Source: Bacillota bacterium (GTDB taxonomy: Bacteria; Bacillota; UBA4882; UBA10575). From it: a stretch of 64,000 bases of DNA. The stretch spans positions 1 through 64,000 of the forward strand of contig JAAYHY010000160.1 of NCBI GenBank assembly GCA_012735135.1, written 5' to 3'. The translations under genes and the position numbers were made by a program. Position 1 is the stretch's first letter. Each line of letters starts with the position of its first letter. Of this stretch, positions 1 to 64,000 are shown piece by piece. The notes under the pieces were generated by a model. That model had not been told where the DNA came from, did no database searches, and was given only the letters and a program-made list of their open reading frames with translations.

Positions 1-11
1 ATTCTTGTCAT

Positions 12-40
12 AAAAAAACCTATGACATTTGTCATAGGTT
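12..40 (-). terminator. Intrinsic terminator of the response regulator gene
   Basis: Inverted repeat aacctatgac/gtcataggtt followed on the minus strand by TTTTTTT. Confidence 0.75.
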
Positions 41-698
41 ACACTATTTTTTTTTCTATTGCGTAGAGAATGGCTTCGGCCCGATCTTTCACATTCAGTT
101 TGGCGTAAATATTACTTACGTAATTTCGAACGGTTCCCTCACTTAGATAAAATTCTTTGGCAATTTCCCGGTTGCCTTTTCCCTGGGCAATCGCCTGCAG
201 GATCTCCAATTCCCTTTCCGTAATTATCTCCCGTATGGAGTCATAATCGCTTTTTGATTTTGTCGGTGGCCCGTTTGAAAGTTTATTCACAACTTTATCA
301 GCTATTTCCGGAGACATTAATACTCCGCCATTGTAAACACTGATAATCGCCGCTTCCAGCCCGGCGGGGGGAATATCCTTCAGTAAATACCCGGCCGCCC
401 CGGCCTTCAACGCTTCAAAAACATACTCATCATCGTCAAAAGTAGTAAGCATGATTATTTTCGCCTCCGGACAACGGTTCCGGATTAACCGGGCGCTCTC
501 CACACCATCCATCACCGGCATTCTGACATCCATCAGAATTATATCCGGATGGAGCCTTTCCGCCAACTCCAAACCCTCTTTCCCATCTGCCGCTTGCGCC
601 ACCACTTGCATACACGGGTTACGCATTTCTAAGACCGACTTTATACTTTCTCGGAATAATGTCTGATCATCCACCAATAAGATTCTGATCTGCTCCAC
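39..698 (-). CDS. NarL/LuxR-family response regulator
   Basis: REC domain (LLVDDQ...DIILMDVRMP...LLKD) plus C-terminal LuxR HTH (ERELEILQAIAQGKGNREIAKEFYLSEGTVRNYVSNIYAKL). Confidence 0.95.
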   Translation of the reverse strand: MEQIRILLVDDQTLFRESIKSVLEMRNPCMQVVAQAADGKEGLELAERLHPDIILMDVRMPVMDGVESARLIRNRCPEAKIIMLTTFDDDEYVFEALKAGAAGYLLKDIPPAGLEAAIISVYNGGVLMSPEIADKVVNKLSNGPPTKSKSDYDSIREIITERELEILQAIAQGKGNREIAKEFYLSEGTVRNYVSNIYAKLNVKDRAEAILYAIEKKIV

Positions 699-1953
699 TT
701 ACGTCACTCCCTTTAAATGGTATCCAAAAGTGCAAGGTAAAACCGAATCCCGGGGATGACTCAATAGACAATTCACCATTTTTCGCAGTGATCCTTTCTT
801 TGATCCCTATCAAACCGCATCTTGGAATTATATTCGCGGAACCCGAACCATCATCTTTAATTGTTATATAAATCTTTCCCTCCTTTACCTGCAATTTGAT
901 ATATACGGTGTTGGCTCGTCCATGCCGAAAAGTATTGGTTAAGGCTTCTTGAATTACCCGGTAAATCAACCATTCATTCTCTTCCCCTAAATCCAACGGC
1001 CATTGCGGGATCTCTAAAGAAACATTTATCCCCGTCGCTTGGGAAAAAGCATGGGCCAATTTGGGAATGGACTGCGAAAGATACATCTTTACCGGCGGAC
1101 GCAGCGCTCTCACCGCCCGCCGCACATCCGCCAGGGCTTCCCTGGCCAAATCTCTGCTCTTGTCAAGATTCTCCAAGGCCCCGGCCCGTCCTGCGGAAAT
1201 CAGTTCACGGGTATAGTCAAGAATGGCGATTAAATTGGTAATAATATACCCGACTGAATCATGAATTTCCCGGGAAATTCTGTTTCTCTCACTGACAATG
1301 CTTTCGGTTTGCGACCGCACCGCATATTCCTGTAAACGGATATTCGCCTCCACCAAACGGGTATTAGATTCCTGATAATGTTCGGTCAGGCCCATCAATT
1401 GCTGATAACGATTGAATAATATCCTGATTAACAACCCCAGCATCAAAGCATTACAACAAAGAAGGCAAGGAATAATTATATCCGAGATCTGTGGAGCCGG
1501 ATGGGTGATACCCCAAACGGCGTTATTCTTAAAGCGTTGGTGGATCAACACATAGATAAAAAAAAGGCTTGTCAAAACCCCGCTCTTCACTGAATACACC
1601 ATAAAGATCTCAATAATCAATAAAAAGATGAGTAAAGAAAAGACGTTAAGCAACCCCGGCATGGCTTCCAGAATCATCAGCGCAAATAAAGAACGCATAA
1701 AGAAACCAATTAACGGAATCCACCAAACCGGGATGAGATAAATACCGATCGTTAAGAGGACAGAAGCAATGATCAGCCCGTGAAATTGCCGATCCCAATA
1801 AAAGGGGAGCTCCGCCGGTCTGTTTAAAGTATAGTAGAGGTCAAGAACCCCATAGATAATTAGTGCGAAGACAATTAAAAAACGCTGTATGTGACGGGTC
1901 TTCATTTCAATCCCCTTCCTCACCGACGACAACATTTCTAAAATTCGGCTCAA
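667..1953 (-). CDS. Sensor histidine kinase (HisKA_3/HATPase type)
   Basis: N-terminal TM segments, RNRISREIHDSVGY phosphoacceptor motif, C-terminal HATPase; overlaps the response regulator start. Confidence 0.93.
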   Translation of the reverse strand: MSRILEMLSSVRKGIEMKTRHIQRFLIVFALIIYGVLDLYYTLNRPAELPFYWDRQFHGLIIASVLLTIGIYLIPVWWIPLIGFFMRSLFALMILEAMPGLLNVFSLLIFLLIIEIFMVYSVKSGVLTSLFFIYVLIHQRFKNNAVWGITHPAPQISDIIIPCLLCCNALMLGLLIRILFNRYQQLMGLTEHYQESNTRLVEANIRLQEYAVRSQTESIVSERNRISREIHDSVGYIITNLIAILDYTRELISAGRAGALENLDKSRDLAREALADVRRAVRALRPPVKMYLSQSIPKLAHAFSQATGINVSLEIPQWPLDLGEENEWLIYRVIQEALTNTFRHGRANTVYIKLQVKEGKIYITIKDDGSGSANIIPRCGLIGIKERITAKNGELSIESSPGFGFTLHFWIPFKGSDVSGADQNLIGG

Positions 1954-1956
1954 TCT

Positions 1957-2028
1957 TTAACCAATACCGCCTCCCGGTAATGGGTCTGCCGCCATGGTAA
2001 GGATCGTCCCGTTTTTAATTAACAGCAT
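1957..2028 (-). pseudogene. N-terminal remnant of an amidohydrolase (23 aa)
   Basis: RBS ggaggc then ATG; MLLIKNGTILTMAADPLPGGGIG* resembles the N-terminus of metal-dependent amidohydrolases. Confidence 0.5.
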
Positions 2029-2050
2029 GCTGAGTGCCTCCTTCCAAACG

Positions 2051-4339
2051 TTAGTCGATGCTACCTTTCTTCAACAGCAGTTTTAATCCGGAAAAATACT
2101 TCCCGTTAGCCATCGCCAACAAACCTTGGAAGAAATTCGCATTCAGACGGCTGAAAATCTGCAAGCTCCGCAGGGGACTACCGGCGGTGGTCTGTAAAAA
2201 CATCCGGTACTCCGCCGTGCCGGGCTCCGCCTTTCTGGCCACTGTTCTTTTCAATCCCCAGTACAAAACCCGCATGACCAAAGAATGGTCCTTCATGTCC
2301 ATGACCGTATCGTTCATGGTGAATTGTCCCTTCCGGGGAAGGCATGGCCGGTATTTACGGCCAAGCATCCGCTCCCATTCCTCCTGGGAGGGATAGCCGC
2401 TTGGGTTTTCGTACCAGGACCCCCGCTGCCAAACAGGGACTTCCACGGTTTCGCCGGCTTTATCAATGAATCCGGCCACCATCAGTTGGTCCGGACCGCC
2501 GCCCACCAGCACCGTGTACCGGCCGCCGGGCACCTTCCAAGTACCGTCCCAAACGGCAAAACAACGGTCGTCCAGGTCAAAACGGACCTCTTTCTTCTCG
2601 CCCGGCTGGAGATAAACTTTGGCAAAGCGTTTTAACTCCCGGACGGGCCGGTGGATCCCGTCTTGCGGAGGAGCGATATAAAGCTGCACAATTTCAGCGC
2701 CACCGCGGTGGCCGGTGTTTGCCACCGTCACGGAGATCCTTTCCCCGTCGATTTTCAAGTCGGAATAGGTAAACTCCGTATAACTCAAGCCAAAACCGAA
2801 TTTCCAGCCCACGTCCACCTTTGCTTTGTCGTAATAGCGGTAACCGACATAGATTCCCTCGCGGTACTGACCATCCCGCTGGGGATAGTAGGCCGCCGAG
2901 GGACAATCGCTGTATTTGAGAGGCCAGGTTTCGGCTAGTTTCCCGCAGGGGTTGGCTTTACCGTACAGCAAATTCTTGACGGCTTCGGCGCCGGCTTGCC
3001 CCGGCAGGCCCATATACAAAATGGCCTTCACTTTGTCGGCCCACGGGGTTTCCACCGGGGCGCCACAGAAAAGGACCACCACCGTATTGGGATTTGCCGC
3101 CGCCACCTCTTCGATGAGCTTCACTTGCTCAGCCGGCAGCGCCATATTTTCCCGGTCAAAGCCCTCACCCTCAATCTCCGGCGGCAACCCGGCAAAGACC
3201 ACCGCCACCTCGGCCTCTCTCACCCCCACGCCTGCCCCCAGGAGAGCGGCGGGCTGGTTCAGTTTGGTCGGGTTAATATGACTGGAACCCGCACCTTGAT
3301 AACGTATGTTATGGGCCATCGGACCCACGATGGCAATTTTCGCTCCTTCCTTCAGGGGCAGAATCCCATCTTCATTCTTAAGCAACACCGCGCTTTGCTC
3401 CGCGGCGATCCGCGCCAGTTCATGATGGGCCTCGTAGTCACAAGACCCTTTATTTTTCAGGGCTTCCACCGCTTCGTGCACCATCTTCTTAACCCGTTCC
3501 ACACTCCCGTCGATCTCCTCTTCGGCCAGCTCACCCCGGGCTACCGCGGCCAGCACCTCTTGGACCATGTAGTTACTCCCGCCGGGCATGTTCAGGTCGC
3601 AACCCGCCCGGAAAGCGGCAATCCGGTCATGCATGGCGCCCCAGTCGGTCATCACCAGGCCTTCAAAACCCCATTCCTCCCGCAAAATGCCGGTTAAGAG
3701 CTGCGCATGGTCGCTACAGTAGGTGCCGTTAACTTTATTGTAGGCGCACATCACGGTCTTGGGTTTCCCCTCACGGACCGCGATTTCAAAAGGGGTCAGA
3801 TAAATCTCCCGGAGCGTGCGCTCGTCCAGGATGGAATCGGAACTAAACCGTTTATACTCCTGATTGTTACAGGCAAAATGCTTCAGACAAGTGCCGATCC
3901 CCTTTTCCTGGGCGCCTTTGATGAAACCGGCCGCCATTTTCCCGGCCAGATAAGGATCTTCGGAGAAATACTCAAAATTACGGCCACATAAGGGGTTACG
4001 TTTAATGTTGACCCCGGGGCCAAGGAAAACACCCACCCCTTGATCGGCCGCTTCCTCGGCAATGGCGGCGCCGATTTTACCAACCAATTCCTCATCCCAG
4101 CTACAAGCGGTTGATACGGCCGCCGGAAAACAAGTGGCCGGCCGGGAAGCGTTGACTCCCTGGTCTGTATCGGGGTTTTCCTGTTTGCGCAAGCCGTGGG
4201 GACCGTCGCACATAAACATGGACGGAATCCCGTATTCCGGAAAGGCTTTGGTTTCCCAGAAATTTTTCCCCTCACACAGCGCAATTTTGTCTCTAAGTTC
4301 CATTTTAGTTCCCATCTCCACCCCTCCTCTTCCCCGCAT
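2051..4339 (-). CDS. Glycoside hydrolase family 3 (beta-glucosidase-like)
   Basis: GH3 motifs KHFACNNQEYKR, VMTDWGAMHD, C-terminal FN3-like domain. Confidence 0.93.
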   Translation of the reverse strand: MRGRGGVEMGTKMELRDKIALCEGKNFWETKAFPEYGIPSMFMCDGPHGLRKQENPDTDQGVNASRPATCFPAAVSTACSWDEELVGKIGAAIAEEAADQGVGVFLGPGVNIKRNPLCGRNFEYFSEDPYLAGKMAAGFIKGAQEKGIGTCLKHFACNNQEYKRFSSDSILDERTLREIYLTPFEIAVREGKPKTVMCAYNKVNGTYCSDHAQLLTGILREEWGFEGLVMTDWGAMHDRIAAFRAGCDLNMPGGSNYMVQEVLAAVARGELAEEEIDGSVERVKKMVHEAVEALKNKGSCDYEAHHELARIAAEQSAVLLKNEDGILPLKEGAKIAIVGPMAHNIRYQGAGSSHINPTKLNQPAALLGAGVGVREAEVAVVFAGLPPEIEGEGFDRENMALPAEQVKLIEEVAAANPNTVVVLFCGAPVETPWADKVKAILYMGLPGQAGAEAVKNLLYGKANPCGKLAETWPLKYSDCPSAAYYPQRDGQYREGIYVGYRYYDKAKVDVGWKFGFGLSYTEFTYSDLKIDGERISVTVANTGHRGGAEIVQLYIAPPQDGIHRPVRELKRFAKVYLQPGEKKEVRFDLDDRCFAVWDGTWKVPGGRYTVLVGGGPDQLMVAGFIDKAGETVEVPVWQRGSWYENPSGYPSQEEWERMLGRKYRPCLPRKGQFTMNDTVMDMKDHSLVMRVLYWGLKRTVARKAEPGTAEYRMFLQTTAGSPLRSLQIFSRLNANFFQGLLAMANGKYFSGLKLLLKKGSID

Positions 4340-4519
4340 GGGCGTTTCCTGTAAATCTTCTTCCCCTTTATCGACTTATCCTTCTTTTACCGGTTAACCA
4401 GTCATCACTCCCGTGCTCAACGACTGCTCAGCCCGGCCGCATCTTAATAAAAAAACTGTTCCTCAGCAAATTGTCCATTATAAAGTAAACCTTTGCTCGT
4501 CCGGAGCAAAGGCCTTCCC

Positions 4520-5284
4520 TCAATTGGATTTTTTACTATATAGAATTTCTAGGCCGGTCCCGGTTTTCCGGTAACCGGTCCCCTGGTGTCCTTGGTTCAA
4601 AAGGGTGAGCTGACGGCAAAGATCGAGACTGGGAACGGGAATTGTTTCCCACGCTTGAAAAAGCTCTTCCGTCCATAAATCGCGGTAGAAAATATAACGC
4701 CAGCTATTGTTGTATTTCTGTTTTAAGGCGACAATCTTCATTTTTTGCGCAAACTTATCGACAATACCGGGGACGTTGGCCGGCATCACTGTGGCGCAGA
4801 GATGACGGTATTCCTTTCCCAATAACACCTGTTGAAGAAGGAGCTTACCCATCTTTGTCTGGAGTCTATTCCCGCGGTAAGCGGGATGAACAAAGAAGGC
4901 TTCCAAATGGACCACCTGTCTTAACTCCGGGGCCGGAAGGCCGATGTCCCTTCCTAAGTTATCCCCATTATCTTTTGGAAAGTAAACCGCCCCGAAAGCA
5001 ATCAATTGATCTTCAACAAAGGCGCCCAGGGCCTGTCCCGCTTTCCCCGATAAAATATTTCTGATTTCCGCCGGGGTTAAGGGAAAATACAAATCCTTGC
5101 ACGGCAAAGTATCAAGAATATAAGCTTGTAATTCTTCCACTTGAAGGAAGTGGCTTTCCTCCAGCCAGTCAACTTGACAAGGATAGCTTTCCGTTGTTCC
5201 CTGGCGCCTTATGACGAAAGTAGCAGGCTCATTCATTATGGTCAACCCCCGTCCAAGTCTTTGAAGTTCGCTGGAGACCGGCAT
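4520..5284 (-). CDS. GNAT-family acetyltransferase
   Basis: HLEAFFVHPAYRGNRLQTKMGKLLL acetyl-CoA binding motif. Confidence 0.75.
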   Translation of the reverse strand: MPVSSELQRLGRGLTIMNEPATFVIRRQGTTESYPCQVDWLEESHFLQVEELQAYILDTLPCKDLYFPLTPAEIRNILSGKAGQALGAFVEDQLIAFGAVYFPKDNGDNLGRDIGLPAPELRQVVHLEAFFVHPAYRGNRLQTKMGKLLLQQVLLGKEYRHLCATVMPANVPGIVDKFAQKMKIVALKQKYNNSWRYIFYRDLWTEELFQAWETIPVPSLDLCRQLTLLNQGHQGTGYRKTGTGLEILYSKKSN

Positions 5285-5407
5285 CTTTAGCGTTCCATAA
5301 AACCGAAGACGTCCGTTTAATTCATATCTTCACTTATTCAAAGCTTGGTGATGCGGTCCCCCAAGTGAGCCTGGGCAAGCAGAGGGTGGCAAGAAGTAAA
5401 GACGTTT

Positions 5408-6199
5408 CTAACGTCTTTCTACCTTAATAGAACCGTTTCCTGTCCTGAGCAAAATTAGATTTTCGCCATTTCCATCCGTCCATTTCCCTGTACGGGAACT
5501 ACGAGAAGCAAAAATAATAATATTACCTATACCGGATTGGGCGTCAATGGTTGCATTAGCCGGCATTCGAGCGGTATAAACCAGAATATTTCCATTGCCG
5601 GTTGATAAGTTAATGGGCCACCGATCAATCCTTTCCGCGGACAGCCGAATCTGACCGTTCCCTGTTCTGCCTCTTATGGTTCCGGAGACATCGGCAAAAA
5701 GGAGTTGACCGTTCTTTGTTTCCGCGGAGACTTCGGCGGCGGTAATTGATTTCAAAGTAACTACGCCATTATCGATGTTAATTTCCACTTTTTCCACTTG
5801 TAAATTGTCAATTTGAACGGAACCATTACCCCCCTCCGCCATTAAGGCGACATACGCCTTGACCGGTAAAAGGATCTCAACCATAAAATTAATGTTTTCA
5901 GCCGAGTGCTTCTTTTCCGCCTTCACCTTTAAAGTTGCCTGCGCTACCTAAACCGAAAAAGTATCGATCTCCCTTGCGGGTTTATTCGCATATAACTTAA
6001 CCGTTCCGGTCTGGCCGCTGGCCGGGAATACTTTAACCCCTAGATTATTGGTTTCGATCAGGATATCGTCAAATTCCCCGTCAACAACTTGCTCCTTGAT
6101 CACCACCCACTTTTGTTTAGCCTGACAGCCAATGGTTCCCAGCAACAACAGAAGCAGAGCGCAAAACCGCAACTTTTTCGAAGAAACGACCCTTATCAT
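5408..6199 (-). pseudogene. DUF4097-like beta-helix lipoprotein, split by a frameshift near 5945
   Basis: ORF 5948..6199 has a lipobox leader (LLLLLGTIGCQ); ORF 5408..5926 is the beta-repeat continuation in another frame, readable up to the stop (VAQATLKVKAEKKHSAEN). Confidence 0.6.
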
Positions 6200-6278
6200 C
6201 TGACCTACCTCCCATCAACTTCTTCGCCGTCCAATTCCAAAAATACGAAAATAGCTGTTTGCAGTCCATCACCCGCCG

Positions 6279-6634
6279 TACTCTTTTAATACCCACTCGA
6301 GCACCGGATCGATCCCCTTCCGGACATCACTATATTGCACTGGGATATAGATCTTTAATTGGTGCGACGGTGGAAGCGGTTATCTGGTAGACGCTGACCA
6401 GCCACAACGGCAGTGGAGAAGTAAGCCGTAAGCATCGAATTGCCAAAGTCCGTTATACTTCACAGCGCTGCCAAGCAGAACGGTAAGGACAGCGACAATA
6501 AACCCCAATGGGCAAAGAAGCAGGGCAAGAAAACCCTTCTTTCCTTTCACTTTTTCCGACTCCCCAATGGTGATTCCGGCATGGGCAAAAATAAGCCGGG
6601 TTCTAGACCAAAAAATTTTCTCCGCCAACTTCAC
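6279..6634 (-). pseudogene. Small membrane protein remnant with interrupted C-terminus
   Basis: ORF 6380..6634 (TM segment) continues past an in-frame TAA as PLPPSHQLKIYIPVQYSDVRKGIDPVLEWVLKEYGG*. Confidence 0.35.
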
Positions 6635-6727
6635 ATAATGATAGCATATCTGGCAGATCTATGCAATTTCTTGCTTCCTTTCTTCAGGTTTCCGCCGGCC
6701 GCCAAAGCCGGTCCCGTTTCTCCCTCT

Positions 6728-7276
6728 TTACTGCCCATGCCGGAAGAGCCACGCCCTTAAGTATTGTAGATCTTCGTGATCCGGGTAATCGGTGTGGCTT
6801 TGCAGGCCTTCCAGTTCCTGCAGGCGTTTCGGGTCCGCCCGGAAATAGATGATCAGGCTCCGGATAAACCGCATGGTAGCCGGGGTAATGTAATGTTCGA
6901 TCCCTTCCACCTGCTCTTCGACTCTGGTATTCTCCTTGGAAAGCCGGAAAAATTCTTTGAGTTTTTCGTCCCGCCAGACCAAAAAACGGCCATAAACCAT
7001 TCCCTTCTCGGTCAACGCAATATTCCGGTATTTCTCATACTTAATAAAACCGGCTTCATCCAGTTTTTGGATCATCCGCGTCACTGAAGATGGTTTAACC
7101 TTGATGGCGTTGGAGAGATCGACCGGGCGGATATAACCTTGAGCCGAGACAATCCGGTAAAACATTTCCAGATAATCTTCCATGCTTTCCGTTAAAATCA
7201 TCTCTTTATACATCGGCATCTCCCGTTCTCCCAGCGGTGGCAGGCCTTCCCGCCACCGCCCGACGTTAACTAACAC
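6728..7276 (-). CDS. DtxR/MntR-family metal-dependent regulator (start probably ATG at about 7219)
   Basis: SMEDYLEMFYRIV...RPVDLSNAIKVKPSSVTRMIQKLDEAGFI; next to feo genes. Confidence 0.88.
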   Translation of the reverse strand: MLVNVGRWREGLPPLGEREMPMYKEMILTESMEDYLEMFYRIVSAQGYIRPVDLSNAIKVKPSSVTRMIQKLDEAGFIKYEKYRNIALTEKGMVYGRFLVWRDEKLKEFFRLSKENTRVEEQVEGIEHYITPATMRFIRSLIIYFRADPKRLQELEGLQSHTDYPDHEDLQYLRAWLFRHGQ

Positions 7277-7293
7277 TTTAGCTTATGCTAAAG
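7276..7293. promoter_or_regulatory. Putative DtxR-like operator
   Basis: Perfect palindrome CTTTAGCTTATGCTAAAG just upstream of the regulator. Confidence 0.55.
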
Positions 7294-7323
7294 ATCTTTC
7301 CGGCAGAACCGGCTCCCGCCGGT

Positions 7324-8712
7324 CTATACCAAACCCAACGCCCGCACAATTTGGGTAATCCCAAAGCAAACCATGACTCCAATCCCGGTGGGGATTAAGG
7401 CCGCCAGCACGGTCCATTTGGGGCTTTGTGTCTCTTTCCCGATGGTTAAGAGGGTCGTCGCGCAGGGAAAATGAAGGAGTGAAAAGAGCATCATGTTGAG
7501 CACCGTCAACCAGGTCCAGCCGTTCTTCACCAATAATTCCCGTAAGGCGTCTATACTATCTAACTCCATGATCATTCCCTGGGCTAAATAGCTCATAATT
7601 AAAATTGGAATTACAATTTCATTGGCGGGCAGACCCAAGATAAAGGCTAAGACGATGAAACCATCAAGGCCGATGGCGTGCCCAAAGCCCTGTAACCATC
7701 CGGCCAGATGCGCCAGGATACTTAAATCCCCCACCCGCAGATTGGCAAGAATCCAGGTGATCGCGCCCGCCGGCGCCGCCACCACAACAGCCCGCATTAA
7801 GACAAACAAGGTCCGGTCCAGTACCGAACGGATCAATAACGGACCGATTTTGGGGATACGATACGGAGGCAGTTCCAGTGTAAAAGTGGAAGGAACCCCC
7901 TTTAACAAAGTTTTTGACAAAGCCCAAGAGACCGCCAGAGTGACCAAAACGCCAAGGACCACCACTCCAGCCACCAGAGCGGAAGCAGCAAAACTATTAT
8001 AATCCTTTGCCAGTATTCCCAGGAAGACGGCGGCCATGGTAATCATCGTCGGGAACCGTCCATTGCACGGAACGAAATTATTGGTCAGGATCGCAATTAG
8101 CCGTTCCCGGGGGGATTCAATAATCCGGCAGGCAATGATCCCGGCGGCGTTGCAACCGAACCCCATACACATGGTGAGAATCTGTTTTCCATGGGCTCCC
8201 GCTTTCTTAAACAGATGATCAAGGTTAAAGGCCACCCGGGGTAGATAACCCAAATCTTCGAGAAAAGTAAAGAGCGGGAAGAAGATGGCCATCGGCGGTA
8301 ACATGACCGAAACCACCCAGGCCAAACCACGATACAAGCCTAAAACCAATACCCCATGCAGCCAGCCGGGAGCGCCCACCCACTGGAAAAACGCCGTTAG
8401 CCGGTGTTGAAAACCAAACAGAAGGTCCGCCAGGAGCGCTGAGGGGAGATTGGCGCCGCTAATGGTCAGCCAAAAGATAAAACTAAGTAAAGCGAGCATC
8501 AGAGGATAACCAAAGATTTTCGAGGTGACAATATTATCAATCGTGCGGTCCAAATCCCTCTTGTTCCCTTGTTTCTTTACCACTTTTCCTGCTATCCTCT
8601 GGGCCTCGCGATAAAGCTCCTGCACGACCTCATCCCGGACCGCGCCCAGTTGCCTCCGCTCGGTTTCCGCTTTTTGCAGCAGGCGGTCAAAATCAATCTC
8701 CAAGTTGTTCAA
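7324..8712 (-). CDS. feoB: FeoB membrane (Gate/nucleoside recognition) half of a split FeoB
   Basis: Multiple TM segments, Gate motifs (MCMGFGCNAAGIIACRI; NNFVPCNGRFPTM); lacks the GTPase domain. Confidence 0.9.
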   Translation of the reverse strand: MNNLEIDFDRLLQKAETERRQLGAVRDEVVQELYREAQRIAGKVVKKQGNKRDLDRTIDNIVTSKIFGYPLMLALLSFIFWLTISGANLPSALLADLLFGFQHRLTAFFQWVGAPGWLHGVLVLGLYRGLAWVVSVMLPPMAIFFPLFTFLEDLGYLPRVAFNLDHLFKKAGAHGKQILTMCMGFGCNAAGIIACRIIESPRERLIAILTNNFVPCNGRFPTMITMAAVFLGILAKDYNSFAASALVAGVVVLGVLVTLAVSWALSKTLLKGVPSTFTLELPPYRIPKIGPLLIRSVLDRTLFVLMRAVVVAAPAGAITWILANLRVGDLSILAHLAGWLQGFGHAIGLDGFIVLAFILGLPANEIVIPILIMSYLAQGMIMELDSIDALRELLVKNGWTWLTVLNMMLFSLLHFPCATTLLTIGKETQSPKWTVLAALIPTGIGVMVCFGITQIVRALGLV

Positions 8713-9503
8713 AGCATTCCACTCCCTCGCCCATCGATCTTGTTCTGTTTAGAACCAGGGCCATTTTCCAAGTAATTACGCATTTCATGAATGATCGACG
8801 GATCGCCGTCTAAAAGACGGAGCGCCACCCACCTGCTATTGAATTTGCCTTGAAACAGCCTTTCCACCTCACCCTGAATTCTCCCGATAGCCGCCTCCAG
8901 CCTTTCGTTATAGATGATCCGCTTGGGCTGATTGCTTTGCAGCCCAAAGGCCACTTTATGAATGGCCTCTTTTAACTCGGTCAAGCCAACCTTATCCCTG
9001 GCTGCGGTGGGAATGACCGGTATGCCCAAGCTCCTTTCCAACCCGGGACAGTCAACCGCGATCCGCTTCCGCTTTGCTTCATCGACCAAATTGACGCAGA
9101 GTATGGTTTTGGGCGTAATCTCGATCACTTGCAAGACCAAGTTTAGATTCCGTTCCAAACAGGTGGCATCGGCGACCACAACGGTCGCATCGGGATCACC
9201 GAAGCAGATAAAGTCCCGTGCCACTTGTTCATCAGCCGAATTGGCCAGGAGCGAATAGGTCCCCGGTAAATCGACCAAGGTGATGTTTTTATTTTTATGA
9301 CGGTAATTGCCTTTTGCTAAAACAACGGTTTTTCCGGGCCAATTACCGGTGTGTTGATTAAGCCCGGTTAACCCATTGAAAACGGTGCTTTTTCCCGTAT
9401 TGGGATTTCCGGCCAAAGCAACCACAGCATCAGCCTTTAACGGGCTGTGGCTGAGTTCTTCCAAGAAGGCGTGGATGCCTGTGGATTGGGCTGTTAGCCC
9501 CAT
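8709..9503 (-). CDS. feoB: FeoB N-terminal GTPase half of a split FeoB
   Basis: G1 GNPNTGKST, G3 DLPGTYSL, 264 aa ending before the TM region; 4-nt overlap with the downstream half. Confidence 0.92.
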   Translation of the reverse strand: MGLTAQSTGIHAFLEELSHSPLKADAVVALAGNPNTGKSTVFNGLTGLNQHTGNWPGKTVVLAKGNYRHKNKNITLVDLPGTYSLLANSADEQVARDFICFGDPDATVVVADATCLERNLNLVLQVIEITPKTILCVNLVDEAKRKRIAVDCPGLERSLGIPVIPTAARDKVGLTELKEAIHKVAFGLQSNQPKRIIYNERLEAAIGRIQGEVERLFQGKFNSRWVALRLLDGDPSIIHEMRNYLENGPGSKQNKIDGRGSGML

Positions 9504-9566
9504 ATGCTGACCCCCTTTATTTTTAAAGCGCCGGCAGAAGCCGGTTTCCTTCCGCCGGGTTGGTCT

Positions 9567-9809
9567 TTAATTGACTAAACGCACGGTAATATGCCGGCTT
9601 TCTTCCGACCTTAAAGCGATTACTGCCCCCCGGATTTTATAAGCCACCGGATCGCCGGCCGGACTTTTCCGGATCGCCTCGACAATTGTGGATGGAACCA
9701 AGCCCAAATCCAGGAGCCGGTTGCGGGTTAATCCCGCCAGCCCTACCTTTACAACTTCAGCCATTCTTCCAATTGGCAGTTGAGTCAATTCAAACTCGAT
9801 CGCAGCCAT
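9567..9809 (-). CDS. feoA: FeoA-family SH3-like protein
   Basis: 80 aa, LTQLPIGRMAEVVKV...RLLDLGLVPSTIVEAIRKSPAGDPVAYKIRGAVIALR. Confidence 0.92.
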   Translation of the reverse strand: MAAIEFELTQLPIGRMAEVVKVGLAGLTRNRLLDLGLVPSTIVEAIRKSPAGDPVAYKIRGAVIALRSEESRHITVRLVN

Positions 9810-9996
9810 GAAATACTCCTCCTTTGGAACCTTCCTTTGTTAGCAGCCACGAAACAGATCCGTTGTCACCAAAAGTTTTGCCCTAAGCTAACGTTAGTTC
9901 AATATATGCCCCGCTGTCTTCCGCGGTCCCTCCCTCCCCCTTTTTCCAGCAAAAAAAATCGCCCTTCATACGGGCGCCAGGTTTTGCCGGAATCCC

Positions 9997-10025
9997 TTGT
10001 GCCAAAAGAAAGACAATGCTATAAT
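9997..10025 (+). promoter_or_regulatory. Sigma70-like promoter of the ABC transporter operon
   Basis: TTGTGC - 17 nt - TATAAT. Confidence 0.6.
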
Positions 10026-10093
10026 ATGGGATAAATTTATGCCATTTGGAGCCTTGACCGGAAGGCTTTTTCTTTTTCGGGAGGGAAGAAGCG

Positions 10094-11623
10094 GTGCGTA
10101 CCAAGTTTTCTCCTTTTTATCTCGTTGTCCTCATCGGCATCTTGCTGGTTGCCGCCTTTTTGGGGCGGGGAGAGTGGAGCGAAAAGAAGGAAACCGCAAA
10201 CAAAGTGGTCGTGGTCATCCCGCAGGACCCCGATTATCTCGATCCCCATCTGGCTTCCGCGGCGGGGACCTACGAGATCATGTTCAATGTCTATGAAGGT
10301 TTGTTGAAACCGACGCCGGACGGCTCCCTACTGCCGGCGCTGGCGGAGCGATATACGGTAACGGAGGACGGCCTCGTCTACACCTTTTACCTCCGTCCCG
10401 GCGTTAAATTTCACAACGGCCAACCCGTCACCGTCGCCGATGTCAAATACTCGCTGGAACGTTTGATGGGAACCGAAACCGGCGAGCCTCTTTCCCCCTT
10501 TTTCAGTAAGGTGGTCGCGGTGGAGGCGCCGGATGAGCGAAAGATCATCCTGAAATTGAAAGAAGTGGATGCCTCCCTCTTAAGCAACCTGACCACGGCG
10601 GCGATTGTGCCCAAGGGTCACCGGGAGCTGAATACCCGGCCGGTCGGGACCGGCCCCTTTCGTTTTGTAGAATACCGGCCGGGACAGCGGATCATCCTGG
10701 CGAAGTTCGCCGATTACTGGCAGGCGGGACGGCCTTACCTGGATAAGGTCGAATTCCGCATCATTCCGGACCGGGAGGCGGCCTTGATCGCCTTGAAAAA
10801 CGGGACCGTTGATATTTATCCCCGGATTGATGTGAACCGCACAGCCGAATTGGGCAAAGATTTCTACACTTTACAAAGCATGCAGAATCTGGTGCAAGTG
10901 CTGGCTCTGAATTTAAAGCGGGAACCCTTTACCGACCGGCGGGTGCGCCGGGCCATCAATCACGCCGTCAATAAAGACGAGTTGATCGAACTGGCGGCCT
11001 TCGGGTTTGGGACCAAACTTGGTTCCGGTTTCAGTCCCGCCATGGCTTATTATCACGAACCGGGTCTGGAAAACATGTACCCCACCGATTTGGCCAAAGC
11101 AAGGGAATTCTTGGCCGAAGCCGGATACCCGGACGGCTTCCGGACGGTCCTGACGGTGCCCTCCAATTACCCCTTCCACGTCGATACCGCCCAAATCATT
11201 GTCGAGCAATTAAAGAAGGTAGGGATTGAGGCCGAGATTGAACTGGTGGAGTGGGCTGTCTGGCTGCAACGGGTTTACCACGGACGGGATTATGCGATGA
11301 CCATTACCGGTTTATCCGGCAAACTGGATCCTTTGCCCGTTTTGATCCGGTACACCTCCGACTATGCAAATAACTTTTTCAATTATCAAAACCCGGAATT
11401 TGACCAGCTTTACAGGCTGGCCGCGGCGGAAAGTGACCCGGAAAAGCGGGCGGCGCTCTACAAAAAAGCCCAAAGAGTTCTGGCGGAGGATGCGGCGGCC
11501 GTTTTTCTGATGGATCCCCATTATATCGTCGCCCTCCGGAAGGAGCTCGCCGGCTACCAAATGTATCCTATTTATATTCAAGACCTCTCGACCGTCTATT
11601 GGACCAATAACAATCCTCGGTGA
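10094..11623 (+). CDS. ABC transporter substrate-binding protein, dipeptide/oligopeptide family (SBP_bac_5)
   Basis: DYLDPHLASAAGTYEIMFNVYEGLLKPTPDGSLLPALAERYTVTEDGLVYTFYLRPGVKFHNG. Confidence 0.95.
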   Translation: MRTKFSPFYLVVLIGILLVAAFLGRGEWSEKKETANKVVVVIPQDPDYLDPHLASAAGTYEIMFNVYEGLLKPTPDGSLLPALAERYTVTEDGLVYTFYLRPGVKFHNGQPVTVADVKYSLERLMGTETGEPLSPFFSKVVAVEAPDERKIILKLKEVDASLLSNLTTAAIVPKGHRELNTRPVGTGPFRFVEYRPGQRIILAKFADYWQAGRPYLDKVEFRIIPDREAALIALKNGTVDIYPRIDVNRTAELGKDFYTLQSMQNLVQVLALNLKREPFTDRRVRRAINHAVNKDELIELAAFGFGTKLGSGFSPAMAYYHEPGLENMYPTDLAKAREFLAEAGYPDGFRTVLTVPSNYPFHVDTAQIIVEQLKKVGIEAEIELVEWAVWLQRVYHGRDYAMTITGLSGKLDPLPVLIRYTSDYANNFFNYQNPEFDQLYRLAAAESDPEKRAALYKKAQRVLAEDAAAVFLMDPHYIVALRKELAGYQMYPIYIQDLSTVYWTNNNPR

Positions 11624-12570
11624 TGATGATGCGTGATCTACCCGGGCGAATAATTACAGCGGTTTTCACACTCTGGCTGGTTTCCCTCTTGATTTTCCTC
11701 GTCTTTCAAGTGCTCCCCGGGAATCCGGCCCAGATCATCCTGGGCGCCGAAGCTGCACCCGAACAAGTGGCGGCACTGGAAAAAGAGCTCGGTCTTGACC
11801 GGCCGGTTTTCCTTCGCTACCTTCACTGGCTGGGCGGGGTTTTCCGTGGGGACTTGGGGAACTCCCTCCGCTACGCCCAACCCGTCCGTCGCTTGATGGC
11901 CAACAGCCTCCAAGTAACATTGCCGGTGGCGGGGATGGCCTTATTCTTTATTCTACTCCTGGGGATTCCGCTGGGGCTGGTGGTGGGGAAATATCACTGG
12001 CAAAAACGGGGCTTTTTCCTTTCGGCCCTTCTTCAACTGGGCACCGCAGTTCCCTCTTTTTGGCTGGGGATCATGCTGACGCTGGTCCTGGCCAAACTCT
12101 TCCGTTCTTTCACGCCGGGCGCCTTCGTCCCTTGGGAAGAGGATTGGCTGGGCGCGTTGGCCTCTTTAATTCCCCCGGCCTTAACGGTCGCCCTGCCGAA
12201 AACCGCGGTTTTAAACCGTTACGTGGGCGCCGCTTTTATCGAGGAAAGCAACGCCGACTATATCCGGACGGCTTACAGTAAGGGGATAACGGAAAAAAGG
12301 GTTTTCTATCGGCATCTCCTCAAAAATATTCTGATCTCGGTCATTACCGTGTTTGGGCTAATGGGCGCCGATATCCTGGGCGGCAGTATAATCGTTGAAA
12401 AAGTATTTGCCCTGCCGGGAATCGGCCGGCTGCTCATCGACGCCATCAGTTTCCGGGATTTCCCGTTAATTCAAGGGATCGCCCTTTACCTCTCCACAGT
12501 GGTGGTGCTCCTTAATTTGCTGGTGGATCTCTTCTACAGCATCCTTGATCCGAGGATCCGATGGAGTTAG
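11620..12570 (+). CDS. DppB/OppB-type ABC permease
   Basis: TM pattern, FLVFQVLPGNPAQIILG, EVEKVFALPGIGRLLIDAI-type EAA region; overlaps the SBP stop. Confidence 0.94.
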   Translation: MMMMRDLPGRIITAVFTLWLVSLLIFLVFQVLPGNPAQIILGAEAAPEQVAALEKELGLDRPVFLRYLHWLGGVFRGDLGNSLRYAQPVRRLMANSLQVTLPVAGMALFFILLLGIPLGLVVGKYHWQKRGFFLSALLQLGTAVPSFWLGIMLTLVLAKLFRSFTPGAFVPWEEDWLGALASLIPPALTVALPKTAVLNRYVGAAFIEESNADYIRTAYSKGITEKRVFYRHLLKNILISVITVFGLMGADILGGSIIVEKVFALPGIGRLLIDAISFRDFPLIQGIALYLSTVVVLLNLLVDLFYSILDPRIRWS

Positions 12571-13397
12571 GAAAGATGATAAAAAGGAAGATCAGTTTTC
12601 ATTTATTAACCGGCGGTTTAATCGTGGGCTTTTTTCTCCTGATGTTAATCGTCAGCTTCTTCTATACCCCGTTTCCCGTCAATGAGATGCATAGCAGCGA
12701 GCGTTTTCTCCCGCCCGGGCGGGCTTACCTTCTGGGGACGGACAATTTTGGCCGGGATATTCTCAGCCGGATTATGAAGGGCACGCAGACCGCTTTTTTC
12801 GTTGGCACCCTCGCGGTCTGCCTCGGGTTGGTAACCGGGGCCGGTTTGGGGGCCGCCAGCGGTTACTTCGGTGGCTGGGTAGACCGGTTGATTGGACAAC
12901 TCACCGCAACCATCCAGGCCTTTCCCGGCGTCCTCTTTGCCCTGATGATCGTTGCCGTCTGCGGGCCGGGCGCCGTCAATACCATTCTCGCCCTAAGTAT
13001 TACCGCCATTCCCGGGTTTACCCGCATCACCCGGAGCGGGTTTTTACAGTTTAAGGAGTGCAGCTTCGTAGAAGCGGCCAAAACCATCGGCGTCGGTCCG
13101 CTCCGAATCATGCTCCGGCACATTCTCCCCCAGATCCTACCGGAACTCCTGGTGGCCGCCTCCACCGGTTTTTCCAGCGCCTTACTGGCCGAAGCCGGTT
13201 TAAGCTATCTCGGCCTCGGCGTCCAGCCCCCGGAACCCAGCTGGGGCCGGATGCTTAACGAAGCTCAAGGCTATCTCTTCCGCGCCCCCTGGTACAGCCT
13301 GGCCCCCGGGCTGGTGCTCATCCTGGCGGTCTTGGGTTTTAACCTGCTGAGTGACGGGATCCGGGATCTCCTCGATCCCAACGCGGAAGAGGGATAA
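12561..13397 (+). CDS. DppC/OppC-type ABC permease
   Basis: LLGTDNFGRDILSRIMKGTQTA...EAAKTIGVGPLRIMLRHILPQ. Confidence 0.94.
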   Translation: MELGKMIKRKISFHLLTGGLIVGFFLLMLIVSFFYTPFPVNEMHSSERFLPPGRAYLLGTDNFGRDILSRIMKGTQTAFFVGTLAVCLGLVTGAGLGAASGYFGGWVDRLIGQLTATIQAFPGVLFALMIVAVCGPGAVNTILALSITAIPGFTRITRSGFLQFKECSFVEAAKTIGVGPLRIMLRHILPQILPELLVAASTGFSSALLAEAGLSYLGLGVQPPEPSWGRMLNEAQGYLFRAPWYSLAPGLVLILAVLGFNLLSDGIRDLLDPNAEEG

Positions 13398-13488
13398 ACA
13401 GCGGCCTTTCCCAGGACCGGCGCCCTTCTTGTTTCAGCGGCGCCGGCTTTGTTTAGGGAAAGCCGTTCCGGTCAACAAAACGCCCCTT

Positions 13489-14451
13489 TTATTTATATTT
13501 TTCCAAAAAAGCATCCAGCCGCCTACGGTACTCCTGGTTGTGATCCAGCCACATCTCACAGTGTTTACTCTCCTCCACCGTCCAAATTTCCCTCTTGTCG
13601 TCGGCGACCGCGTCGTAAATGTCTTTCCCCATAAAGTAAGGGGTCAAGTCGTCGGCCTTGCTATTGATCACCAGCACGGGGGTCCGGACCCCTTGCATAG
13701 CGGCGGCCACCTCGGCATCCTGATAGGAAAAGCCCAATTTCAGCCTATTGACAAGATTGCCGCACCAGCTCATATAGCTCACCGGGATGCCCAGATTCAT
13801 CTCTTTTAATTCCGCAGCGATCATCCAGGCCATACTGCTCACCGGACACTCCAGGATCACAAAGGCAATCCGTTCATCCATGTCCCCGTAGCCCACCGCC
13901 AGTCCCGCGGTGGCCCCGCCGAAGGACTGACCCCATACCCCTATTTTCTCCCCCGGGGCCTGTTCTTCCACATACTTCACCCAGTCGATCAGGTCATACT
14001 TCTCCCAGTAGCCGAAGGTGGTATAGCGGGCGGTATTCTGGTTTGTGCTCCGCTGGTCATAAGTGACGACATTGTACCCTTTTTCCAGAAAATATTGGGC
14101 GATCGGATAATTGGTATACCGGTTGCCACCCAACCCGTGGACCAGGATCACCGTGGGCCGGTTCTTACTGTTCCCGGCTTCAACGGCGTAGATATAATCG
14201 GCGGGGATCATGTGCCCGTCAAAAGAGGACGGAATGGCAATCTCCTCCACCTGATATTGCCGGCGGAAACCTTCATAATCAAAGCCGTACTTTTCCCAAA
14301 AGCCGGCCGGCACCGCCTTTGTTTTCTCGCTGGTGACCAACTGGGTGGAGCCGGCAAAAACCTGAAAGCCGATAAAAACCGACATTCCGACAGAGAAGAC
14401 CACCAGCACCCCCAGGACAATGATTAAAACAAGACCCAGTCTCTTTTTCAT
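13489..14451 (-). CDS. Alpha/beta hydrolase with N-terminal TM anchor
   Basis: VILVHGLGGNR, GVWGQSFGGATAG nucleophile elbow, C-terminal SKHCEM. Confidence 0.88.
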   Translation of the reverse strand: MKKRLGLVLIIVLGVLVVFSVGMSVFIGFQVFAGSTQLVTSEKTKAVPAGFWEKYGFDYEGFRRQYQVEEIAIPSSFDGHMIPADYIYAVEAGNSKNRPTVILVHGLGGNRYTNYPIAQYFLEKGYNVVTYDQRSTNQNTARYTTFGYWEKYDLIDWVKYVEEQAPGEKIGVWGQSFGGATAGLAVGYGDMDERIAFVILECPVSSMAWMIAAELKEMNLGIPVSYMSWCGNLVNRLKLGFSYQDAEVAAAMQGVRTPVLVINSKADDLTPYFMGKDIYDAVADDKREIWTVEESKHCEMWLDHNQEYRRRLDAFLEKYK

Positions 14452-14609
14452 CTGCTTGCCCTCCTATACAACAATAGGATTAATGGTTTATCAATGAAAC
14501 CCCCCAGGTCTACTATCCTCAGAGGGATTTAGGCCAAATTGTTGTCATTCAATGCGTTGCCCGTCTTGAATATAAGTAGTCAGCTTAATATAGAAGTAAT
14601 TTGTACTAA

Positions 14610-15386
14610 TTAAGGAAGAATCCCCTTTATAAATTCGATCACTTGCTCGTTGCGTAGATAGTCATCGTGACTGACATCATCGAAGATTTTCAGCTGGGCA
14701 TCGTTAAAACAATCTTTTACTTGCTCTTGGAGACCGGCACTCAGGGTCCGATCGGCCTTTGAACCAATGATGCAGGTCTTGCATTTCACAGCGGGCGCAT
14801 AATCAATAAGTCTGATATCGTTTGTGATGAAGGCGCGCATCGGTCCATGAAAGAGCGGGATAATTTTGTTATATAAATCCGCCAAATCCCGGTAGGCTGC
14901 CAATAGGATAAGGTAATCGCAATTTCTGACACTGGCAAGGTAGGCGGCAATCCCCGTTCCGTAACTATGCCCCATCACAATTATTTTTTGCTCAGGATAA
15001 TTCCTCTTTGCCCAATCATATAGGTCAACCGCTGTTTGTTGCATTGACTCCAGATTCATTTTGCCTTTACTGTTCTGGCTGCCGTAAAAATCAGCCGCGA
15101 AAAATGGGCAAGGAAAAACCCCGCCAAAGCAGCCAACGGAGTTATAAGCGATGTAATTAGAGCCGCCAAAAAACAGAATAAGCTTATCCGCCGCGCTGGT
15201 CAGGTTATAACCGTAGCCCGACAGCTTTTCGTTAAACTGAATATACTCCGGGGTAAAGTCCACCTCTTTCATGGGTTTTGCCTTTTTATAAAAGGCATAA
15301 GATATGTTCTGCAGCACGAAATTACAGCCTAAGCCGGCCACCAGTGCCCAGAAAAATACCTTCGCAACAATTGGATTCATTTTCAT
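14610..15386 (-). CDS. Alpha/beta hydrolase
   Basis: IIVMGHSYGTGIAAYLA nucleophile elbow, IGSKADRTL, VSHDDYLRN. Confidence 0.8.
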   Translation of the reverse strand: MKMNPIVAKVFFWALVAGLGCNFVLQNISYAFYKKAKPMKEVDFTPEYIQFNEKLSGYGYNLTSAADKLILFFGGSNYIAYNSVGCFGGVFPCPFFAADFYGSQNSKGKMNLESMQQTAVDLYDWAKRNYPEQKIIVMGHSYGTGIAAYLASVRNCDYLILLAAYRDLADLYNKIIPLFHGPMRAFITNDIRLIDYAPAVKCKTCIIGSKADRTLSAGLQEQVKDCFNDAQLKIFDDVSHDDYLRNEQVIEFIKGILP

Positions 15387-15686
15387 TATATTTCGCCCCC
15401 AGTCTTTACCGAACTTGGCAATCCCCGCGCTTTACTCCGCCCGTTGCTGCCGATCTTCGGCAATCCTTTATTATCATTATTTCATCTTAATTACCATGAT
15501 TAAAATCCAATACACATTATAGCATAACAAAGTAGGTAGACCTTCTGGGTTTAATATTGACAATTATGAAAAATTGCAAAGATAAAGTTAAAATTTAAAA
15601 TACGCTTCTCCTGACCAAGGGATACTTGTGCAATTTATACCAATATGATATCATAATAGTATCATTATGGAAGGAGAGAGAAGCTA

Positions 15687-16706
15687 ATGGAAGAAAAAGT
15701 TTTAAAAGCTAAAGCCGGATTGCCCAGGTTAATTCTTTTTATCTTCCTCTACCTTGCCGCCATTGCCCTTATTGTTGTAGGAGGGGTTCTCCTCGATCGA
15801 GGAGTCGGCGGAACCGGCGGGTTCCTTTTGGCCGTGGGGATTTTTTGGGTGCTCGTTGGCTATATCCCCTTTTTCGGGCTTAAGATCATCAAGCCCCAGG
15901 AAGCCTTGGTTCTTACGCTGTTCGGGAGATATATCGGCACCCTGAAAGAGCCCGGTTTCTATTATGTAAATCCTTTCACGGTGGCGGTAAATCCAGCCGC
16001 CAAAACCCGCCTTGGACAAAGCAAAGATGTGGACACAGGTCCAAAGATCACCATTTCTCCCACGGGCACCACGATCCCGTACTACATGGGAGGTAAAAAA
16101 ATATCCCTTAAAATCATGACTCTAAGTAATAATAAACAAAAAGTGAATGACGTTCTAGGAAACCCTGTGGAAATCAGTATTGCCGTCGTGTGGCGGGTCG
16201 TCGACACCGCCAAGGCCGTTTTCAATGTGGACAATTATAAAGAATATCTCTCGCTGCAATGCGACAGCGCCGTCCGGAACATCGTCCGCATCTACCCTTA
16301 CGATGTCGCCAAAGGCATTGACACCACCGGCGACGGCGAGCCGAACGAAGGCAGTCTCCGTGGTTCCAGCACAATCGTCGCTACGCGCATCCGTAAAGAG
16401 ATACAAGAAAAAGTAGAAGTTGCCGGTCTCGAAATTCTCGAAGCACGCATTACCTATCTGGCTTATGCTCCGGAAATTGCCGCCGTCATGCTCCAAAGAC
16501 AACAAGCCTGCGCCATTATCGACGCCAGAAAGATGATTGTCGAAGGCGCCGTAAGTATGGTCGAGATGGCTTTGGCGAAACTTAATGAAAATAATGTCGT
16601 CAAACTTGACGAAGAGCGGAAAGCCGCTATGGTATCCAACTTGCTGGTGATCCTCTGCGGAAACAAGGATGCCCAGCCTGTCGTCAATAGCGGCAGTCTT
16701 TACTAA
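15687..16706 (+). CDS. SPFH/Band 7 domain membrane protein
   Basis: N-terminal TM pair, [50 protein letters not shown]. Confidence 0.92.
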
Positions 16707-16708
16707 AA

Positions 16709-16906
16709 GTGGCCGGCTCAAAAAAGCAGATTCCCCTTCGCCTTTCGCCAAAGTTGTACGAGGAGCTTGCCGCCTGGGCGGCGGAGGATTTCCGTTCCCT
16801 GAACGGCCAGATCGAATATCTGCTGACCGAATGTGTCCGGCAAAGAAAAAAAACAGGCAAATATGTCCCGGATCATTTAACTGAGAAGAAGACACCGGAA
16901 GAATAG
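16709..16906 (+). CDS. Small Arc/RHH-like protein downstream of the SPFH gene
   Basis: [44 protein letters not shown]. Confidence 0.7.
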
Positions 16907-16933
16907 ACGCAACCGAATGGCGATTTTCAAATT

Positions 16934-16973
16934 AAACACGCCGCTTGCTAATTAATAGTCAAGCGGCGTGTTT
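16934..16973. terminator. Intrinsic terminator-like hairpin
   Basis: 14-bp stem aaacacgccgcttg/caagcggcgtgttt. Confidence 0.7.
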
Positions 16974-17085
16974 GATCACGCATTATTAATCTAAATCCAC
17001 TCTTCCTACTGCTGATAGGAAGTCTCCAAAAGATTTTGTAGCCTCACCTTTCCGGACATTAATATGCATATAGATTGTTTTTCTC

Positions 17086-19657
17086 CTAGAGTTCAACCTT
17101 TTCCGCCTTGGCGCCATTACTTACCGCCCACTCTGATACATTGTTATACCAGTCTTTCGCTTTAATGCGGAAAAACCAGGTCGAACTAGTATCACTAATG
17201 TTAAACGTATAAGACGTGGTACTACCTGGGACTGTAACAGAAATTGGGTCTGTGAATTCTTCGTTATTTGCGATTTCAATAATGTAATATCCAAGATCAT
17301 TACATACAGTACCATTGGTATTTTTCGTCACTGGTTCCCATTCTATCCACACACACCTTATTCCGCCTGTAGCTGTAACTGAACCCGGAGCTTTTGGGAT
17401 TGTGGTATCTACAGGCGTCGCCGATGTCCAGTTCGGGTTGGAACGAAGTCCATAAACATCAACGCAGACAACTGCAAAAGAATACTCGACTCCCGCTTGC
17501 AAGCCATTTATGTAATAAACGTTATCGTCTTTATTGGTAATAGTGGCAACAGTGGCAGGATTATACTGTTCAGATAAAATTTCATACCGTGCAAAGTCTT
17601 CTGGCGGTGTATAGCTCCAAGAAATAGCTGAGATAAAATCGCCATCAGCAGTTTGGCTAAAAGTTACAGCGGGAGCGGGAATATCATGAGGGGCAACTGT
17701 ATCTAAAACCCGTTGGTTTAGTTCAAAATAGGGTCCTTCTACGCCAGGGATACTGATGGCTGCCACCCGGCAAAAAGCTGTGTTCCCATAAGCCATTTCA
17801 TAGGAATAGGTTGTAATACCTTCGGCCCGTGGAATGGTATTTTCTAAAAACCAGGTTACACCATTGGTTGAGCGATAAATCTTATAATGGCTTGGGTTAT
17901 CCTCTGAAGTAATGCGTAGTTCTACTGTTACCAATGACGGGCTTGCCGGGTTAAAGATAGGTGTCATCGTAACTTCAGGCCTTAATGGAGGGGTTGGATC
18001 GCCCGCGACAACTTCAACCTGGCAATACTCACTTTCTTGGCCAAAAACGTTATAGGCTGTTACCCGATAATAGTATGAAATGCCATTGTACAGACCCTGG
18101 TCAACAAATACCTTTTCCCCGTTGTTGGAGACAGTAGTAACAAGTTTGTAGTTGTAATTTTCTTCGTGCGATCTGTAAATCCGATACCCTGCCAGCCCAA
18201 CTACCGGCTCCGATCCGGATGGATTGTCGTTTTCTGTTACCTCAGGCCAAGTTAATCGAACGCAGGCCTGATTTAACTCGTAACTGTAAAATCCTTCTCC
18301 GGTAACAACCGGGGCTTTGGGAGGATATAAGTTCCCCGCAACTACACTTCCTACTTCAGACGAGGAAGAAGAATTACCGACCAAGTCAAAAGCAACTAAG
18401 CGGTATTGGTAAGTTTCTTTATTGGATAGATTACGATGAACAAAAGTATAAGGATTTTCTTCTTGCCTTTGAACAACCCCAATCAAAGTCCAATTTTCGG
18501 CTGTACTAGCCAGTCTTGTGTATACATTAATACCATGGAGGTCGGGTTCTTGTCCGCAGTTAAAAGTTAAAATGTTATCGATCGAATAATCGCTATTGAT
18601 TTGTGTATGAATAGAAACCCAAGTTGGTGTAGACGGTGGTGTATAATCGCCGATTTTAATTCCCATATGATTAGAGTACTCTGAATAGATAAAGTCACTA
18701 TCGACCGCCCGGACATTATAGTAATAATTGTCTCCACGGACAGTAGTATTGTCAGTAAATGAATAAGATTCGGGTTGAGGGTATTGTGCTTTTATTCTTC
18801 CGATTTCAATAAAGTTCAGCGGAGCATTTAAGGCCCGATAAATAACATACTCAGTTATTGTAGCAGAACCGCCACCTGATTCTTCCGTATTTTCGGTTAC
18901 TGCTGAAAAAACAACTTTAACGATCTGTTCATCAATAGCTTGCACAGATAATAATTCCGGTGCTTTCGGGATCGGCCCACCAGCAATTATTGTTCTCTCT
19001 TCGGATTGTTCTGATTCATTTCCCCATCTGTCAACTGCCGTAACTACAAAAGTATATTTGGCTCCTCTGGTTAGATTATTTAAGCGATAAATATTATTTC
19101 CGGCAGCAACTTGAGCAACAGAACTGCGCACTTTTGTCCCATTGTCACCGGTACTTACTTTATAAATTTTATAATAGAGCAAGTTTTCGAGCGGTGTTCC
19201 GTCCTGTCTGGTATCAACTTCATTCCATTCTAATTCGATCCAACAAGAATCGGAGCCTCCATCGTTTGCTCCTGTTTTAAGCGGGGAAGGGCCCCAGGTT
19301 GGCGCTGCTGGTGGCAGTGGAATTGCTTCACTGGCGATAAAACTAATCGGTGTACATTTATCAGAGTGAATACCCCTGGTATTCACGGCGCTGACTGTAT
19401 ACCAATACTTTTTTTCCCGATTTGCAAACTCATGTATGCATGATGTGGTTTTTCCATCGACTCTTTTTAGAAGTTCAAAGTTTTCCTTTTCATCCGGCCG
19501 ATACCACACACAATAATCAACCTTCGATCCCGTATCTGTCAATAACTTGTCCTCTTACAGAATATGTTTTTGACTTTTTCGAGCTTCCGCAGCCACATAA
19601 AAAAACAACAATGACTACCAAGATATAAATAAAGTATGTTTTTTTGTCCAGTAGCAT
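17086..19657 (-). pseudogene. Multi-domain fibronectin type III lipoprotein; leader out of frame with body
   Basis: ORF 17086..19542 has tandem FN3 modules; an ATG at 19657 encodes lipoprotein leader MLLDKKTYFIYILVVIVVFLCGCGSSKKSKTYSVRGQVIDRYGIEG* in another frame. Confidence 0.65.
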
Positions 19658-19833
19658 AAAAACCCTCCTTATGTTAAGTGTGCGTTAAGCTTTACCAATA
19701 TCAATATCGTATTATCCTTGTTGTTTCTTTAATCGGTTTCAGCTGAATACAAGGTATCTGAGGGTGTAGCTATGCTACTAATAAATTTATAAGAGCCTAT
19801 CCGCTGGAAAGGGAGTTTTTCAGTTGAATACGA

Positions 19834-20661
19834 TTACTTCTCTTCAATCGGTATATAGATCCGTTCGGAGAAAACGCGGCTTTGTTCCTGGTAGCATTCA
19901 AATTCAAAGCTGTCTCGCCGTTTATAGCTGCTCTCCCGGAGCCAGACTCGGTTAATATATTCCCATGTGCGGTGAATGGTATTGACAAAATTCGCATGGG
20001 TAGTATCAGGCGTTTTAAACAAGGCATAAAGCCCGCCGGTAATCTGTAATTCCTGGGTTCCCGCAAGATCTCCCTTAGCATTTTCGGTCGCGATCCCGAT
20101 GTAATACTCCAGCTTCTTCCCGGCCTCATTCCACATACTCACGCCGAAGTCTTCACAAACCCTGCCGCCCGACAAGCGCAGGGAAAGCTTTCTGGCATTG
20201 TATTTATTCCAAAAATTCGGCGGATAATCCTCATCGCTTTTGTAAACTGTCAAAGAAAGACCAGGGAGCGTGATGATTTCAGGCGTAACAGAAAACGGCC
20301 TTGTCTCAAAAGATAAGGGTTCATAAAGCTTCAGACTGTTTCGGACCGCTTTGTATTCCGTCGGTAGAATATGATACTCCGCCTTGAAAGCCCGCGTAAA
20401 ATTTTCTTTGGAATTAAATCCATACCTAAAGGCGATATCCGAAATATATTCATCGGTTTGGCAGATTCGTTTGGCAATTTCACTGAGCCGCCTTTTTCTT
20501 ATATAATCGGCGGGCGTTAGCCCCGACACTTCCTTGAACACCCGGAGGAAATGATATTCGGAGTAACCACAAGCCTTTGCGCAGGCCGCTAAATCAATTT
20601 CATTTGTTAAATTTTGCTCTATATAGGCTACAGCCCTGGCGATATGCTCTCTGTAATCCAT
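19834..20661 (-). CDS. AraC-family regulator with effector-binding-like C-terminal domain
   Basis: ARAVAYIEQNLTNEIDLAACAKACGYSEYHFLRVFKEVSGLTPADYIRKRRLSE. Confidence 0.93.
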   Translation of the reverse strand: MDYREHIARAVAYIEQNLTNEIDLAACAKACGYSEYHFLRVFKEVSGLTPADYIRKRRLSEIAKRICQTDEYISDIAFRYGFNSKENFTRAFKAEYHILPTEYKAVRNSLKLYEPLSFETRPFSVTPEIITLPGLSLTVYKSDEDYPPNFWNKYNARKLSLRLSGGRVCEDFGVSMWNEAGKKLEYYIGIATENAKGDLAGTQELQITGGLYALFKTPDTTHANFVNTIHRTWEYINRVWLRESSYKRRDSFEFECYQEQSRVFSERIYIPIEEK

Positions 20662-20776
20662 AAACTAAACACCCGCCTGAAGTAATGTGAGCTTCTTTTT
20701 CTCCTTACGGCGTCATGATGACCAAGCTCCCTATGGATTTCAATCCTTAGGGCGCTTGGTCCTTTTTCCCTTCTGT

Positions 20777-21682
20777 TTACATCAACTCCACCGCTGCCTT
20801 TTCGCAATCCTCCGCCGTTTTCAGTAATTCGGCAATAGCCCGCCTGTGTCTATCCACCGACAGATCCGTTGATTTTTTAAGTTCAAAAGCCTTTTGCCAA
20901 CTTTCAAACACTGTTTTGTATATCTCCGCCAGCTTGGTTATACCATATTTTGCAAAGAACTGCCAGGCATACCATTTTAATGCCGCATAGGTCCCTAAGT
21001 AATACTCCATATTCCAGGAACGATCCGGATTGAAATCATCCTCAAAATGTTTAATTAATGCAGGATACGCGGCAAGGCCCTGGGCGTTTTCGCACCATTC
21101 CCCGCCCTGCAAATGATTCTTTACCAATTCCAAACTGTCGGAAATTATCGCCTCCTGCGCTTTACCGGTTTTACCCGTAATGGTCAACACACTCAAAATC
21201 GGGATCTCTCTCTTTCCCAGCTGCGCATAGTCGATTTTATCTTCTGCTCCTGTTATGGAAAGAGTGGCCAGCTTTCGGGATCTGTCATCATAACCGGTGA
21301 CCAGTCCCCATTCGGGTACGCCGATGTCCCAACAGATAGCGGCAATTCCATTATCGATTGATTTTCTAATCATTTCAATGGCGGCCAAACGACGTTCTTC
21401 TTCAAGTTCTTCCTGTTCCCAGAGGCGCTCCACATAAGCACAGGAGAGCCCGGCGTTTTCCACCCATGGCTTTTGCTGATTAAAAGCCCAGATGCTGGTG
21501 GCGCTTGGACAAAGATCGGCGGCCACCCACATCCGGAAGGCAAACCCGCTAGTGGCCACAATATCCTCGGCATACTCGCGGTAAGGGCTGTTTTTCAGCG
21601 CGGCGGACAATGCTTTGGCAAAGGAAAAGAGATAACCAGTGGTGTCCATTACCCCTTCCCAGGTAATGTTTAGTTTTTTCAT
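20777..21682 (-). CDS. BtrH N-terminal-like protein of unknown function
   Basis: Overall pattern (NGIAAICWDIGVPEWGLVTGYDDRSRKL) resembles BtrH/cysteine peptidase-like folds; recognised by eye only. Confidence 0.45.
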   Translation of the reverse strand: MKKLNITWEGVMDTTGYLFSFAKALSAALKNSPYREYAEDIVATSGFAFRMWVAADLCPSATSIWAFNQQKPWVENAGLSCAYVERLWEQEELEEERRLAAIEMIRKSIDNGIAAICWDIGVPEWGLVTGYDDRSRKLATLSITGAEDKIDYAQLGKREIPILSVLTITGKTGKAQEAIISDSLELVKNHLQGGEWCENAQGLAAYPALIKHFEDDFNPDRSWNMEYYLGTYAALKWYAWQFFAKYGITKLAEIYKTVFESWQKAFELKKSTDLSVDRHRRAIAELLKTAEDCEKAAVELM

Positions 21683-21834
21683 CTTCCCACTCCTTTAATG
21701 ATTTTCTTACCTGGGAACAGTATATACCCCTTTTGTTTACGAGGATTGATAAAAATTGCTAGATCACTCATTTCAACTTCTCCGCTAACATGATGCGGCA
21801 GTCGATCCCAAATTTTTGGAAGAACGCGCGCAGA

Positions 21835-21930
21835 TGGAGCAGCCCGATAAGGCAACAGCTTTACTGCCCGGATGGCTTCCGCCAAGCCCATCCCCTTGGC
21901 CAGGCCGGCGGCGATGGCGCACGACTAAGA
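21835..21930 (-). pseudogene. C-terminal remnant resembling ThiD/PfkB-type kinase
   Basis: Minus-strand SCAIAAGLAKGMGLAEAIRAVK resembles the ThiD C-terminal GCTLSAAIAAxLAKGxxLxEAV motif. Confidence 0.4.
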
Positions 21931-22017
21931 AGTAATGTTTCCATTTATCTGTTGCGGTCTGGTATAATTAACTTGTTGCCAAGGAGTTACGCAGTCAATG
22001 ATACCGGGAGGATAATA

Positions 22018-22460
22018 ATGGGTTTCTTACTCTTTGATCTTTTTCTTTTGGTGGTGGCCGTTTGGTCGATCTTTAGCGGTATAAACAAGATCCGCCGCCC
22101 GGTCCAGCTACTCAAAAGAAAAGGCCAAAAAAAGAAGAAAACGAACTCCCCGGAGGCATTTACGGAGCCATCCCGCCGGCGGATCTTGTTCACCAGAATA
22201 AGAGGGGCCGCCGATTTGCTCGTGGCGGTCTTGATCCTCGCCTCTCTCCGCTTCAGTATCGGCTGGCCGAAAAAGCCGGAAGTAACCTTGTTACTCGGTC
22301 GGGAGACCGGCCATTTGCCGTACGGACAGATCATTAACTCGTTTGTGGAGGAAAACAACATCCCGGCCATAGTGGTCGGGATCACCGCTCTTCGCCATCA
22401 ACGAGCGGCTTCAGATTCTCCCCCTTGCCCGGAAAAACGGGTAAAGCGGTAATCAGCATC
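22018..22460 (+). pseudogene. Conserved membrane protein with probable C-terminal frameshift
   Basis: MGFLLFDLFLLVVAVWSIFSGINKIRRP...; alternate frame after VVG reads SPLFAINERLQILPLARKNGKAVISIGNQK*. Confidence 0.4.
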
Positions 22461-22572
22461 GGCAACCAAAAATGATCTATCCTATGCATACGGTTAACGC
22501 AGAGCATTCGTGAAAATAAAGACTAACCGCAATTATTTTTCCGCAATAAATGCAAAAGAAGGAGGAGTAGGA

Positions 22573-23853
22573 ATGGATTTAAAGGAACGCGCAGCAAAGC
22601 TTCTTCATGATTTCAAAGGAGATGACTACGTTTTTGGCCTCGGTGTCTTGGATCAAGTTGGGGCGCTGGCCGCCGCTTATGGTGACAATGCTTTGACCAT
22701 CGGTAATACCACCTACCTCAAACCGGTAACCAACCGGATCGTGGCTTCCCTGGAAAAACACGGGGTGAAGCTGGCCGGTGGGCGGATTGTGCCTAATGCC
22801 GGTCCGAACTGTCCGCGGGAAGACGTATACCGGATTGAAAGTTATATTCTCCACTACAAGCCGGATTGTATCATCGCAATCGGCGGAGGAAGCACCTTGG
22901 ACGCGGCCAAAGCCGCCAATCTCCTGGCAACATTGGGCGAATACAATCCCGAAATTGATCCATATTTCGGCACCGGTTTGGTGAGCGCAGCTTTGCAAAA
23001 AACCGGCAAAAAACTCCTTCCCTTGATCGCGGTCCAAACCGCTGCCAGTTCCGGAGCGCATTTGACCAAATACTCAAATGTCACCGACCCCGTGGCCGGA
23101 CAAAAGAAACTCATCGTTGACGAAGCCATCATTCCAACCAAAGCGGTCTTTGACTACACCGTAACCGAAAGCATGCCATTGAAATTGACTGTTGACGGCG
23201 CCTTGGATGGGCTCGCCCATTGCTTGGAAGTCTTTTACGGAGTGAAACCGGACCAGTATAATCTGGTCAAGGAAATTGCCGAGGTCGCGATTGAGTTGAT
23301 TGTCAAATATACCGGCCGGGTAGTGCATAATCCCCATGACCATGAAGCCAGAGAAGCCCTTGGACTAGCCACCGACCTCGGCGGTTATGCGATCATGGTT
23401 GGCGGGACCAACGGCGCCCACTTGACCAGTTTCTCTCTGGTTGATATTGCCAGCCACGGTCGGGCTTGTGGGATTATGAACCCATACTACACCGTCTTTT
23501 TCGCCCCGGTAATCGAGAAACAACTCCGTCTGGTCGGTGGGATCTTCCAGCGTGCCGGTTTTATCAATCAAGATCTTAATCAATTGCACGGTCGGGAACT
23601 GGGGATTGCTGTCGCCGAGGGGATGGTGGCCTTTAGTAAAAGTATCAACTCCCCCACCACCTTGGAAGAACTGCCCGGGTTCACCAATGAACATATCAAA
23701 CGGGCACTTGCCGCCGCCAAGGATCCCCAGCTTGACATGAAACTAAAGAATATGCCGGTTCCGTTAAACGCCGCCCTGGTCGATGAATACCTCGCTCCAA
23801 TATTAGCCGCCGCTCAAAACGGCGATTTCAGCCTAATCAAGAATATGAACTGA
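22573..23853 (+). CDS. Iron-containing alcohol dehydrogenase family
   Basis: MDLKERAAKLL...PDCIIAIGGGSTLDAAKAANLL, DGLAHCLEVFYG. Confidence 0.92.
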   Translation: MDLKERAAKLLHDFKGDDYVFGLGVLDQVGALAAAYGDNALTIGNTTYLKPVTNRIVASLEKHGVKLAGGRIVPNAGPNCPREDVYRIESYILHYKPDCIIAIGGGSTLDAAKAANLLATLGEYNPEIDPYFGTGLVSAALQKTGKKLLPLIAVQTAASSGAHLTKYSNVTDPVAGQKKLIVDEAIIPTKAVFDYTVTESMPLKLTVDGALDGLAHCLEVFYGVKPDQYNLVKEIAEVAIELIVKYTGRVVHNPHDHEAREALGLATDLGGYAIMVGGTNGAHLTSFSLVDIASHGRACGIMNPYYTVFFAPVIEKQLRLVGGIFQRAGFINQDLNQLHGRELGIAVAEGMVAFSKSINSPTTLEELPGFTNEHIKRALAAAKDPQLDMKLKNMPVPLNAALVDEYLAPILAAAQNGDFSLIKNMN

Positions 23854-24204
23854 AGCGGATTGGCGCTCACCTTTACCTGTTCCCCTTACCGATCCGGCCG
23901 GCCGAATTAAGGCGGCATTAAAGAGTTCAAGTTTTGGGTTTAGCCTTGATACGGTTATTACCGAAAAGCTACGGTCGTATCCGCAAGCAAAAACGATGTT
24001 TGTTATCGAGTATTTTATCACCAGAGGATTTAAACAAGGGCTCCGTTCTTTTTTCACGAAAAAACAATTATCCAGAGTTCTTCGTGATGCAGGCGTAGAA
24101 AACGACACTACACCCGCAGAAATTCCATATATCCAATGGCTTTGCCTTTTTCGATGCTACTGGGAGCATGTATTAGGCAAAAGACAGTCCCGATCGTAGT
24201 GCCT

Positions 24205-25074
24205 TTACCACAAAGTCAACTGCGTCGTCTTTTGTTCGAACTGCCGTAAATAGCGGAACACCTGATCCGTTCCCCAGAGGATCCGGTGTTTTTCGCACAC
24301 GGAGCGGAGGACCTCCATCAGCCGTCCATTGTTCGGACTTGTACAGACATAGGAGTTTCCGTAATACTTGATATACCTCGCTTTCATCCCGGGAAAGTGG
24401 GCATCAAGTTGTTGATAGAAGTATTCCCGGTTCCCCTCCCTCAGCGTCACCCCAAAGCCAAAACAGAGGATCGCATGGACCTTGGCCCGAATGCAATAAT
24501 CCAGTAATCCGTAGAGATTTTCCTCCGTATCGTTGATGAACGGCAGGATGGGCGAGATCCAAACCACCGTCGGAATCCCTTCGTCGCGCATAATCTCAAG
24601 CACTTTAAAACGTTCAAAGGTGGTGGCCACCTTCGGTTCGATCACCCGGCACAAATCCTCGTCATAGGTGGTCAAGGTCATTTGCACCACGCACTTGGTC
24701 CGGGCCTGAATACGCTTGAGCAGATCCAGATCCCGCAGGATCCGTGGGGATTTGGTCTGAATCGCCAGGCCAAACCCATACCTTTCGATCAGCTCCAGGC
24801 ATTGCCGAGTAAGTCCCAGTTCTTCCTCCAAATGTAGATAAGGATCGCTCATCGCCCCGGTCGCGATTATACAGGGCTTCCGGCGGCGGCGCAGTTGCGC
24901 TTCAAGGATTCTGGGGGCGTCCTTTTTGACCTCAATCTCTTCAAAGTCGTGGTTCATCTGGTAACATTTACTCCGGCTGTCACAGTAAATACAACCGTGG
25001 GTGCAGCCCCGGTAGAGATTCATATTGTTGCTTGGCGATAAAATTGTCTTATACTCCTTATAATGCATCTCCAA
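24205..25074 (-). CDS. Radical SAM protein, SplB/DNA-photolyase-like
   Basis: NMNLYRGCTHGCIYCDSRSKCYQ radical SAM CxxxCxxC motif. Confidence 0.92.
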   Translation of the reverse strand: MEMHYKEYKTILSPSNNMNLYRGCTHGCIYCDSRSKCYQMNHDFEEIEVKKDAPRILEAQLRRRRKPCIIATGAMSDPYLHLEEELGLTRQCLELIERYGFGLAIQTKSPRILRDLDLLKRIQARTKCVVQMTLTTYDEDLCRVIEPKVATTFERFKVLEIMRDEGIPTVVWISPILPFINDTEENLYGLLDYCIRAKVHAILCFGFGVTLREGNREYFYQQLDAHFPGMKARYIKYYGNSYVCTSPNNGRLMEVLRSVCEKHRILWGTDQVFRYLRQFEQKTTQLTLW

Positions 25075-25854
25075 CTACCTGCAAACCAGTTTTTTCAGCT
25101 GCCCTTCGTTCAACAACTGGACAGTTTGGAACTTGCCTTTGTAGAAAACTGCCCAATTGTTAAAAACACCGGGCACGGCTTTGGCTTTCTCCAGGGTATC
25201 AACTTCAACCAGGGTAAGAGGGATTTTATTCTCCGTGCAAAAGAGTTGCGCTTGTTCAAGACAATTGACGATAAAGGGGCATTGCTTCCCGTAATAAATA
25301 ATCAACTCTTCCCGGTCGATCCCTTGCTTACGGGCGCTCTCGGCAAAAGCAGGCTTCCTGCCGTCGAAGGAGAGCGCCAGGAGCTCATAATCGTCAATCC
25401 TGTCGACAACCGTAAAGCCGTACTTTTCCAGATATTTCTTATCTGAAAGATAAGGCTTCTTTTTCTTGGAACTCAGCACACAAACTCCAGATTTGCCTTG
25501 CCGCTTCGCCTCTTCGATACAGTAGGTCAGAAGTTCCCGCCCGTAGCCTTTATTCTTGAAGCTCCCCGCCACCCAGAAGCAATAAATAAAAAGGTATTTC
25601 TCACCAACCACCGGGACCCATGCCTTCTCCAAGGGCGCAAACTCGATAAAAACCTTTCCTTGAGCATCAAGTTTGCGAAAGACATGCCCTTCCGGGATTC
25701 GCTCCGCCAGCCAGGACCGCTTGGCTTCCACGCCAAGCCGATGCTTCTTATCCGCCAGGGCGCAGCATAAATGTTCCTGAGCCAGGTTGTCCATGGTCAG
25801 ATTAATAAACTGTTCACTCATGCTCATCCTCCTCGGTTCTATTCGGATAAACAT
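25075..25854 (-). CDS. GNAT acetyltransferase with YoaP-like C-terminal domain
   Basis: KNKGYGRELLTYCIEEAKRQGKSGVCVLSSKKKKPYLSDKKYLEKYGF followed by YoaP-like domain. Confidence 0.82.
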   Translation of the reverse strand: MFIRIEPRRMSMSEQFINLTMDNLAQEHLCCALADKKHRLGVEAKRSWLAERIPEGHVFRKLDAQGKVFIEFAPLEKAWVPVVGEKYLFIYCFWVAGSFKNKGYGRELLTYCIEEAKRQGKSGVCVLSSKKKKPYLSDKKYLEKYGFTVVDRIDDYELLALSFDGRKPAFAESARKQGIDREELIIYYGKQCPFIVNCLEQAQLFCTENKIPLTLVEVDTLEKAKAVPGVFNNWAVFYKGKFQTVQLLNEGQLKKLVCR

Positions 25855-25952
25855 TTAGGGCGAGGACCGGTAGGTTTAATCAGAACACCGGTGAATTATT
25901 ACAAAGTAATTATAGCGGTTTAACCTGACAACTTAGTGTCATATTATATTTA

Positions 25953-26291
25953 TTAATAAGGTGGCATTACTTTTGTTGGATCTCCGAACAAGAGAGGAAT
26001 TTGCGTATCATCCAAATATATACTGCCAAAACCCGCTAAATTATAGCTAAAATCATAAACTTTTCCATCGTTCTTCATAACTCCGACTATGGTAACATAT
26101 TCGTACAAATAAACATAGTTTATCTCTACTCCTTCAACAATTATTGCCCGATTCAGAAACATATTTTTTAACTCTTCATCGGTGATTGATATTTCTTCCC
26201 CTTCAAATTGTTTTGGTATATACGACTTAATATAATAAACTCCAGTTATGTTCAGTGTAAGATTATCATTTAACTGCAATACATCTTTCAA
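25953..26291 (-). CDS. Hypothetical protein, possibly N-terminally truncated
   Basis: Open 112-aa frame, no recognised motif. Confidence 0.4.
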   Translation of the reverse strand: MKDVLQLNDNLTLNITGVYYIKSYIPKQFEGEEISITDEELKNMFLNRAIIVEGVEINYVYLYEYVTIVGVMKNDGKVYDFSYNLAGFGSIYLDDTQIPLLFGDPTKVMPPY

Positions 26292-26334
26292 TGGGCACTT
26301 TGACCGGATACCTGAGGGAAATTATGACCACCAT

Positions 26335-26383
26335 ACAAAAAAGCAGGCCGCCGCAAATCAGGTCAATGACTTGCGCGGCCCGC
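26335..26383 (-). terminator. Intrinsic terminator of the barrel-like gene
   Basis: Minus strand GCGGGCCGCGCAAGTCA ttgacc TGATTTGCGGCGGCCTGC TTTTTT. Confidence 0.75.
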
Positions 26384-26435
26384 TGAACCGGGAACCCGTG
26401 GACATTTTTTGCACAATTGCCCGGCGGGTTTGATT

Positions 26436-27143
26436 TTAATAGGAAAAGACTGAGGCAAAAATCGTTAACGGCGTATCGAACCGCAGATAGAATTCACCAC
26501 CATGACCGTTAAGATTATGGGCATAGCCCATGGTTATTGGCACAGTAAGATCAGTCAGGGCGGAGATGGTGAGAACCGGGCTGATCTCCACCCCGGCATT
26601 TATTCTCAGATCTCCGGAGAAATTTTGCCCTCCGGACGTTTTTTTCCAGGCACCTCCAGTCTCAAGAAAGGCCGCCCCGGCCAAACCACGGAAGACAACG
26701 CCCCTGAGCACTTCCACCTTTTTGCCGAAGGTAATGGGGAACATCAAGTCAACCGCCAACGAGGCAAAGAGGTCCCCTTCTTCTTTCCCGGTATACCCGC
26801 GCATCTGCGCGGCTTTATACTTCTTAAAGCTGGGCAATTCGTTGCCGGCGCCCGCCTTTAAAATCGCCGCCCCATACAACCCGGAAGTGACCTTGAAGAT
26901 TTTCATTGTGGTATTGTCCGCCTTAAAGTACTGGTAGCTGTCGTATCCCGGGGCTTTTATTGCGCCTTCCAAAGTTAGGTCAGAGCTCAACCCTTTGTCG
27001 GGAAAACGGTCGTAGGTTAAGCCGGCGGTGGCGGCCAAAAGGGGGTTCCGGTCAGAGCGAAGGGCGGAGAATTCTTCCTGGGAAAGACCAGCTGTAAAAG
27101 TGTAGACCGGGTAATAATAATGGCCGTAGAAACCGGTTTCCAC
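26436..27143 (-). pseudogene. C-terminal fragment of an outer-membrane beta-barrel-like protein
   Basis: Alternating hydrophobic strands, GGEFYLRFDTPLTIFASVFSY terminal strand; no start in good context, frame extends upstream only to TKLFSYPIYKEVETG. Confidence 0.5.
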
Positions 27144-27328
27144 CTCTTTGTAGATGGGATAGGAGAACAGCTTTGTCTATGAATCCAGAAAAGATACTGC
27201 TCTTGGCATTTATAGCGGTCAGTTTGATAATACTCTTTAGGATGACGGATTATTGATGGATTTTGCTGAGGAAATCCTTCAGCAGATCCTTTTGGTTGGG
27301 AGTTAATATTCAAGGGGGTATTGGTATC

Positions 27329-27817
27329 ATGAGCTTAGTTTTTAAGCAGGTAAAGGACGATGCAGAGCTAGAACAATGTGTAGATGTGATAAGAAAATCA
27401 TTCCGTACCATAGCGGAGGAGTTTAACCTCACAGCTGCGAATGCCCCGACCAATCCGGCATTTATCAAGTTCGATAATTTACTGAAGATGAAGGAGAAAG
27501 GTATCACAATGTTCGCTGTTTTCCATGAAGACACACAGGTTGGTTTTGTCGCCGTGGAAAAAGCCAATGAAGATACGTATTACATGGAGAAATTGGCCGT
27601 CCTGCCGGAGTTCAGGCACAGGGGATACGGGAGAATGATCATGGATCATGTATTTGCTTTTGTAAAGAAGAATGGCGGGAAAAGAGTCGGGATTGGCATC
27701 ATTGATGAAAATACCGTACTTAAGCAATGGTATCAGGATTATGGCTTCCGGGAAAGTGAGGTTAAAAGGTTTGCGCATTTACCGTTTACTGTTTGCTTGA
27801 TGAGTAAGGAAGTATGA
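27329..27817 (+). CDS. GNAT-family acetyltransferase
   Basis: MEKLAVLPEFRHRGYGRMIMDHVFAFVKKNGGKRVGIGI. Confidence 0.9.
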   Translation: MSLVFKQVKDDAELEQCVDVIRKSFRTIAEEFNLTAANAPTNPAFIKFDNLLKMKEKGITMFAVFHEDTQVGFVAVEKANEDTYYMEKLAVLPEFRHRGYGRMIMDHVFAFVKKNGGKRVGIGIIDENTVLKQWYQDYGFRESEVKRFAHLPFTVCLMSKEV

Positions 27818-27854
27818 GAAGTGATTCCGGGCCTTAACATCGTATCGACAAGAC

Positions 27855-28157
27855 CTATCTTCCACCCCTTAACACACCGCCTTGACAGGCATCTATGACC
27901 AGGCGTTTCTTAAAAACATTGTTCTTTACTCCGTTAATGTTTATGTAATAAACAAACTCCCACGCCGGTTTCAGGATATTATCTCCCCGGGGGTGGGTTG
28001 GCATATAATAGACCATGTTACAATCATTGATGGTAACCGGTTGGTCGAGATTTCTGAATATAGATGCCAAATCGGAGACGGATTTTTCAATGGCAACGTG
28101 TGGCGCCAGGATACTTGCAACGGGTATTACCTCCCCTTTACTAAAGCGGGCAAGTAG
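27855..28157 (-). pseudogene. C-terminal fragment of a hypothetical protein
   Basis: Open frame ILLARFSKGEVIPVASILAPHVAIEKSVSDLASIFRN...AWEFVYYININGVKNNVFKKRLVIDACQGGVL without start codon. Confidence 0.4.
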
Positions 28158-28194
28158 AATTCAACCCTATTTTGAATCCATAACCAAAAGATAC

Positions 28195-30480
28195 CTACTC
28201 CACCGCCTTCAGCGAGGTAATCATATCGATGCCTGCCACTTTTCTGGACAAGAACATATTAATCAGCGCGGAAACGGCAAAAGTGCCGGCGATCGCAACG
28301 GATATGGACCCTAAGGAGATCCCGGTCAAGAGGTCAAGATTATCCGGCATGGTCGACAAGAGATAATCCGTGAGCAAGAAACCAAGGGGAATCCCCAGCC
28401 CAATCCCGATCACCGTCAGCCAGAGGTTTTGCATTTGCAACAGAGAACGGATTTCCTTTGGCAAAAAGCCAAGCACCTTTAGAGTGGCAAGCTCCCTGGT
28501 GCGCTCGACAAAGGACAAGGTGCCCAGGTTATAAAGGACCACGCTCCCCAGGACTACCGCCGCCAGCACCAGGATGGCGGTAATCAGGCGCAGGCTTTCC
28601 AGCATCTCGTCAAAGGCTTTGACCAGCTGCTCCTGCTCCTGGACGCTGGCCACCCCGGCCAAAAGGTGGGCGTCGGCCGCCCGCTCCGAAGTCAAATAAG
28701 CCGTCGGCCGGAAGGTACGGCCGGACCGTTCGTACACGGCTTTATCCATGACAATGCCTTGCCCCATGGGCGTCCAATAGACCGCCGCCACCTTCGCTTC
28801 CTGCCAGTCCTTTTCCCCAAAAATCCGCCACTGGAGTGCGGAGCCGAGGCCGACCCCCAAAAGTTCAGCCATTTTCCGGGATAAAGCAATCCCCTCTTCC
28901 GGCAGGGCAATGGCCTGCCGTTTGTAATCCGCGAATATAACCTGATCGCCTTGGGCCAAGACGGTCAGCAAGCCGCTTTCCTTCCGCGGGCCCGCTTTGA
29001 GTTCGATTTTGGCCTCCTGGATCCATTGTCCTCGGTAGCGGTCTCCGATCACCGCCAGTTCTTCCCCAGTGACCTCCTCCCGCAGGTTGATTTTATATTC
29101 ATTCCGGTACAGCTCCCCATAGATCGTCCTGGTCACCCCGTTGACCGTATCCTGAAGGCCCAGCCCGAAAAGGAGCAAGGTCGTGCAGCCCATGACGCCG
29201 ATGACCGCCATGGCGGAACGGACCCGGCTCCGGAAGAGATCCCGTAAATTCCACTGGACCGCAAAGCTTAAGCGGGGCCAGAACCCGCTCTTCTCCAACA
29301 CGCTATGTTTTCCGGTTTTCGGCGCCGCCGGTCTTAAGGTGGCCGCCGGAACTTCGTTCAGCAGTCGGCGGCAGGCGAGAGAGCTGGAGGCGCCGCAGCA
29401 GAAAGCGGCAAGCAGCACCACCCAATAAGCGGAGGGCGAGACGGCTGCCCGCCACCGGGGTAGGGTGTAAATGCTTTTTTGCATGGTAAATAAGATTGGC
29501 GGGATAAAAAGCGGTCCGATCAACAACCCCATGACGCCCCCGAACAAACCGAGCCAGAGTCCGTAGGAGACATAATGAAACTGGATCTGCCGGCGGGAAA
29601 AACCCAGGGCTTTGAGGACGCCAATCTGCGTCCTTTGGCTCACGGTCATCCGCGTCATGGTGGTCAGCATGGTCAAGGCGGCGAGTAAAAAGAAGACCAC
29701 GGGAAAAACCTCCCCCACCGCTTTATTCTGCGCGATTTCATTGCTAAAGGCCGCCACACTAGGATGGGTCTCCCGGTCGAGAATCAGGCAGTACCGGTCG
29801 GCAAAGAGCGTTTCCAGTTCGGAGCTGATTCTTTTTACGTCTCCCTCCCGGTTTATGCCGATGAGCAATTGATTGGCGGGCAAAAAAAGTCCCGCCGGCA
29901 GGGCGGACGCCGGTAAAAAAGCAAAGCCGAAGGTTTCCGGGTCGGGCATAAAAACCGTCTCATCCTTGACGTTATGGACATATTCCGGATGAATGACCAG
30001 GCCCGAAATCTCTTTCGTAAACACCATGCCCATGACGGTAAAGCTGATTTGATCCCCCACCTTGAACTGGTTCGCCCGGGCAAAGGCGGCGTCCAGCCAT
30101 AACCCGTCCCCGGCCGGGGTAAAGGCTTTTCCCTCGATTAATTTAGGAGCGGAAAGCTCCGGATCATCGACCAAATTGAGGCGCAGGGTCTGATCCTTCT
30201 CCGCATTCACCACCACATCAAAGGTCAAGCGGGCGGTCACCGTGGAAACACCCGGCATGGCCTTTACTTTTTCCAGATCGCTGCGGGTGAAGGCATCGGC
30301 CAGCACCCAGAGGTCGGGGAGGCGCATCTCCACGTAGTACTTCTCCACCTCCGTTTCCATTCCGTACCATTCCGCATTAATCCCGGCGTAGACCAGGACG
30401 CCGAGAAAGGCCATGAGAAAGATGGATATAAACTGCGCCAGGTTATTCCGCATGTCGCGCCGCATCTTTCGGAGCAGCAT
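28195..30480 (-). CDS. FtsX-like ABC transporter permease
   Basis: 761 aa, two FtsX domains ([44 protein letters not shown]). Confidence 0.93.
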
Positions 30481-31185
30481 CTACCAGTTCACCTCCGCCA
30501 CCGGCACCGGCGAAGAATTGAACCGGAGATCACTAATTTTCCCGTTCCTGATTTTAATCACCCGGTCGGCCGCCGGCGCCAGGGCCGAATTGTGGGTGAC
30601 GATCACAACCGTCTGCCCCTGCTCCCGGCTGATTCTCCACAGTAAAGACAGGATCCGGACGCCGGTCTCACTGTCCAGCGCGCCGGTGGGTTCGTCGCAG
30701 AGCAGCAACTTGGGGTTTTTGCAGATGGCACGGGCAATCGAAACCCGCTGCTGCTCGCCCCCGGAAAGCTGAGCCGGAAACTGGTGCAAATGGCCGTCCA
30801 AGCCGACTAAAGAGAGGGTTGTCTTCGGATCCATCGCTTCTTTCTTCAAAGATTTGATCAGGGCCACGTTTTCCAGGGCGGTGAGGGGCGGGATCAGATT
30901 GTAAAACTGGAAGACAAATCCCACCTGCTCCCGGCGGTAAAGGGTTAATTGGTCCTCGTTGTACTTGGTAATATCTTCTCCGTCCACATAGATGGCGCCC
31001 GCCGTGGCCTGGTCCATCCCGCCCAACAAGTTAAGGATGGTGCTTTTCCCCGCGCCGCTGGGGCCAAGGATCACCGCAAATTCCCCTTTTTCAATCTCAA
31101 AGCTCACCTGGTCGATGGCCCTGAATTTCCGCTCGCCTGTATCATATTCCTTCACGACCTTTTGGAATTGGATAAACCCCATCAC
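30481..31185 (-). CDS. ABC transporter ATP-binding protein (MacB/LolD type)
   Basis: Walker [10 protein letters not shown], signature LSGGEQQR, Walker [13 protein letters not shown]. Confidence 0.97.
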
Positions 31186-31188
31186 AAG

Positions 31189-31791
31189 TCACTCCTTCGG
31201 TTGCGCCAAGATCCGCCGGATAATTGCCGCCAATTCTTTTTTTACAGTTTCCGTGGTCCCCGGGTAGGCATGGAGCAACGCCGATTCCAGGAGTTCATGC
31301 CCGATCCCAAAAAGAATCCTGGCATAAAGTTGCGGGTCGACCGGCCGGAAATAGCCGCCGTCGATCCCGGCCTGCAAGACGCCGGCCAGTTGCCCGATGA
31401 TCGCCTCCAGATACGGACGGCCAAAGTTCTGCTCTAAGACAAGATTAAGGATTTCTCCGTTATGAAGAAGCCGCAAATGACCTTCGCTCTCTTTCATGGT
31501 CGCGTACAGCCGGTCAAAGAGCCGGTCGATCTGGGCAAAGGGGTCGTCCTCCAGCTCGGAAAGCTCCGCTTGGAACATCCGGTTGAAACTGTCGAAGAGC
31601 TGAATGGCAAAGTGTTTAAGTAGATCCATTTTCGTTTCAAAATACAAATAAAAAGTCCCCTTCGCGCAGCCGGCTTCGGCGACGATCTCCCGCACCGGAG
31701 TGGCGTTAAAACCTTTCTGCCCGATCAACTTTAAGGCGCTGGTGACGATCCGCTCCTTGGTTGTTTCACTTTTCTTCATTTTCCTGTCCAT
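31189..31791 (-). CDS. TetR-family regulator
   Basis: TKERIVTSALKLIGQKGFNATPVREIVAEAGCAKGTFYLYFETKMDLL. Confidence 0.95.
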   Translation of the reverse strand: MDRKMKKSETTKERIVTSALKLIGQKGFNATPVREIVAEAGCAKGTFYLYFETKMDLLKHFAIQLFDSFNRMFQAELSELEDDPFAQIDRLFDRLYATMKESEGHLRLLHNGEILNLVLEQNFGRPYLEAIIGQLAGVLQAGIDGGYFRPVDPQLYARILFGIGHELLESALLHAYPGTTETVKKELAAIIRRILAQPKE

Positions 31792-32274
31792 CGGTCACTG
31801 CTCCCTTGAACACCTCCGGTTGCTGTCATTGGTCACTGCTCCTTTGTTCGGTACCGTAGTAGTTTTATCGTAACAACAATTAATGGTCTCTTCAATATGC
31901 AAAAGTGGGCCGGCGGTCAGTTTTGAACTTATCCATGAAATGCTTAATTTCTAAAAAACAACGCAATAGATAGAATAAAAATAATAAAGCCAACAAAAAT
32001 TGCTGACCCCGTCGAAAATGCCGCGAAACTTGACAGTTTTAATGTTAATAGCGTAAGATTAAAGAAAACATAATTCAAAAGGGGAGAGAAATAAGAGAGA
32101 TGGACGATAACCTTGGTGACGGGGACAGTAGTAAGGCACTTTTGCTCTTCTTCTCATTCTTAAGAACAAAAGTGTATTTAAGGCCTTTCTATTATCCGCG
32201 GCCATAAGTCCTTCAGGGTATTTCAGCATGCATGGTGACTTCGCAGGTAAAATACCATTGGAGGATGAAGACCT

Positions 32275-33567
32275 TTGATTAGTGAAATTTTACTTTTATT
32301 GATCCTGATTGGACTGAATGCCTTTTTTGCCGCGTCAGAAATTGCTTTGATCTCTTTAAATGAAAACAAAATAAAATTTATGGCCGACGAAGGAAATAAA
32401 AAGGCCCAACAGTTAAAAAATATCCTCAGCGAGCCAAGTAAGTTTTTGGCCACCATCCAAATCGGAATCACCCTCGCCGGTTTTCTCGCCAGTGCCTTTG
32501 CCGCCGATACCTTTGCCGATCAGTTAGTCGCTCTTATTCAAACGACGCAGATCCCCGTCTCGGAGTACATCTTAAAAAAAGCGGCTGTTCTCTTCATTAC
32601 CATCATTCTTTCCTATTTCACCCTTGTTTTAGGAGAATTAGTACCCAAACGGGTGGCCATGAAAAAAGCCGAATCAATCTCCTTTTCTGTGGTTTCGCCT
32701 TTGCATTTTTTGTCGACCATAGCCTCGCCCTTTGTTAAGCTACTCACCGCGTCGACCAACTTTATTGTGGGGCTTTTGGGAATGGATCCCAACGCCGATG
32801 AGGAAAATGTGACCGAAGAAGAAATCCGGATGATGGTGGATGTGGGTGAAGAAAAAGGCGCCATCGACGAAAGTGAAAAGGAGATGATCAACAATATCTT
32901 CGAGTTTGACAATAAAATTGTTGAGGATATAATGACCCACCGGACGGATATTGTTGGTATTCCGATCACGGCAAGCTTAAAAGAGGTAATCGACTTAATC
33001 AACCAATATAAATACACCCGGTTTCCTGTCTATGAAGATAATATTGATAAGATTATCGGCATCTTAAATATTAAGGATCTGATCCGGCTGGTCGAGGATG
33101 GAAATCGCGAATTCAAACTGGAAAAGATCATCCGGAAGCCCTATTTTGTCCCCGCCTCGAAAAAAATTGATGAACTGTTCAAGGAGTTACAGTCGAGAAA
33201 AACCCATATGGCGGTGGCGATTGATGAGTATGGGGGCACGGCCGGGATCATCACCATCGAAGATTTGATCGAGGAAATTGTCGGTAATATCTTGGATGAA
33301 TACGATGAAGAGGAAAAGGAATTTGAAAAGTTGGATGAGCACACTTACCTGATCGATGGCCTTACCAGCCTGGAACGGGTAAAGGACCTCCTGGAGGTGG
33401 ACTTGCCCACCGGGGACTACGACACCTTAAACGGCTTTTTAATCGGCCGGTTGGGCAGGATCCCCGATGAAGATGAAACTCCGGTTATCGAGTTTAATGG
33501 GGTAGTTTTCAAAGTGGAAAAAATAACTGAAAAAAGGATCTCCAAAGTTAAAGCCTGCAAAGGCTAA
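32275..33567 (+). CDS. CNNM/CorC-type (hemolysin family) transporter with CBS domains
   Basis: DUF21 TM domain, MTHRTDIVGIP CBS pair, IDEYGGTAGIITIEDLIEEIVG, CorC_HlyC C-terminus. Confidence 0.95.
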   Translation: MISEILLLLILIGLNAFFAASEIALISLNENKIKFMADEGNKKAQQLKNILSEPSKFLATIQIGITLAGFLASAFAADTFADQLVALIQTTQIPVSEYILKKAAVLFITIILSYFTLVLGELVPKRVAMKKAESISFSVVSPLHFLSTIASPFVKLLTASTNFIVGLLGMDPNADEENVTEEEIRMMVDVGEEKGAIDESEKEMINNIFEFDNKIVEDIMTHRTDIVGIPITASLKEVIDLINQYKYTRFPVYEDNIDKIIGILNIKDLIRLVEDGNREFKLEKIIRKPYFVPASKKIDELFKELQSRKTHMAVAIDEYGGTAGIITIEDLIEEIVGNILDEYDEEEKEFEKLDEHTYLIDGLTSLERVKDLLEVDLPTGDYDTLNGFLIGRLGRIPDEDETPVIEFNGVVFKVEKITEKRISKVKACKG

Positions 33568-33586
33568 CCACGAAAATTTTAAACTT

Positions 33587-33616
33587 AAAAAGACCCGAAG
33601 CGTTTTCGGGTCTTTT
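33587..33616 (+). terminator. Intrinsic terminator
   Basis: aaagacccgaa gcgtt ttcgggtctttttc. Confidence 0.85.
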
Positions 33617-33622
33617 TCGCTG

Positions 33623-34294
33623 TTAAAAATGGGGTTTTTCCTTCTTCCGTTTCCCCGACACAAGATATTTCTCCTGGTCCGCGATCTTCGTATCAACTTC
33701 AAACCAAGGGGCTAATAATTCCGCCATTTTATCCGTTGAAAGCATTTCGCGGGAAACATGCGCGGCGCCTTTGGTATGATGGCGCCGGAGCGCTTCAAGG
33801 CCCATGGAGTGCGCCACGGCCAACCGGCCCCCCGGCTTAAGCCATTGGGCCAAGCGGTTAATCAACCGCGGCGGATCTTCAAAGTGGGGAAAGGCATTGT
33901 AGACCACACAGCAATCACAGAAGCGGCGCACCGGTAGAACCTCGATATCCCCGCAGATCACCATGAAGCGGGGATCATCCACCTTTTTAGCGGCCAGGCG
34001 CGCCATCCCGGCGGAAATGTCCACCCCGATCACCTGGGTCACATCCCGGCGGAGATAGTAAGGAAACAGCACCCCCGTACCGCAGGCCACATCCAGCACA
34101 ACCGTGTTTTCTTTAACCCCGGCCGCGTCCAGAATGTAATTAATCTTCGCCTCGTCAATGACCGTCCGGGCATCCCACTCCGGCGCCAGGCGGTCAAAAA
34201 AGGTAGCAACCTGGTGCTTCCAGCGGTCCCCGGCCGGTTTAAGCCCGGCAAAAACGGGTTCTCTCTGGTCAACGTTGATAATTGGTTCGGCCAT
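33623..34294 (-). CDS. Class I SAM-dependent methyltransferase
   Basis: VVLDVACGTGVLFPYYLRR...VIGVDISAGMARLA. Confidence 0.92.
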   Translation of the reverse strand: MAEPIINVDQREPVFAGLKPAGDRWKHQVATFFDRLAPEWDARTVIDEAKINYILDAAGVKENTVVLDVACGTGVLFPYYLRRDVTQVIGVDISAGMARLAAKKVDDPRFMVICGDIEVLPVRRFCDCCVVYNAFPHFEDPPRLINRLAQWLKPGGRLAVAHSMGLEALRRHHTKGAAHVSREMLSTDKMAELLAPWFEVDTKIADQEKYLVSGKRKKEKPHF

Positions 34295-34306
34295 AATCCT
34301 CTCCTG

Positions 34307-34981
34307 TTAATCGGTTTGCGTCCAGTCCCGCACTTGCCGCCGGAGCCAATCAAGCCACGCCGTCATCCCCTCGCCGGTCTTGGCCGACAGGGGAAAGATC
34401 TCAAGCTTGGGGTTGCGGAGATGTGCATACTCCTTCACCTTATCCAGATCAAAGTCAAAATGGGGCAGCACATCTATTTTATTGATGATCAGCACATCGG
34501 AGACGGTGAAGATTAACGGGTACTTCAGGGGCTTGTCATCCCCCTCGGGCACGGAGAGAATCATGGCGTTCTTAACGGCGCCCGTATCAAACTCGGCCGG
34601 ACAGACCAGATTACCCACATTTTCCAGCACGACCAGATCCAAATCGGCAGTGCCCAGTTCCTTGAGGCCCTTTTCGGTCATCCCGGCGTCCAGGTGGCAC
34701 ATCCCGCCGGTGTGGAGCTGAATGGTCTTCACACCGGTGGCGGCGATCTTCTCCGCATCCACCGCCGAATCAATATCGGCCTCCAGCACTCCAATCCGCA
34801 GTTCGTCCTTGAGCGCTTCAATGGTCCGCTTCAGGAGGGTGGTTTTACCGCCGCCGGGAGAGGACATCAGGTTGAGCAAGAAAGTCTTTTCCCGCTTCAG
34901 TCCGGCGCGGAGACGCGCGGCTTCCCTGTCGTTATCGGCAAAAATGCTCTCTTTGACTTCGATAATCCTGACCTTTTCCAT
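34307..34981 (-). CDS. hypB: Hydrogenase nickel incorporation GTPase HypB
   Basis: LLNLMSSPGGGKTTLL, VLEADIDSAVDAEKIAATGVKTIQLHTGGMCHLDA, ENVGNLVCPAEFD. Confidence 0.95.
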   Translation of the reverse strand: MEKVRIIEVKESIFADNDREAARLRAGLKREKTFLLNLMSSPGGGKTTLLKRTIEALKDELRIGVLEADIDSAVDAEKIAATGVKTIQLHTGGMCHLDAGMTEKGLKELGTADLDLVVLENVGNLVCPAEFDTGAVKNAMILSVPEGDDKPLKYPLIFTVSDVLIINKIDVLPHFDFDLDKVKEYAHLRNPKLEIFPLSAKTGEGMTAWLDWLRRQVRDWTQTD

Positions 34982-34996
34982 CCCAGTCTCCTCCCT

Positions 34997-35341
34997 CTAA
35001 CAGGCTTCGATTGTTTTTAGGTTAATTTCATTCCCCCGCACCAGGTAGGTCCGTTCACTACCGCAAAAGGGACAGATCCGCCCGTACTGTACAGTTCCGT
35101 AGGTCCTTTCGCAACCTTCACAGAAGGTCACCGCCGGGATCGTCTCAATGACCAGCGCAGCCTCTTTCAGCAGTTCGGTCTTTTGCACCGCCCATTGCCA
35201 GCAGTTGGTGAGTTCTTCCGGGATCACCCCGGAGACCTCGCCCAGTTCAAGAATGACCGTCGAAACCTGCGTGAGCTTATTTTCCGCTCCGACCCGCTCC
35301 ACCGTCTTAATGATGTGAAAGACGATTCCCAACTCGTGCAT
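34997..35341 (-). CDS. hypA: Nickel chaperone HypA
   Basis: MHELGIVFHII start, Zn motif CEGC...CPFCGS. Confidence 0.96.
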   Translation of the reverse strand: MHELGIVFHIIKTVERVGAENKLTQVSTVILELGEVSGVIPEELTNCWQWAVQKTELLKEAALVIETIPAVTFCEGCERTYGTVQYGRICPFCGSERTYLVRGNEINLKTIEAC

Positions 35342-38117
35342 CTTTTTGGCCTTTCTTGCGCCCGAATTTAATCTTCAACGCCCGTTTGATCATGTAGGGC
35401 AGAATCACTTTCATCTTGTCCTCGGTGCGCACCATCGTGCTGCACTCCGGCCGCTCCCGGTGGAGATGGATGGCGTCGAAAGCGCACTTGGTAGTGCAGA
35501 TCCCGCAACCGATGCACTTGTTGGGATCCACCACCGACACCCCGCAGTCCAGACAGCGGGCGGTCTCTTTTTTCACCTGCTCTTCCGTGAAGGGAATCCG
35601 GTGGTCCCGGAAGGTCTTCGCCAACGCTTCGTTGTAACCAACGCGCTGCCGGGGGGTGTTGTCAAAACTCTCAATCAGGACGTTTTCCTTATCCAATTCG
35701 ATAAATTCCCGGCGGTTGCGGCCAATGGTCAGGCTGGTGTTGGGCTGCACGAAGCGGTGGAGAGAGATGGCGCCCTCCCGGCCGGCCGCGATCGCATCGA
35801 TCACATATTTCGGACCGCTATAGGCGTCGCCGCCAACAAAAATATCGGGCTCGGCCGTCTGATAGGTCACCGGATCCGCCTTGATCGTGCCGTTGGGATT
35901 AAACTCCACCTTCGTACCCGTGAGCAACTGCTGCCAATCGCCTTGCTGGCCGATGCAGCAAAGCACGAGATCGCATTCGACCGTTTCGGTGATGCTCTCA
36001 TCGTAAACGGGGGCGAAACGGCCGGCGCTATCTTTCACCGCCAAACACTTCTTGAAAGTGATCCCGGTCACTTTGCCGTCCTCCGCAAGGATCGCCAGCG
36101 GCCCCCAGCCGGCGCGGATGGTGATGCCCTCCTTTTCGCACTCGGTGCGTTCCTCTTCCCCGCAGGGCATCTCTTCGTAACTTTCCAGAGAGTACATGGT
36201 GACGCTCTCCGCATTGCAGCGGACCGCGGTCCGGGCGACGTCGCAAGCCACATTGCCGCCGCCGATCACCACTACCTTACCGGAGATTTGGCCTTCCCCG
36301 GCCAGGTTTACCTGACGCAAAAAGTCAATCCCGGCCACCACCCCTGCGCTGTCTGCGCCGGGGATCTGTAGCTTGGCCCCCTTTTGGAGGCCGACCGCCA
36401 CATAGAAACCCTTGTAACCCTGCCGGCGGAGTTCGGGGATGGTAACGTCCTTACCGACCTCGACCCCGCATTTGAACACCACGCCCATCGCGCGCAGTAC
36501 ATCGATCTCCGCCTCGACAACGTCTTTCTCCAGACGGAAGCCGGGGATCCCGTTCATCAGCATCCCGCCGGGGCGGGCCTCCTTCTCAAAGACCGTCGGC
36601 TTATAACCCTTCTCCGCCAGGAAGTAAGCGCAGCTCATCCCGGCCGGCCCGCCGCCGATAATGGCGATTTTTTCTTCAAACCCGCCGCCTATCTTGGGAA
36701 TGACCGGTTTGGGAATATAGCGGGTTTCGGCCTCCAGATCCAGTTGGGCGATAAAACGCTTGACTTCATCGATGGCCACCGCCTGATCGACCGTCCCCCG
36801 CGTACAGGCCTCTTCACAACGGCGGTTACAGATCCGGCCGCAAACGGCGGGGAAAGGATTGTCCCGTTTGATCAACTGCAGCGCCTCCCGGTACTTGCCC
36901 TGGGCGGCCAGCTTCAGATAACCCTGGACCGCGATATGGGCGGGGCAGGCCGTTTTACAGGGAGCGGTTCCCGTCTCATGACAATTAATCCGGTTTTTAT
37001 CGCGGTAGTCGATACTCCATTTCTCCGGACCCCAAGGGGTCTCATCGGGCAGCTCCACCCGGGGATACTCAATCGGGCCGTCCTTAGTGCAAAGTTTCTG
37101 CCCCAGCTTGACCGCGCCGGCGGGACAATACTCCACACATCGGCCACAAGCCACACAGTTCTCCGTCTCGACCCTGGCCACATAAGCGCTGCGGCTCAAA
37201 TTGGGCGTATTGAAGAGCTGGGAGGTGCGCAAAGCGTAACAAACATTAATATTACAGTTACAGATGGCGAAGATCTTGTGCTCGCCGTCGATGTTGGTGA
37301 TCTGATGGACGAAACCGTTCTCCTCCGCTTGCCGGAGGATCTCCAGCACCTCGTCGTAGGTTATATACTGGCCGCGGCCCGTCTCGACGACATAATCGGC
37401 CATATCGCCCACGGCAATACACCAGTTCTCCGGATCGTCACCGCAACCCTCGCCCAGCTTCGCCCGGCTGAGCCGGCAGGAGCACAGACTTTTGGCATAC
37501 TTCCCTTCATATTTCTTCAGCCAGTAGGAGATATGCTCCACGCTTACCGACTGGTTTTCAGTCTCAATGGCTTTCTCCACCGGGATGACGTGCATACCGA
37601 TGCCCGCCCCGCCGGGGGGCACCATGGGCGTCACCTTCTCCAGTGGCAGGAAGGTCATCCGCTCAAAAAAGGCCGCCACTTCGGGATGCTCGTCAATCTG
37701 GGCTTTACGCATATTAAAAAACTCGGCGCTCCCGGGGACAAAGCGCGGCAGCACATACTGTTTTTCACGCTTGGGGTTTTCCCAGTTGTACTCGATCAGG
37801 CCGATATAGGCCATTTCATTGAGGAGCTTCTCCAGATATGTTTCATCCTTACCGGTCAGTTTCACCAGTTCCGGCAGGGTTTTGGGTTTTCGTACCCCCA
37901 TTTTCAGCGCAATCTCGGCCATCTCATCGGTGATTAAGCCGGCCAAACCCCAGTATTCCGGGTCATTACCGGTGACGCCCTTCAGCTTGGCGGGCAGGCG
38001 GTCGGTGATCATCCGGCCGAGTTTGAGGATTTTCTCGCGGGGCGCGTCCGTCCGGGGAATCGTAAAAGACAGTTTACTCTCATCCAAGGGCATATTGGAC
38101 TTGGTCTGCTTGCTCAT
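35307..38117 (-). CDS. Large FAD-dependent pyridine nucleotide oxidoreductase with 4Fe-4S domains (GltD-like core)
   Basis: 936 aa; ENCVACGRCVEYCPAGAV and NKCIGCGICTTKCAFDAI ferredoxin motifs; IIGGGPAGMSCAYFLAEKGY; IGGGNVACDVARTA. Confidence 0.93.
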   Translation of the reverse strand: MSKQTKSNMPLDESKLSFTIPRTDAPREKILKLGRMITDRLPAKLKGVTGNDPEYWGLAGLITDEMAEIALKMGVRKPKTLPELVKLTGKDETYLEKLLNEMAYIGLIEYNWENPKREKQYVLPRFVPGSAEFFNMRKAQIDEHPEVAAFFERMTFLPLEKVTPMVPPGGAGIGMHVIPVEKAIETENQSVSVEHISYWLKKYEGKYAKSLCSCRLSRAKLGEGCGDDPENWCIAVGDMADYVVETGRGQYITYDEVLEILRQAEENGFVHQITNIDGEHKIFAICNCNINVCYALRTSQLFNTPNLSRSAYVARVETENCVACGRCVEYCPAGAVKLGQKLCTKDGPIEYPRVELPDETPWGPEKWSIDYRDKNRINCHETGTAPCKTACPAHIAVQGYLKLAAQGKYREALQLIKRDNPFPAVCGRICNRRCEEACTRGTVDQAVAIDEVKRFIAQLDLEAETRYIPKPVIPKIGGGFEEKIAIIGGGPAGMSCAYFLAEKGYKPTVFEKEARPGGMLMNGIPGFRLEKDVVEAEIDVLRAMGVVFKCGVEVGKDVTIPELRRQGYKGFYVAVGLQKGAKLQIPGADSAGVVAGIDFLRQVNLAGEGQISGKVVVIGGGNVACDVARTAVRCNAESVTMYSLESYEEMPCGEEERTECEKEGITIRAGWGPLAILAEDGKVTGITFKKCLAVKDSAGRFAPVYDESITETVECDLVLCCIGQQGDWQQLLTGTKVEFNPNGTIKADPVTYQTAEPDIFVGGDAYSGPKYVIDAIAAGREGAISLHRFVQPNTSLTIGRNRREFIELDKENVLIESFDNTPRQRVGYNEALAKTFRDHRIPFTEEQVKKETARCLDCGVSVVDPNKCIGCGICTTKCAFDAIHLHRERPECSTMVRTEDKMKVILPYMIKRALKIKFGRKKGQKDARVGNRLSHH

Positions 38118-38222
38118 AATTTCCCACTCCTTCTTTTGCTTATTCCTATTTTAAACGCCTCGTCGTACCGGTCGTTCATAATCGGCCATAAATTAGCGCT
38201 GCGCTCCCCGGAACGCATCGGA

Positions 38223-38936
38223 TCATCCCTGGTTTTCAAGACGGGCCAGATAATCCGCGATCCCCGTGGCCAGTAAATTATAGGCTCCTTCCCCGTCCCG
38301 GGCTTCGATCAAATCGGTAAACCGCTCCAGCCGGTCGATGGCGAAGGAAGGCCCATACATCCGCAGATAGTTAACCCAAAAGGCAATGGAGACATCATGC
38401 ATGGTATTCATAAACAACGTCAGGATGCTCTTGCCGCTTAAAATACAGATCTCCCGGTGCCACCGGAAAAATAGTTCGGCCAATTCTTCCTCGCCGCTAT
38501 GGGGCGCCCGGTCGCGGACCTCCTGGGTCAACGCGCGCAAATGTACAATATCCTCCGGCCGGCAGCCGTGGCAGAGGGCGCGCAAGGCCATACCTTCAAT
38601 GGCCAGGCGCAAATCGAGGATGGCCACGGTGACTTCCCGGCTCAATTCGTTTCCGTTCAACTGAACAATAACGTTAAGGGTCTCAATATTGCCAGTCTTC
38701 ATATAGTCGGCGACAAAGACACCGGACTTGGGTTTGATCTCGACCAAGCCCATGGCGGCCAGTTGTTCAAAGCCGGAATGCACCACCGTCTTCCCGATCC
38801 CCAGTTCCGCCGCGAGTTCCCGCTCGGAAGGCAGCCGGTCGCCGGGATTCCATTTCCCGGCGAGGACTCCCCGGGCGATCTTTTGGACAAAAAGTTCTTA
38901 ATTGGTAAGCACAGGTCGCTTTGGCGTCCGGTCCAT
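38223..38936 (-). pseudogene. GntR/FadR-family (FCD) regulator interrupted by an in-frame TAA at codon 13
   Basis: ATG 38936 reads MDRTPKRPVLTN*ELFVQKIARGVLAGKWNPGDRLPSERELAAELGIGKTVVHSGFEQL...; stop at 38898-38900. Confidence 0.75.
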
Positions 38937-39040
38937 CCCATCGTTCCTTCGTGTTTTAAATATTCCGTAACAATCTGGTCCGACCAGATCTTGATTTTAT
39001 TTTAACAATCTTCTTCATCCGTGTCAATTAAAACAAAATA

Positions 39041-39076
39041 TATCCCCGCTTGTGCCGACACGGCAGAGCGGGGATA
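39041..39076 (-). terminator. Intrinsic terminator of the methyltransferase gene
   Basis: tatccccgct...agcggggata with nested tgccg...cggca, minus-strand T-rich tail. Confidence 0.65.
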
Positions 39077-39186
39077 AAGTTTGAATTATATTAGGTGTCT
39101 GTTTTGTGGATAACAGTATCAACCGATTCATCATTACGGCCGATTAATAGTACCGCCTACACGCAGCGGAAATTACCACGAAGCCC

Positions 39187-39855
39187 TTAAGAAAAGACTG
39201 CTTTCTTTCCTGAGATACATAAACCGAAAAATTCTTTACTAACTGCTGCATTTTTTAAGTCTGATTGCCCTAGTAATTCTCTGATCTCATCGGCCGTGTA
39301 TGACGCATTTAAAGAGGATAAAAAGCCGGGACGGATTTCTTTGGGTTTAGTTAAAAAGTAGATAAACCACTTGATAAGCGGATTGACATCACGGCGCATG
39401 TCGGTAAGGCAAAAAATTCCCTCCGGTTTCAAAACTCGGTTTATCTCATTGAAAACCTTAACCGGATCTTCCCATTCATGAAGAGAACCATTGGAAAAGA
39501 CCGTATCAAAAGAATTATCCGGAAACGGCATCGCCAGGCAATTACCTTCGACATATTTTACTCGATCTTCAAAACCATAATCTTTAGCGTTCTTCTCCGC
39601 CAGTTTTATCATCTCGCCGCTGATTTCGCAGCCAACCAGGGTCGCCTCCGGACATCTCTTGAGCCATTCGAGACCGACATATCCGGGCCCGGGGCCGATC
39701 TCCAGCGCTTTCCCTCTGACAATACCTGCTTTGATGATACTGTCAACATTGTTCCATCCTTTATCCCTCATGATTCTGGCAAAACGATCGAAAATTTCCA
39801 CCGTCAGCTTATCTTGAATCCCCTCGTTTGTCTCGATAATCCTTTCCTTTACCAT
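39187..39855 (-). CDS. Class I SAM-dependent methyltransferase
   Basis: ALEIGPGPGYVGLEWLKRCPEATLVGCEIS. Confidence 0.93.
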   Translation of the reverse strand: MVKERIIETNEGIQDKLTVEIFDRFARIMRDKGWNNVDSIIKAGIVRGKALEIGPGPGYVGLEWLKRCPEATLVGCEISGEMIKLAEKNAKDYGFEDRVKYVEGNCLAMPFPDNSFDTVFSNGSLHEWEDPVKVFNEINRVLKPEGIFCLTDMRRDVNPLIKWFIYFLTKPKEIRPGFLSSLNASYTADEIRELLGQSDLKNAAVSKEFFGLCISGKKAVFS

Positions 39856-39869
39856 GTTTTACCTCCTAA

Positions 39870-40397
39870 TTATTTTAAGCTGTTTAATGTTTCTTCAGCC
39901 CATGCCAACTCTGCCTGGTAATGGTGTTCATGATGGCTGAAGATAATAATGACTATTGTTTTGTATTCGGGCGGCACAAAAGATAATGTTTCTTGTTTAT
40001 GTTTTTTAATAACGGCAATTACTTTTTTCAGCTTTTCTATGTAAACCGTTAAGTGGCTTAATAGATCTGCCGTTTCCAAATGCTCGGAAAAGTAAAATAC
40101 CGCGTCGGAAGGGAAGGTTGGCCGGTACTCGAATTCAAGCAAGCCGGCAAGCATGTTTTTAAAGGCCTTGATTCCTTCATCGGTTATTGAATAAATAGTT
40201 TTTTCCGGCCTGTTGCCCGGTTTTTCATTGGTGGCGACCAACAGTCCCTCTGCTTTCAGCTTTTCAAGATGATAGTATATGGTCGGCAGCTTGATTTGGG
40301 TAAAGTCCGCAAGTTGCTCGGCGATTATTTTTTTGATTTGATAACCATGTTGGGGACCGAATCTTTGCAGGATGCCAAGAATATAAAGGGGTACCAT
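39870..40397 (-). CDS. PadR-family transcriptional regulator
   Basis: YILGILQRFGPQHGYQIKKIIAEQLADFTQIKLPTIYYHLEKLKAEGLL. Confidence 0.92.
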   Translation of the reverse strand: MVPLYILGILQRFGPQHGYQIKKIIAEQLADFTQIKLPTIYYHLEKLKAEGLLVATNEKPGNRPEKTIYSITDEGIKAFKNMLAGLLEFEYRPTFPSDAVFYFSEHLETADLLSHLTVYIEKLKKVIAVIKKHKQETLSFVPPEYKTIVIIIFSHHEHHYQAELAWAEETLNSLK

Positions 40398-40421
40398 TAT
40401 ATCCTCCTTTCCAAAACAAAA

Positions 40422-40459
40422 TAGTCAGTACTGACTATGATTATACTCAGTACTGACTA
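40422..40459. promoter_or_regulatory. Putative PadR operator, tandem palindromes
   Basis: TAGTCAGTACTGACTA (perfect 16-bp palindrome) then CTCAGTACTGACTA, directly upstream of padR. Confidence 0.65.
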
Positions 40460-40535
40460 ATTATCAAGAAGATCCTGCTTCAAATATCCAATTTTATCAT
40501 GTCATCTAATTACATTCCCATGGAAAAAGGGCAAG

Positions 40536-40565
40536 AAAAAAAGACCGCTATTGCGATCTTTTATG
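40536..40565 (-). terminator. Intrinsic terminator of the CPBP gene
   Basis: Minus strand AAAGATCGC aata GCGGTCTTTTTTTC. Confidence 0.7.
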
Positions 40566-40666
40566 ATTTTAATCAACCATCTAAATCTAAATGTTGTGCC
40601 GCATAAATACTATTTAATCACTTATTCAAAGAATAGCCCGAGCATTATGACTATATAATGCCGTTT

Positions 40667-41569
40667 TCAAGCTACAAACAAATAACCGACGCCTACCATT
40701 AAAACATTGCTCACGCTATGCATTAGAGCAGGATATAAAATACTTCTGCTTTTTTGATAGACAATACCTTGAATAGTCCCAAGAACAAAGGCATATAAAA
40801 GGCGGAACAAGTTTACTTCCAAAACAAAGGGATGCAAGGACCAGTTGATATGGGCGATTGAGAATAACAACGAGGCAAGGACTACTTCCAGGGTAATATT
40901 GCCTTTGATTGGAATACTCTTGGTAAAGGCAAAGACGAATATAGTTATAGGTAATGCCCGGAAGAGGATCTCTTCTGACGGCCCGCATAAGAATAATTGA
41001 AATCCCAAGGTTCCAAGGATGTTTCTCCGGTCTAAAGGGAAGTCATATACCGGCAAGCGGTCATGGGCACGCATGAAAAGGTGCACTGCGACGGAAATTA
41101 CGACAAAAGTAACCGTAAATAAAGCTAAGTACTTCATCCCCTTACTTATGTCACCGAGTTTAAAATAAAAGTCAATTTTTAACCATTTACTCAGGATGAT
41201 GGCAACAATGATGGCAATGAGCATTTGAACAGCATGATGAATGGAAATACCCGCAAAAACCCGGTAAGGATCAATTCTTTCGTACGGGATCACCTTTGCA
41301 AAAATGTATCCCACTATCCCCAAAATTATCTGGGCAAGGAATAATAAGAAAAACATAGCTACGCCTAAGAGTATTCTGTTTTGTTCCAGCTTTTTTTCGG
41401 AATCACTATCCTTAATTGATTTTTGAGCCGGCTTCCTTCCCAATTTGTTTTCCCTCAACGTCTTCCAAAAATACCCTTCATCTACCCCTTCAATTTTGCA
41501 GTATTCTCTTACCCCGTCATAAATATTTCTGCTGATATTTTTATACCCATAAAAACAATTAAGCATCAT
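40667..41569 (-). CDS. CPBP-family (CAAX protease-like) membrane metalloprotease
   Basis: CGPSEEILFRALPI (EExxR-like), later SIAHINWSLH; multiple TM segments. Confidence 0.85.
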   Translation of the reverse strand: MMLNCFYGYKNISRNIYDGVREYCKIEGVDEGYFWKTLRENKLGRKPAQKSIKDSDSEKKLEQNRILLGVAMFFLLFLAQIILGIVGYIFAKVIPYERIDPYRVFAGISIHHAVQMLIAIIVAIILSKWLKIDFYFKLGDISKGMKYLALFTVTFVVISVAVHLFMRAHDRLPVYDFPLDRRNILGTLGFQLFLCGPSEEILFRALPITIFVFAFTKSIPIKGNITLEVVLASLLFSIAHINWSLHPFVLEVNLFRLLYAFVLGTIQGIVYQKSRSILYPALMHSVSNVLMVGVGYLFVA

Positions 41570-41591
41570 TACCCTCCTATTCTGGGATAAA

Positions 41592-42065
41592 TTAAGGCGT
41601 TTTCTTCTTTTCGTTACCGCCGGTCCCGATATTAATGGAAATTCGGCAGCAATCATCCTTCATTAAAGTGCTTTCCACCGTTATGTGTCCGCGATCGATT
41701 TTGCATACGTCGGACAACATCGCAATCATCGGATCAAGGCACCAGCCATTACAGGGGTTCGCTCCCCCCATCTTCTTTGCCAACGCACAAAGTTTACATG
41801 AAGTCGCCATGGCCACATAACCGTCGTCGGTTCTTTCCACCGACCATACAGCACAGCCATAAATCTCGGCAAGCGTAGAAAAAACGTCTTCCACCCTTTG
41901 AATGCCCAATTGCTGATTCAAATAGGGCGCCATCTGTGTCTGCCTTTCTTTTCTTCTTTCCACAATTGCCGCCAATGCCCCTAATTTTTCATAGGTGTTA
42001 ACAGCCTCCGCGATGGCGGTCGCATATGTGTTTTGTAAAATGACCATCCTCTTGCTAATTTCCAT
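41592..42065 (-). CDS. L-2-amino-thiazoline-4-carboxylate hydrolase-like protein
   Basis: Cys-containing pattern CKLCALAKKMGG...GWCLDPM...; family recognised by eye only. Confidence 0.4.
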   Translation of the reverse strand: MEISKRMVILQNTYATAIAEAVNTYEKLGALAAIVERRKERQTQMAPYLNQQLGIQRVEDVFSTLAEIYGCAVWSVERTDDGYVAMATSCKLCALAKKMGGANPCNGWCLDPMIAMLSDVCKIDRGHITVESTLMKDDCCRISINIGTGGNEKKKTP

Positions 42066-42177
42066 TACTTTTTCCTCCTCTTTATCATATTAATATAACG
42101 TTCGTTAGCCTACAGGGAAATATAAAACGGCAATATCGTGCCGGTTTATATCCATCAAAGTTTTGGGTCATGATGAA

Positions 42178-42738
42178 CTATTCGCAGCTTTTTAATACAA
42201 TCGCGATCTCTTCCCTTATTTCATCCTCAGCTAGATAGCGGTTTTTCACAATAATGTTTTGAATCATCGTTTCTAACAAATGCACCAGTGTTCTCACGAC
42301 CGCTGTCTTATTTTCAACATTCTTTAGGCAGGGATTGAGAATCTGAGAGTGCCTGGGCAGTATACTTTTTTCCCACTCATCCATCAGGCTCATCAGTTCC
42401 TCGTCACCATCGAAGGAAAGATAAACCTTGATGCCAAGCCGGTAAACTTGTTTATCGTACTTGCTCAAGAAGTTCAAACCGTATATAAACTTGGTATAAA
42501 AATCAACGACATTCTCTATTTTCAAGCGCGATGCCTGTTTCTTGATCAGATTAAAAAAGTCATTTTTAATAATTTCATCAAATAACTCTTTTTTATTCTG
42601 GTAGTAATAATAGATCATCGGCAGTGAGCAGTTTACATCTTTGGCAATATTCCGGATGGTTGTTCCGTGATAACCGTTAGCGTTAAAATGCTCAACCGCC
42701 ACTTCTTTAATGCGTGCTTTTAACTCCGTAGCTGTCAT
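42178..42738 (-). CDS. TetR-family regulator
   Basis: KEVAVEHFNANGYHGTTIRNIAKDVNCSLPMIYYYYQNKKELF. Confidence 0.95.
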   Translation of the reverse strand: MTATELKARIKEVAVEHFNANGYHGTTIRNIAKDVNCSLPMIYYYYQNKKELFDEIIKNDFFNLIKKQASRLKIENVVDFYTKFIYGLNFLSKYDKQVYRLGIKVYLSFDGDEELMSLMDEWEKSILPRHSQILNPCLKNVENKTAVVRTLVHLLETMIQNIIVKNRYLAEDEIREEIAIVLKSCE

Positions 42739-42813
42739 AATGCCAGCTCCTTATTTTAACGTTCGTTAGAATTATAGCATATTAAATTTGGTTTTGTCAA
42801 CAGTCCTGCGCGA

Positions 42814-43110
42814 AATTAATGTACTCATAGGTAAGCTAGAAACAGCGATCAATGTTCCAAGGAAGAACTCGTGGCCGAAAGTTTCAATTCCTCATAGGTA
42901 AGCTAGAAACAAAATCAAAACGCCCCATTCGCCTTTTTCGTTTTGGGGTTTCAATTCCTCATAGGTAAGCTAGAAACTATCCAACAATATATTGTTGAAG
43001 AAACAATTGACAAGTTTCAATTCCTCATAGGTAAGCTAGAAACGTGTTCAGTGTCTTTTAATCCTTTTTCTTGGAAAGGGGTTTCAATTCCTCATAGGTA
43101 AGCTAGAAAC
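42814..43110 (-). CRISPR. CRISPR array, 4 intact repeats plus 1 degenerate terminal repeat, 4 spacers
   Basis: 30-nt repeat GTTTCAATTCCTCATAGGTAAGCTAGAAAC at 42881-42910, 42948-42977, 43014-43043, 43081-43110; degenerate 42814-42843; spacers 36-37 nt. Degenerate repeat on the left and GAAAC-ending complement (GTTTCTAGCTTACCTATGAGGAATTGAAAC) suggest minus-strand transcription. Confidence 0.97.
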
Positions 43111-43218
43111 CGTTTGAACTGCAGTTTTATAGTCCGGGATTTTCAACTTAAACTCTTTCTTCCCGAACTGTCCTTGAAAAAAAACCTGGTAATTTAATAT
43201 TATCATGACTTTGCCAAT

Positions 43219-43262
43219 GTTGTCGACCCCCCGGGTTTTTTACGCTACCGGGGGTCGACAAC
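43219..43262. repeat. Inverted repeat in the presumed CRISPR leader
   Basis: gttgtcgaccccc ... gggggtcgacaac, perfect 13-bp arms. Confidence 0.85.
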
Positions 43263-43270
43263 AGTATATT

Positions 43271-43420
43271 TCAGTGAATCGTCTTTTTACTATTAGTCAA
43301 CTGAAACATTCTAACTTCTCCGTTATGGTTGGGCTCGCCTCCTGTGGCCTCCCCCACAAAAAGGGCCATGCTTTCCTTTTTGAAGTGGATCGCGTTTAAG
43401 ATAGCGGAAGAATAGCGGTG
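43271..43420 (-). pseudogene. S41-peptidase-like C-terminal remnant
   Basis: ILNAIHFKKESMALFVGEATGGEPNHNGEVRMFQLTNSK resembles S41-family GEPTGGxPNxYGEVxxFxLPNS. Confidence 0.45.
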
Positions 43421-43599
43421 AACTCGTCCAAACTCCGGTCTAAATCTTGCGCAAGATAGACCAGATAACCCCACTTTTTTTGAAAGTCATGATCAGTATA
43501 AGGAACTTGCCAAAACCAATCGCCAGATGCTCCAATTTATCATTGAACAGAAGGATAAGATAAATCATCTCCTTTGACCAACGCCGTGATCTGGGTTGG

Positions 43600-43792
43600 A
43601 TTCCGCTCATTAAAAGCATTGCGATGGCCTTGAGCAGCGTAGCAGCGTGATCTTTTCCCCTAGTAAGATAAAGGCCAAAACCATGGTCAAGACTGTGTTT
43701 ATTTTGTCAATCAGTGTTACCTTGTTCACATCCCCAATTTTGGAGGGCTTTGAAATAGCAAAGCCAGGAAGCGCCCATCACAATTTACCGTA
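43600..43792 (-). pseudogene. Remnant of an EamA-type transporter gene
   Basis: Nucleotide similarity to 48065-48230 within the intact EamA gene (for example aaggccaaaaccatggt..., gttaccttgttcac..., gctttgaaatagcaaagcca). Confidence 0.8.
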
Positions 43793-44034
43793 TCTGCCAT
43801 TATTTGGTGTTTGACTTGGCCTGCTCAGGCTGGTTAAATTGAGATCACAAGGAAAAAAAGAACTCAGGTAAATGGCCGTTTCAAAAGGCATGGAAGCCAA
43901 TCTTCCCGAACAGTTCCAACCGAAATCCACAGCAAAAGAGGGGAAAAATCATCGCGAGAACGACAACGCACGATCGGCCTTACGTTAAGGTCAAGACCAA
44001 ATTTCTGCTCAGCCATCTCATCGCCCTGTCCTGG

Positions 44035-45273
44035 TTGCTTTTTTCGATTAGCTTATCGGTTCATTGGATTAATTATTTAGGAGGTATTGTTACTAAACCA
44101 ATCGCGATCTTGATTATCACGGGAATAGCTTATATCCCCGGATATGTGAATGCCTTCATCATTTCCAGCTTGTTAATGGATCGGCAACCAAGTTTTGTGA
44201 CCACCAATCCGCAAGATCGGGTCACCCTCATTATCGCCTGCCGGAACGAGGAAGCGGCAATCGGCAATACTCTGAAGTATATTGCCCGGCAAGATTATCA
44301 AGGGAAAATCCGGACGGTCATCGTCGATAACGGCTCAACCGATCAAACCGCAGAAATTGCCAGGAAAACAGGGGAAGAATTCAACCTTGATCTGCTTCTT
44401 CTCCGCGAGGAAAACCCCGGAAAATTCTATGCCCTTAATAAAGCCCTCGCTTATGTGGATACCGAATACGTATTGACACTCGATGCAGACACCCTTCTAC
44501 ATAAATCGGCCATCCGCTATATCGTTTCCCGGATAAAAACTGCCCCTCCGGAGGTCTGTGCCGTCGCCGGCTCCGTTCTCGTCCGGAACAGCAGAGCTAA
44601 TTTCATAACCAAACTCCAGGAATGGGATTACTTTTTAGGCATTGCCAGTATCAAGCGGATGCAAGGTCTTTATCAAGGAACCCTGGTGGCCCAAGGCGCC
44701 TTTTCACTATATAAAACAAAAGCTTTATTAGGGGTAAAAGGCTGGCCGGATGCGATCGGTGAGGATATCGTCCTCACCTGGGACTTTTTAAGCAAAAATT
44801 GGCTGGTCTATTATGAACCCCTGGCGGTAGCCTTTACTGATACCCCGACGACCATTAAACACCTAGCCCGGCAAAGAAGTCGCTGGGCCCGCGGGATGAT
44901 TGAAGCGTTAAAAAAGATTAAACCCTGGGAACATCCGGTTTTATACGTTAAATACCTTACCGGTATTAATCTCATCATGCCTTATCTTGATCTGACCTAC
45001 ACATTAGTCTTGATTCCGGGATTGATCCTCGCCTGCTTTGGGTTTTATTGGATTGCCGGTCCGGCGACCTTAATGGTGCTACCTCTAGCCTTAATCCAAA
45101 ATTATATCCTGTACCGGTATCAACGTTATGTCTTTGAAGTTTTAGATTTACAGATTAGGCGAAATCGATTGGGATATATCGCTTATGTTTTTATCTATCA
45201 ATTACTCATGAGTCCCATGTCTCTTTATGGATACATGCAGAAAGCATTATTGGTAAAACGGACCTGGAAATGA
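44035..45273 (+). CDS. Family 2 glycosyltransferase (membrane, polysaccharide synthase-like); true start may be upstream
   Basis: VTLIIACRNEEAAIGNTLKYIARQDY...LDADTLLH...GEDIVLTWDFL...QRSRWARG. Confidence 0.93.
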   Translation: MLFSISLSVHWINYLGGIVTKPIAILIITGIAYIPGYVNAFIISSLLMDRQPSFVTTNPQDRVTLIIACRNEEAAIGNTLKYIARQDYQGKIRTVIVDNGSTDQTAEIARKTGEEFNLDLLLLREENPGKFYALNKALAYVDTEYVLTLDADTLLHKSAIRYIVSRIKTAPPEVCAVAGSVLVRNSRANFITKLQEWDYFLGIASIKRMQGLYQGTLVAQGAFSLYKTKALLGVKGWPDAIGEDIVLTWDFLSKNWLVYYEPLAVAFTDTPTTIKHLARQRSRWARGMIEALKKIKPWEHPVLYVKYLTGINLIMPYLDLTYTLVLIPGLILACFGFYWIAGPATLMVLPLALIQNYILYRYQRYVFEVLDLQIRRNRLGYIAYVFIYQLLMSPMSLYGYMQKALLVKRTWK

Positions 45274-45425
45274 AAACTCGGCGGAACTTTTTCTGGGTGT
45301 CTTTATCAAAATAGTTCCCATAAAACATGGACAGATCCTCCCGGATACGATAATTTATATTTATAGGATGTAATGAATGACAAAGCAGGCCGCTGCTTCG
45401 TTGTGCCAGGGAGGGAGGATTCGCC

Positions 45426-47570
45426 ATGTCAATAAGGATTTTAGTTGCTGACGACTCGGTATCGGACAGATTGATCGTCAAAAATGCATTAAGCGATTAC
45501 TGCGTCTTGACGGCCGGCGACGGTCTGGAAGCTATGCGTGTGCTTAAAGAGGATGAGGGGATTAACTTGCTCATTCTTGATCTTGATGTGCCTAATATGA
45601 ACGGGTTCCAGGTTCTTGAAGTCCTCAAAAAGGACGAGCGCTTTAGGGAGTTGCGCACCATAATCTTGACCGATAATGAGGAATTGGACAATGAAATCAA
45701 GGGCTTAAAACTTGGCGCCGTCGACTATATCCGAAAACCAATTCACATGGCCTCTTTGAAAGCCAGGATCGATCTTCACGTGGCGCTTCTCCGCGCTCAG
45801 CAAGCGCTGGAGCGGGAACATAAAGCGATTGAAAAAGCTTTGCACGAAAGCGAGCGCAGTAAATCCGTTTTTCTTTCCCACCTTCCAGGACTTGCCTACA
45901 GGTGCAAATACGATCCTGACTGGACAATGCAGTATGTCTCCGAAGGCTGCTTTAACCTCACCGGTTATCCCCCGGAGAGCCTGCTCTATAACAGAGATTT
46001 GTCTTATAATGACCTCATCTCCCCCGAATACCGCGAAGCTTTATGGAATGAATGGAAACGAATTTTACCCGCTAAGCAGCCGTTTAAATATGAGTATGAG
46101 ATCATCACCGCCACCGGCGAGCGGAAATGGGTTTTGGAACTGGGCCAAGGGATCTACAACAAACAAGGAGAAATTGAAGCGCTGGAAGGGATCATTCTTG
46201 ATATATCAGATCGAAAAGCAATTGAAAACGCCCTAAAATTTAACAATGAGCACGACCGATGGACCGGGTTGTATAACCGCGACTATTTGGTGTCATTGCT
46301 TGAAAAGGAGATTAAAATAAGGAAAAATTCTAGAAAAGCACTCTTTGGTATTAACTTAAATATGGTCCAGTTTGTAACGGCCAATTATGGGTTCCAGTAT
46401 GCTCAAAATCTGATCAAAAAAGCCGCCGAGGCCCTTAGGCAGCATTGCGCCGATAACCGGCTTTTGTTCCATGCGCGGGAAAACCGCTTTGTTTTCTATC
46501 TCTTTGACTACAAAGACAAAAACGAGCTTGTTGCTTTCAGCAATCTCCTCGTCAAAACCTTAGAATCCTTATTTGTGACAGACCGGATCGGGGGCGGAAT
46601 TGGGATTGTCGAAATCGGACAGGATGAAAATGAAGGGGATATTGATTTACTGCTGAGAAGGCTTTTAATTGCTTCAGAAAGGTCGGTCAGCTCGTTTGGA
46701 AAGGACTTTGACATCTGTTTTTACGACCAAAAACTGGAAGCCTTGGTTAACCGCGAAATAGAGATTGTGGAGGCGCTCCACGCTATTGCCGCGGATGAAC
46801 AGACCAATGATCATCTGTTTTTGCAGTATCAGCCGATTCTGAATTTAAAAACCGGTTTAATCTGCAGCTTTGAAGCTTTGGCCAGATTAAGGACGGAAAA
46901 GCTTGGTCTGGTGTCCCCGGCTGAATTCATTCCGATCGCAGAGAAAACAAAGCTCATTCTGGCGATTGGCGAAAAAGTGATAACCAAAGCCTTCCGTTTT
47001 TTAAACACGCTGAAGAAGAATGGTTATGATCAAATCGGCGTATCAATCAACATCTCTGTTATTCAGCTATTGAACCCGGCCTTTGTCAGCCGGCTGTTGG
47101 AATTAATTAAGGAGATGCAGGTTAACCCGGAGAATATCGGCATTGAGATTACGGAGTCGGTCTTTACTTCCGATTTTGAAAAAATCAACAATGTTATTGC
47201 GAAACTGAGGGCCGCGGGGCTCCACGTGGCGATCGATGACTTCGGGACCGGCTATTCTTCCCTGGCCAGAGAAAAAGAGTTGGCCGTTGATTGTATGAAA
47301 ATTGACAAACATTTTATCGATGAACTGTTATCTACGGAACTGAGCAAAGCAATAACAAGTGATATTATTTCCATCTCCCATAAATTGGGGCATTGTACGG
47401 TTGCCGAAGGAGTTGAGCACGAAATCCAGCTACAGTACTTAAAAGAACACGGTTGTGATCAAATACAGGGTTATCTGATCAGCAAGCCGCTTGACGAGGA
47501 AAAGGCGATTGATTTTTTGAAAAGAACGACTCAATACGGGGGACAGGTCCAGGACCTTGGTTTACTCTGA
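45426..47570 (+). CDS. Response regulator with PAS, GGDEF-like and EAL domains
   Basis: REC LVADDSVSDRLIVKNAL; PAS; degenerate GGDEF (HARENRFVFYL); EAL-like FEALARLRTEKLG and DDFGTGYSSL. Confidence 0.93.
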   Translation: MSIRILVADDSVSDRLIVKNALSDYCVLTAGDGLEAMRVLKEDEGINLLILDLDVPNMNGFQVLEVLKKDERFRELRTIILTDNEELDNEIKGLKLGAVDYIRKPIHMASLKARIDLHVALLRAQQALEREHKAIEKALHESERSKSVFLSHLPGLAYRCKYDPDWTMQYVSEGCFNLTGYPPESLLYNRDLSYNDLISPEYREALWNEWKRILPAKQPFKYEYEIITATGERKWVLELGQGIYNKQGEIEALEGIILDISDRKAIENALKFNNEHDRWTGLYNRDYLVSLLEKEIKIRKNSRKALFGINLNMVQFVTANYGFQYAQNLIKKAAEALRQHCADNRLLFHARENRFVFYLFDYKDKNELVAFSNLLVKTLESLFVTDRIGGGIGIVEIGQDENEGDIDLLLRRLLIASERSVSSFGKDFDICFYDQKLEALVNREIEIVEALHAIAADEQTNDHLFLQYQPILNLKTGLICSFEALARLRTEKLGLVSPAEFIPIAEKTKLILAIGEKVITKAFRFLNTLKKNGYDQIGVSINISVIQLLNPAFVSRLLELIKEMQVNPENIGIEITESVFTSDFEKINNVIAKLRAAGLHVAIDDFGTGYSSLAREKELAVDCMKIDKHFIDELLSTELSKAITSDIISISHKLGHCTVAEGVEHEIQLQYLKEHGCDQIQGYLISKPLDEEKAIDFLKRTTQYGGQVQDLGLL

Positions 47571-47575
47571 ATCCT

Positions 47576-48451
47576 TTAGAGTAACAATGACAACGTCCCG
47601 GCGACAATCAGGGCCAAGCCAGCCGTGGCTTTCAGGGTCAGTTTCTCTTTGAGGATAAAATAGGAAAAGGCGACCGTAAAGAGGATACTCAGCTTATCGA
47701 TGGGCACAACAACACTGGCTGGTCCAGTCTGGAGGGCCCGGTAATAACATAACCAGGAGCCGCCCGTGGCGAAGCCGGAGAGAATTAGAAAGACCCAGCT
47801 TCTGGGGTCAATCTCCTTAATCGTTTTTTGCTTCTTCGTCACAAACACAAGCAGCCAGGCCATGATCAAAACGACGACCGTCCGGATGGCCGTCCCCAGG
47901 TTGGATTCAATCCCCTCGATCCCCACTTTACCGAGGATAGCGGTGAGGCTCGCAAAAATGGCGGCGCCAAAAGCATAGGCCAGCCATAAGTTGCTTTTTG
48001 GGCCGGCACTGGCTTCCGCGCCGATTGTCTCTTTTTTCTTGTGAACCATAAGATAGGTCCCGCTTCCGATCAAGATCACCGCCATGGCCTTGAGCAATGT
48101 GATCTTTTCCCCCAGGATGATGAAGGCCAAAACCATGGTTAAGACCGTGCTTGATTTGTCAATCGGTGTTACCTTGTTCACCTCGCCGATTTGCAGGGCT
48201 TTGAAATAGCAAAGCCAAGAAGCGCCCGTCGCCAAACCGGATAAGATGAGAAACAATAAAGTCCTGCCGCTAACATCGGCAATGGTCTGCTGGGAACCGA
48301 CGATGAACACCATCAGCCAGGAAAAGAAGAGGACGACGACGGTCCTGATGGCCGTCGCCACATTGGAATCGGTGTTTTTAATGCCAATTTTGGAGAGAAT
48401 AGCCGTCAGTCCCGCAAAGACCGCCGACCCGAAGGCAAACAAAATCCACAT
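47576..48451 (-). CDS. EamA/DMT-family transporter
   Basis: Two tandem EamA repeats (SWLCYFKALQIGEVNKVTPIDK; SWLCYYRALQTGPASVVVPIDK). Confidence 0.95.
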   Translation of the reverse strand: MWILFAFGSAVFAGLTAILSKIGIKNTDSNVATAIRTVVVLFFSWLMVFIVGSQQTIADVSGRTLLFLILSGLATGASWLCYFKALQIGEVNKVTPIDKSSTVLTMVLAFIILGEKITLLKAMAVILIGSGTYLMVHKKKETIGAEASAGPKSNLWLAYAFGAAIFASLTAILGKVGIEGIESNLGTAIRTVVVLIMAWLLVFVTKKQKTIKEIDPRSWVFLILSGFATGGSWLCYYRALQTGPASVVVPIDKLSILFTVAFSYFILKEKLTLKATAGLALIVAGTLSLLL

Positions 48452-48502
48452 TAGCGAATTCTCCTTCCATTTTTCGTTGATATTCTTGGCGATTACCGTT
48501 GG

Positions 48503-49567
48503 CTAACTATGTTTTCCCTTGGCCCTCTTATCTTTATACATGTTGTTATCCGCCATATCAATTGTCTCCCAGGCGGTTTTACCGGCCTCAAATTGAGAAT
48601 ATCCTACTGCAACCCCGGGAAAATCCGGATCCTCCATTTGCCTGTTCCTGATTAAGGAAACCAGTTTATCGGTATAGTCCATACTGTCATTGACTTTCTT
48701 CATTAAAATTACGCTGAATTCGTCGCCCCCAAAGCGAAAGATCTGCGCGTTAAGAGAAAATACCTTTTCCAATATTTCCCCAATTTCTTTCAAATAGTAA
48801 TCACCAAAAGTATGGCCTTTCGCATCATTGATGTCTTTGAAATTATTGACATCAAGCATAAAAAGAACGGTTGACCATTTTGGAGATAACTTCAAATGCT
48901 CAATTTCTTTGTTAAACGCCGTCCTGTTTAATAGACCCGTCAGCCCATCCATCAAACTGCTCATTTCACAGGAGAGCGCGTAATATAAAACCAGATAAAA
49001 TGCGGTCGTTATCCAGGTTGTATGATATTGAGGGAAAAAAACCTGAATCATGATACCGATAAACAAAAAAATACCACTTTCGATAATCCTTTTATTAAAA
49101 TACGCCGGATAGTTCCGGGAGGAAAATAATTTTTTGACCAGTGAAAATATGACAGAATAAAGAAAGGCAATTAAATAAATGATAAAGAATCTGCCCCGGT
49201 GATAAGAACTGTCCTCTCCCACAAAGAAAATCCATCCGTAATAAGGGGAGGCTAATGTCAGCACTAAATTGATCATCGGTGGCAGATAATATAAAATCCT
49301 CTTTTTCGAATTGCTGATATTTGACTCCACCAGAAAAACAAAGGGGGTTAACGAAAATCCAAGCGTATTAAAGAAAATGGCCAGCCACCTGTTCTCCGGA
49401 ACAGTATTCTCCGTTAAGAGGCAACCCAGTTCCGCTCCAGTAATGAGCATGGTCAGTAAGACACAATAGATCAAACGTTTCTTTTTTCTTTTTTCGATAA
49501 TAATATCGGATAAGATCCATTTCAATAGTATCGCTAAGATTGCAATGGTTATTAGGTTAATTATCAT
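48503..49567 (-). CDS. Membrane-anchored diguanylate cyclase
   Basis: N-terminal TM segments; DGLTGLLNRTAFNKEI...FRFGGDEFSVIL. Confidence 0.95.
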   Translation of the reverse strand: MIINLITIAILAILLKWILSDIIIEKRKKKRLIYCVLLTMLITGAELGCLLTENTVPENRWLAIFFNTLGFSLTPFVFLVESNISNSKKRILYYLPPMINLVLTLASPYYGWIFFVGEDSSYHRGRFFIIYLIAFLYSVIFSLVKKLFSSRNYPAYFNKRIIESGIFLFIGIMIQVFFPQYHTTWITTAFYLVLYYALSCEMSSLMDGLTGLLNRTAFNKEIEHLKLSPKWSTVLFMLDVNNFKDINDAKGHTFGDYYLKEIGEILEKVFSLNAQIFRFGGDEFSVILMKKVNDSMDYTDKLVSLIRNRQMEDPDFPGVAVGYSQFEAGKTAWETIDMADNNMYKDKRAKGKHS

Positions 49568-49762
49568 CTGTCTATTCCTTGATCTTATTTGAGTAATTTA
49601 CAGCTAGTCCATTTCCTCCGGTTCCCTTTGATCATAGTTAGATTGAAGGCTTTCCGCAAATCTTCCCCCACTTTTTGAACACTATTTTAGCATAACCCTT
49701 TAAGGCCGTCATTGTTTTCCTAATAAATTCTATAAATTCGCGGAAAATCACCCATAAGTTTT

Positions 49763-49808
49763 AGGGACCAAATCTCTGAAGTAAGCCAAACATATAAAGG
49801 GGCGCCAT
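49763..49808 (-). pseudogene. Truncated second padR copy (15 codons)
   Basis: MAPLYMFGLLQRFGP* versus MVPLYILGILQRFGPQHGY of the intact PadR. Confidence 0.7.
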
Positions 49809-49833
49809 AAAATTCTCCTTATATAAAACAAAT

Positions 49834-49871
49834 TAGTCAGTACTGACTATAATCATACTCAGTACTAACTA
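49834..49871. promoter_or_regulatory. Copy of the PadR operator upstream of the truncated padR
   Basis: TAGTCAGTACTGACTA then CTCAGTACTAACTA, same layout as 40422-40459. Confidence 0.65.
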
Positions 49872-49913
49872 ATTATCAAAATAAGATTCAGACCCCACAT
49901 TGACCAAGAAACT

Positions 49914-51146
49914 TCAGCGTTTGATCAACAAAACCGACAAGTCATTAACGTTAGTACCGGTGGGCCCGGTGAAGATCAGTCCATCCACAACCTGTAAAGC
50001 ATGGTAAGCATCGTTGTTCTCCAGAACCGCAAAGATATTGATCCCTTTGGCGCTCAGTTGCTGTTTGGTCGTATTATCCACATAGCCCCCGGCGGCATCG
50101 GTAGGCCCGTCGGTCCCATCGGAACCAACGGAAAAGACCGCCACATTCTCCAGGGTTGAGATTCCTTCAGCCGCCGCCAAGGCCAATTCCTGATTCCTTC
50201 CGCCCTTGCCTTTACCTTTCAAGTGGACGACGGTTTCGCCGCCCGCAATAAAAGCCAAGGACTGATCGGTGTCGTGGTGGTACTGGGCAATTGACGCCAA
50301 AAAGCTCCCGGCCTCCCTGGCCTGACAGCTGAGACTGGCGGTGAGAATCGTGGGCTTATAGCCCAATTCCCGGCAGGTTTTTTCCGCCGCGATACAAAGC
50401 TGGCGCACGCTCCCCGTAACCTTGGTGGTCACGTTTCCCAAGGCAGCAGGGGGTTCGATGCGTAGCAGCCTATCTACTTCTTCGGGGATAACCAACCCAT
50501 ACTTTTGGACGATCGCCAAAGCCTCCCGGCTGGTGGAGCTGTCGGGATAGGCCGGTCCGGAGGCGATCATGTCAAGGGGATCACCGATTATATCCGAAAG
50601 AACCACGGAGAACACCCGCGCGGGCTCGCATAACTTAGCAAATTTTCCGCCTTTAACGGCAGACAAACGTTTACGGATGGTGTTGATTTCCGTAATATTG
50701 GCGCCGCAGGCCAGGAGCTGTCCGGTCAGATCGCGGAGGATCTCCTCAGAGACCAATGGTTTTTCAAACAAAGCCGAGCCCCCGCCGGAGATCAAAAACA
50801 AAACCGTATCTTTGGCGGTTAAGTTCTGCACAAGCCTGATCGCCTCTTCCGTCGCGGAAAAAGAGTTGGCATCGGGGATCGGATGTCCTGCTTCAAAGAT
50901 CCGGAGGTTGGGCAGATCCCCTTGGGCGTGACCATACTTGGTAATCACCACGCCGTCACTGATTCTGTCGGTCAGGAGCTCGCAAGCCGCCCTGGCCATG
51001 GACCAGGCCGCCTTACCAATGGCGACCAGCACCAGCTTCCCCTCGGAAAAATCCTCCCCGCTCAGGGCTTTTTTAACCGCCGTATCCGGCAGGGCCGCCG
51101 TGATCGCCGCATCGATAATCTTTTGGGCGTCTGTCCGTAAACTCAA
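49914..51146 (-). CDS. Glycerate 2-kinase (GckA/MOFRL family)
   Basis: VLVAIGKAAWSMA, VLFLISGGGSALFEKP, GGETVVHLKGKGKGGRNQELALAAAEGI, SDGTDGPTDAAGG. Confidence 0.96.
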   Translation of the reverse strand: MSLRTDAQKIIDAAITAALPDTAVKKALSGEDFSEGKLVLVAIGKAAWSMARAACELLTDRISDGVVITKYGHAQGDLPNLRIFEAGHPIPDANSFSATEEAIRLVQNLTAKDTVLFLISGGGSALFEKPLVSEEILRDLTGQLLACGANITEINTIRKRLSAVKGGKFAKLCEPARVFSVVLSDIIGDPLDMIASGPAYPDSSTSREALAIVQKYGLVIPEEVDRLLRIEPPAALGNVTTKVTGSVRQLCIAAEKTCRELGYKPTILTASLSCQAREAGSFLASIAQYHHDTDQSLAFIAGGETVVHLKGKGKGGRNQELALAAAEGISTLENVAVFSVGSDGTDGPTDAAGGYVDNTTKQQLSAKGINIFAVLENNDAYHALQVVDGLIFTGPTGTNVNDLSVLLIKR

Positions 51147-51180
51147 AAGTAGATCCCTCCTTAGTCAATTGTTGAAAAGA

Positions 51181-51210
51181 GCGCCAAAGCACCGGAAGAT
51201 GCTTTGGCGC
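51181..51210 (-). terminator. Intrinsic terminator between gntP and glycerate kinase
   Basis: gcgccaaagca ccggaaga tgctttggcgc, minus-strand tail TCTTTTC. Confidence 0.65.
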
Positions 51211-51279
51211 CGGTGGTAATTGTAGCAGTGATTCGACTTACCCCGCTCTGCAAATGAAGACGGCCGGCGTGGGCGCTAG

Positions 51280-52644
51280 CTAACGGATAAAGAAATATAT
51301 GAGGTAGACATTGATGAGTGAAGCAAGCCCTACAACCAACGTACCCAAGGTTTGGGTCTTATAACCATCTTCCACACTCATCCCGCCAAAGTTCGTGACC
51401 ACCCAGAAATAACTGTCATTGGCATGGGAAACCGTCATGGCGCCGGCGCCAATGGCAATCACGGTCAAAGCGGTCAAGGCCGGTGTCCCCAGCCCAATTG
51501 TGGACAGCATGGGCGCTACGATACCCGCGGTTGTTACCAGGGCGACCGTGGAGGAACCTTGCGCCGTCTTCAGAATGGCTGACAACAAGAAGGGGAACAT
51601 CAGGCCTAACACGGAGATGGTCCCGACGTTTTCCTTAATAAAATTAACCATCGAAGTGGAGGCGATAACATTACCAAGCACACCACCGGCGGCGGTAATG
51701 AAAAGAATCGGTCCCGTCACCTCCAGGGTTTGGTTCGTAAGCTCCCGAAAATCCCCCATCTTTTTCTGGCTCGCCAGCGGGAACAGAGCTAGGACGACAC
51801 CCACGCCAACAGCGATAATCGGTGTCCCCAGGAAAGTAAAGATGGCGCTCGGAATACCGGCCATCGCCAAGGCGGACGAAAAGGCCATCAGCAAAATGGG
51901 AACTACAATCGGAGCAAAAGAGGCAAGGGCGTTGGGGAGCTTCCCGTAACTGGCTACCAGTTCTTCATAGGTCTGAGTTACTTCGCCATCCAGATCCGCC
52001 TCATCATTGGCCCGCACCTTTTTCCCGATCGCTTTGGCAAAAATATAGCTGGCCAGCAAAGGTAAGATCGAGGCCAGAACGCCCATGAGAATCACCAAAA
52101 GCAGGTTGGTTTCCTGACCAAGCCCTTGGTATAAGGTATTGGCGGCCGCAATCGGTCCCGGTGTCGGTGGGATAAAGCAGTGGGCAATATACAAACCGAG
52201 CGAAAGGGCGACTGTACAAGCCACCGATGATTTCATGGTCCGCTTCACCAAAGCTTTTCGAATGGGGTTTAAGATAACAAAGCCACTGTCGCAAAAGACC
52301 GGAATGGATACAATCCACCCCATAATCAGCATAGCCAGTTCGGGATTGTTCTTGCCCACCCAACGGACTACGGTGTCGGCCATTTTCAAGGCGGCGCCGG
52401 ACTTTTCCAGTAAAGCGCCGATGAGTGCGCCAAAAATAATCACAATCCCGATACTTTTAAAGGTATTGCTGAACCCCGTGCCAATGACCCCCGGGATCTC
52501 CGTAATGGGGATTCCCGCCACCAACGCAAAGAGCAGAGATACCGCCATGATGGATATAAAGGGATGGATTTTTAACTTAGCAATCGAATAAATCATGAGA
52601 CCTATAGCCAAAACAAAGGCAACGATTAAGGGGAAACCCGACAT
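51280..52644 (-). CDS. GntP-family permease
   Basis: 12-TM pattern, AHCFIPPTPGPIAAANTL, SHANDSYFWVVTNFGGMSVEDGYKTQTLGT. Confidence 0.95.
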   Translation of the reverse strand: MSGFPLIVAFVLAIGLMIYSIAKLKIHPFISIMAVSLLFALVAGIPITEIPGVIGTGFSNTFKSIGIVIIFGALIGALLEKSGAALKMADTVVRWVGKNNPELAMLIMGWIVSIPVFCDSGFVILNPIRKALVKRTMKSSVACTVALSLGLYIAHCFIPPTPGPIAAANTLYQGLGQETNLLLVILMGVLASILPLLASYIFAKAIGKKVRANDEADLDGEVTQTYEELVASYGKLPNALASFAPIVVPILLMAFSSALAMAGIPSAIFTFLGTPIIAVGVGVVLALFPLASQKKMGDFRELTNQTLEVTGPILFITAAGGVLGNVIASTSMVNFIKENVGTISVLGLMFPFLLSAILKTAQGSSTVALVTTAGIVAPMLSTIGLGTPALTALTVIAIGAGAMTVSHANDSYFWVVTNFGGMSVEDGYKTQTLGTLVVGLASLINVYLIYFFIR

Positions 52645-52895
52645 ACCGTAAACCTCCTTTTGAAATAATCAGTTGTCAACCGGTGTGCGTTACAACCAAG
52701 TTAACACCGTTATCATAACATAAGTCCACCCAATCATCAATAAGCAGCTTAAGAAGGGGATTGATGGTTGACAAACCGGTGATTATCTTTGCGGCGCGTT
52801 AACGGGCAATCCGGCCGCGCATTCTGTTATATGTTAACTAGGAGGTAATTATAGTTAATATTTAATACTAACAAAATCTACCCTTAATTATCTTC

Positions 52896-53393
52896 TCATT
52901 TCGAAAAGGCCTTTTTGTATTTGGGCAGAACCGATTTCCAAAAGGTAAAACCGTTAACAAGTAATAGCGCGCCAAAACAGAGGCGGGCAATCCGTTCCGA
53001 AACTAACAGAGCAATCCCATTCATATCACCACCGCCAAAAAATCCGTACATTAAACTTAAGTACAGCGGGTCGGCAAAGAGCATAGTGATTGTGATATAG
53101 TACATACAAGCCTTAAATACTTTGGATTTTGCCCTGCAAATCCTGTCCGCGGCAGCAATCAACCCTCCAGCGGCAACCAGCGTAGTCACTGCTCCTAAAA
53201 GACAGAAGATGCCGAGTTGGGTGTTGCTCATGCGCCCGGCATCCACCACGATCTGCATACCAATTCCCATAAATCTAATTTGCTTAAATACACCTAGAAA
53301 AAGCGCATATATCAGATGGGCTCCCTCGTGCAGGATGTTGTAAGCAGCTACTGCAGAAAGCAGTCCCAGATATTGTCTTGTCCGTTTGCCCAT
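52896..53393 (-). CDS. Integral membrane protein with HExxH motif (putative M50-like)
   Basis: YNILHEGAHLIYALFLGV; start probably MGKRTRQYLG. Confidence 0.5.
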   Translation of the reverse strand: MGKRTRQYLGLLSAVAAYNILHEGAHLIYALFLGVFKQIRFMGIGMQIVVDAGRMSNTQLGIFCLLGAVTTLVAAGGLIAAADRICRAKSKVFKACMYYITITMLFADPLYLSLMYGFFGGGDMNGIALLVSERIARLCFGALLLVNGFTFWKSVLPKYKKAFSK

Positions 53394-53610
53394 AATTCCC
53401 TCCTGTTTCTTCAAGGCAAATCTTATACTATATATTTTATCGCAATTGAAAAAAAGCACACCTTAATATAATAACCCATCTTCCCGCGCCTAAATAAAAT
53501 AATTATAGCTTAGAATAATCAGGATGGCAATTTAAGGGTAATAGCCCATTAAATCAGCACCCTCCTTCGCCAACTGTCTTTATCTTCCGTCCCAAAATGT
53601 GTATAATAAA

Positions 53611-53626
53611 ATTAGGTTTATGTAAC
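53611..53626. promoter_or_regulatory. Putative DtxR-like operator
   Basis: ATTAGGTTTATGTAAC, similar to 58498-58513 and 7277-7292. Confidence 0.4.
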
Positions 53627-53652
53627 TCTTTTATGACTATGGGGGACTTTTA

Positions 53653-54033
53653 ATGAAAAAACTCACTATCTCAATGGAAAATTATCTTGAAGCCATATAT
53701 GAGCTTTCCGACGGGAACTCCGGCACCAGGGTTTCGGATATCTCCGAGCGCTTGGGGGTCACCAAGGCCAGCGTCAACAACGCCATGTCCACGCTGGCCG
53801 AAAAGGGACTGGTTGTCAACGAGAAATATAAAAAAGTCTTTTTAACCCCCGCCGGGTTGGAGCAAGCGAAACTAACCTCCAAAAAACACCAGATTATTCA
53901 GGAGTTTTTTATTAAGGTATTGAAAGTCGATGCCGTCGTTGCCGATAAAGACGCCTGTTCCATCGAGCATGTCATCAGTAGCGATTCCGTCCAGGCCATG
54001 CAGTTATATTTACAGGCCAACAAAGCCGAATAG
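53653..54033 (+). CDS. Short DtxR/MntR-family regulator
   Basis: MENYLEAIYELSDGNSGTRVSDISERLGVTKASVNNAMSTLAEKGLV...; 126 aa, no SH3-like domain. Confidence 0.88.
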   Translation: MKKLTISMENYLEAIYELSDGNSGTRVSDISERLGVTKASVNNAMSTLAEKGLVVNEKYKKVFLTPAGLEQAKLTSKKHQIIQEFFIKVLKVDAVVADKDACSIEHVISSDSVQAMQLYLQANKAE

Positions 54034-54090
54034 GCCTTTATTCAAATCGTACCTGCTTTACCCGGGCCACTTTATCCACTTAAGGTGTAG

Positions 54091-54123
54091 GAGGTAGTTG
54101 AATTCTTCAACTACCTCTTTTTT
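54091..54123 (+). terminator. Intrinsic terminator
   Basis: gaggtagttgaa ttc ttcaactacctc TTTTTT. Confidence 0.9.
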
Positions 54124-54222
54124 GATGAGTTCCAGCTAAATCAGGTTAACGATCCCAATCACTCCGTAGCTTGCCAATCCGCTACCGGCCGCACATATGC
54201 CGGAGTCCCCGTGCGCCGCTGG

Positions 54223-54879
54223 TCAAAACCGGGTTCCTTTGAGCAACAATTTTATCTTGCCAATTTTAAAAGTAGAAACCATCAGGATTGAAAGGAGGGC
54301 GGTTAGTAAAGCCGTTAACCCCACCGTCCACGGCGCTGGCAACGGAACGCGGCAGAGCAGCAGTATAAAACAAGCCTGTGTAAATCCGGCGGCGGTAATC
54401 GGCAAACCCTCAAAATGATCGGTGTAATTTCCCAAATTAAACCTGGCCAGGCGAAAAGCCCCGGCTGCCGGGTAGAGGACCAGGATAAACAGGAGGGCCG
54501 GGGTCGCCGCGATCGCTTCCACCGTCAACAAAACGGCAACCGGCGCGATCCCAAAAGATATTAAGTCGGCAAAGGAATCAAGCTGCTTGCCGAAGTCCGA
54601 CTCGGCCCCGACCAACCGGGCGATGGCGCCGTCAAAAGTATCCAGTCCGGCGGCAATGAGAATTAAGATACAGGAAAGCACGGCGTAATTATGTCCTTTT
54701 TGACCAATGCTTAGATACACGACGACAAGGCCGGACAACATATTGAGCAAGGTCAGGAAATTGGGAAGGTTCTTCCTAAGCAAAGTGGCGGTAGACTTCC
54801 GCTTATGGCCGTGGGACATGGATCTTCCTCCTTTGGGCGAATAGAATAATTCGATGGGCGCCAATAAATAAGAGGCCAA
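54223..54879 (-). CDS. pssA: CDP-diacylglycerol--serine O-phosphatidyltransferase
   Basis: CDP-alcohol phosphotransferase motif DTFDGAIARLVGAESDFGKQLDSFAD. Confidence 0.93.
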   Translation of the reverse strand: MASYLLAPIELFYSPKGGRSMSHGHKRKSTATLLRKNLPNFLTLLNMLSGLVVVYLSIGQKGHNYAVLSCILILIAAGLDTFDGAIARLVGAESDFGKQLDSFADLISFGIAPVAVLLTVEAIAATPALLFILVLYPAAGAFRLARFNLGNYTDHFEGLPITAAGFTQACFILLLCRVPLPAPWTVGLTALLTALLSILMVSTFKIGKIKLLLKGTRF

Positions 54880-55816
54880 GTAGGAGCACGAACCAGAAAG
54901 TTATAAACCGGAAAACGATGGTGATAGCCACTGCTTGATTGAGTTTCAAATCATAAGCGGTAAGGATGCCGCTCATGGTGGCTTCAAAGGTACCAAGGCC
55001 GCCCGGGAGCAACGGAATCATTCCGGCAAAATAGGAGACAAAGGTGGTTCCGAATAATACCGGCATCGGGATGGTCCCCGTGTGGGGAAGGGTGAGCAAA
55101 ATCAACTTTAAGGGAAAAATCACCCAAATCAGGACCGCCAACCCAAACTGGCGAATCCATTCCCCCCGTTTTTGCCGGATGCTGTCGGTCTGCCGCGCAA
55201 AGTCTTCCACCCAATTGATAAAGGGGAGAAACCATCTTCTGGCGGTTTTAATCCGGGCCATCCGGAACGCAAGGGAACGGGTTCTGAATAACAGGCAAAA
55301 AAGAAAGGCCCCACTGGCAACCAACATCAGCAAGATCAACAGTCTTACCGGCCACACCCGCAAATAAGGAACATAATTGGCCATGGTCACTACCACCGCC
55401 AAATTGAGCAGCACCAGCGCCGACAGGCTTAAGGATTTTTGGATGGTTATCAGAATTGTGGCTTGTCCGGTGGAATAACCGAGATATTTACGGAGTTGTA
55501 GCACCCGGGCCAACTCCCCCCCGACCTTTTCCCCGGGTGTAATCGCGTCGACCACCGCACCGTAGGAGTTGACCACCAACAGCTTAAAAAAAGAAGCAGG
55601 CCAACCTAAAACCCGGCACAGCCTGTACCATTGCAAATTGAGCAACAACTGGGTTACCACCTGCAAGCCCATCAGGGTCACCAATAACCAACCCGGCGTC
55701 TCACTGACTACAGCCAAGATTCCCGCCAGATCTGCTCGCTTAACAAGATACCCCAGCAAGGCAACGACTAGGGTCATGACGAGGGGCTGTACTCGCTTAA
55801 GCTTGGACCTCACCAT
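54803..55816 (-). CDS. Lysylphosphatidylglycerol synthase TM-domain (flippase-like) protein
   Basis: TM pattern, NSYGAVVDAITPGEKVGGELARVLQLRKYLGYSTGQA, GMIPLLPGGLGTFEATM. Confidence 0.9.
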   Translation of the reverse strand: MVRSKLKRVQPLVMTLVVALLGYLVKRADLAGILAVVSETPGWLLVTLMGLQVVTQLLLNLQWYRLCRVLGWPASFFKLLVVNSYGAVVDAITPGEKVGGELARVLQLRKYLGYSTGQATILITIQKSLSLSALVLLNLAVVVTMANYVPYLRVWPVRLLILLMLVASGAFLFCLLFRTRSLAFRMARIKTARRWFLPFINWVEDFARQTDSIRQKRGEWIRQFGLAVLIWVIFPLKLILLTLPHTGTIPMPVLFGTTFVSYFAGMIPLLPGGLGTFEATMSGILTAYDLKLNQAVAITIVFRFITFWFVLLLGLLFIGAHRIILFAQRRKIHVPRP

Positions 55817-56376
55817 ACAGCCCCCCCCTTTATATACAAAGCCGTGTTGCCCACATTGGTAAAGAAGCTATGCTTAATACACTTGCAGCAGGGCAAAGGA
55901 CAGGACTCCAAAGGGCAATACAGCCCGTTCATCAATTCCTTTGGCAACCGGACAAGGATTTTCACCCCGTTTCCGGCCCGCGCCAACAGATTTTTAAGCA
56001 CTTTCCCTTTTGGGGAAACCTGAAGGGCCAGATGGATAACGGTAAACCCGGCGCAATCCATCTCTTCACCCTCGCCACATACAATCCGGATCGCGTCTTC
56101 CAGCCCCATTCTTCTGATCAGATCAGCCGATTGTTGGACACATTCTTCATTATTATCAACGACGGTCACCGAAGCGCCGGTCAGCTGGTGCAGCATGATC
56201 GCGGTATAGGGACAAGGGCCGCCCCCGATGCAGAGAACATTATCGCCGGGTTTAAGTTCGGCCAACTTTACTTCCCGCTTGATCATGTTTTTATAATATA
56301 AGGCCACCATGGGATAAAATAGCCTGCTTTGGTTGGCAAGCCATTCAATCTTTTGTGTCAAAGCTGTGATCAGCAT
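55810..56376 (-). CDS. Nicotianamine synthase-like SAM-dependent enzyme
   Basis: DNVLCIGGGPCPYTAIMLHQLTGASVTVVDNNEECVQQSADLIRRMGLED; GGGPxPxTA-type SAM motif. Confidence 0.7.
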   Translation of the reverse strand: MLITALTQKIEWLANQSRLFYPMVALYYKNMIKREVKLAELKPGDNVLCIGGGPCPYTAIMLHQLTGASVTVVDNNEECVQQSADLIRRMGLEDAIRIVCGEGEEMDCAGFTVIHLALQVSPKGKVLKNLLARAGNGVKILVRLPKELMNGLYCPLESCPLPCCKCIKHSFFTNVGNTALYIKGGAVW

Positions 56377-56387
56377 TTTCGATCAAC

Positions 56388-58193
56388 CTAAAAAATATTC
56401 TGGACAAACGACCCAAGATGGTTCATGATGCCACCCACCAACAGCGCAGTCAGGGTAGTGCTCACGGTAATGGTCACGGCGGTGCGGGCGTTAAACTCTT
56501 TGGCAATGATCCCGAACACCGATAAACATGGCAAATAGAGCAAGGAAACAACCGCCCCGACATACATCTGGAGGGGGGTCAAATTAAGCCCCAAGAGCGG
56601 CGCCACCGACATCTCCCGGCGGATAATCCCTAAAATCAGAGACATTACGGCTCCCTCCGGGAGGCCCAGCCAACCCGAGACCACCGGCTTCAACAACTCG
56701 CCCAATCCTACTAAAAGACCGGTTTCCGCTATAATGGCGGCAATAAAGACAGCAATGAGCATCGGTCCTTCCGCTTCCACGATAAACTGCGTAATTCTAA
56801 CCTTCAGTTTCTTGAAATACGCTTTGGGCTCGGGAATCAGCAGATTGGGCACCTCAAGAATCAAAGGATCCACCTTGCCTTTGAGGACTTTCCCCAGGAT
56901 CATAGCGACCGTCACAAAAATCACAAACCCTGTCAACACCGTGGCCAACAGCAACCAGATGGAGTAGGCCGATAACAAAGTGATCAAGGCGCCGGTCTGC
57001 GAAATACAGGGAACCGCAAAACAGACCATGGCCGTGACCATGAGACGTTCCTTTTGGGTGGTCGCGCTCCGGGTACCGATAATCGCCGGGACGGCACAAC
57101 CAAACCCAAGGAAAATATGAATCAGACTGCCACCCTGAACCCCCAGTTTGCGCATGATGTTGTCAAACAGAACGGCAATCCGGGGCAAAACACCGCTATC
57201 TTCCAGAAAGGCAAATTGAATCTGGAACAGGATGACATAGGGCATCACCAAGGCTAAAATCCATTCAAAGCTTATCCGCAAAACCCCGTAGTTTCCGATT
57301 AAGATATTATGCAAAACCGGATGTAAATTCAACGGCATAATCAGACGTTCAAAGAAAGGAACAATCCCCTGATTGACCAAAGGCAGAAGAATCGCCGCCC
57401 GCAGGGCCTTTCCACCACCAACCACAATCCCCAAGCTAACCAGGAGAATCAACAGTGCCAGCGGTAGACCGGGCCAAGGCCGTAGTAAGGCATCGCCCAA
57501 CCGATCCAAGAAGTTAGGCTTGGCATCTGTACGGGATACCGTTTTCTGCACAATCTCCCGGGCCCGCTCCCAATAGCCCAACCCGCGATTCCCCTTTGCC
57601 AAACCGCAGCCGGCACAACCGGCACAACTGGAACAGGGCGTTCCGGCAATAGCCGGATGTTTAGCCGTTAAGATCCGTTCAAAAGCACGGGTGATCTGGT
57701 CAAGACCCTGACCTTTCACGGCCACGGTCGGAATCACCGGCGCCCCAAGCTCCTGCTCCAACAGTCTATCGTTGATTTTCAAACCTTTCCGCTCCGCCAC
57801 ATCCATCAGATTGAGGGCAAAAACAATGGGCACATCATATTCCATAACTTCCAGCGCCAGCTTGATGCTGCCCTCCAGATCAGCGGCATTAAGAACAAAA
57901 AGCACAGCAACGGGATTGCTGCACATAAAACGGATGGCTACCTCCTCCGCCACCGAAGTTGCCGCCAAGGAATAGGTGCCCGGGACGTCAATCAGCGTAT
58001 ATTGGGTATCGCCTACCCGATAGGAACCCTCCATATAAGAAACGGTGGTTCCCGGATAGTTTGAACTAATCACATGGACGTTGGTCAGTGCGGAAAAGAA
58101 AACACTCTTTCCTACGTTGGGAGGGCCCATCAGTAAAATTTTTTTCTCTTTCGCCAAGATTTTGCTGTCCTCGGCGATGATATGACATTTCAT
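56388..58193 (-). CDS. feoB: Full-length ferrous iron transporter FeoB (second copy)
   Basis: G1 GPPNVGKSVFFSALT, G3 DVPGTYSL, G4 NLMDV, Gate motifs FLGFGCAVPAIIGTR. Confidence 0.95.
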   Translation of the reverse strand: MKCHIIAEDSKILAKEKKILLMGPPNVGKSVFFSALTNVHVISSNYPGTTVSYMEGSYRVGDTQYTLIDVPGTYSLAATSVAEEVAIRFMCSNPVAVLFVLNAADLEGSIKLALEVMEYDVPIVFALNLMDVAERKGLKINDRLLEQELGAPVIPTVAVKGQGLDQITRAFERILTAKHPAIAGTPCSSCAGCAGCGLAKGNRGLGYWERAREIVQKTVSRTDAKPNFLDRLGDALLRPWPGLPLALLILLVSLGIVVGGGKALRAAILLPLVNQGIVPFFERLIMPLNLHPVLHNILIGNYGVLRISFEWILALVMPYVILFQIQFAFLEDSGVLPRIAVLFDNIMRKLGVQGGSLIHIFLGFGCAVPAIIGTRSATTQKERLMVTAMVCFAVPCISQTGALITLLSAYSIWLLLATVLTGFVIFVTVAMILGKVLKGKVDPLILEVPNLLIPEPKAYFKKLKVRITQFIVEAEGPMLIAVFIAAIIAETGLLVGLGELLKPVVSGWLGLPEGAVMSLILGIIRREMSVAPLLGLNLTPLQMYVGAVVSLLYLPCLSVFGIIAKEFNARTAVTITVSTTLTALLVGGIMNHLGSFVQNIF

Positions 58194-58453
58194 AGGGCTT
58201 GATCCTCCTCAACCATAATTGCCGACGCGATATCCTTGCCAAGGGCAATCTCTCTGGTCGCATGACGGATCAATACCGGTCCACCCAGCCGGTACCGTTT
58301 TTCCTTTTGGACCACGGTCCCCGGGTAAAAACCCAGACTGTGCAGGATCTTAACATCGGGTACCGCGGTTAATTTATATCGGCAGTTCTCCGGGGCCGAA
58401 TACAAGCTGTTTCGATGTCCATGACAATGTCGATATTGATGCCGATGTCTCAT
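58190..58453 (-). CDS. feoA: FeoA-family protein with His-rich N-terminus
   Basis: MRHRHQYRHCHGHRN...LHSLGFYPGTVVQKEKRYRLGGPVLIRHATREIALGKDIA. Confidence 0.8.
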   Translation of the reverse strand: MRHRHQYRHCHGHRNSLYSAPENCRYKLTAVPDVKILHSLGFYPGTVVQKEKRYRLGGPVLIRHATREIALGKDIASAIMVEEDQAL

Positions 58454-58497
58454 TCCCGTGCCTCCTCGTAAACGGCTATCTTTAATGATTCAATTAT

Positions 58498-58513
58498 GTT
58501 AGCCTTATCTAAC
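58498..58513. promoter_or_regulatory. Putative DtxR-like operator upstream of the second feoAB
   Basis: GTTAGCCTTATCTAAC. Confidence 0.5.
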
Positions 58514-58666
58514 TTCAAGATTAGTATACTCTAACTTTTAATAAAAATCAAGTACTCTGATGTTTTTATTTTTGTAAAGGGCAGTTACATCAGCCAACCG
58601 CACCGTCCGTCTGGTCAGGGGCGCCCATTGTGACCTTAGCCGCCGGCTTATTCCGAAAACCGGTAT

Positions 58667-58697
58667 AAAAAAAGCGTTCCCGGCAAGGAACGCCTTT
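58667..58697 (-). terminator. Intrinsic terminator of cysK
   Basis: Minus strand AAAGGCGTTCC ttgcc GGGAACGCTTTTTTT. Confidence 0.88.
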
Positions 58698-58711
58698 ACC
58701 CAATATAGCAA

Positions 58712-59647
58712 CTATTCGGAGAAGAGCGGCGTTGAGAGGTAGCGTTCGCCGGTATCAGGAAGGATGACGACAATCACTTTACCGGCGTTTTCTTGACGCT
58801 TTGCCACTGTGGTGGCCGCCCACAGGGCCGCCCCGGAAGAAATCCCGACCAGCAGCCCCTCTGTTTTCGCCAGTTCCCTACTGGCCGCAAAAGCATCTTC
58901 GTTTTGCACGCGAATAATCTCATCATAAATAGAAGTATTCAGGACCTTGGGGACAAAACCCGCGCCAATGCCCTGGATTTTATGGGGACCGGGGTTCCCT
59001 CCGGAAAGAACGGGCGAAGCGTCCGGCTCCACCGCCACCACCTTTAGCCCGGGTTTTTTCGCTTTCAGATATTCACCCGCCCCGGTCAGCGTGCCTCCGG
59101 TGCCCACGCCGGCGACAAACAGATCAACGGTCCCGTCGGTATCTTCCCAGATCTCGGGGCCGGTGGTTTTCCGGTGCATCTCCGGATTGGCCGGGTTGTC
59201 AAACTGGCCGGGAATAAAGGAATTGGGAATTTCTTTGGCTAGCTCCTCTGCTTTGGCAATGGCGCCGGCCATCCCCTTGGCGCCCTCAGTCAGCACAAGC
59301 TCGGCCCCGTAGGCCTTGAGCAGGTTTCTCCGCTCAATGCTCATGGTCTCCGGCATAGTCAAAATAACGCGGTAACCGCGGGCCGCCGCCACCGCCGCCA
59401 ATGCTATACCCGTGTTTCCGCTGGTCGGTTCAATAATGACCGAATCGCGGGTCAACAAACCCTTCGCTTCGGCATCCTCGATCATCGCTTTGGCAATCCG
59501 GTCCTTTACACTCCCAGCCGGATTAAAGTATTCCAGTTTACCGATGAGTGTCGCCGTAAGTCCTTGCTTTTTTCCGTAGTTCACCAGTTCCAACAGAGGT
59601 GTTTTCCCGATCAATTCCGCTATGCTCCGGTAGATTTTCGCCATCAT
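58712..59647 (-). CDS. cysK: Cysteine synthase (O-acetylserine sulfhydrylase)
   Basis: [45 protein letters not shown]. Confidence 0.97.
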
Positions 59648-59669
59648 CCCACACCCTTTTCATTTAATT

Positions 59670-59687
59670 CATATATGTTTTATATGG
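59670..59687. promoter_or_regulatory. Shared palindromic operator candidate upstream of cysK
   Basis: CATATATGTTTTATATGG, nearly identical to 62286-62303. Confidence 0.55.
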
Positions 59688-59800
59688 TTTATCATACTAC
59701 GCCTAAATTACCCTGTCAATACTTTTATTTATAATCTTTACCAACCCGGGGATATTTGGGCGCCACTATTGACAGAACCTTGTTTTGATTCTATGATAAA

Positions 59801-59820
59801 TACATATTATTTATATATGA
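59801..59820. promoter_or_regulatory. Related AT-rich site upstream of the Rrf2 gene
   Basis: TACATATTATTTATATATGA; complement TCATATATAAATAATATGTA. Confidence 0.4.
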
Positions 59821-59821
59821 A

Positions 59822-60280
59822 ATGAGTGATACCATGCGCATCTCAGCAAAAGGCCGGTATGCTCTGGCCGCGCTAACATTTATGGCCCAGCGGTATAATA
59901 ATGGTGAATATATCACCATCCTTTCCATCTCGGAGGATCTTGGCATCTCCAAAATCTATCTGGAACAGGTGTTTTCGCTCTTGAAAAAAGCCGAACTTGT
60001 CTTCTCCGCCAAAGGCGCCCAAGGTGGTTACCAACTGGCGCGTACGCCTAAAGAGATCACGGTCCTGGATATCTTATCCGCGGTGGAAGTGTCCTTATTC
60101 GAACAGGCGCAGGATACGGTCCCGGAAAAAGCTCCGGAAATTGAAAAGGCCTTGCGGCGGTCGGCCTTTGAAGTCCTGGACCAAAGTATCGAAAAGACAT
60201 TGAGGGGAATAACCCTGGCCGATCTGGTCAGCGCGGCAGAAAAGTATAAGCAAGACCATACGCTGATGTTTTATATATAA
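59822..60280 (+). CDS. Rrf2-family regulator (CymR/IscR-like)
   Basis: MRISAKGRYALAALTFMAQRYNNGEYITILSISEDLGISKIYLEQVFSLLKKAELVFSAKGAQGGYQLAR. Confidence 0.95.
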   Translation: MSDTMRISAKGRYALAALTFMAQRYNNGEYITILSISEDLGISKIYLEQVFSLLKKAELVFSAKGAQGGYQLARTPKEITVLDILSAVEVSLFEQAQDTVPEKAPEIEKALRRSAFEVLDQSIEKTLRGITLADLVSAAEKYKQDHTLMFYI

Positions 60281-60387
60281 CATGCGGAAAGAAGGCCGCC
60301 TTTTGTGTATATTCCACAAATCCTTTGATTCAAATCCCGCCTGCACAAGTATATTCCTTGCTTACTTTCTACTGACTCCATAAAGAA

Positions 60388-60463
60388 AAAAATAAGGGTT
60401 CCCCACCTTGCCGGCGCCGGTTAAACCGCCGGGGAAAGAACCCAAAGTCGGGAAGCCCTTATC
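60388..60463 (-). terminator. Large bipartite terminator-like structure
   Basis: Outer arms ataagggttcccc / gggaagcccttat with inner gccggcg...cgccgg; minus-strand TTTTTTT tail. Confidence 0.6.
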
Positions 60464-60471
60464 TATCCTCC

Positions 60472-61344
60472 TTAGCTACCGCCGGTTGTCCTCTGATCAA
60501 ATGTTTCCCTGATCCAGTTTGTAATATGATCATCGGTCGCCGCCGGATATTCCAACTGAAGTTTATCGGCTGTTTCCACCGAAAGTCTCCGAAATAGGCT
60601 AATCGATGCCAACAACCCCCTTAAGCTGTCTTTCTCATCATATTCGCTAAAAATGTCTTTTAGTTCCTTTAGTGTCCTTTGGTCAATCCATTCATGGAGA
60701 AAGCGTCCCCCATGCCAAACATCATAATCACTACCATGGAATGCTTTGGCATGCCATTCCATCATTTGCAGCAGTAGCATTCTAAGCTCATTTTCCCTGG
60801 TTTTGGCGGTCCATAATTCTCCCCGTATAATTTGTTTGGCTATATATAGAGAGGCGAAGAAAAACATATTAACAACTTGAACAAAAGCACCCCTATCAAT
60901 GGGCGAAGTTGATACCGGCTTAAAATCCGCCGGCACTATATGACTGCTTACATTATCCTTGTCCACCAAGACCCTTACTCCCCGATGAAAGTTGTGCGGG
61001 GTTATTCCATCCTTGGCCAATTGGTACAGGCTACTACTGGCCAAAAACACTATATCAACCTGATATCCGCCTTCAAATAGAGTAAGACGTTCCGGCTCGC
61101 CACTGGAAGTCTGATAAGCAAAGGTTACCCAAATCTTACCGAGGTTTTTCAACCAATCGATATTGTGTAAATAGAAATCACTATTATTTGCATATAAAAT
61201 AATGTCCAAATCGGCCCATTCATCGGCGGGATGATCAACACGGGCTCTTGACCCCACAATAAAAACAGCTCTTATATCATCTGTTGCTTCGGCCCATTTT
61301 GCAAAGGCTCTTTCAAATGTCCGGTAAAAATCATCTGCTTTCAT
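60472..61344 (-). CDS. Nucleotidyltransferase, aminoglycoside 6-adenylyltransferase-like
   Basis: AVFIVGSRARVDHPADEWADLDIILY; ANT(6)/AadK-like layout. Confidence 0.88.
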   Translation of the reverse strand: MKADDFYRTFERAFAKWAEATDDIRAVFIVGSRARVDHPADEWADLDIILYANNSDFYLHNIDWLKNLGKIWVTFAYQTSSGEPERLTLFEGGYQVDIVFLASSSLYQLAKDGITPHNFHRGVRVLVDKDNVSSHIVPADFKPVSTSPIDRGAFVQVVNMFFFASLYIAKQIIRGELWTAKTRENELRMLLLQMMEWHAKAFHGSDYDVWHGGRFLHEWIDQRTLKELKDIFSEYDEKDSLRGLLASISLFRRLSVETADKLQLEYPAATDDHITNWIRETFDQRTTGGS

Positions 61345-61457
61345 AACAGCAAATCCCCCCCTACCCGCTTTATATTACCATTGTTTATTAATAATTTCAA
61401 CATTTGCCATTGTCTAAGCTTTTTTTAACTTAACAAATCTATCTCATCTTGTCGCCT

Positions 61458-62003
61458 TCACTTCTGATCTTCGAGGTATGGCAAGCGGCCATGTTTCACC
61501 CATAACCTGGCTTCCACCAGCCTGTGCTCCTGCTCCACATTGAGGCAACTGGTAAGCATTACCCCGTTCTTCCATGCCGAAGTGGATTCAATGACCAGCC
61601 CGTCGCCAATATATGTCCCCACATGCCCGCTTATCCAGACAATTTCCCCCGGGGTAATCCTGGAAAAATCCGTAGACGGCTTGCACCTGGCAATCAACTG
61701 GTCGGCGGAGAGGTCGGGGACCCCATTGGCTTTGTACTTGGCGCCGCCATGGGCTTTGGTGGGATCCCCGTTCCACCCCCAAAGGATTCCTTTGATTAAC
61801 CCCACACAATCAAAGGCAAAATAATCCCGGTCGATCAGTTTATATAAAAATTCCCTTCTCGTCTTTGTATACCAAGAAGGATATTGCTTTGTTTTTTCAT
61901 CAATGAGTTTCCGGGTCACCGGTGAGCCAAAAGTCCCCCACATATAAACGGTTTTATAATTCAAGGTCGCTAATAATTTTTGTAAAAATTCTTCTCTTGT
62001 CAT
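61458..62003 (-). CDS. NlpC/P60-like cysteine peptidase
   Basis: AFDCVGLIKGILWGWNG ... SRITPGEIVWISGHVGTYIGDGLVIEST (Cys-His layout). Confidence 0.72.
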   Translation of the reverse strand: MTREEFLQKLLATLNYKTVYMWGTFGSPVTRKLIDEKTKQYPSWYTKTRREFLYKLIDRDYFAFDCVGLIKGILWGWNGDPTKAHGGAKYKANGVPDLSADQLIARCKPSTDFSRITPGEIVWISGHVGTYIGDGLVIESTSAWKNGVMLTSCLNVEQEHRLVEARLWVKHGRLPYLEDQK

Positions 62004-62246
62004 TTTTACCCACCCTAAACTGTTAATCCTCACAAAGCTCCATTTTTCCCCAGTAGAAAAGAGACCAATAACTGACTAACGTTGCCGGTCCGGTTGGCCC
62101 GGTCTGGGTCATTTATTATTTGAAAGACTATTGTTGTAAAAATAATATTTATTATAACCGTTGGTAGAACCATATTTTTTATCCAGTGGAATCCATGCTT
62201 ATGATTATTAAAACATACTTATCATATATGTTTTTAAAATTTTTTC

Positions 62247-62275
62247 TTGACATTTACCCCAAACTGCTATATTAT
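62247..62275 (+). promoter_or_regulatory. Consensus sigma70-like promoter
   Basis: TTGACA - 17 nt - TATTAT. Confidence 0.85.
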
Positions 62276-62285
62276 ACCTATCAAT

Positions 62286-62303
62286 CATATATATTTTATA
62301 TGT
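62286..62303. promoter_or_regulatory. Shared palindromic operator candidate just downstream of the -10
   Basis: CATATATATTTTATATGT; 17 of 18 positions match the core at 59670-59687 apart from one or two bases. Confidence 0.6.
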
Positions 62304-62321
62304 GTTAGGAGTGGATAAAGC

Positions 62322-62447
62322 ATGACTAGTCTAAAGACCAAAAAGATGATCACCTCCTTTGCCATGCCCATGATGGGTTGTTTAGCTATGCCTGACTTTT
62401 ACATAGATCGGCGAATGTTACCATTTACTCCCTTTGTTAACTTTTAG
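62322..62447 (+). CDS. Met-rich 41-aa small ORF
   Basis: RBS TTAGGAGTGG then MTSLKTKKMITSFAMPMMGCLAMPDFYIDRRMLPFTPFVNF*. Confidence 0.55.
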   Translation: MTSLKTKKMITSFAMPMMGCLAMPDFYIDRRMLPFTPFVNF

Positions 62448-62458
62448 TGGTGCAAATG

Positions 62459-62494
62459 GTGCCGTTCGCCAAAGGCGAACGGCACTTTTTTTTT
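62459..62494 (+). terminator. Intrinsic terminator/attenuator between small ORF and nitrogenase-like gene
   Basis: gtgccgttcgcc aaa ggcgaacggcac TTTTTTTTT. Confidence 0.92.
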
Positions 62495-62587
62495 CAGGCG
62501 CTTGGCCAGTCAGGGGTTGGGTCGACCATTTGTTCTATATGGCTTGGCGCGACAAACTCTGAATCTTGACGAACGGAGGAATGACCG

Positions 62588-64000
62588 ATGACCAAGATCA
62601 ATTTAGCCCTGCCCGCGGCGGCGATCCGGGAGATCCGCATCAATTCGATCACCGGCTATCAAGGAGATGCCGAAGAGCTTGTCAAAGCCGGTGGTTGCGA
62701 CTTGAAAGATAAGGAACGTTCCTTTAGCCAGTGCATGGGCTGCACAACCTCGAAAGCGGCCTGTATGACCATTCTGATCCAGGATGCCGCGGTGATCAGC
62801 CACGGTCCGGTGGGATGCGCCTCCTGCCTTCACGAATTTTCCTTTACCTACCGGGTAAACGCGCCTCTCCGCGGAGTAAAGAAGCCCACCCCCCGGCGGA
62901 TCTTCTCCACCAATCTCCAGGAAAAGGAGGCCATTTACGGCGGCGGTCTTAAACTGGCCCAGGCCATCCGGGAAGTGCAGAACCGCACCAACGCCAAGGT
63001 TATCTTTGTCTTGACCACCTGTGCCTCCGGGATCATCGGCGACGATGTGGAGAGTGTTTGTACGGAAGCCGAGGAAGAACTGGGTATTCCGGTTGTCCCC
63101 ATTTTTTGTGAGGGTTTTCGTTCCAAGGTCTGGACCACCGGCTTCGATGCGGCTTATCACGCCATCGCCCGCAAACTTATCCCCAAGCCCCAACAGCGGC
63201 GGAAAGATCTGATCAACGTGATTAATTTCTGGGGTAGCGATGTCTTTTCCCAGTGGTTTGCCCCGTTTGGTGCAAAGCCCAATTACATCACCCCTTATGC
63301 AACGCTGGATAACCTGAAACAGGCCGGTGAAGCGGTAGCGACGGTCCAAGCCTGTTCAACCCTGGGCAGCTACCTGGGGGCCGTCCTCGAACAAGATTTT
63401 GGTGTGCCCGAGATTCCGGCCGCTCCCCCCTACGGCATTGCCCAAACCGACCGGTGGTTCCGGGCCCTGGGTCAAATCCTCGGCCAGGAATCGGTAGCCG
63501 AAAAGCTGATCGCGGAAAAGAAAAAAGAGTTTTTGCCCAAAATCGAAGCCCTGCGCCGGAAATTGGCGGGAAAAACCGCTTATGTTACGGCCGGAGCGGC
63601 CCATGGCCATGCCCTGCTGGCAGTCTTGGGCGAACTGGGAGTAACGCCCTGCGGGGCGGCGATTTTTCATCACGATCCCGTCTACGACAGCGGAAGGCCT
63701 GAAAACGATCAGTTGGCCCAGCGCGTGGCCGACTATGGCAATGTGCCCAACTATAATGTCTGCAATAAACAGGAATTCGAGCTGGTCAATGCGCTAAACC
63801 GGCTGCGTCCCGATGTCTTACTGGCCCGGCACGGCGGCATGACGCTGTGGGGAGCCAAACTTGGTATCCCCGCCCTTTTGGTTGGTGACGAGCATTACGC
63901 CATGGGTTATGAAGGCCTGGTCAACTACGGTGAACGGTTAGTGGAAGTTATGGAAAACGACGAGTTTGTCAAGGATCTCGCTAAACATGCGGTTATGCCC
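62588..64000 (+). CDS. Nitrogenase component 1-like protein (NifD/NifK superfamily), continues past window end
   Basis: 471 open codons to the edge; FSQCMGCTTSKAACMTILIQDAAVISHGPVGCASC, VLTTCASGIIGDDVESV, QACSTLGSYLGAVLEQDFGVP. Not in the supplied ORF track. Confidence 0.9.
   Translation, partial: MTKINLALPAAAIREIRINSITGYQGDAEELVKAGGCDLKDKERSFSQCMGCTTSKAACMTILIQDAAVISHGPVGCASCLHEFSFTYRVNAPLRGVKKPTPRRIFSTNLQEKEAIYGGGLKLAQAIREVQNRTNAKVIFVLTTCASGIIGDDVESVCTEAEEELGIPVVPIFCEGFRSKVWTTGFDAAYHAIARKLIPKPQQRRKDLINVINFWGSDVFSQWFAPFGAKPNYITPYATLDNLKQAGEAVATVQACSTLGSYLGAVLEQDFGVPEIPAAPPYGIAQTDRWFRALGQILGQESVAEKLIAEKKKEFLPKIEALRRKLAGKTAYVTAGAAHGHALLAVLGELGVTPCGAAIFHHDPVYDSGRPENDQLAQRVADYGNVPNYNVCNKQEFELVNALNRLRPDVLLARHGGMTLWGAKLGIPALLVGDEHYAMGYEGLVNYGERLVEVMENDEFVKDLAKHAVMP

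Follow-up and report, generated by a model that had tools for sequence, protein, structure and literature searches.

Gene D, the first gene of a putative sulfur-acquisition operon, probably encodes the catalytic subunit of an assimilatory, ATP-driven organosulfur (C-S) reductase that would feed methionine synthesis from an imported substrate. It starts close to the end of the window analysed here, which comprises bases 1-64000 of a 78,990-base contig (2.56-Mb assembly of 161 contigs; completeness 99.3%, contamination 2.9%). The gene at 62588 had been described from the DNA letters as nitrogenase component 1-like, and this description is correct: the protein matches the Pfam family Oxidored_nitro with 302 bits, and its reading frame, still open at the window end (64000), reaches a stop at contig position 64063, giving 491 aa. 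The same sequence-only reading saw no nif genes. This is true of the window, but just past it lie K, NifB-type and NifH-type genes of the same operon. The sequence beyond 64000 thus contains a partner K as well as a NifH-type gene, and the downstream genes do not form a nifHDK or nifEN operon.

The operon consists of eight genes, D first: D-K-NifB-MetY-SBP-permease-ATPase-NifH (Table 1; SBP, substrate-binding protein). D and K are the sole PF00148 proteins in the genome, which hence has one nitrogenase-type DK pair, and the operon NifH is its only true Fer4_NifH protein, three further matches scoring just 22-34 bits. Neither NifE nor NifN is present in the genome. For NifV, all control genomes likewise give matches below the cut-off, and we therefore claim only that the host has none above it. 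The NifB-type protein scores 236 bits against TIGR01290 over its radical SAM part, the cut-off of the full-length model being 344. None of the NCBIfam equivalogs for nitrogenase-type D or K subunits is reached by the D and K of the operon. The SBP matches sulfonate binders weakly, below curated cut-offs, and a structure search with it returned no informative close structure. The GC content is 0.56 in the operon versus 0.49 in the window. Since this D is absent from the 7 other genomes of the host genus and the 8 of the host family that were examined, the host most likely gained the operon horizontally.

Table 1. Positions of the operon genes and of the regulatory features upstream of them
Feature	Position	Strand	Remarks
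cysK, cysteine synthase A	58712..59647	-	470 bits (cut-off 351); divergent from the Rrf2 gene
Operator upstream of cysK	59670..59686	.	same motif as the operon operator
Weaker operator copy directly upstream of the Rrf2 gene	59803..59819	.	
Rrf2-family regulator	59822..60280	+	rrf2 superfamily 102 bits (cut-off 73)
Sigma-70-type operon promoter	62247..62275	+	TTGACA-17-TATTAT
Palindromic operator CATATATATTTTATATG	62286..62302	+	just past the -10 element
Leader ORF MTSLKTKKMITSFAMPMMGCLAMPDFYIDRRMLPFTPFVNF	62322..62447	+	41 aa; 7 Met, 1 Cys
Alternative antiterminator	62410..62470	+	62410-62426 pairs with 62454-62470, taking the 5' arm of the terminator
Intrinsic terminator, leader ORF to D	62458..62486	+	13-pair stem, 3-nt loop, T-run
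D, putative catalytic subunit (nitrogenase component 1, alpha type)	contig 62588-64063 (62588..64000 in the window)	+	
K	contig 64060-65403		ATG overlaps the D stop (ATGA)
NifB-type radical SAM protein	contig 65491-66267		
MetY	contig 66486-67808		
NMT1/SsuA-family substrate-binding protein (SBP)	contig 67828-68886		
ABC permease	contig 69045-70028		
ABC ATPase	contig 70025-70828		
NifH-type protein	contig 70860-71714		

Cluster ligands and active site of D

In a comparison with solved structures, D scores 435 bits against MarD of Rhodospirillum rubrum and 119 against the next-best entry, and K scores 395 bits against MarK compared with 55. An AlphaFold2 model of D, built from 43 sequences with plasmid-borne homologues left out (pLDDT 91, pTM 0.91), is predicted to superimpose on the MarD structure 9FMG with TM-scores of 0.92 (query) and 0.97 (target) at 1.4 Å, whereas nitrogenase alpha chains give query-normalised values of 0.66-0.75 at 3.7-8.5 Å. 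The known system closest to the operon is thus the methylthio-alkane reductase (Mar) MarBHDK of R. rubrum (9FMG, 9D9U; PMC12552129), which also has P-cluster cysteines in both D and K, a NifB-type maturase and a link to O-acetylhomoserine sulfhydrylase.

The counterparts of the published MarD ligand and pocket residues (PMC12552129) were identified in an alignment of 80 D proteins. In MarDK, the [Fe8S9C] cluster is held by Cys270 and His429. The P-cluster cysteines Cys66, Cys91 and Cys158 of MarD correspond to C52, C77 and C145 in D, the cofactor ligand Cys270 to C256, and the Loop I pair Arg428-His429, whose arginine is named as a hallmark in the MarD work (PMC12552129), to R414-H415. His375, Trp195 and Phe199 (MarD numbering) are retained as well, K preserves Cys32, Cys56 and Cys121 of the MarK P-cluster site, and the cluster ligands are conserved in 24/24 aligned clade members. 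The motifs HGPVGC and TTC(A)SGII, singled out earlier as NifD-type landmarks, are indeed present and hold the equivalents of Cys91 and, as TTCASGII, of Cys158; the region said to carry the cofactor-binding cysteine does so in QACSTLGSY, the counterpart of Cys270. The cysteine cluster CMGCTTSKAAC, taken to be unusual, is so for a NifD but not within the Mar group, where the P-cluster motif is normal: in it, C52 corresponds to Cys66 and C59 to MarD Cys73, which leaves only C49 as extra. With all ligands kept, DK carries what a P-cluster and an [Fe8S9C] cluster need, alongside a NifB-type protein that could build the latter and no NifEN for Mo/homocitrate.

The pocket around these ligands differs from that of MarD. 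His194 is replaced by Val in D (Val, Ile or Met in 24/24 clade members), Gln74 by Met (Met or Thr in 24/24) and Tyr/His271 by Ser (Ser, Pro or Ala, once Gln, across the 24 members), and the Loop I motif RHNGLAP reads RHGGMT across the 24 aligned clade members. The nitrogenase ligands and pocket residues Gln191, His195 and His442-type are missing in D, with Trp and Phe at the Gln191 and His195 places; the cofactor His of D sits on Loop I, as in Mar. The D clade would be a Mar paralogue, and given this remodelled pocket its substrate is probably other than that of Mar.

Related observations concern more distant proteins. Throughout the outer group IV branch (14/14 members; rows include L163, L164, L057, L165, L166, L167, L170, L169, L152_14874p and L030_11477m), Cys270 is retained and a His aligns with MarD His429, but Arg428 is missing (GH or similar, not RH), which suggests that [Fe8S9C]-type ligation may reach well past Mar. 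Two D paralogues depart from the ligand set, L168:8051 having RAHG in place of RH and L160:12672 having Cys-Pro, with Asp at the His375 position.

Regulation and gene neighbourhood

That cysK, an Rrf2 gene and shared operators adjoin D had been noticed before, and all three are confirmed. Across the 64 kb, matches to the 17-bp motif CATATATRTTTTATATG (≤3 mismatches) are concentrated at three positions only (near 59670, 59803 and 62286), compared with a mean of 0.35 matches in shuffles. The Rrf2 regulator scores 88 bits against the CymR model, whose cut-off is 195. Between the Rrf2 gene and the operon lies a gene for a streptomycin adenylyltransferase family protein (60472-61344; 158.7 bits); a 191-aa ORF at 61458-62033 has no Pfam match and by eye resembles an NlpC/P60-type hydrolase. 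Genes for a FeoB-type iron transporter (56388-58193) and a DtxR-type iron-dependent repressor (53653-54033) are found within 10 kb of the operon.

Among the 149 small window ORFs with a ribosome-binding site, the leader ORF is the one that has at least five Met. Leader, terminator and antiterminator are all present at the host locus, and the two hairpins are mutually exclusive. The RNA from 62405 to 62475 folds as the antiterminator (MFE -25.0 kcal/mol, z -3.96), and in this genome the antiterminator pairing has P 0.001-0.002 versus dinucleotide shuffles. By these features, the leader region has the geometry of methionine attenuation, and an Rfam scan of 20 kb found no riboswitch and no T-box at gathering score. 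A Met/Cys-rich leader followed by a terminator also precedes D in loci L021, L028, L029 and L036; this arrangement occurs in 5/77 D upstream regions versus 60/8538 control windows. The antiterminator pairing is not general among the relatives, being weak in L028 and no better than chance in L021, L029 and L036.

Elsewhere, Met/Cys-rich small ORFs with a ribosome-binding site (L021:5845, L011:6673, L025:548, L027:2535, L017:8455, L033:7988 and L035:7305) precede other genes of sulfur loci (MetY where identified), several of them with a T-run after the ORF, and a CxMRxxCC motif recurs in three leaders before D. Judged by these sequences, Clostridia seem to have a family of Cys/Met attenuation leaders.

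The order D-K-B-MetY-SBP-permease-ATPase-H was also found by tblastn over the loci in Herbinix, Faecalispora, C. sporosphaeroides and several MAGs; Ruminococcus loci have the order B-H-D-K, and in many of them ABC genes are absent from the fetched flanks. In 45 loci with full flanks, D is linked to K (45), H (38), B (37), MetY (29) and the ABC ATPase (24). Clustering of the neighbours showed CysK genes recurring near D in 46 related loci and, as named by eye from sequence, cystathionine enzymes, amino-acid (Met/Cys) ABC transporters, MetA, Suf proteins, NifU and, near D in 50 loci, a small NifX-like protein that is missing from the host operon. A 2012 survey had already reported that Cys275-bearing nitrogenase-like genes adjoin O-acetylhomoserine sulfhydrylase or cysteine synthase (PMC3464626). 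The ~33% 'MetY' beside true Mar loci proved to be a cystathionine gamma-lyase-like enzyme, and we therefore dropped an apparent split in MetY between Mar and the D clade. For the host operon, MetY, the shared Rrf2-type operator and the Met-rich leader with its hairpins point to methionine supply.

Proposed pathway and competing readings

We propose that the NifB-type protein would make an 8-iron carbide cluster, which would be passed straight to DK without Mo or homocitrate, and that NifH would deliver electrons singly, with ATP, via the P-cluster to this 8-iron carbide cluster. The substrate, brought in by the SsuA/NMT1-type ABC transporter, would be reduced at the cluster with cleavage of its C-S bond. 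The thiol released would most likely be methanethiol, with sulfide as the second candidate, and the operon MetY would join it to O-acetylhomoserine, yielding methionine, or homocysteine that is then methylated by MetH. Sulfur limitation would open expression via an Rrf2/CymR-like repressor common to the operon and cysK, while under methionine limitation stalling of the ribosome on the Met-rich leader peptide would allow the antiterminator to form. In view of the operon's own ABC importer, the substrate is likely polar or charged; the volatile thioethers used by R. rubrum cross membranes.

The sulfur metabolism of the host bears on the product. The host genome encodes no NIR_SIR (PF01077) sulfite reductase and no PAPS_reduct protein (APS/PAPS reductase); of the 14 control genomes, 11 have the former and all 14 the latter. 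NIR_SIR is also missing in 32/49 other carriers, a set that includes a few genomes with only the sister type, and isolates without it include Herbinix (G402), Faecalispora (G409), C. sporosphaeroides (G412), R. albus 8 (G426) and R. albus KH2T6 (G433). As sulfite would be a dead end in the host and most carriers, the product is probably a thiol or sulfide and not sulfite; a sulfite-releasing role is possible in the 17/49 carriers that have a sulfite reductase. Known MetY enzymes use sulfide as readily as thiols, so that MetY in the operon does not prove methanethiol to be the product. Besides a MetH-type methyltransferase, the host possesses a second MetY with 43% identity to the operon MetY, and a division of sulfide and methanethiol between the two MetY proteins would fit.

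It is possible, if unlikely, that a reductase in the same pathway releases sulfide from a cysteine-derived or other sulfur compound without a methylthio group, and thereby feeds CysK and MetY. The common operator at cysK, the leader peptides of some relatives, which are rich in Cys as well as Met, and the acceptance of sulfide by MetY homologues would agree with such a role, but the host leader is dominated by Met (7 Met, 1 Cys) and the Mar-like pocket argues for a thioether.

Mar converts methylthio-alkanes to methanethiol and a hydrocarbon. We consider it doubtful that D simply represents Mar as found in Bacillota, with an unchanged range of volatile substrates (dimethyl sulfide, ethyl methyl sulfide and 2-(methylthio)ethanol). 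Fold and cluster ligands are the same, Trp195, Phe199 and His375 are retained, MetY and NifB are linked, and a captured NifH is common to the D clade and to true MarDK of Bacillota (L154, Pectinatus). However, 399 sampled genomes of the phylum yielded three true MarD orthologues, 74-82% identical to R. rubrum MarD (73-81% in a second comparison), whereas D is only 43% identical to it. In the maximum-likelihood tree, D is one of 24 Bacillota sequences that form a 100/100 clade; the sister group (100/97) consists of two Bacillota copies and one from a Chloroflexota plasmid (Chlorohelix, L118). Mar sensu stricto forms another 100/100 clade inside the same 44-row supergroup, and nitrogenase and NifE sequences are far from D. 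Forcing Mar and the D clade together alone costs 49 log units and is rejected (p-AU 0.0068). Against an identical function speak also the clade-wide replacement of His194, Gln74 and Tyr/His271 and the dedicated ABC importer, which should be needless for volatile thioethers. The host H subunit is of the NifH lineage and not MarH, a trait shared by Bacillota with true MarDK. Two Pectinatus species hold a 73% MarD and a 68-71% D-clade member side by side, which argues for different jobs of the two enzymes. By membership, D is not a MarD, and by mechanism it is predicted to be Mar-like. The tree places D in no characterised clade, and the earlier suggestion of a sulfur-acquiring or other novel nitrogenase-like reductase is borne out for an enzyme that is Mar-related yet separate, but not unique to this genome.

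Several nitrogenase-like DK pairs beside a Mar-type pair are also known from the group IV NflDK of heliobacteria (NflDK2-4; PMC9147875), and the D clade may include some of these NflDK2-4 paralogues. Locus L155 (G175), which shares its contig with Pectinatus cerevisiiphilus L080, has three DK pairs within 20 kb, and these belong to different clades.

A sulfonate reductase that releases sulfite, like the isethionate reductase IsrBHDK of Rhodobacter capsulatus (PMC11423573), is an improbable model for the operon and was rejected. Both systems combine nitrogenase-like HDK with a radical SAM B protein for organic sulfur, and the SsuA/NMT1-family ABC transporter of the operon recalls the SsuCAB-type transporter that Isr needs (PMC11423573). 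However, IsrD has 1/3 P-cluster Cys and no cofactor Cys, whereas D has them all; IsrB is BciD-like, whereas the operon B is NifB-like (236 bits); and Isr yields sulfite, which the host probably cannot use, NIR_SIR being missing in the host and in 32/49 other carriers. It is possible that a sulfonate is reduced directly to sulfide in a multi-electron reaction.

The H subunit scores 449 bits against C. pasteurianum NifH (1cp2) versus 293 against MarH. In a quick H tree (SH-aLRT only), its clade, which includes the H of the Bacillota true-Mar loci (L154, Pectinatus), is nested within nitrogenase NifH, and the H beside sister DKs and other group IV DKs form a separate group. That the operon encodes a nitrogenase, as pipelines would infer from NifH, is scarcely credible and was rejected on residues and missing genes: H exceeds the nifH equivalog cut-off (454.7 vs 394.35) and branches inside true NifH, and three P-cluster Cys each in D and K and an equivalent of the cofactor Cys275 are shared with Mo nitrogenase NifHDK, but D is without Gln191, His195 and the His442-type ligand and far from NifD in bit scores, tree and structure, the genome lacks NifE/NifN and has no NifV above cut-off, and operon and regulation are of sulfur type. 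The nesting of the H clade instead indicates a nitrogenase Fe protein captured for sulfur work, and nifH surveys will count such genomes as diazotrophs.

Distribution and significance

A scan of genome contigs found at least 80 loci with 66-84% identity to D in anaerobic Bacillota (all of this phylum by record title). Going by the same titles, their habitats are digesters, the rumen, termite gut and further guts. Cultivated carriers exist in R. albus, Herbinix, Faecalispora, Acetobacterium and Pectinatus. On plasmid pTS2 of Treponema saccharophilum (L119), CRISPR genes lie a few kb away from two DK pairs with an ABC transporter.

C-S chemistry on nitrogenase-type P- and [Fe8S9C]-clusters is known from a single enzyme (PMC12552129); by prediction, the D clade would be a second, abundant case. 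This bears on sulfur acquisition by anaerobes without sulfate assimilation in rumen, gut and digesters. Should methanethiol be the product, a small hydrocarbon or a carbon acid would be formed along with it, which is of interest for ruminal and soil gases.

By curated cut-offs H counts as nifH, yet the gene set of the host does not suffice for any known nitrogenase. Among the candidate nitrogen fixers named in a human-gut study are carriers of Clostridial cluster III nifH, some with a NifD lacking the cofactor His (PMC4995403), and these candidate diazotrophs deserve a recheck against the D clade. We hold it to be an even question whether the D clade is a functional class of its own among the [Fe8S9C]-type nitrogenase-like enzymes: an organosulfur reductase widespread in Bacillota that differs from Mar in its substrate and possibly in its product, with its own ABC importer, a captured NifH and methionine attenuation. 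If true, such a class would explain part of the 'nifH cluster III' signal attributed to nitrogen fixation in Clostridia of the gut and rumen.
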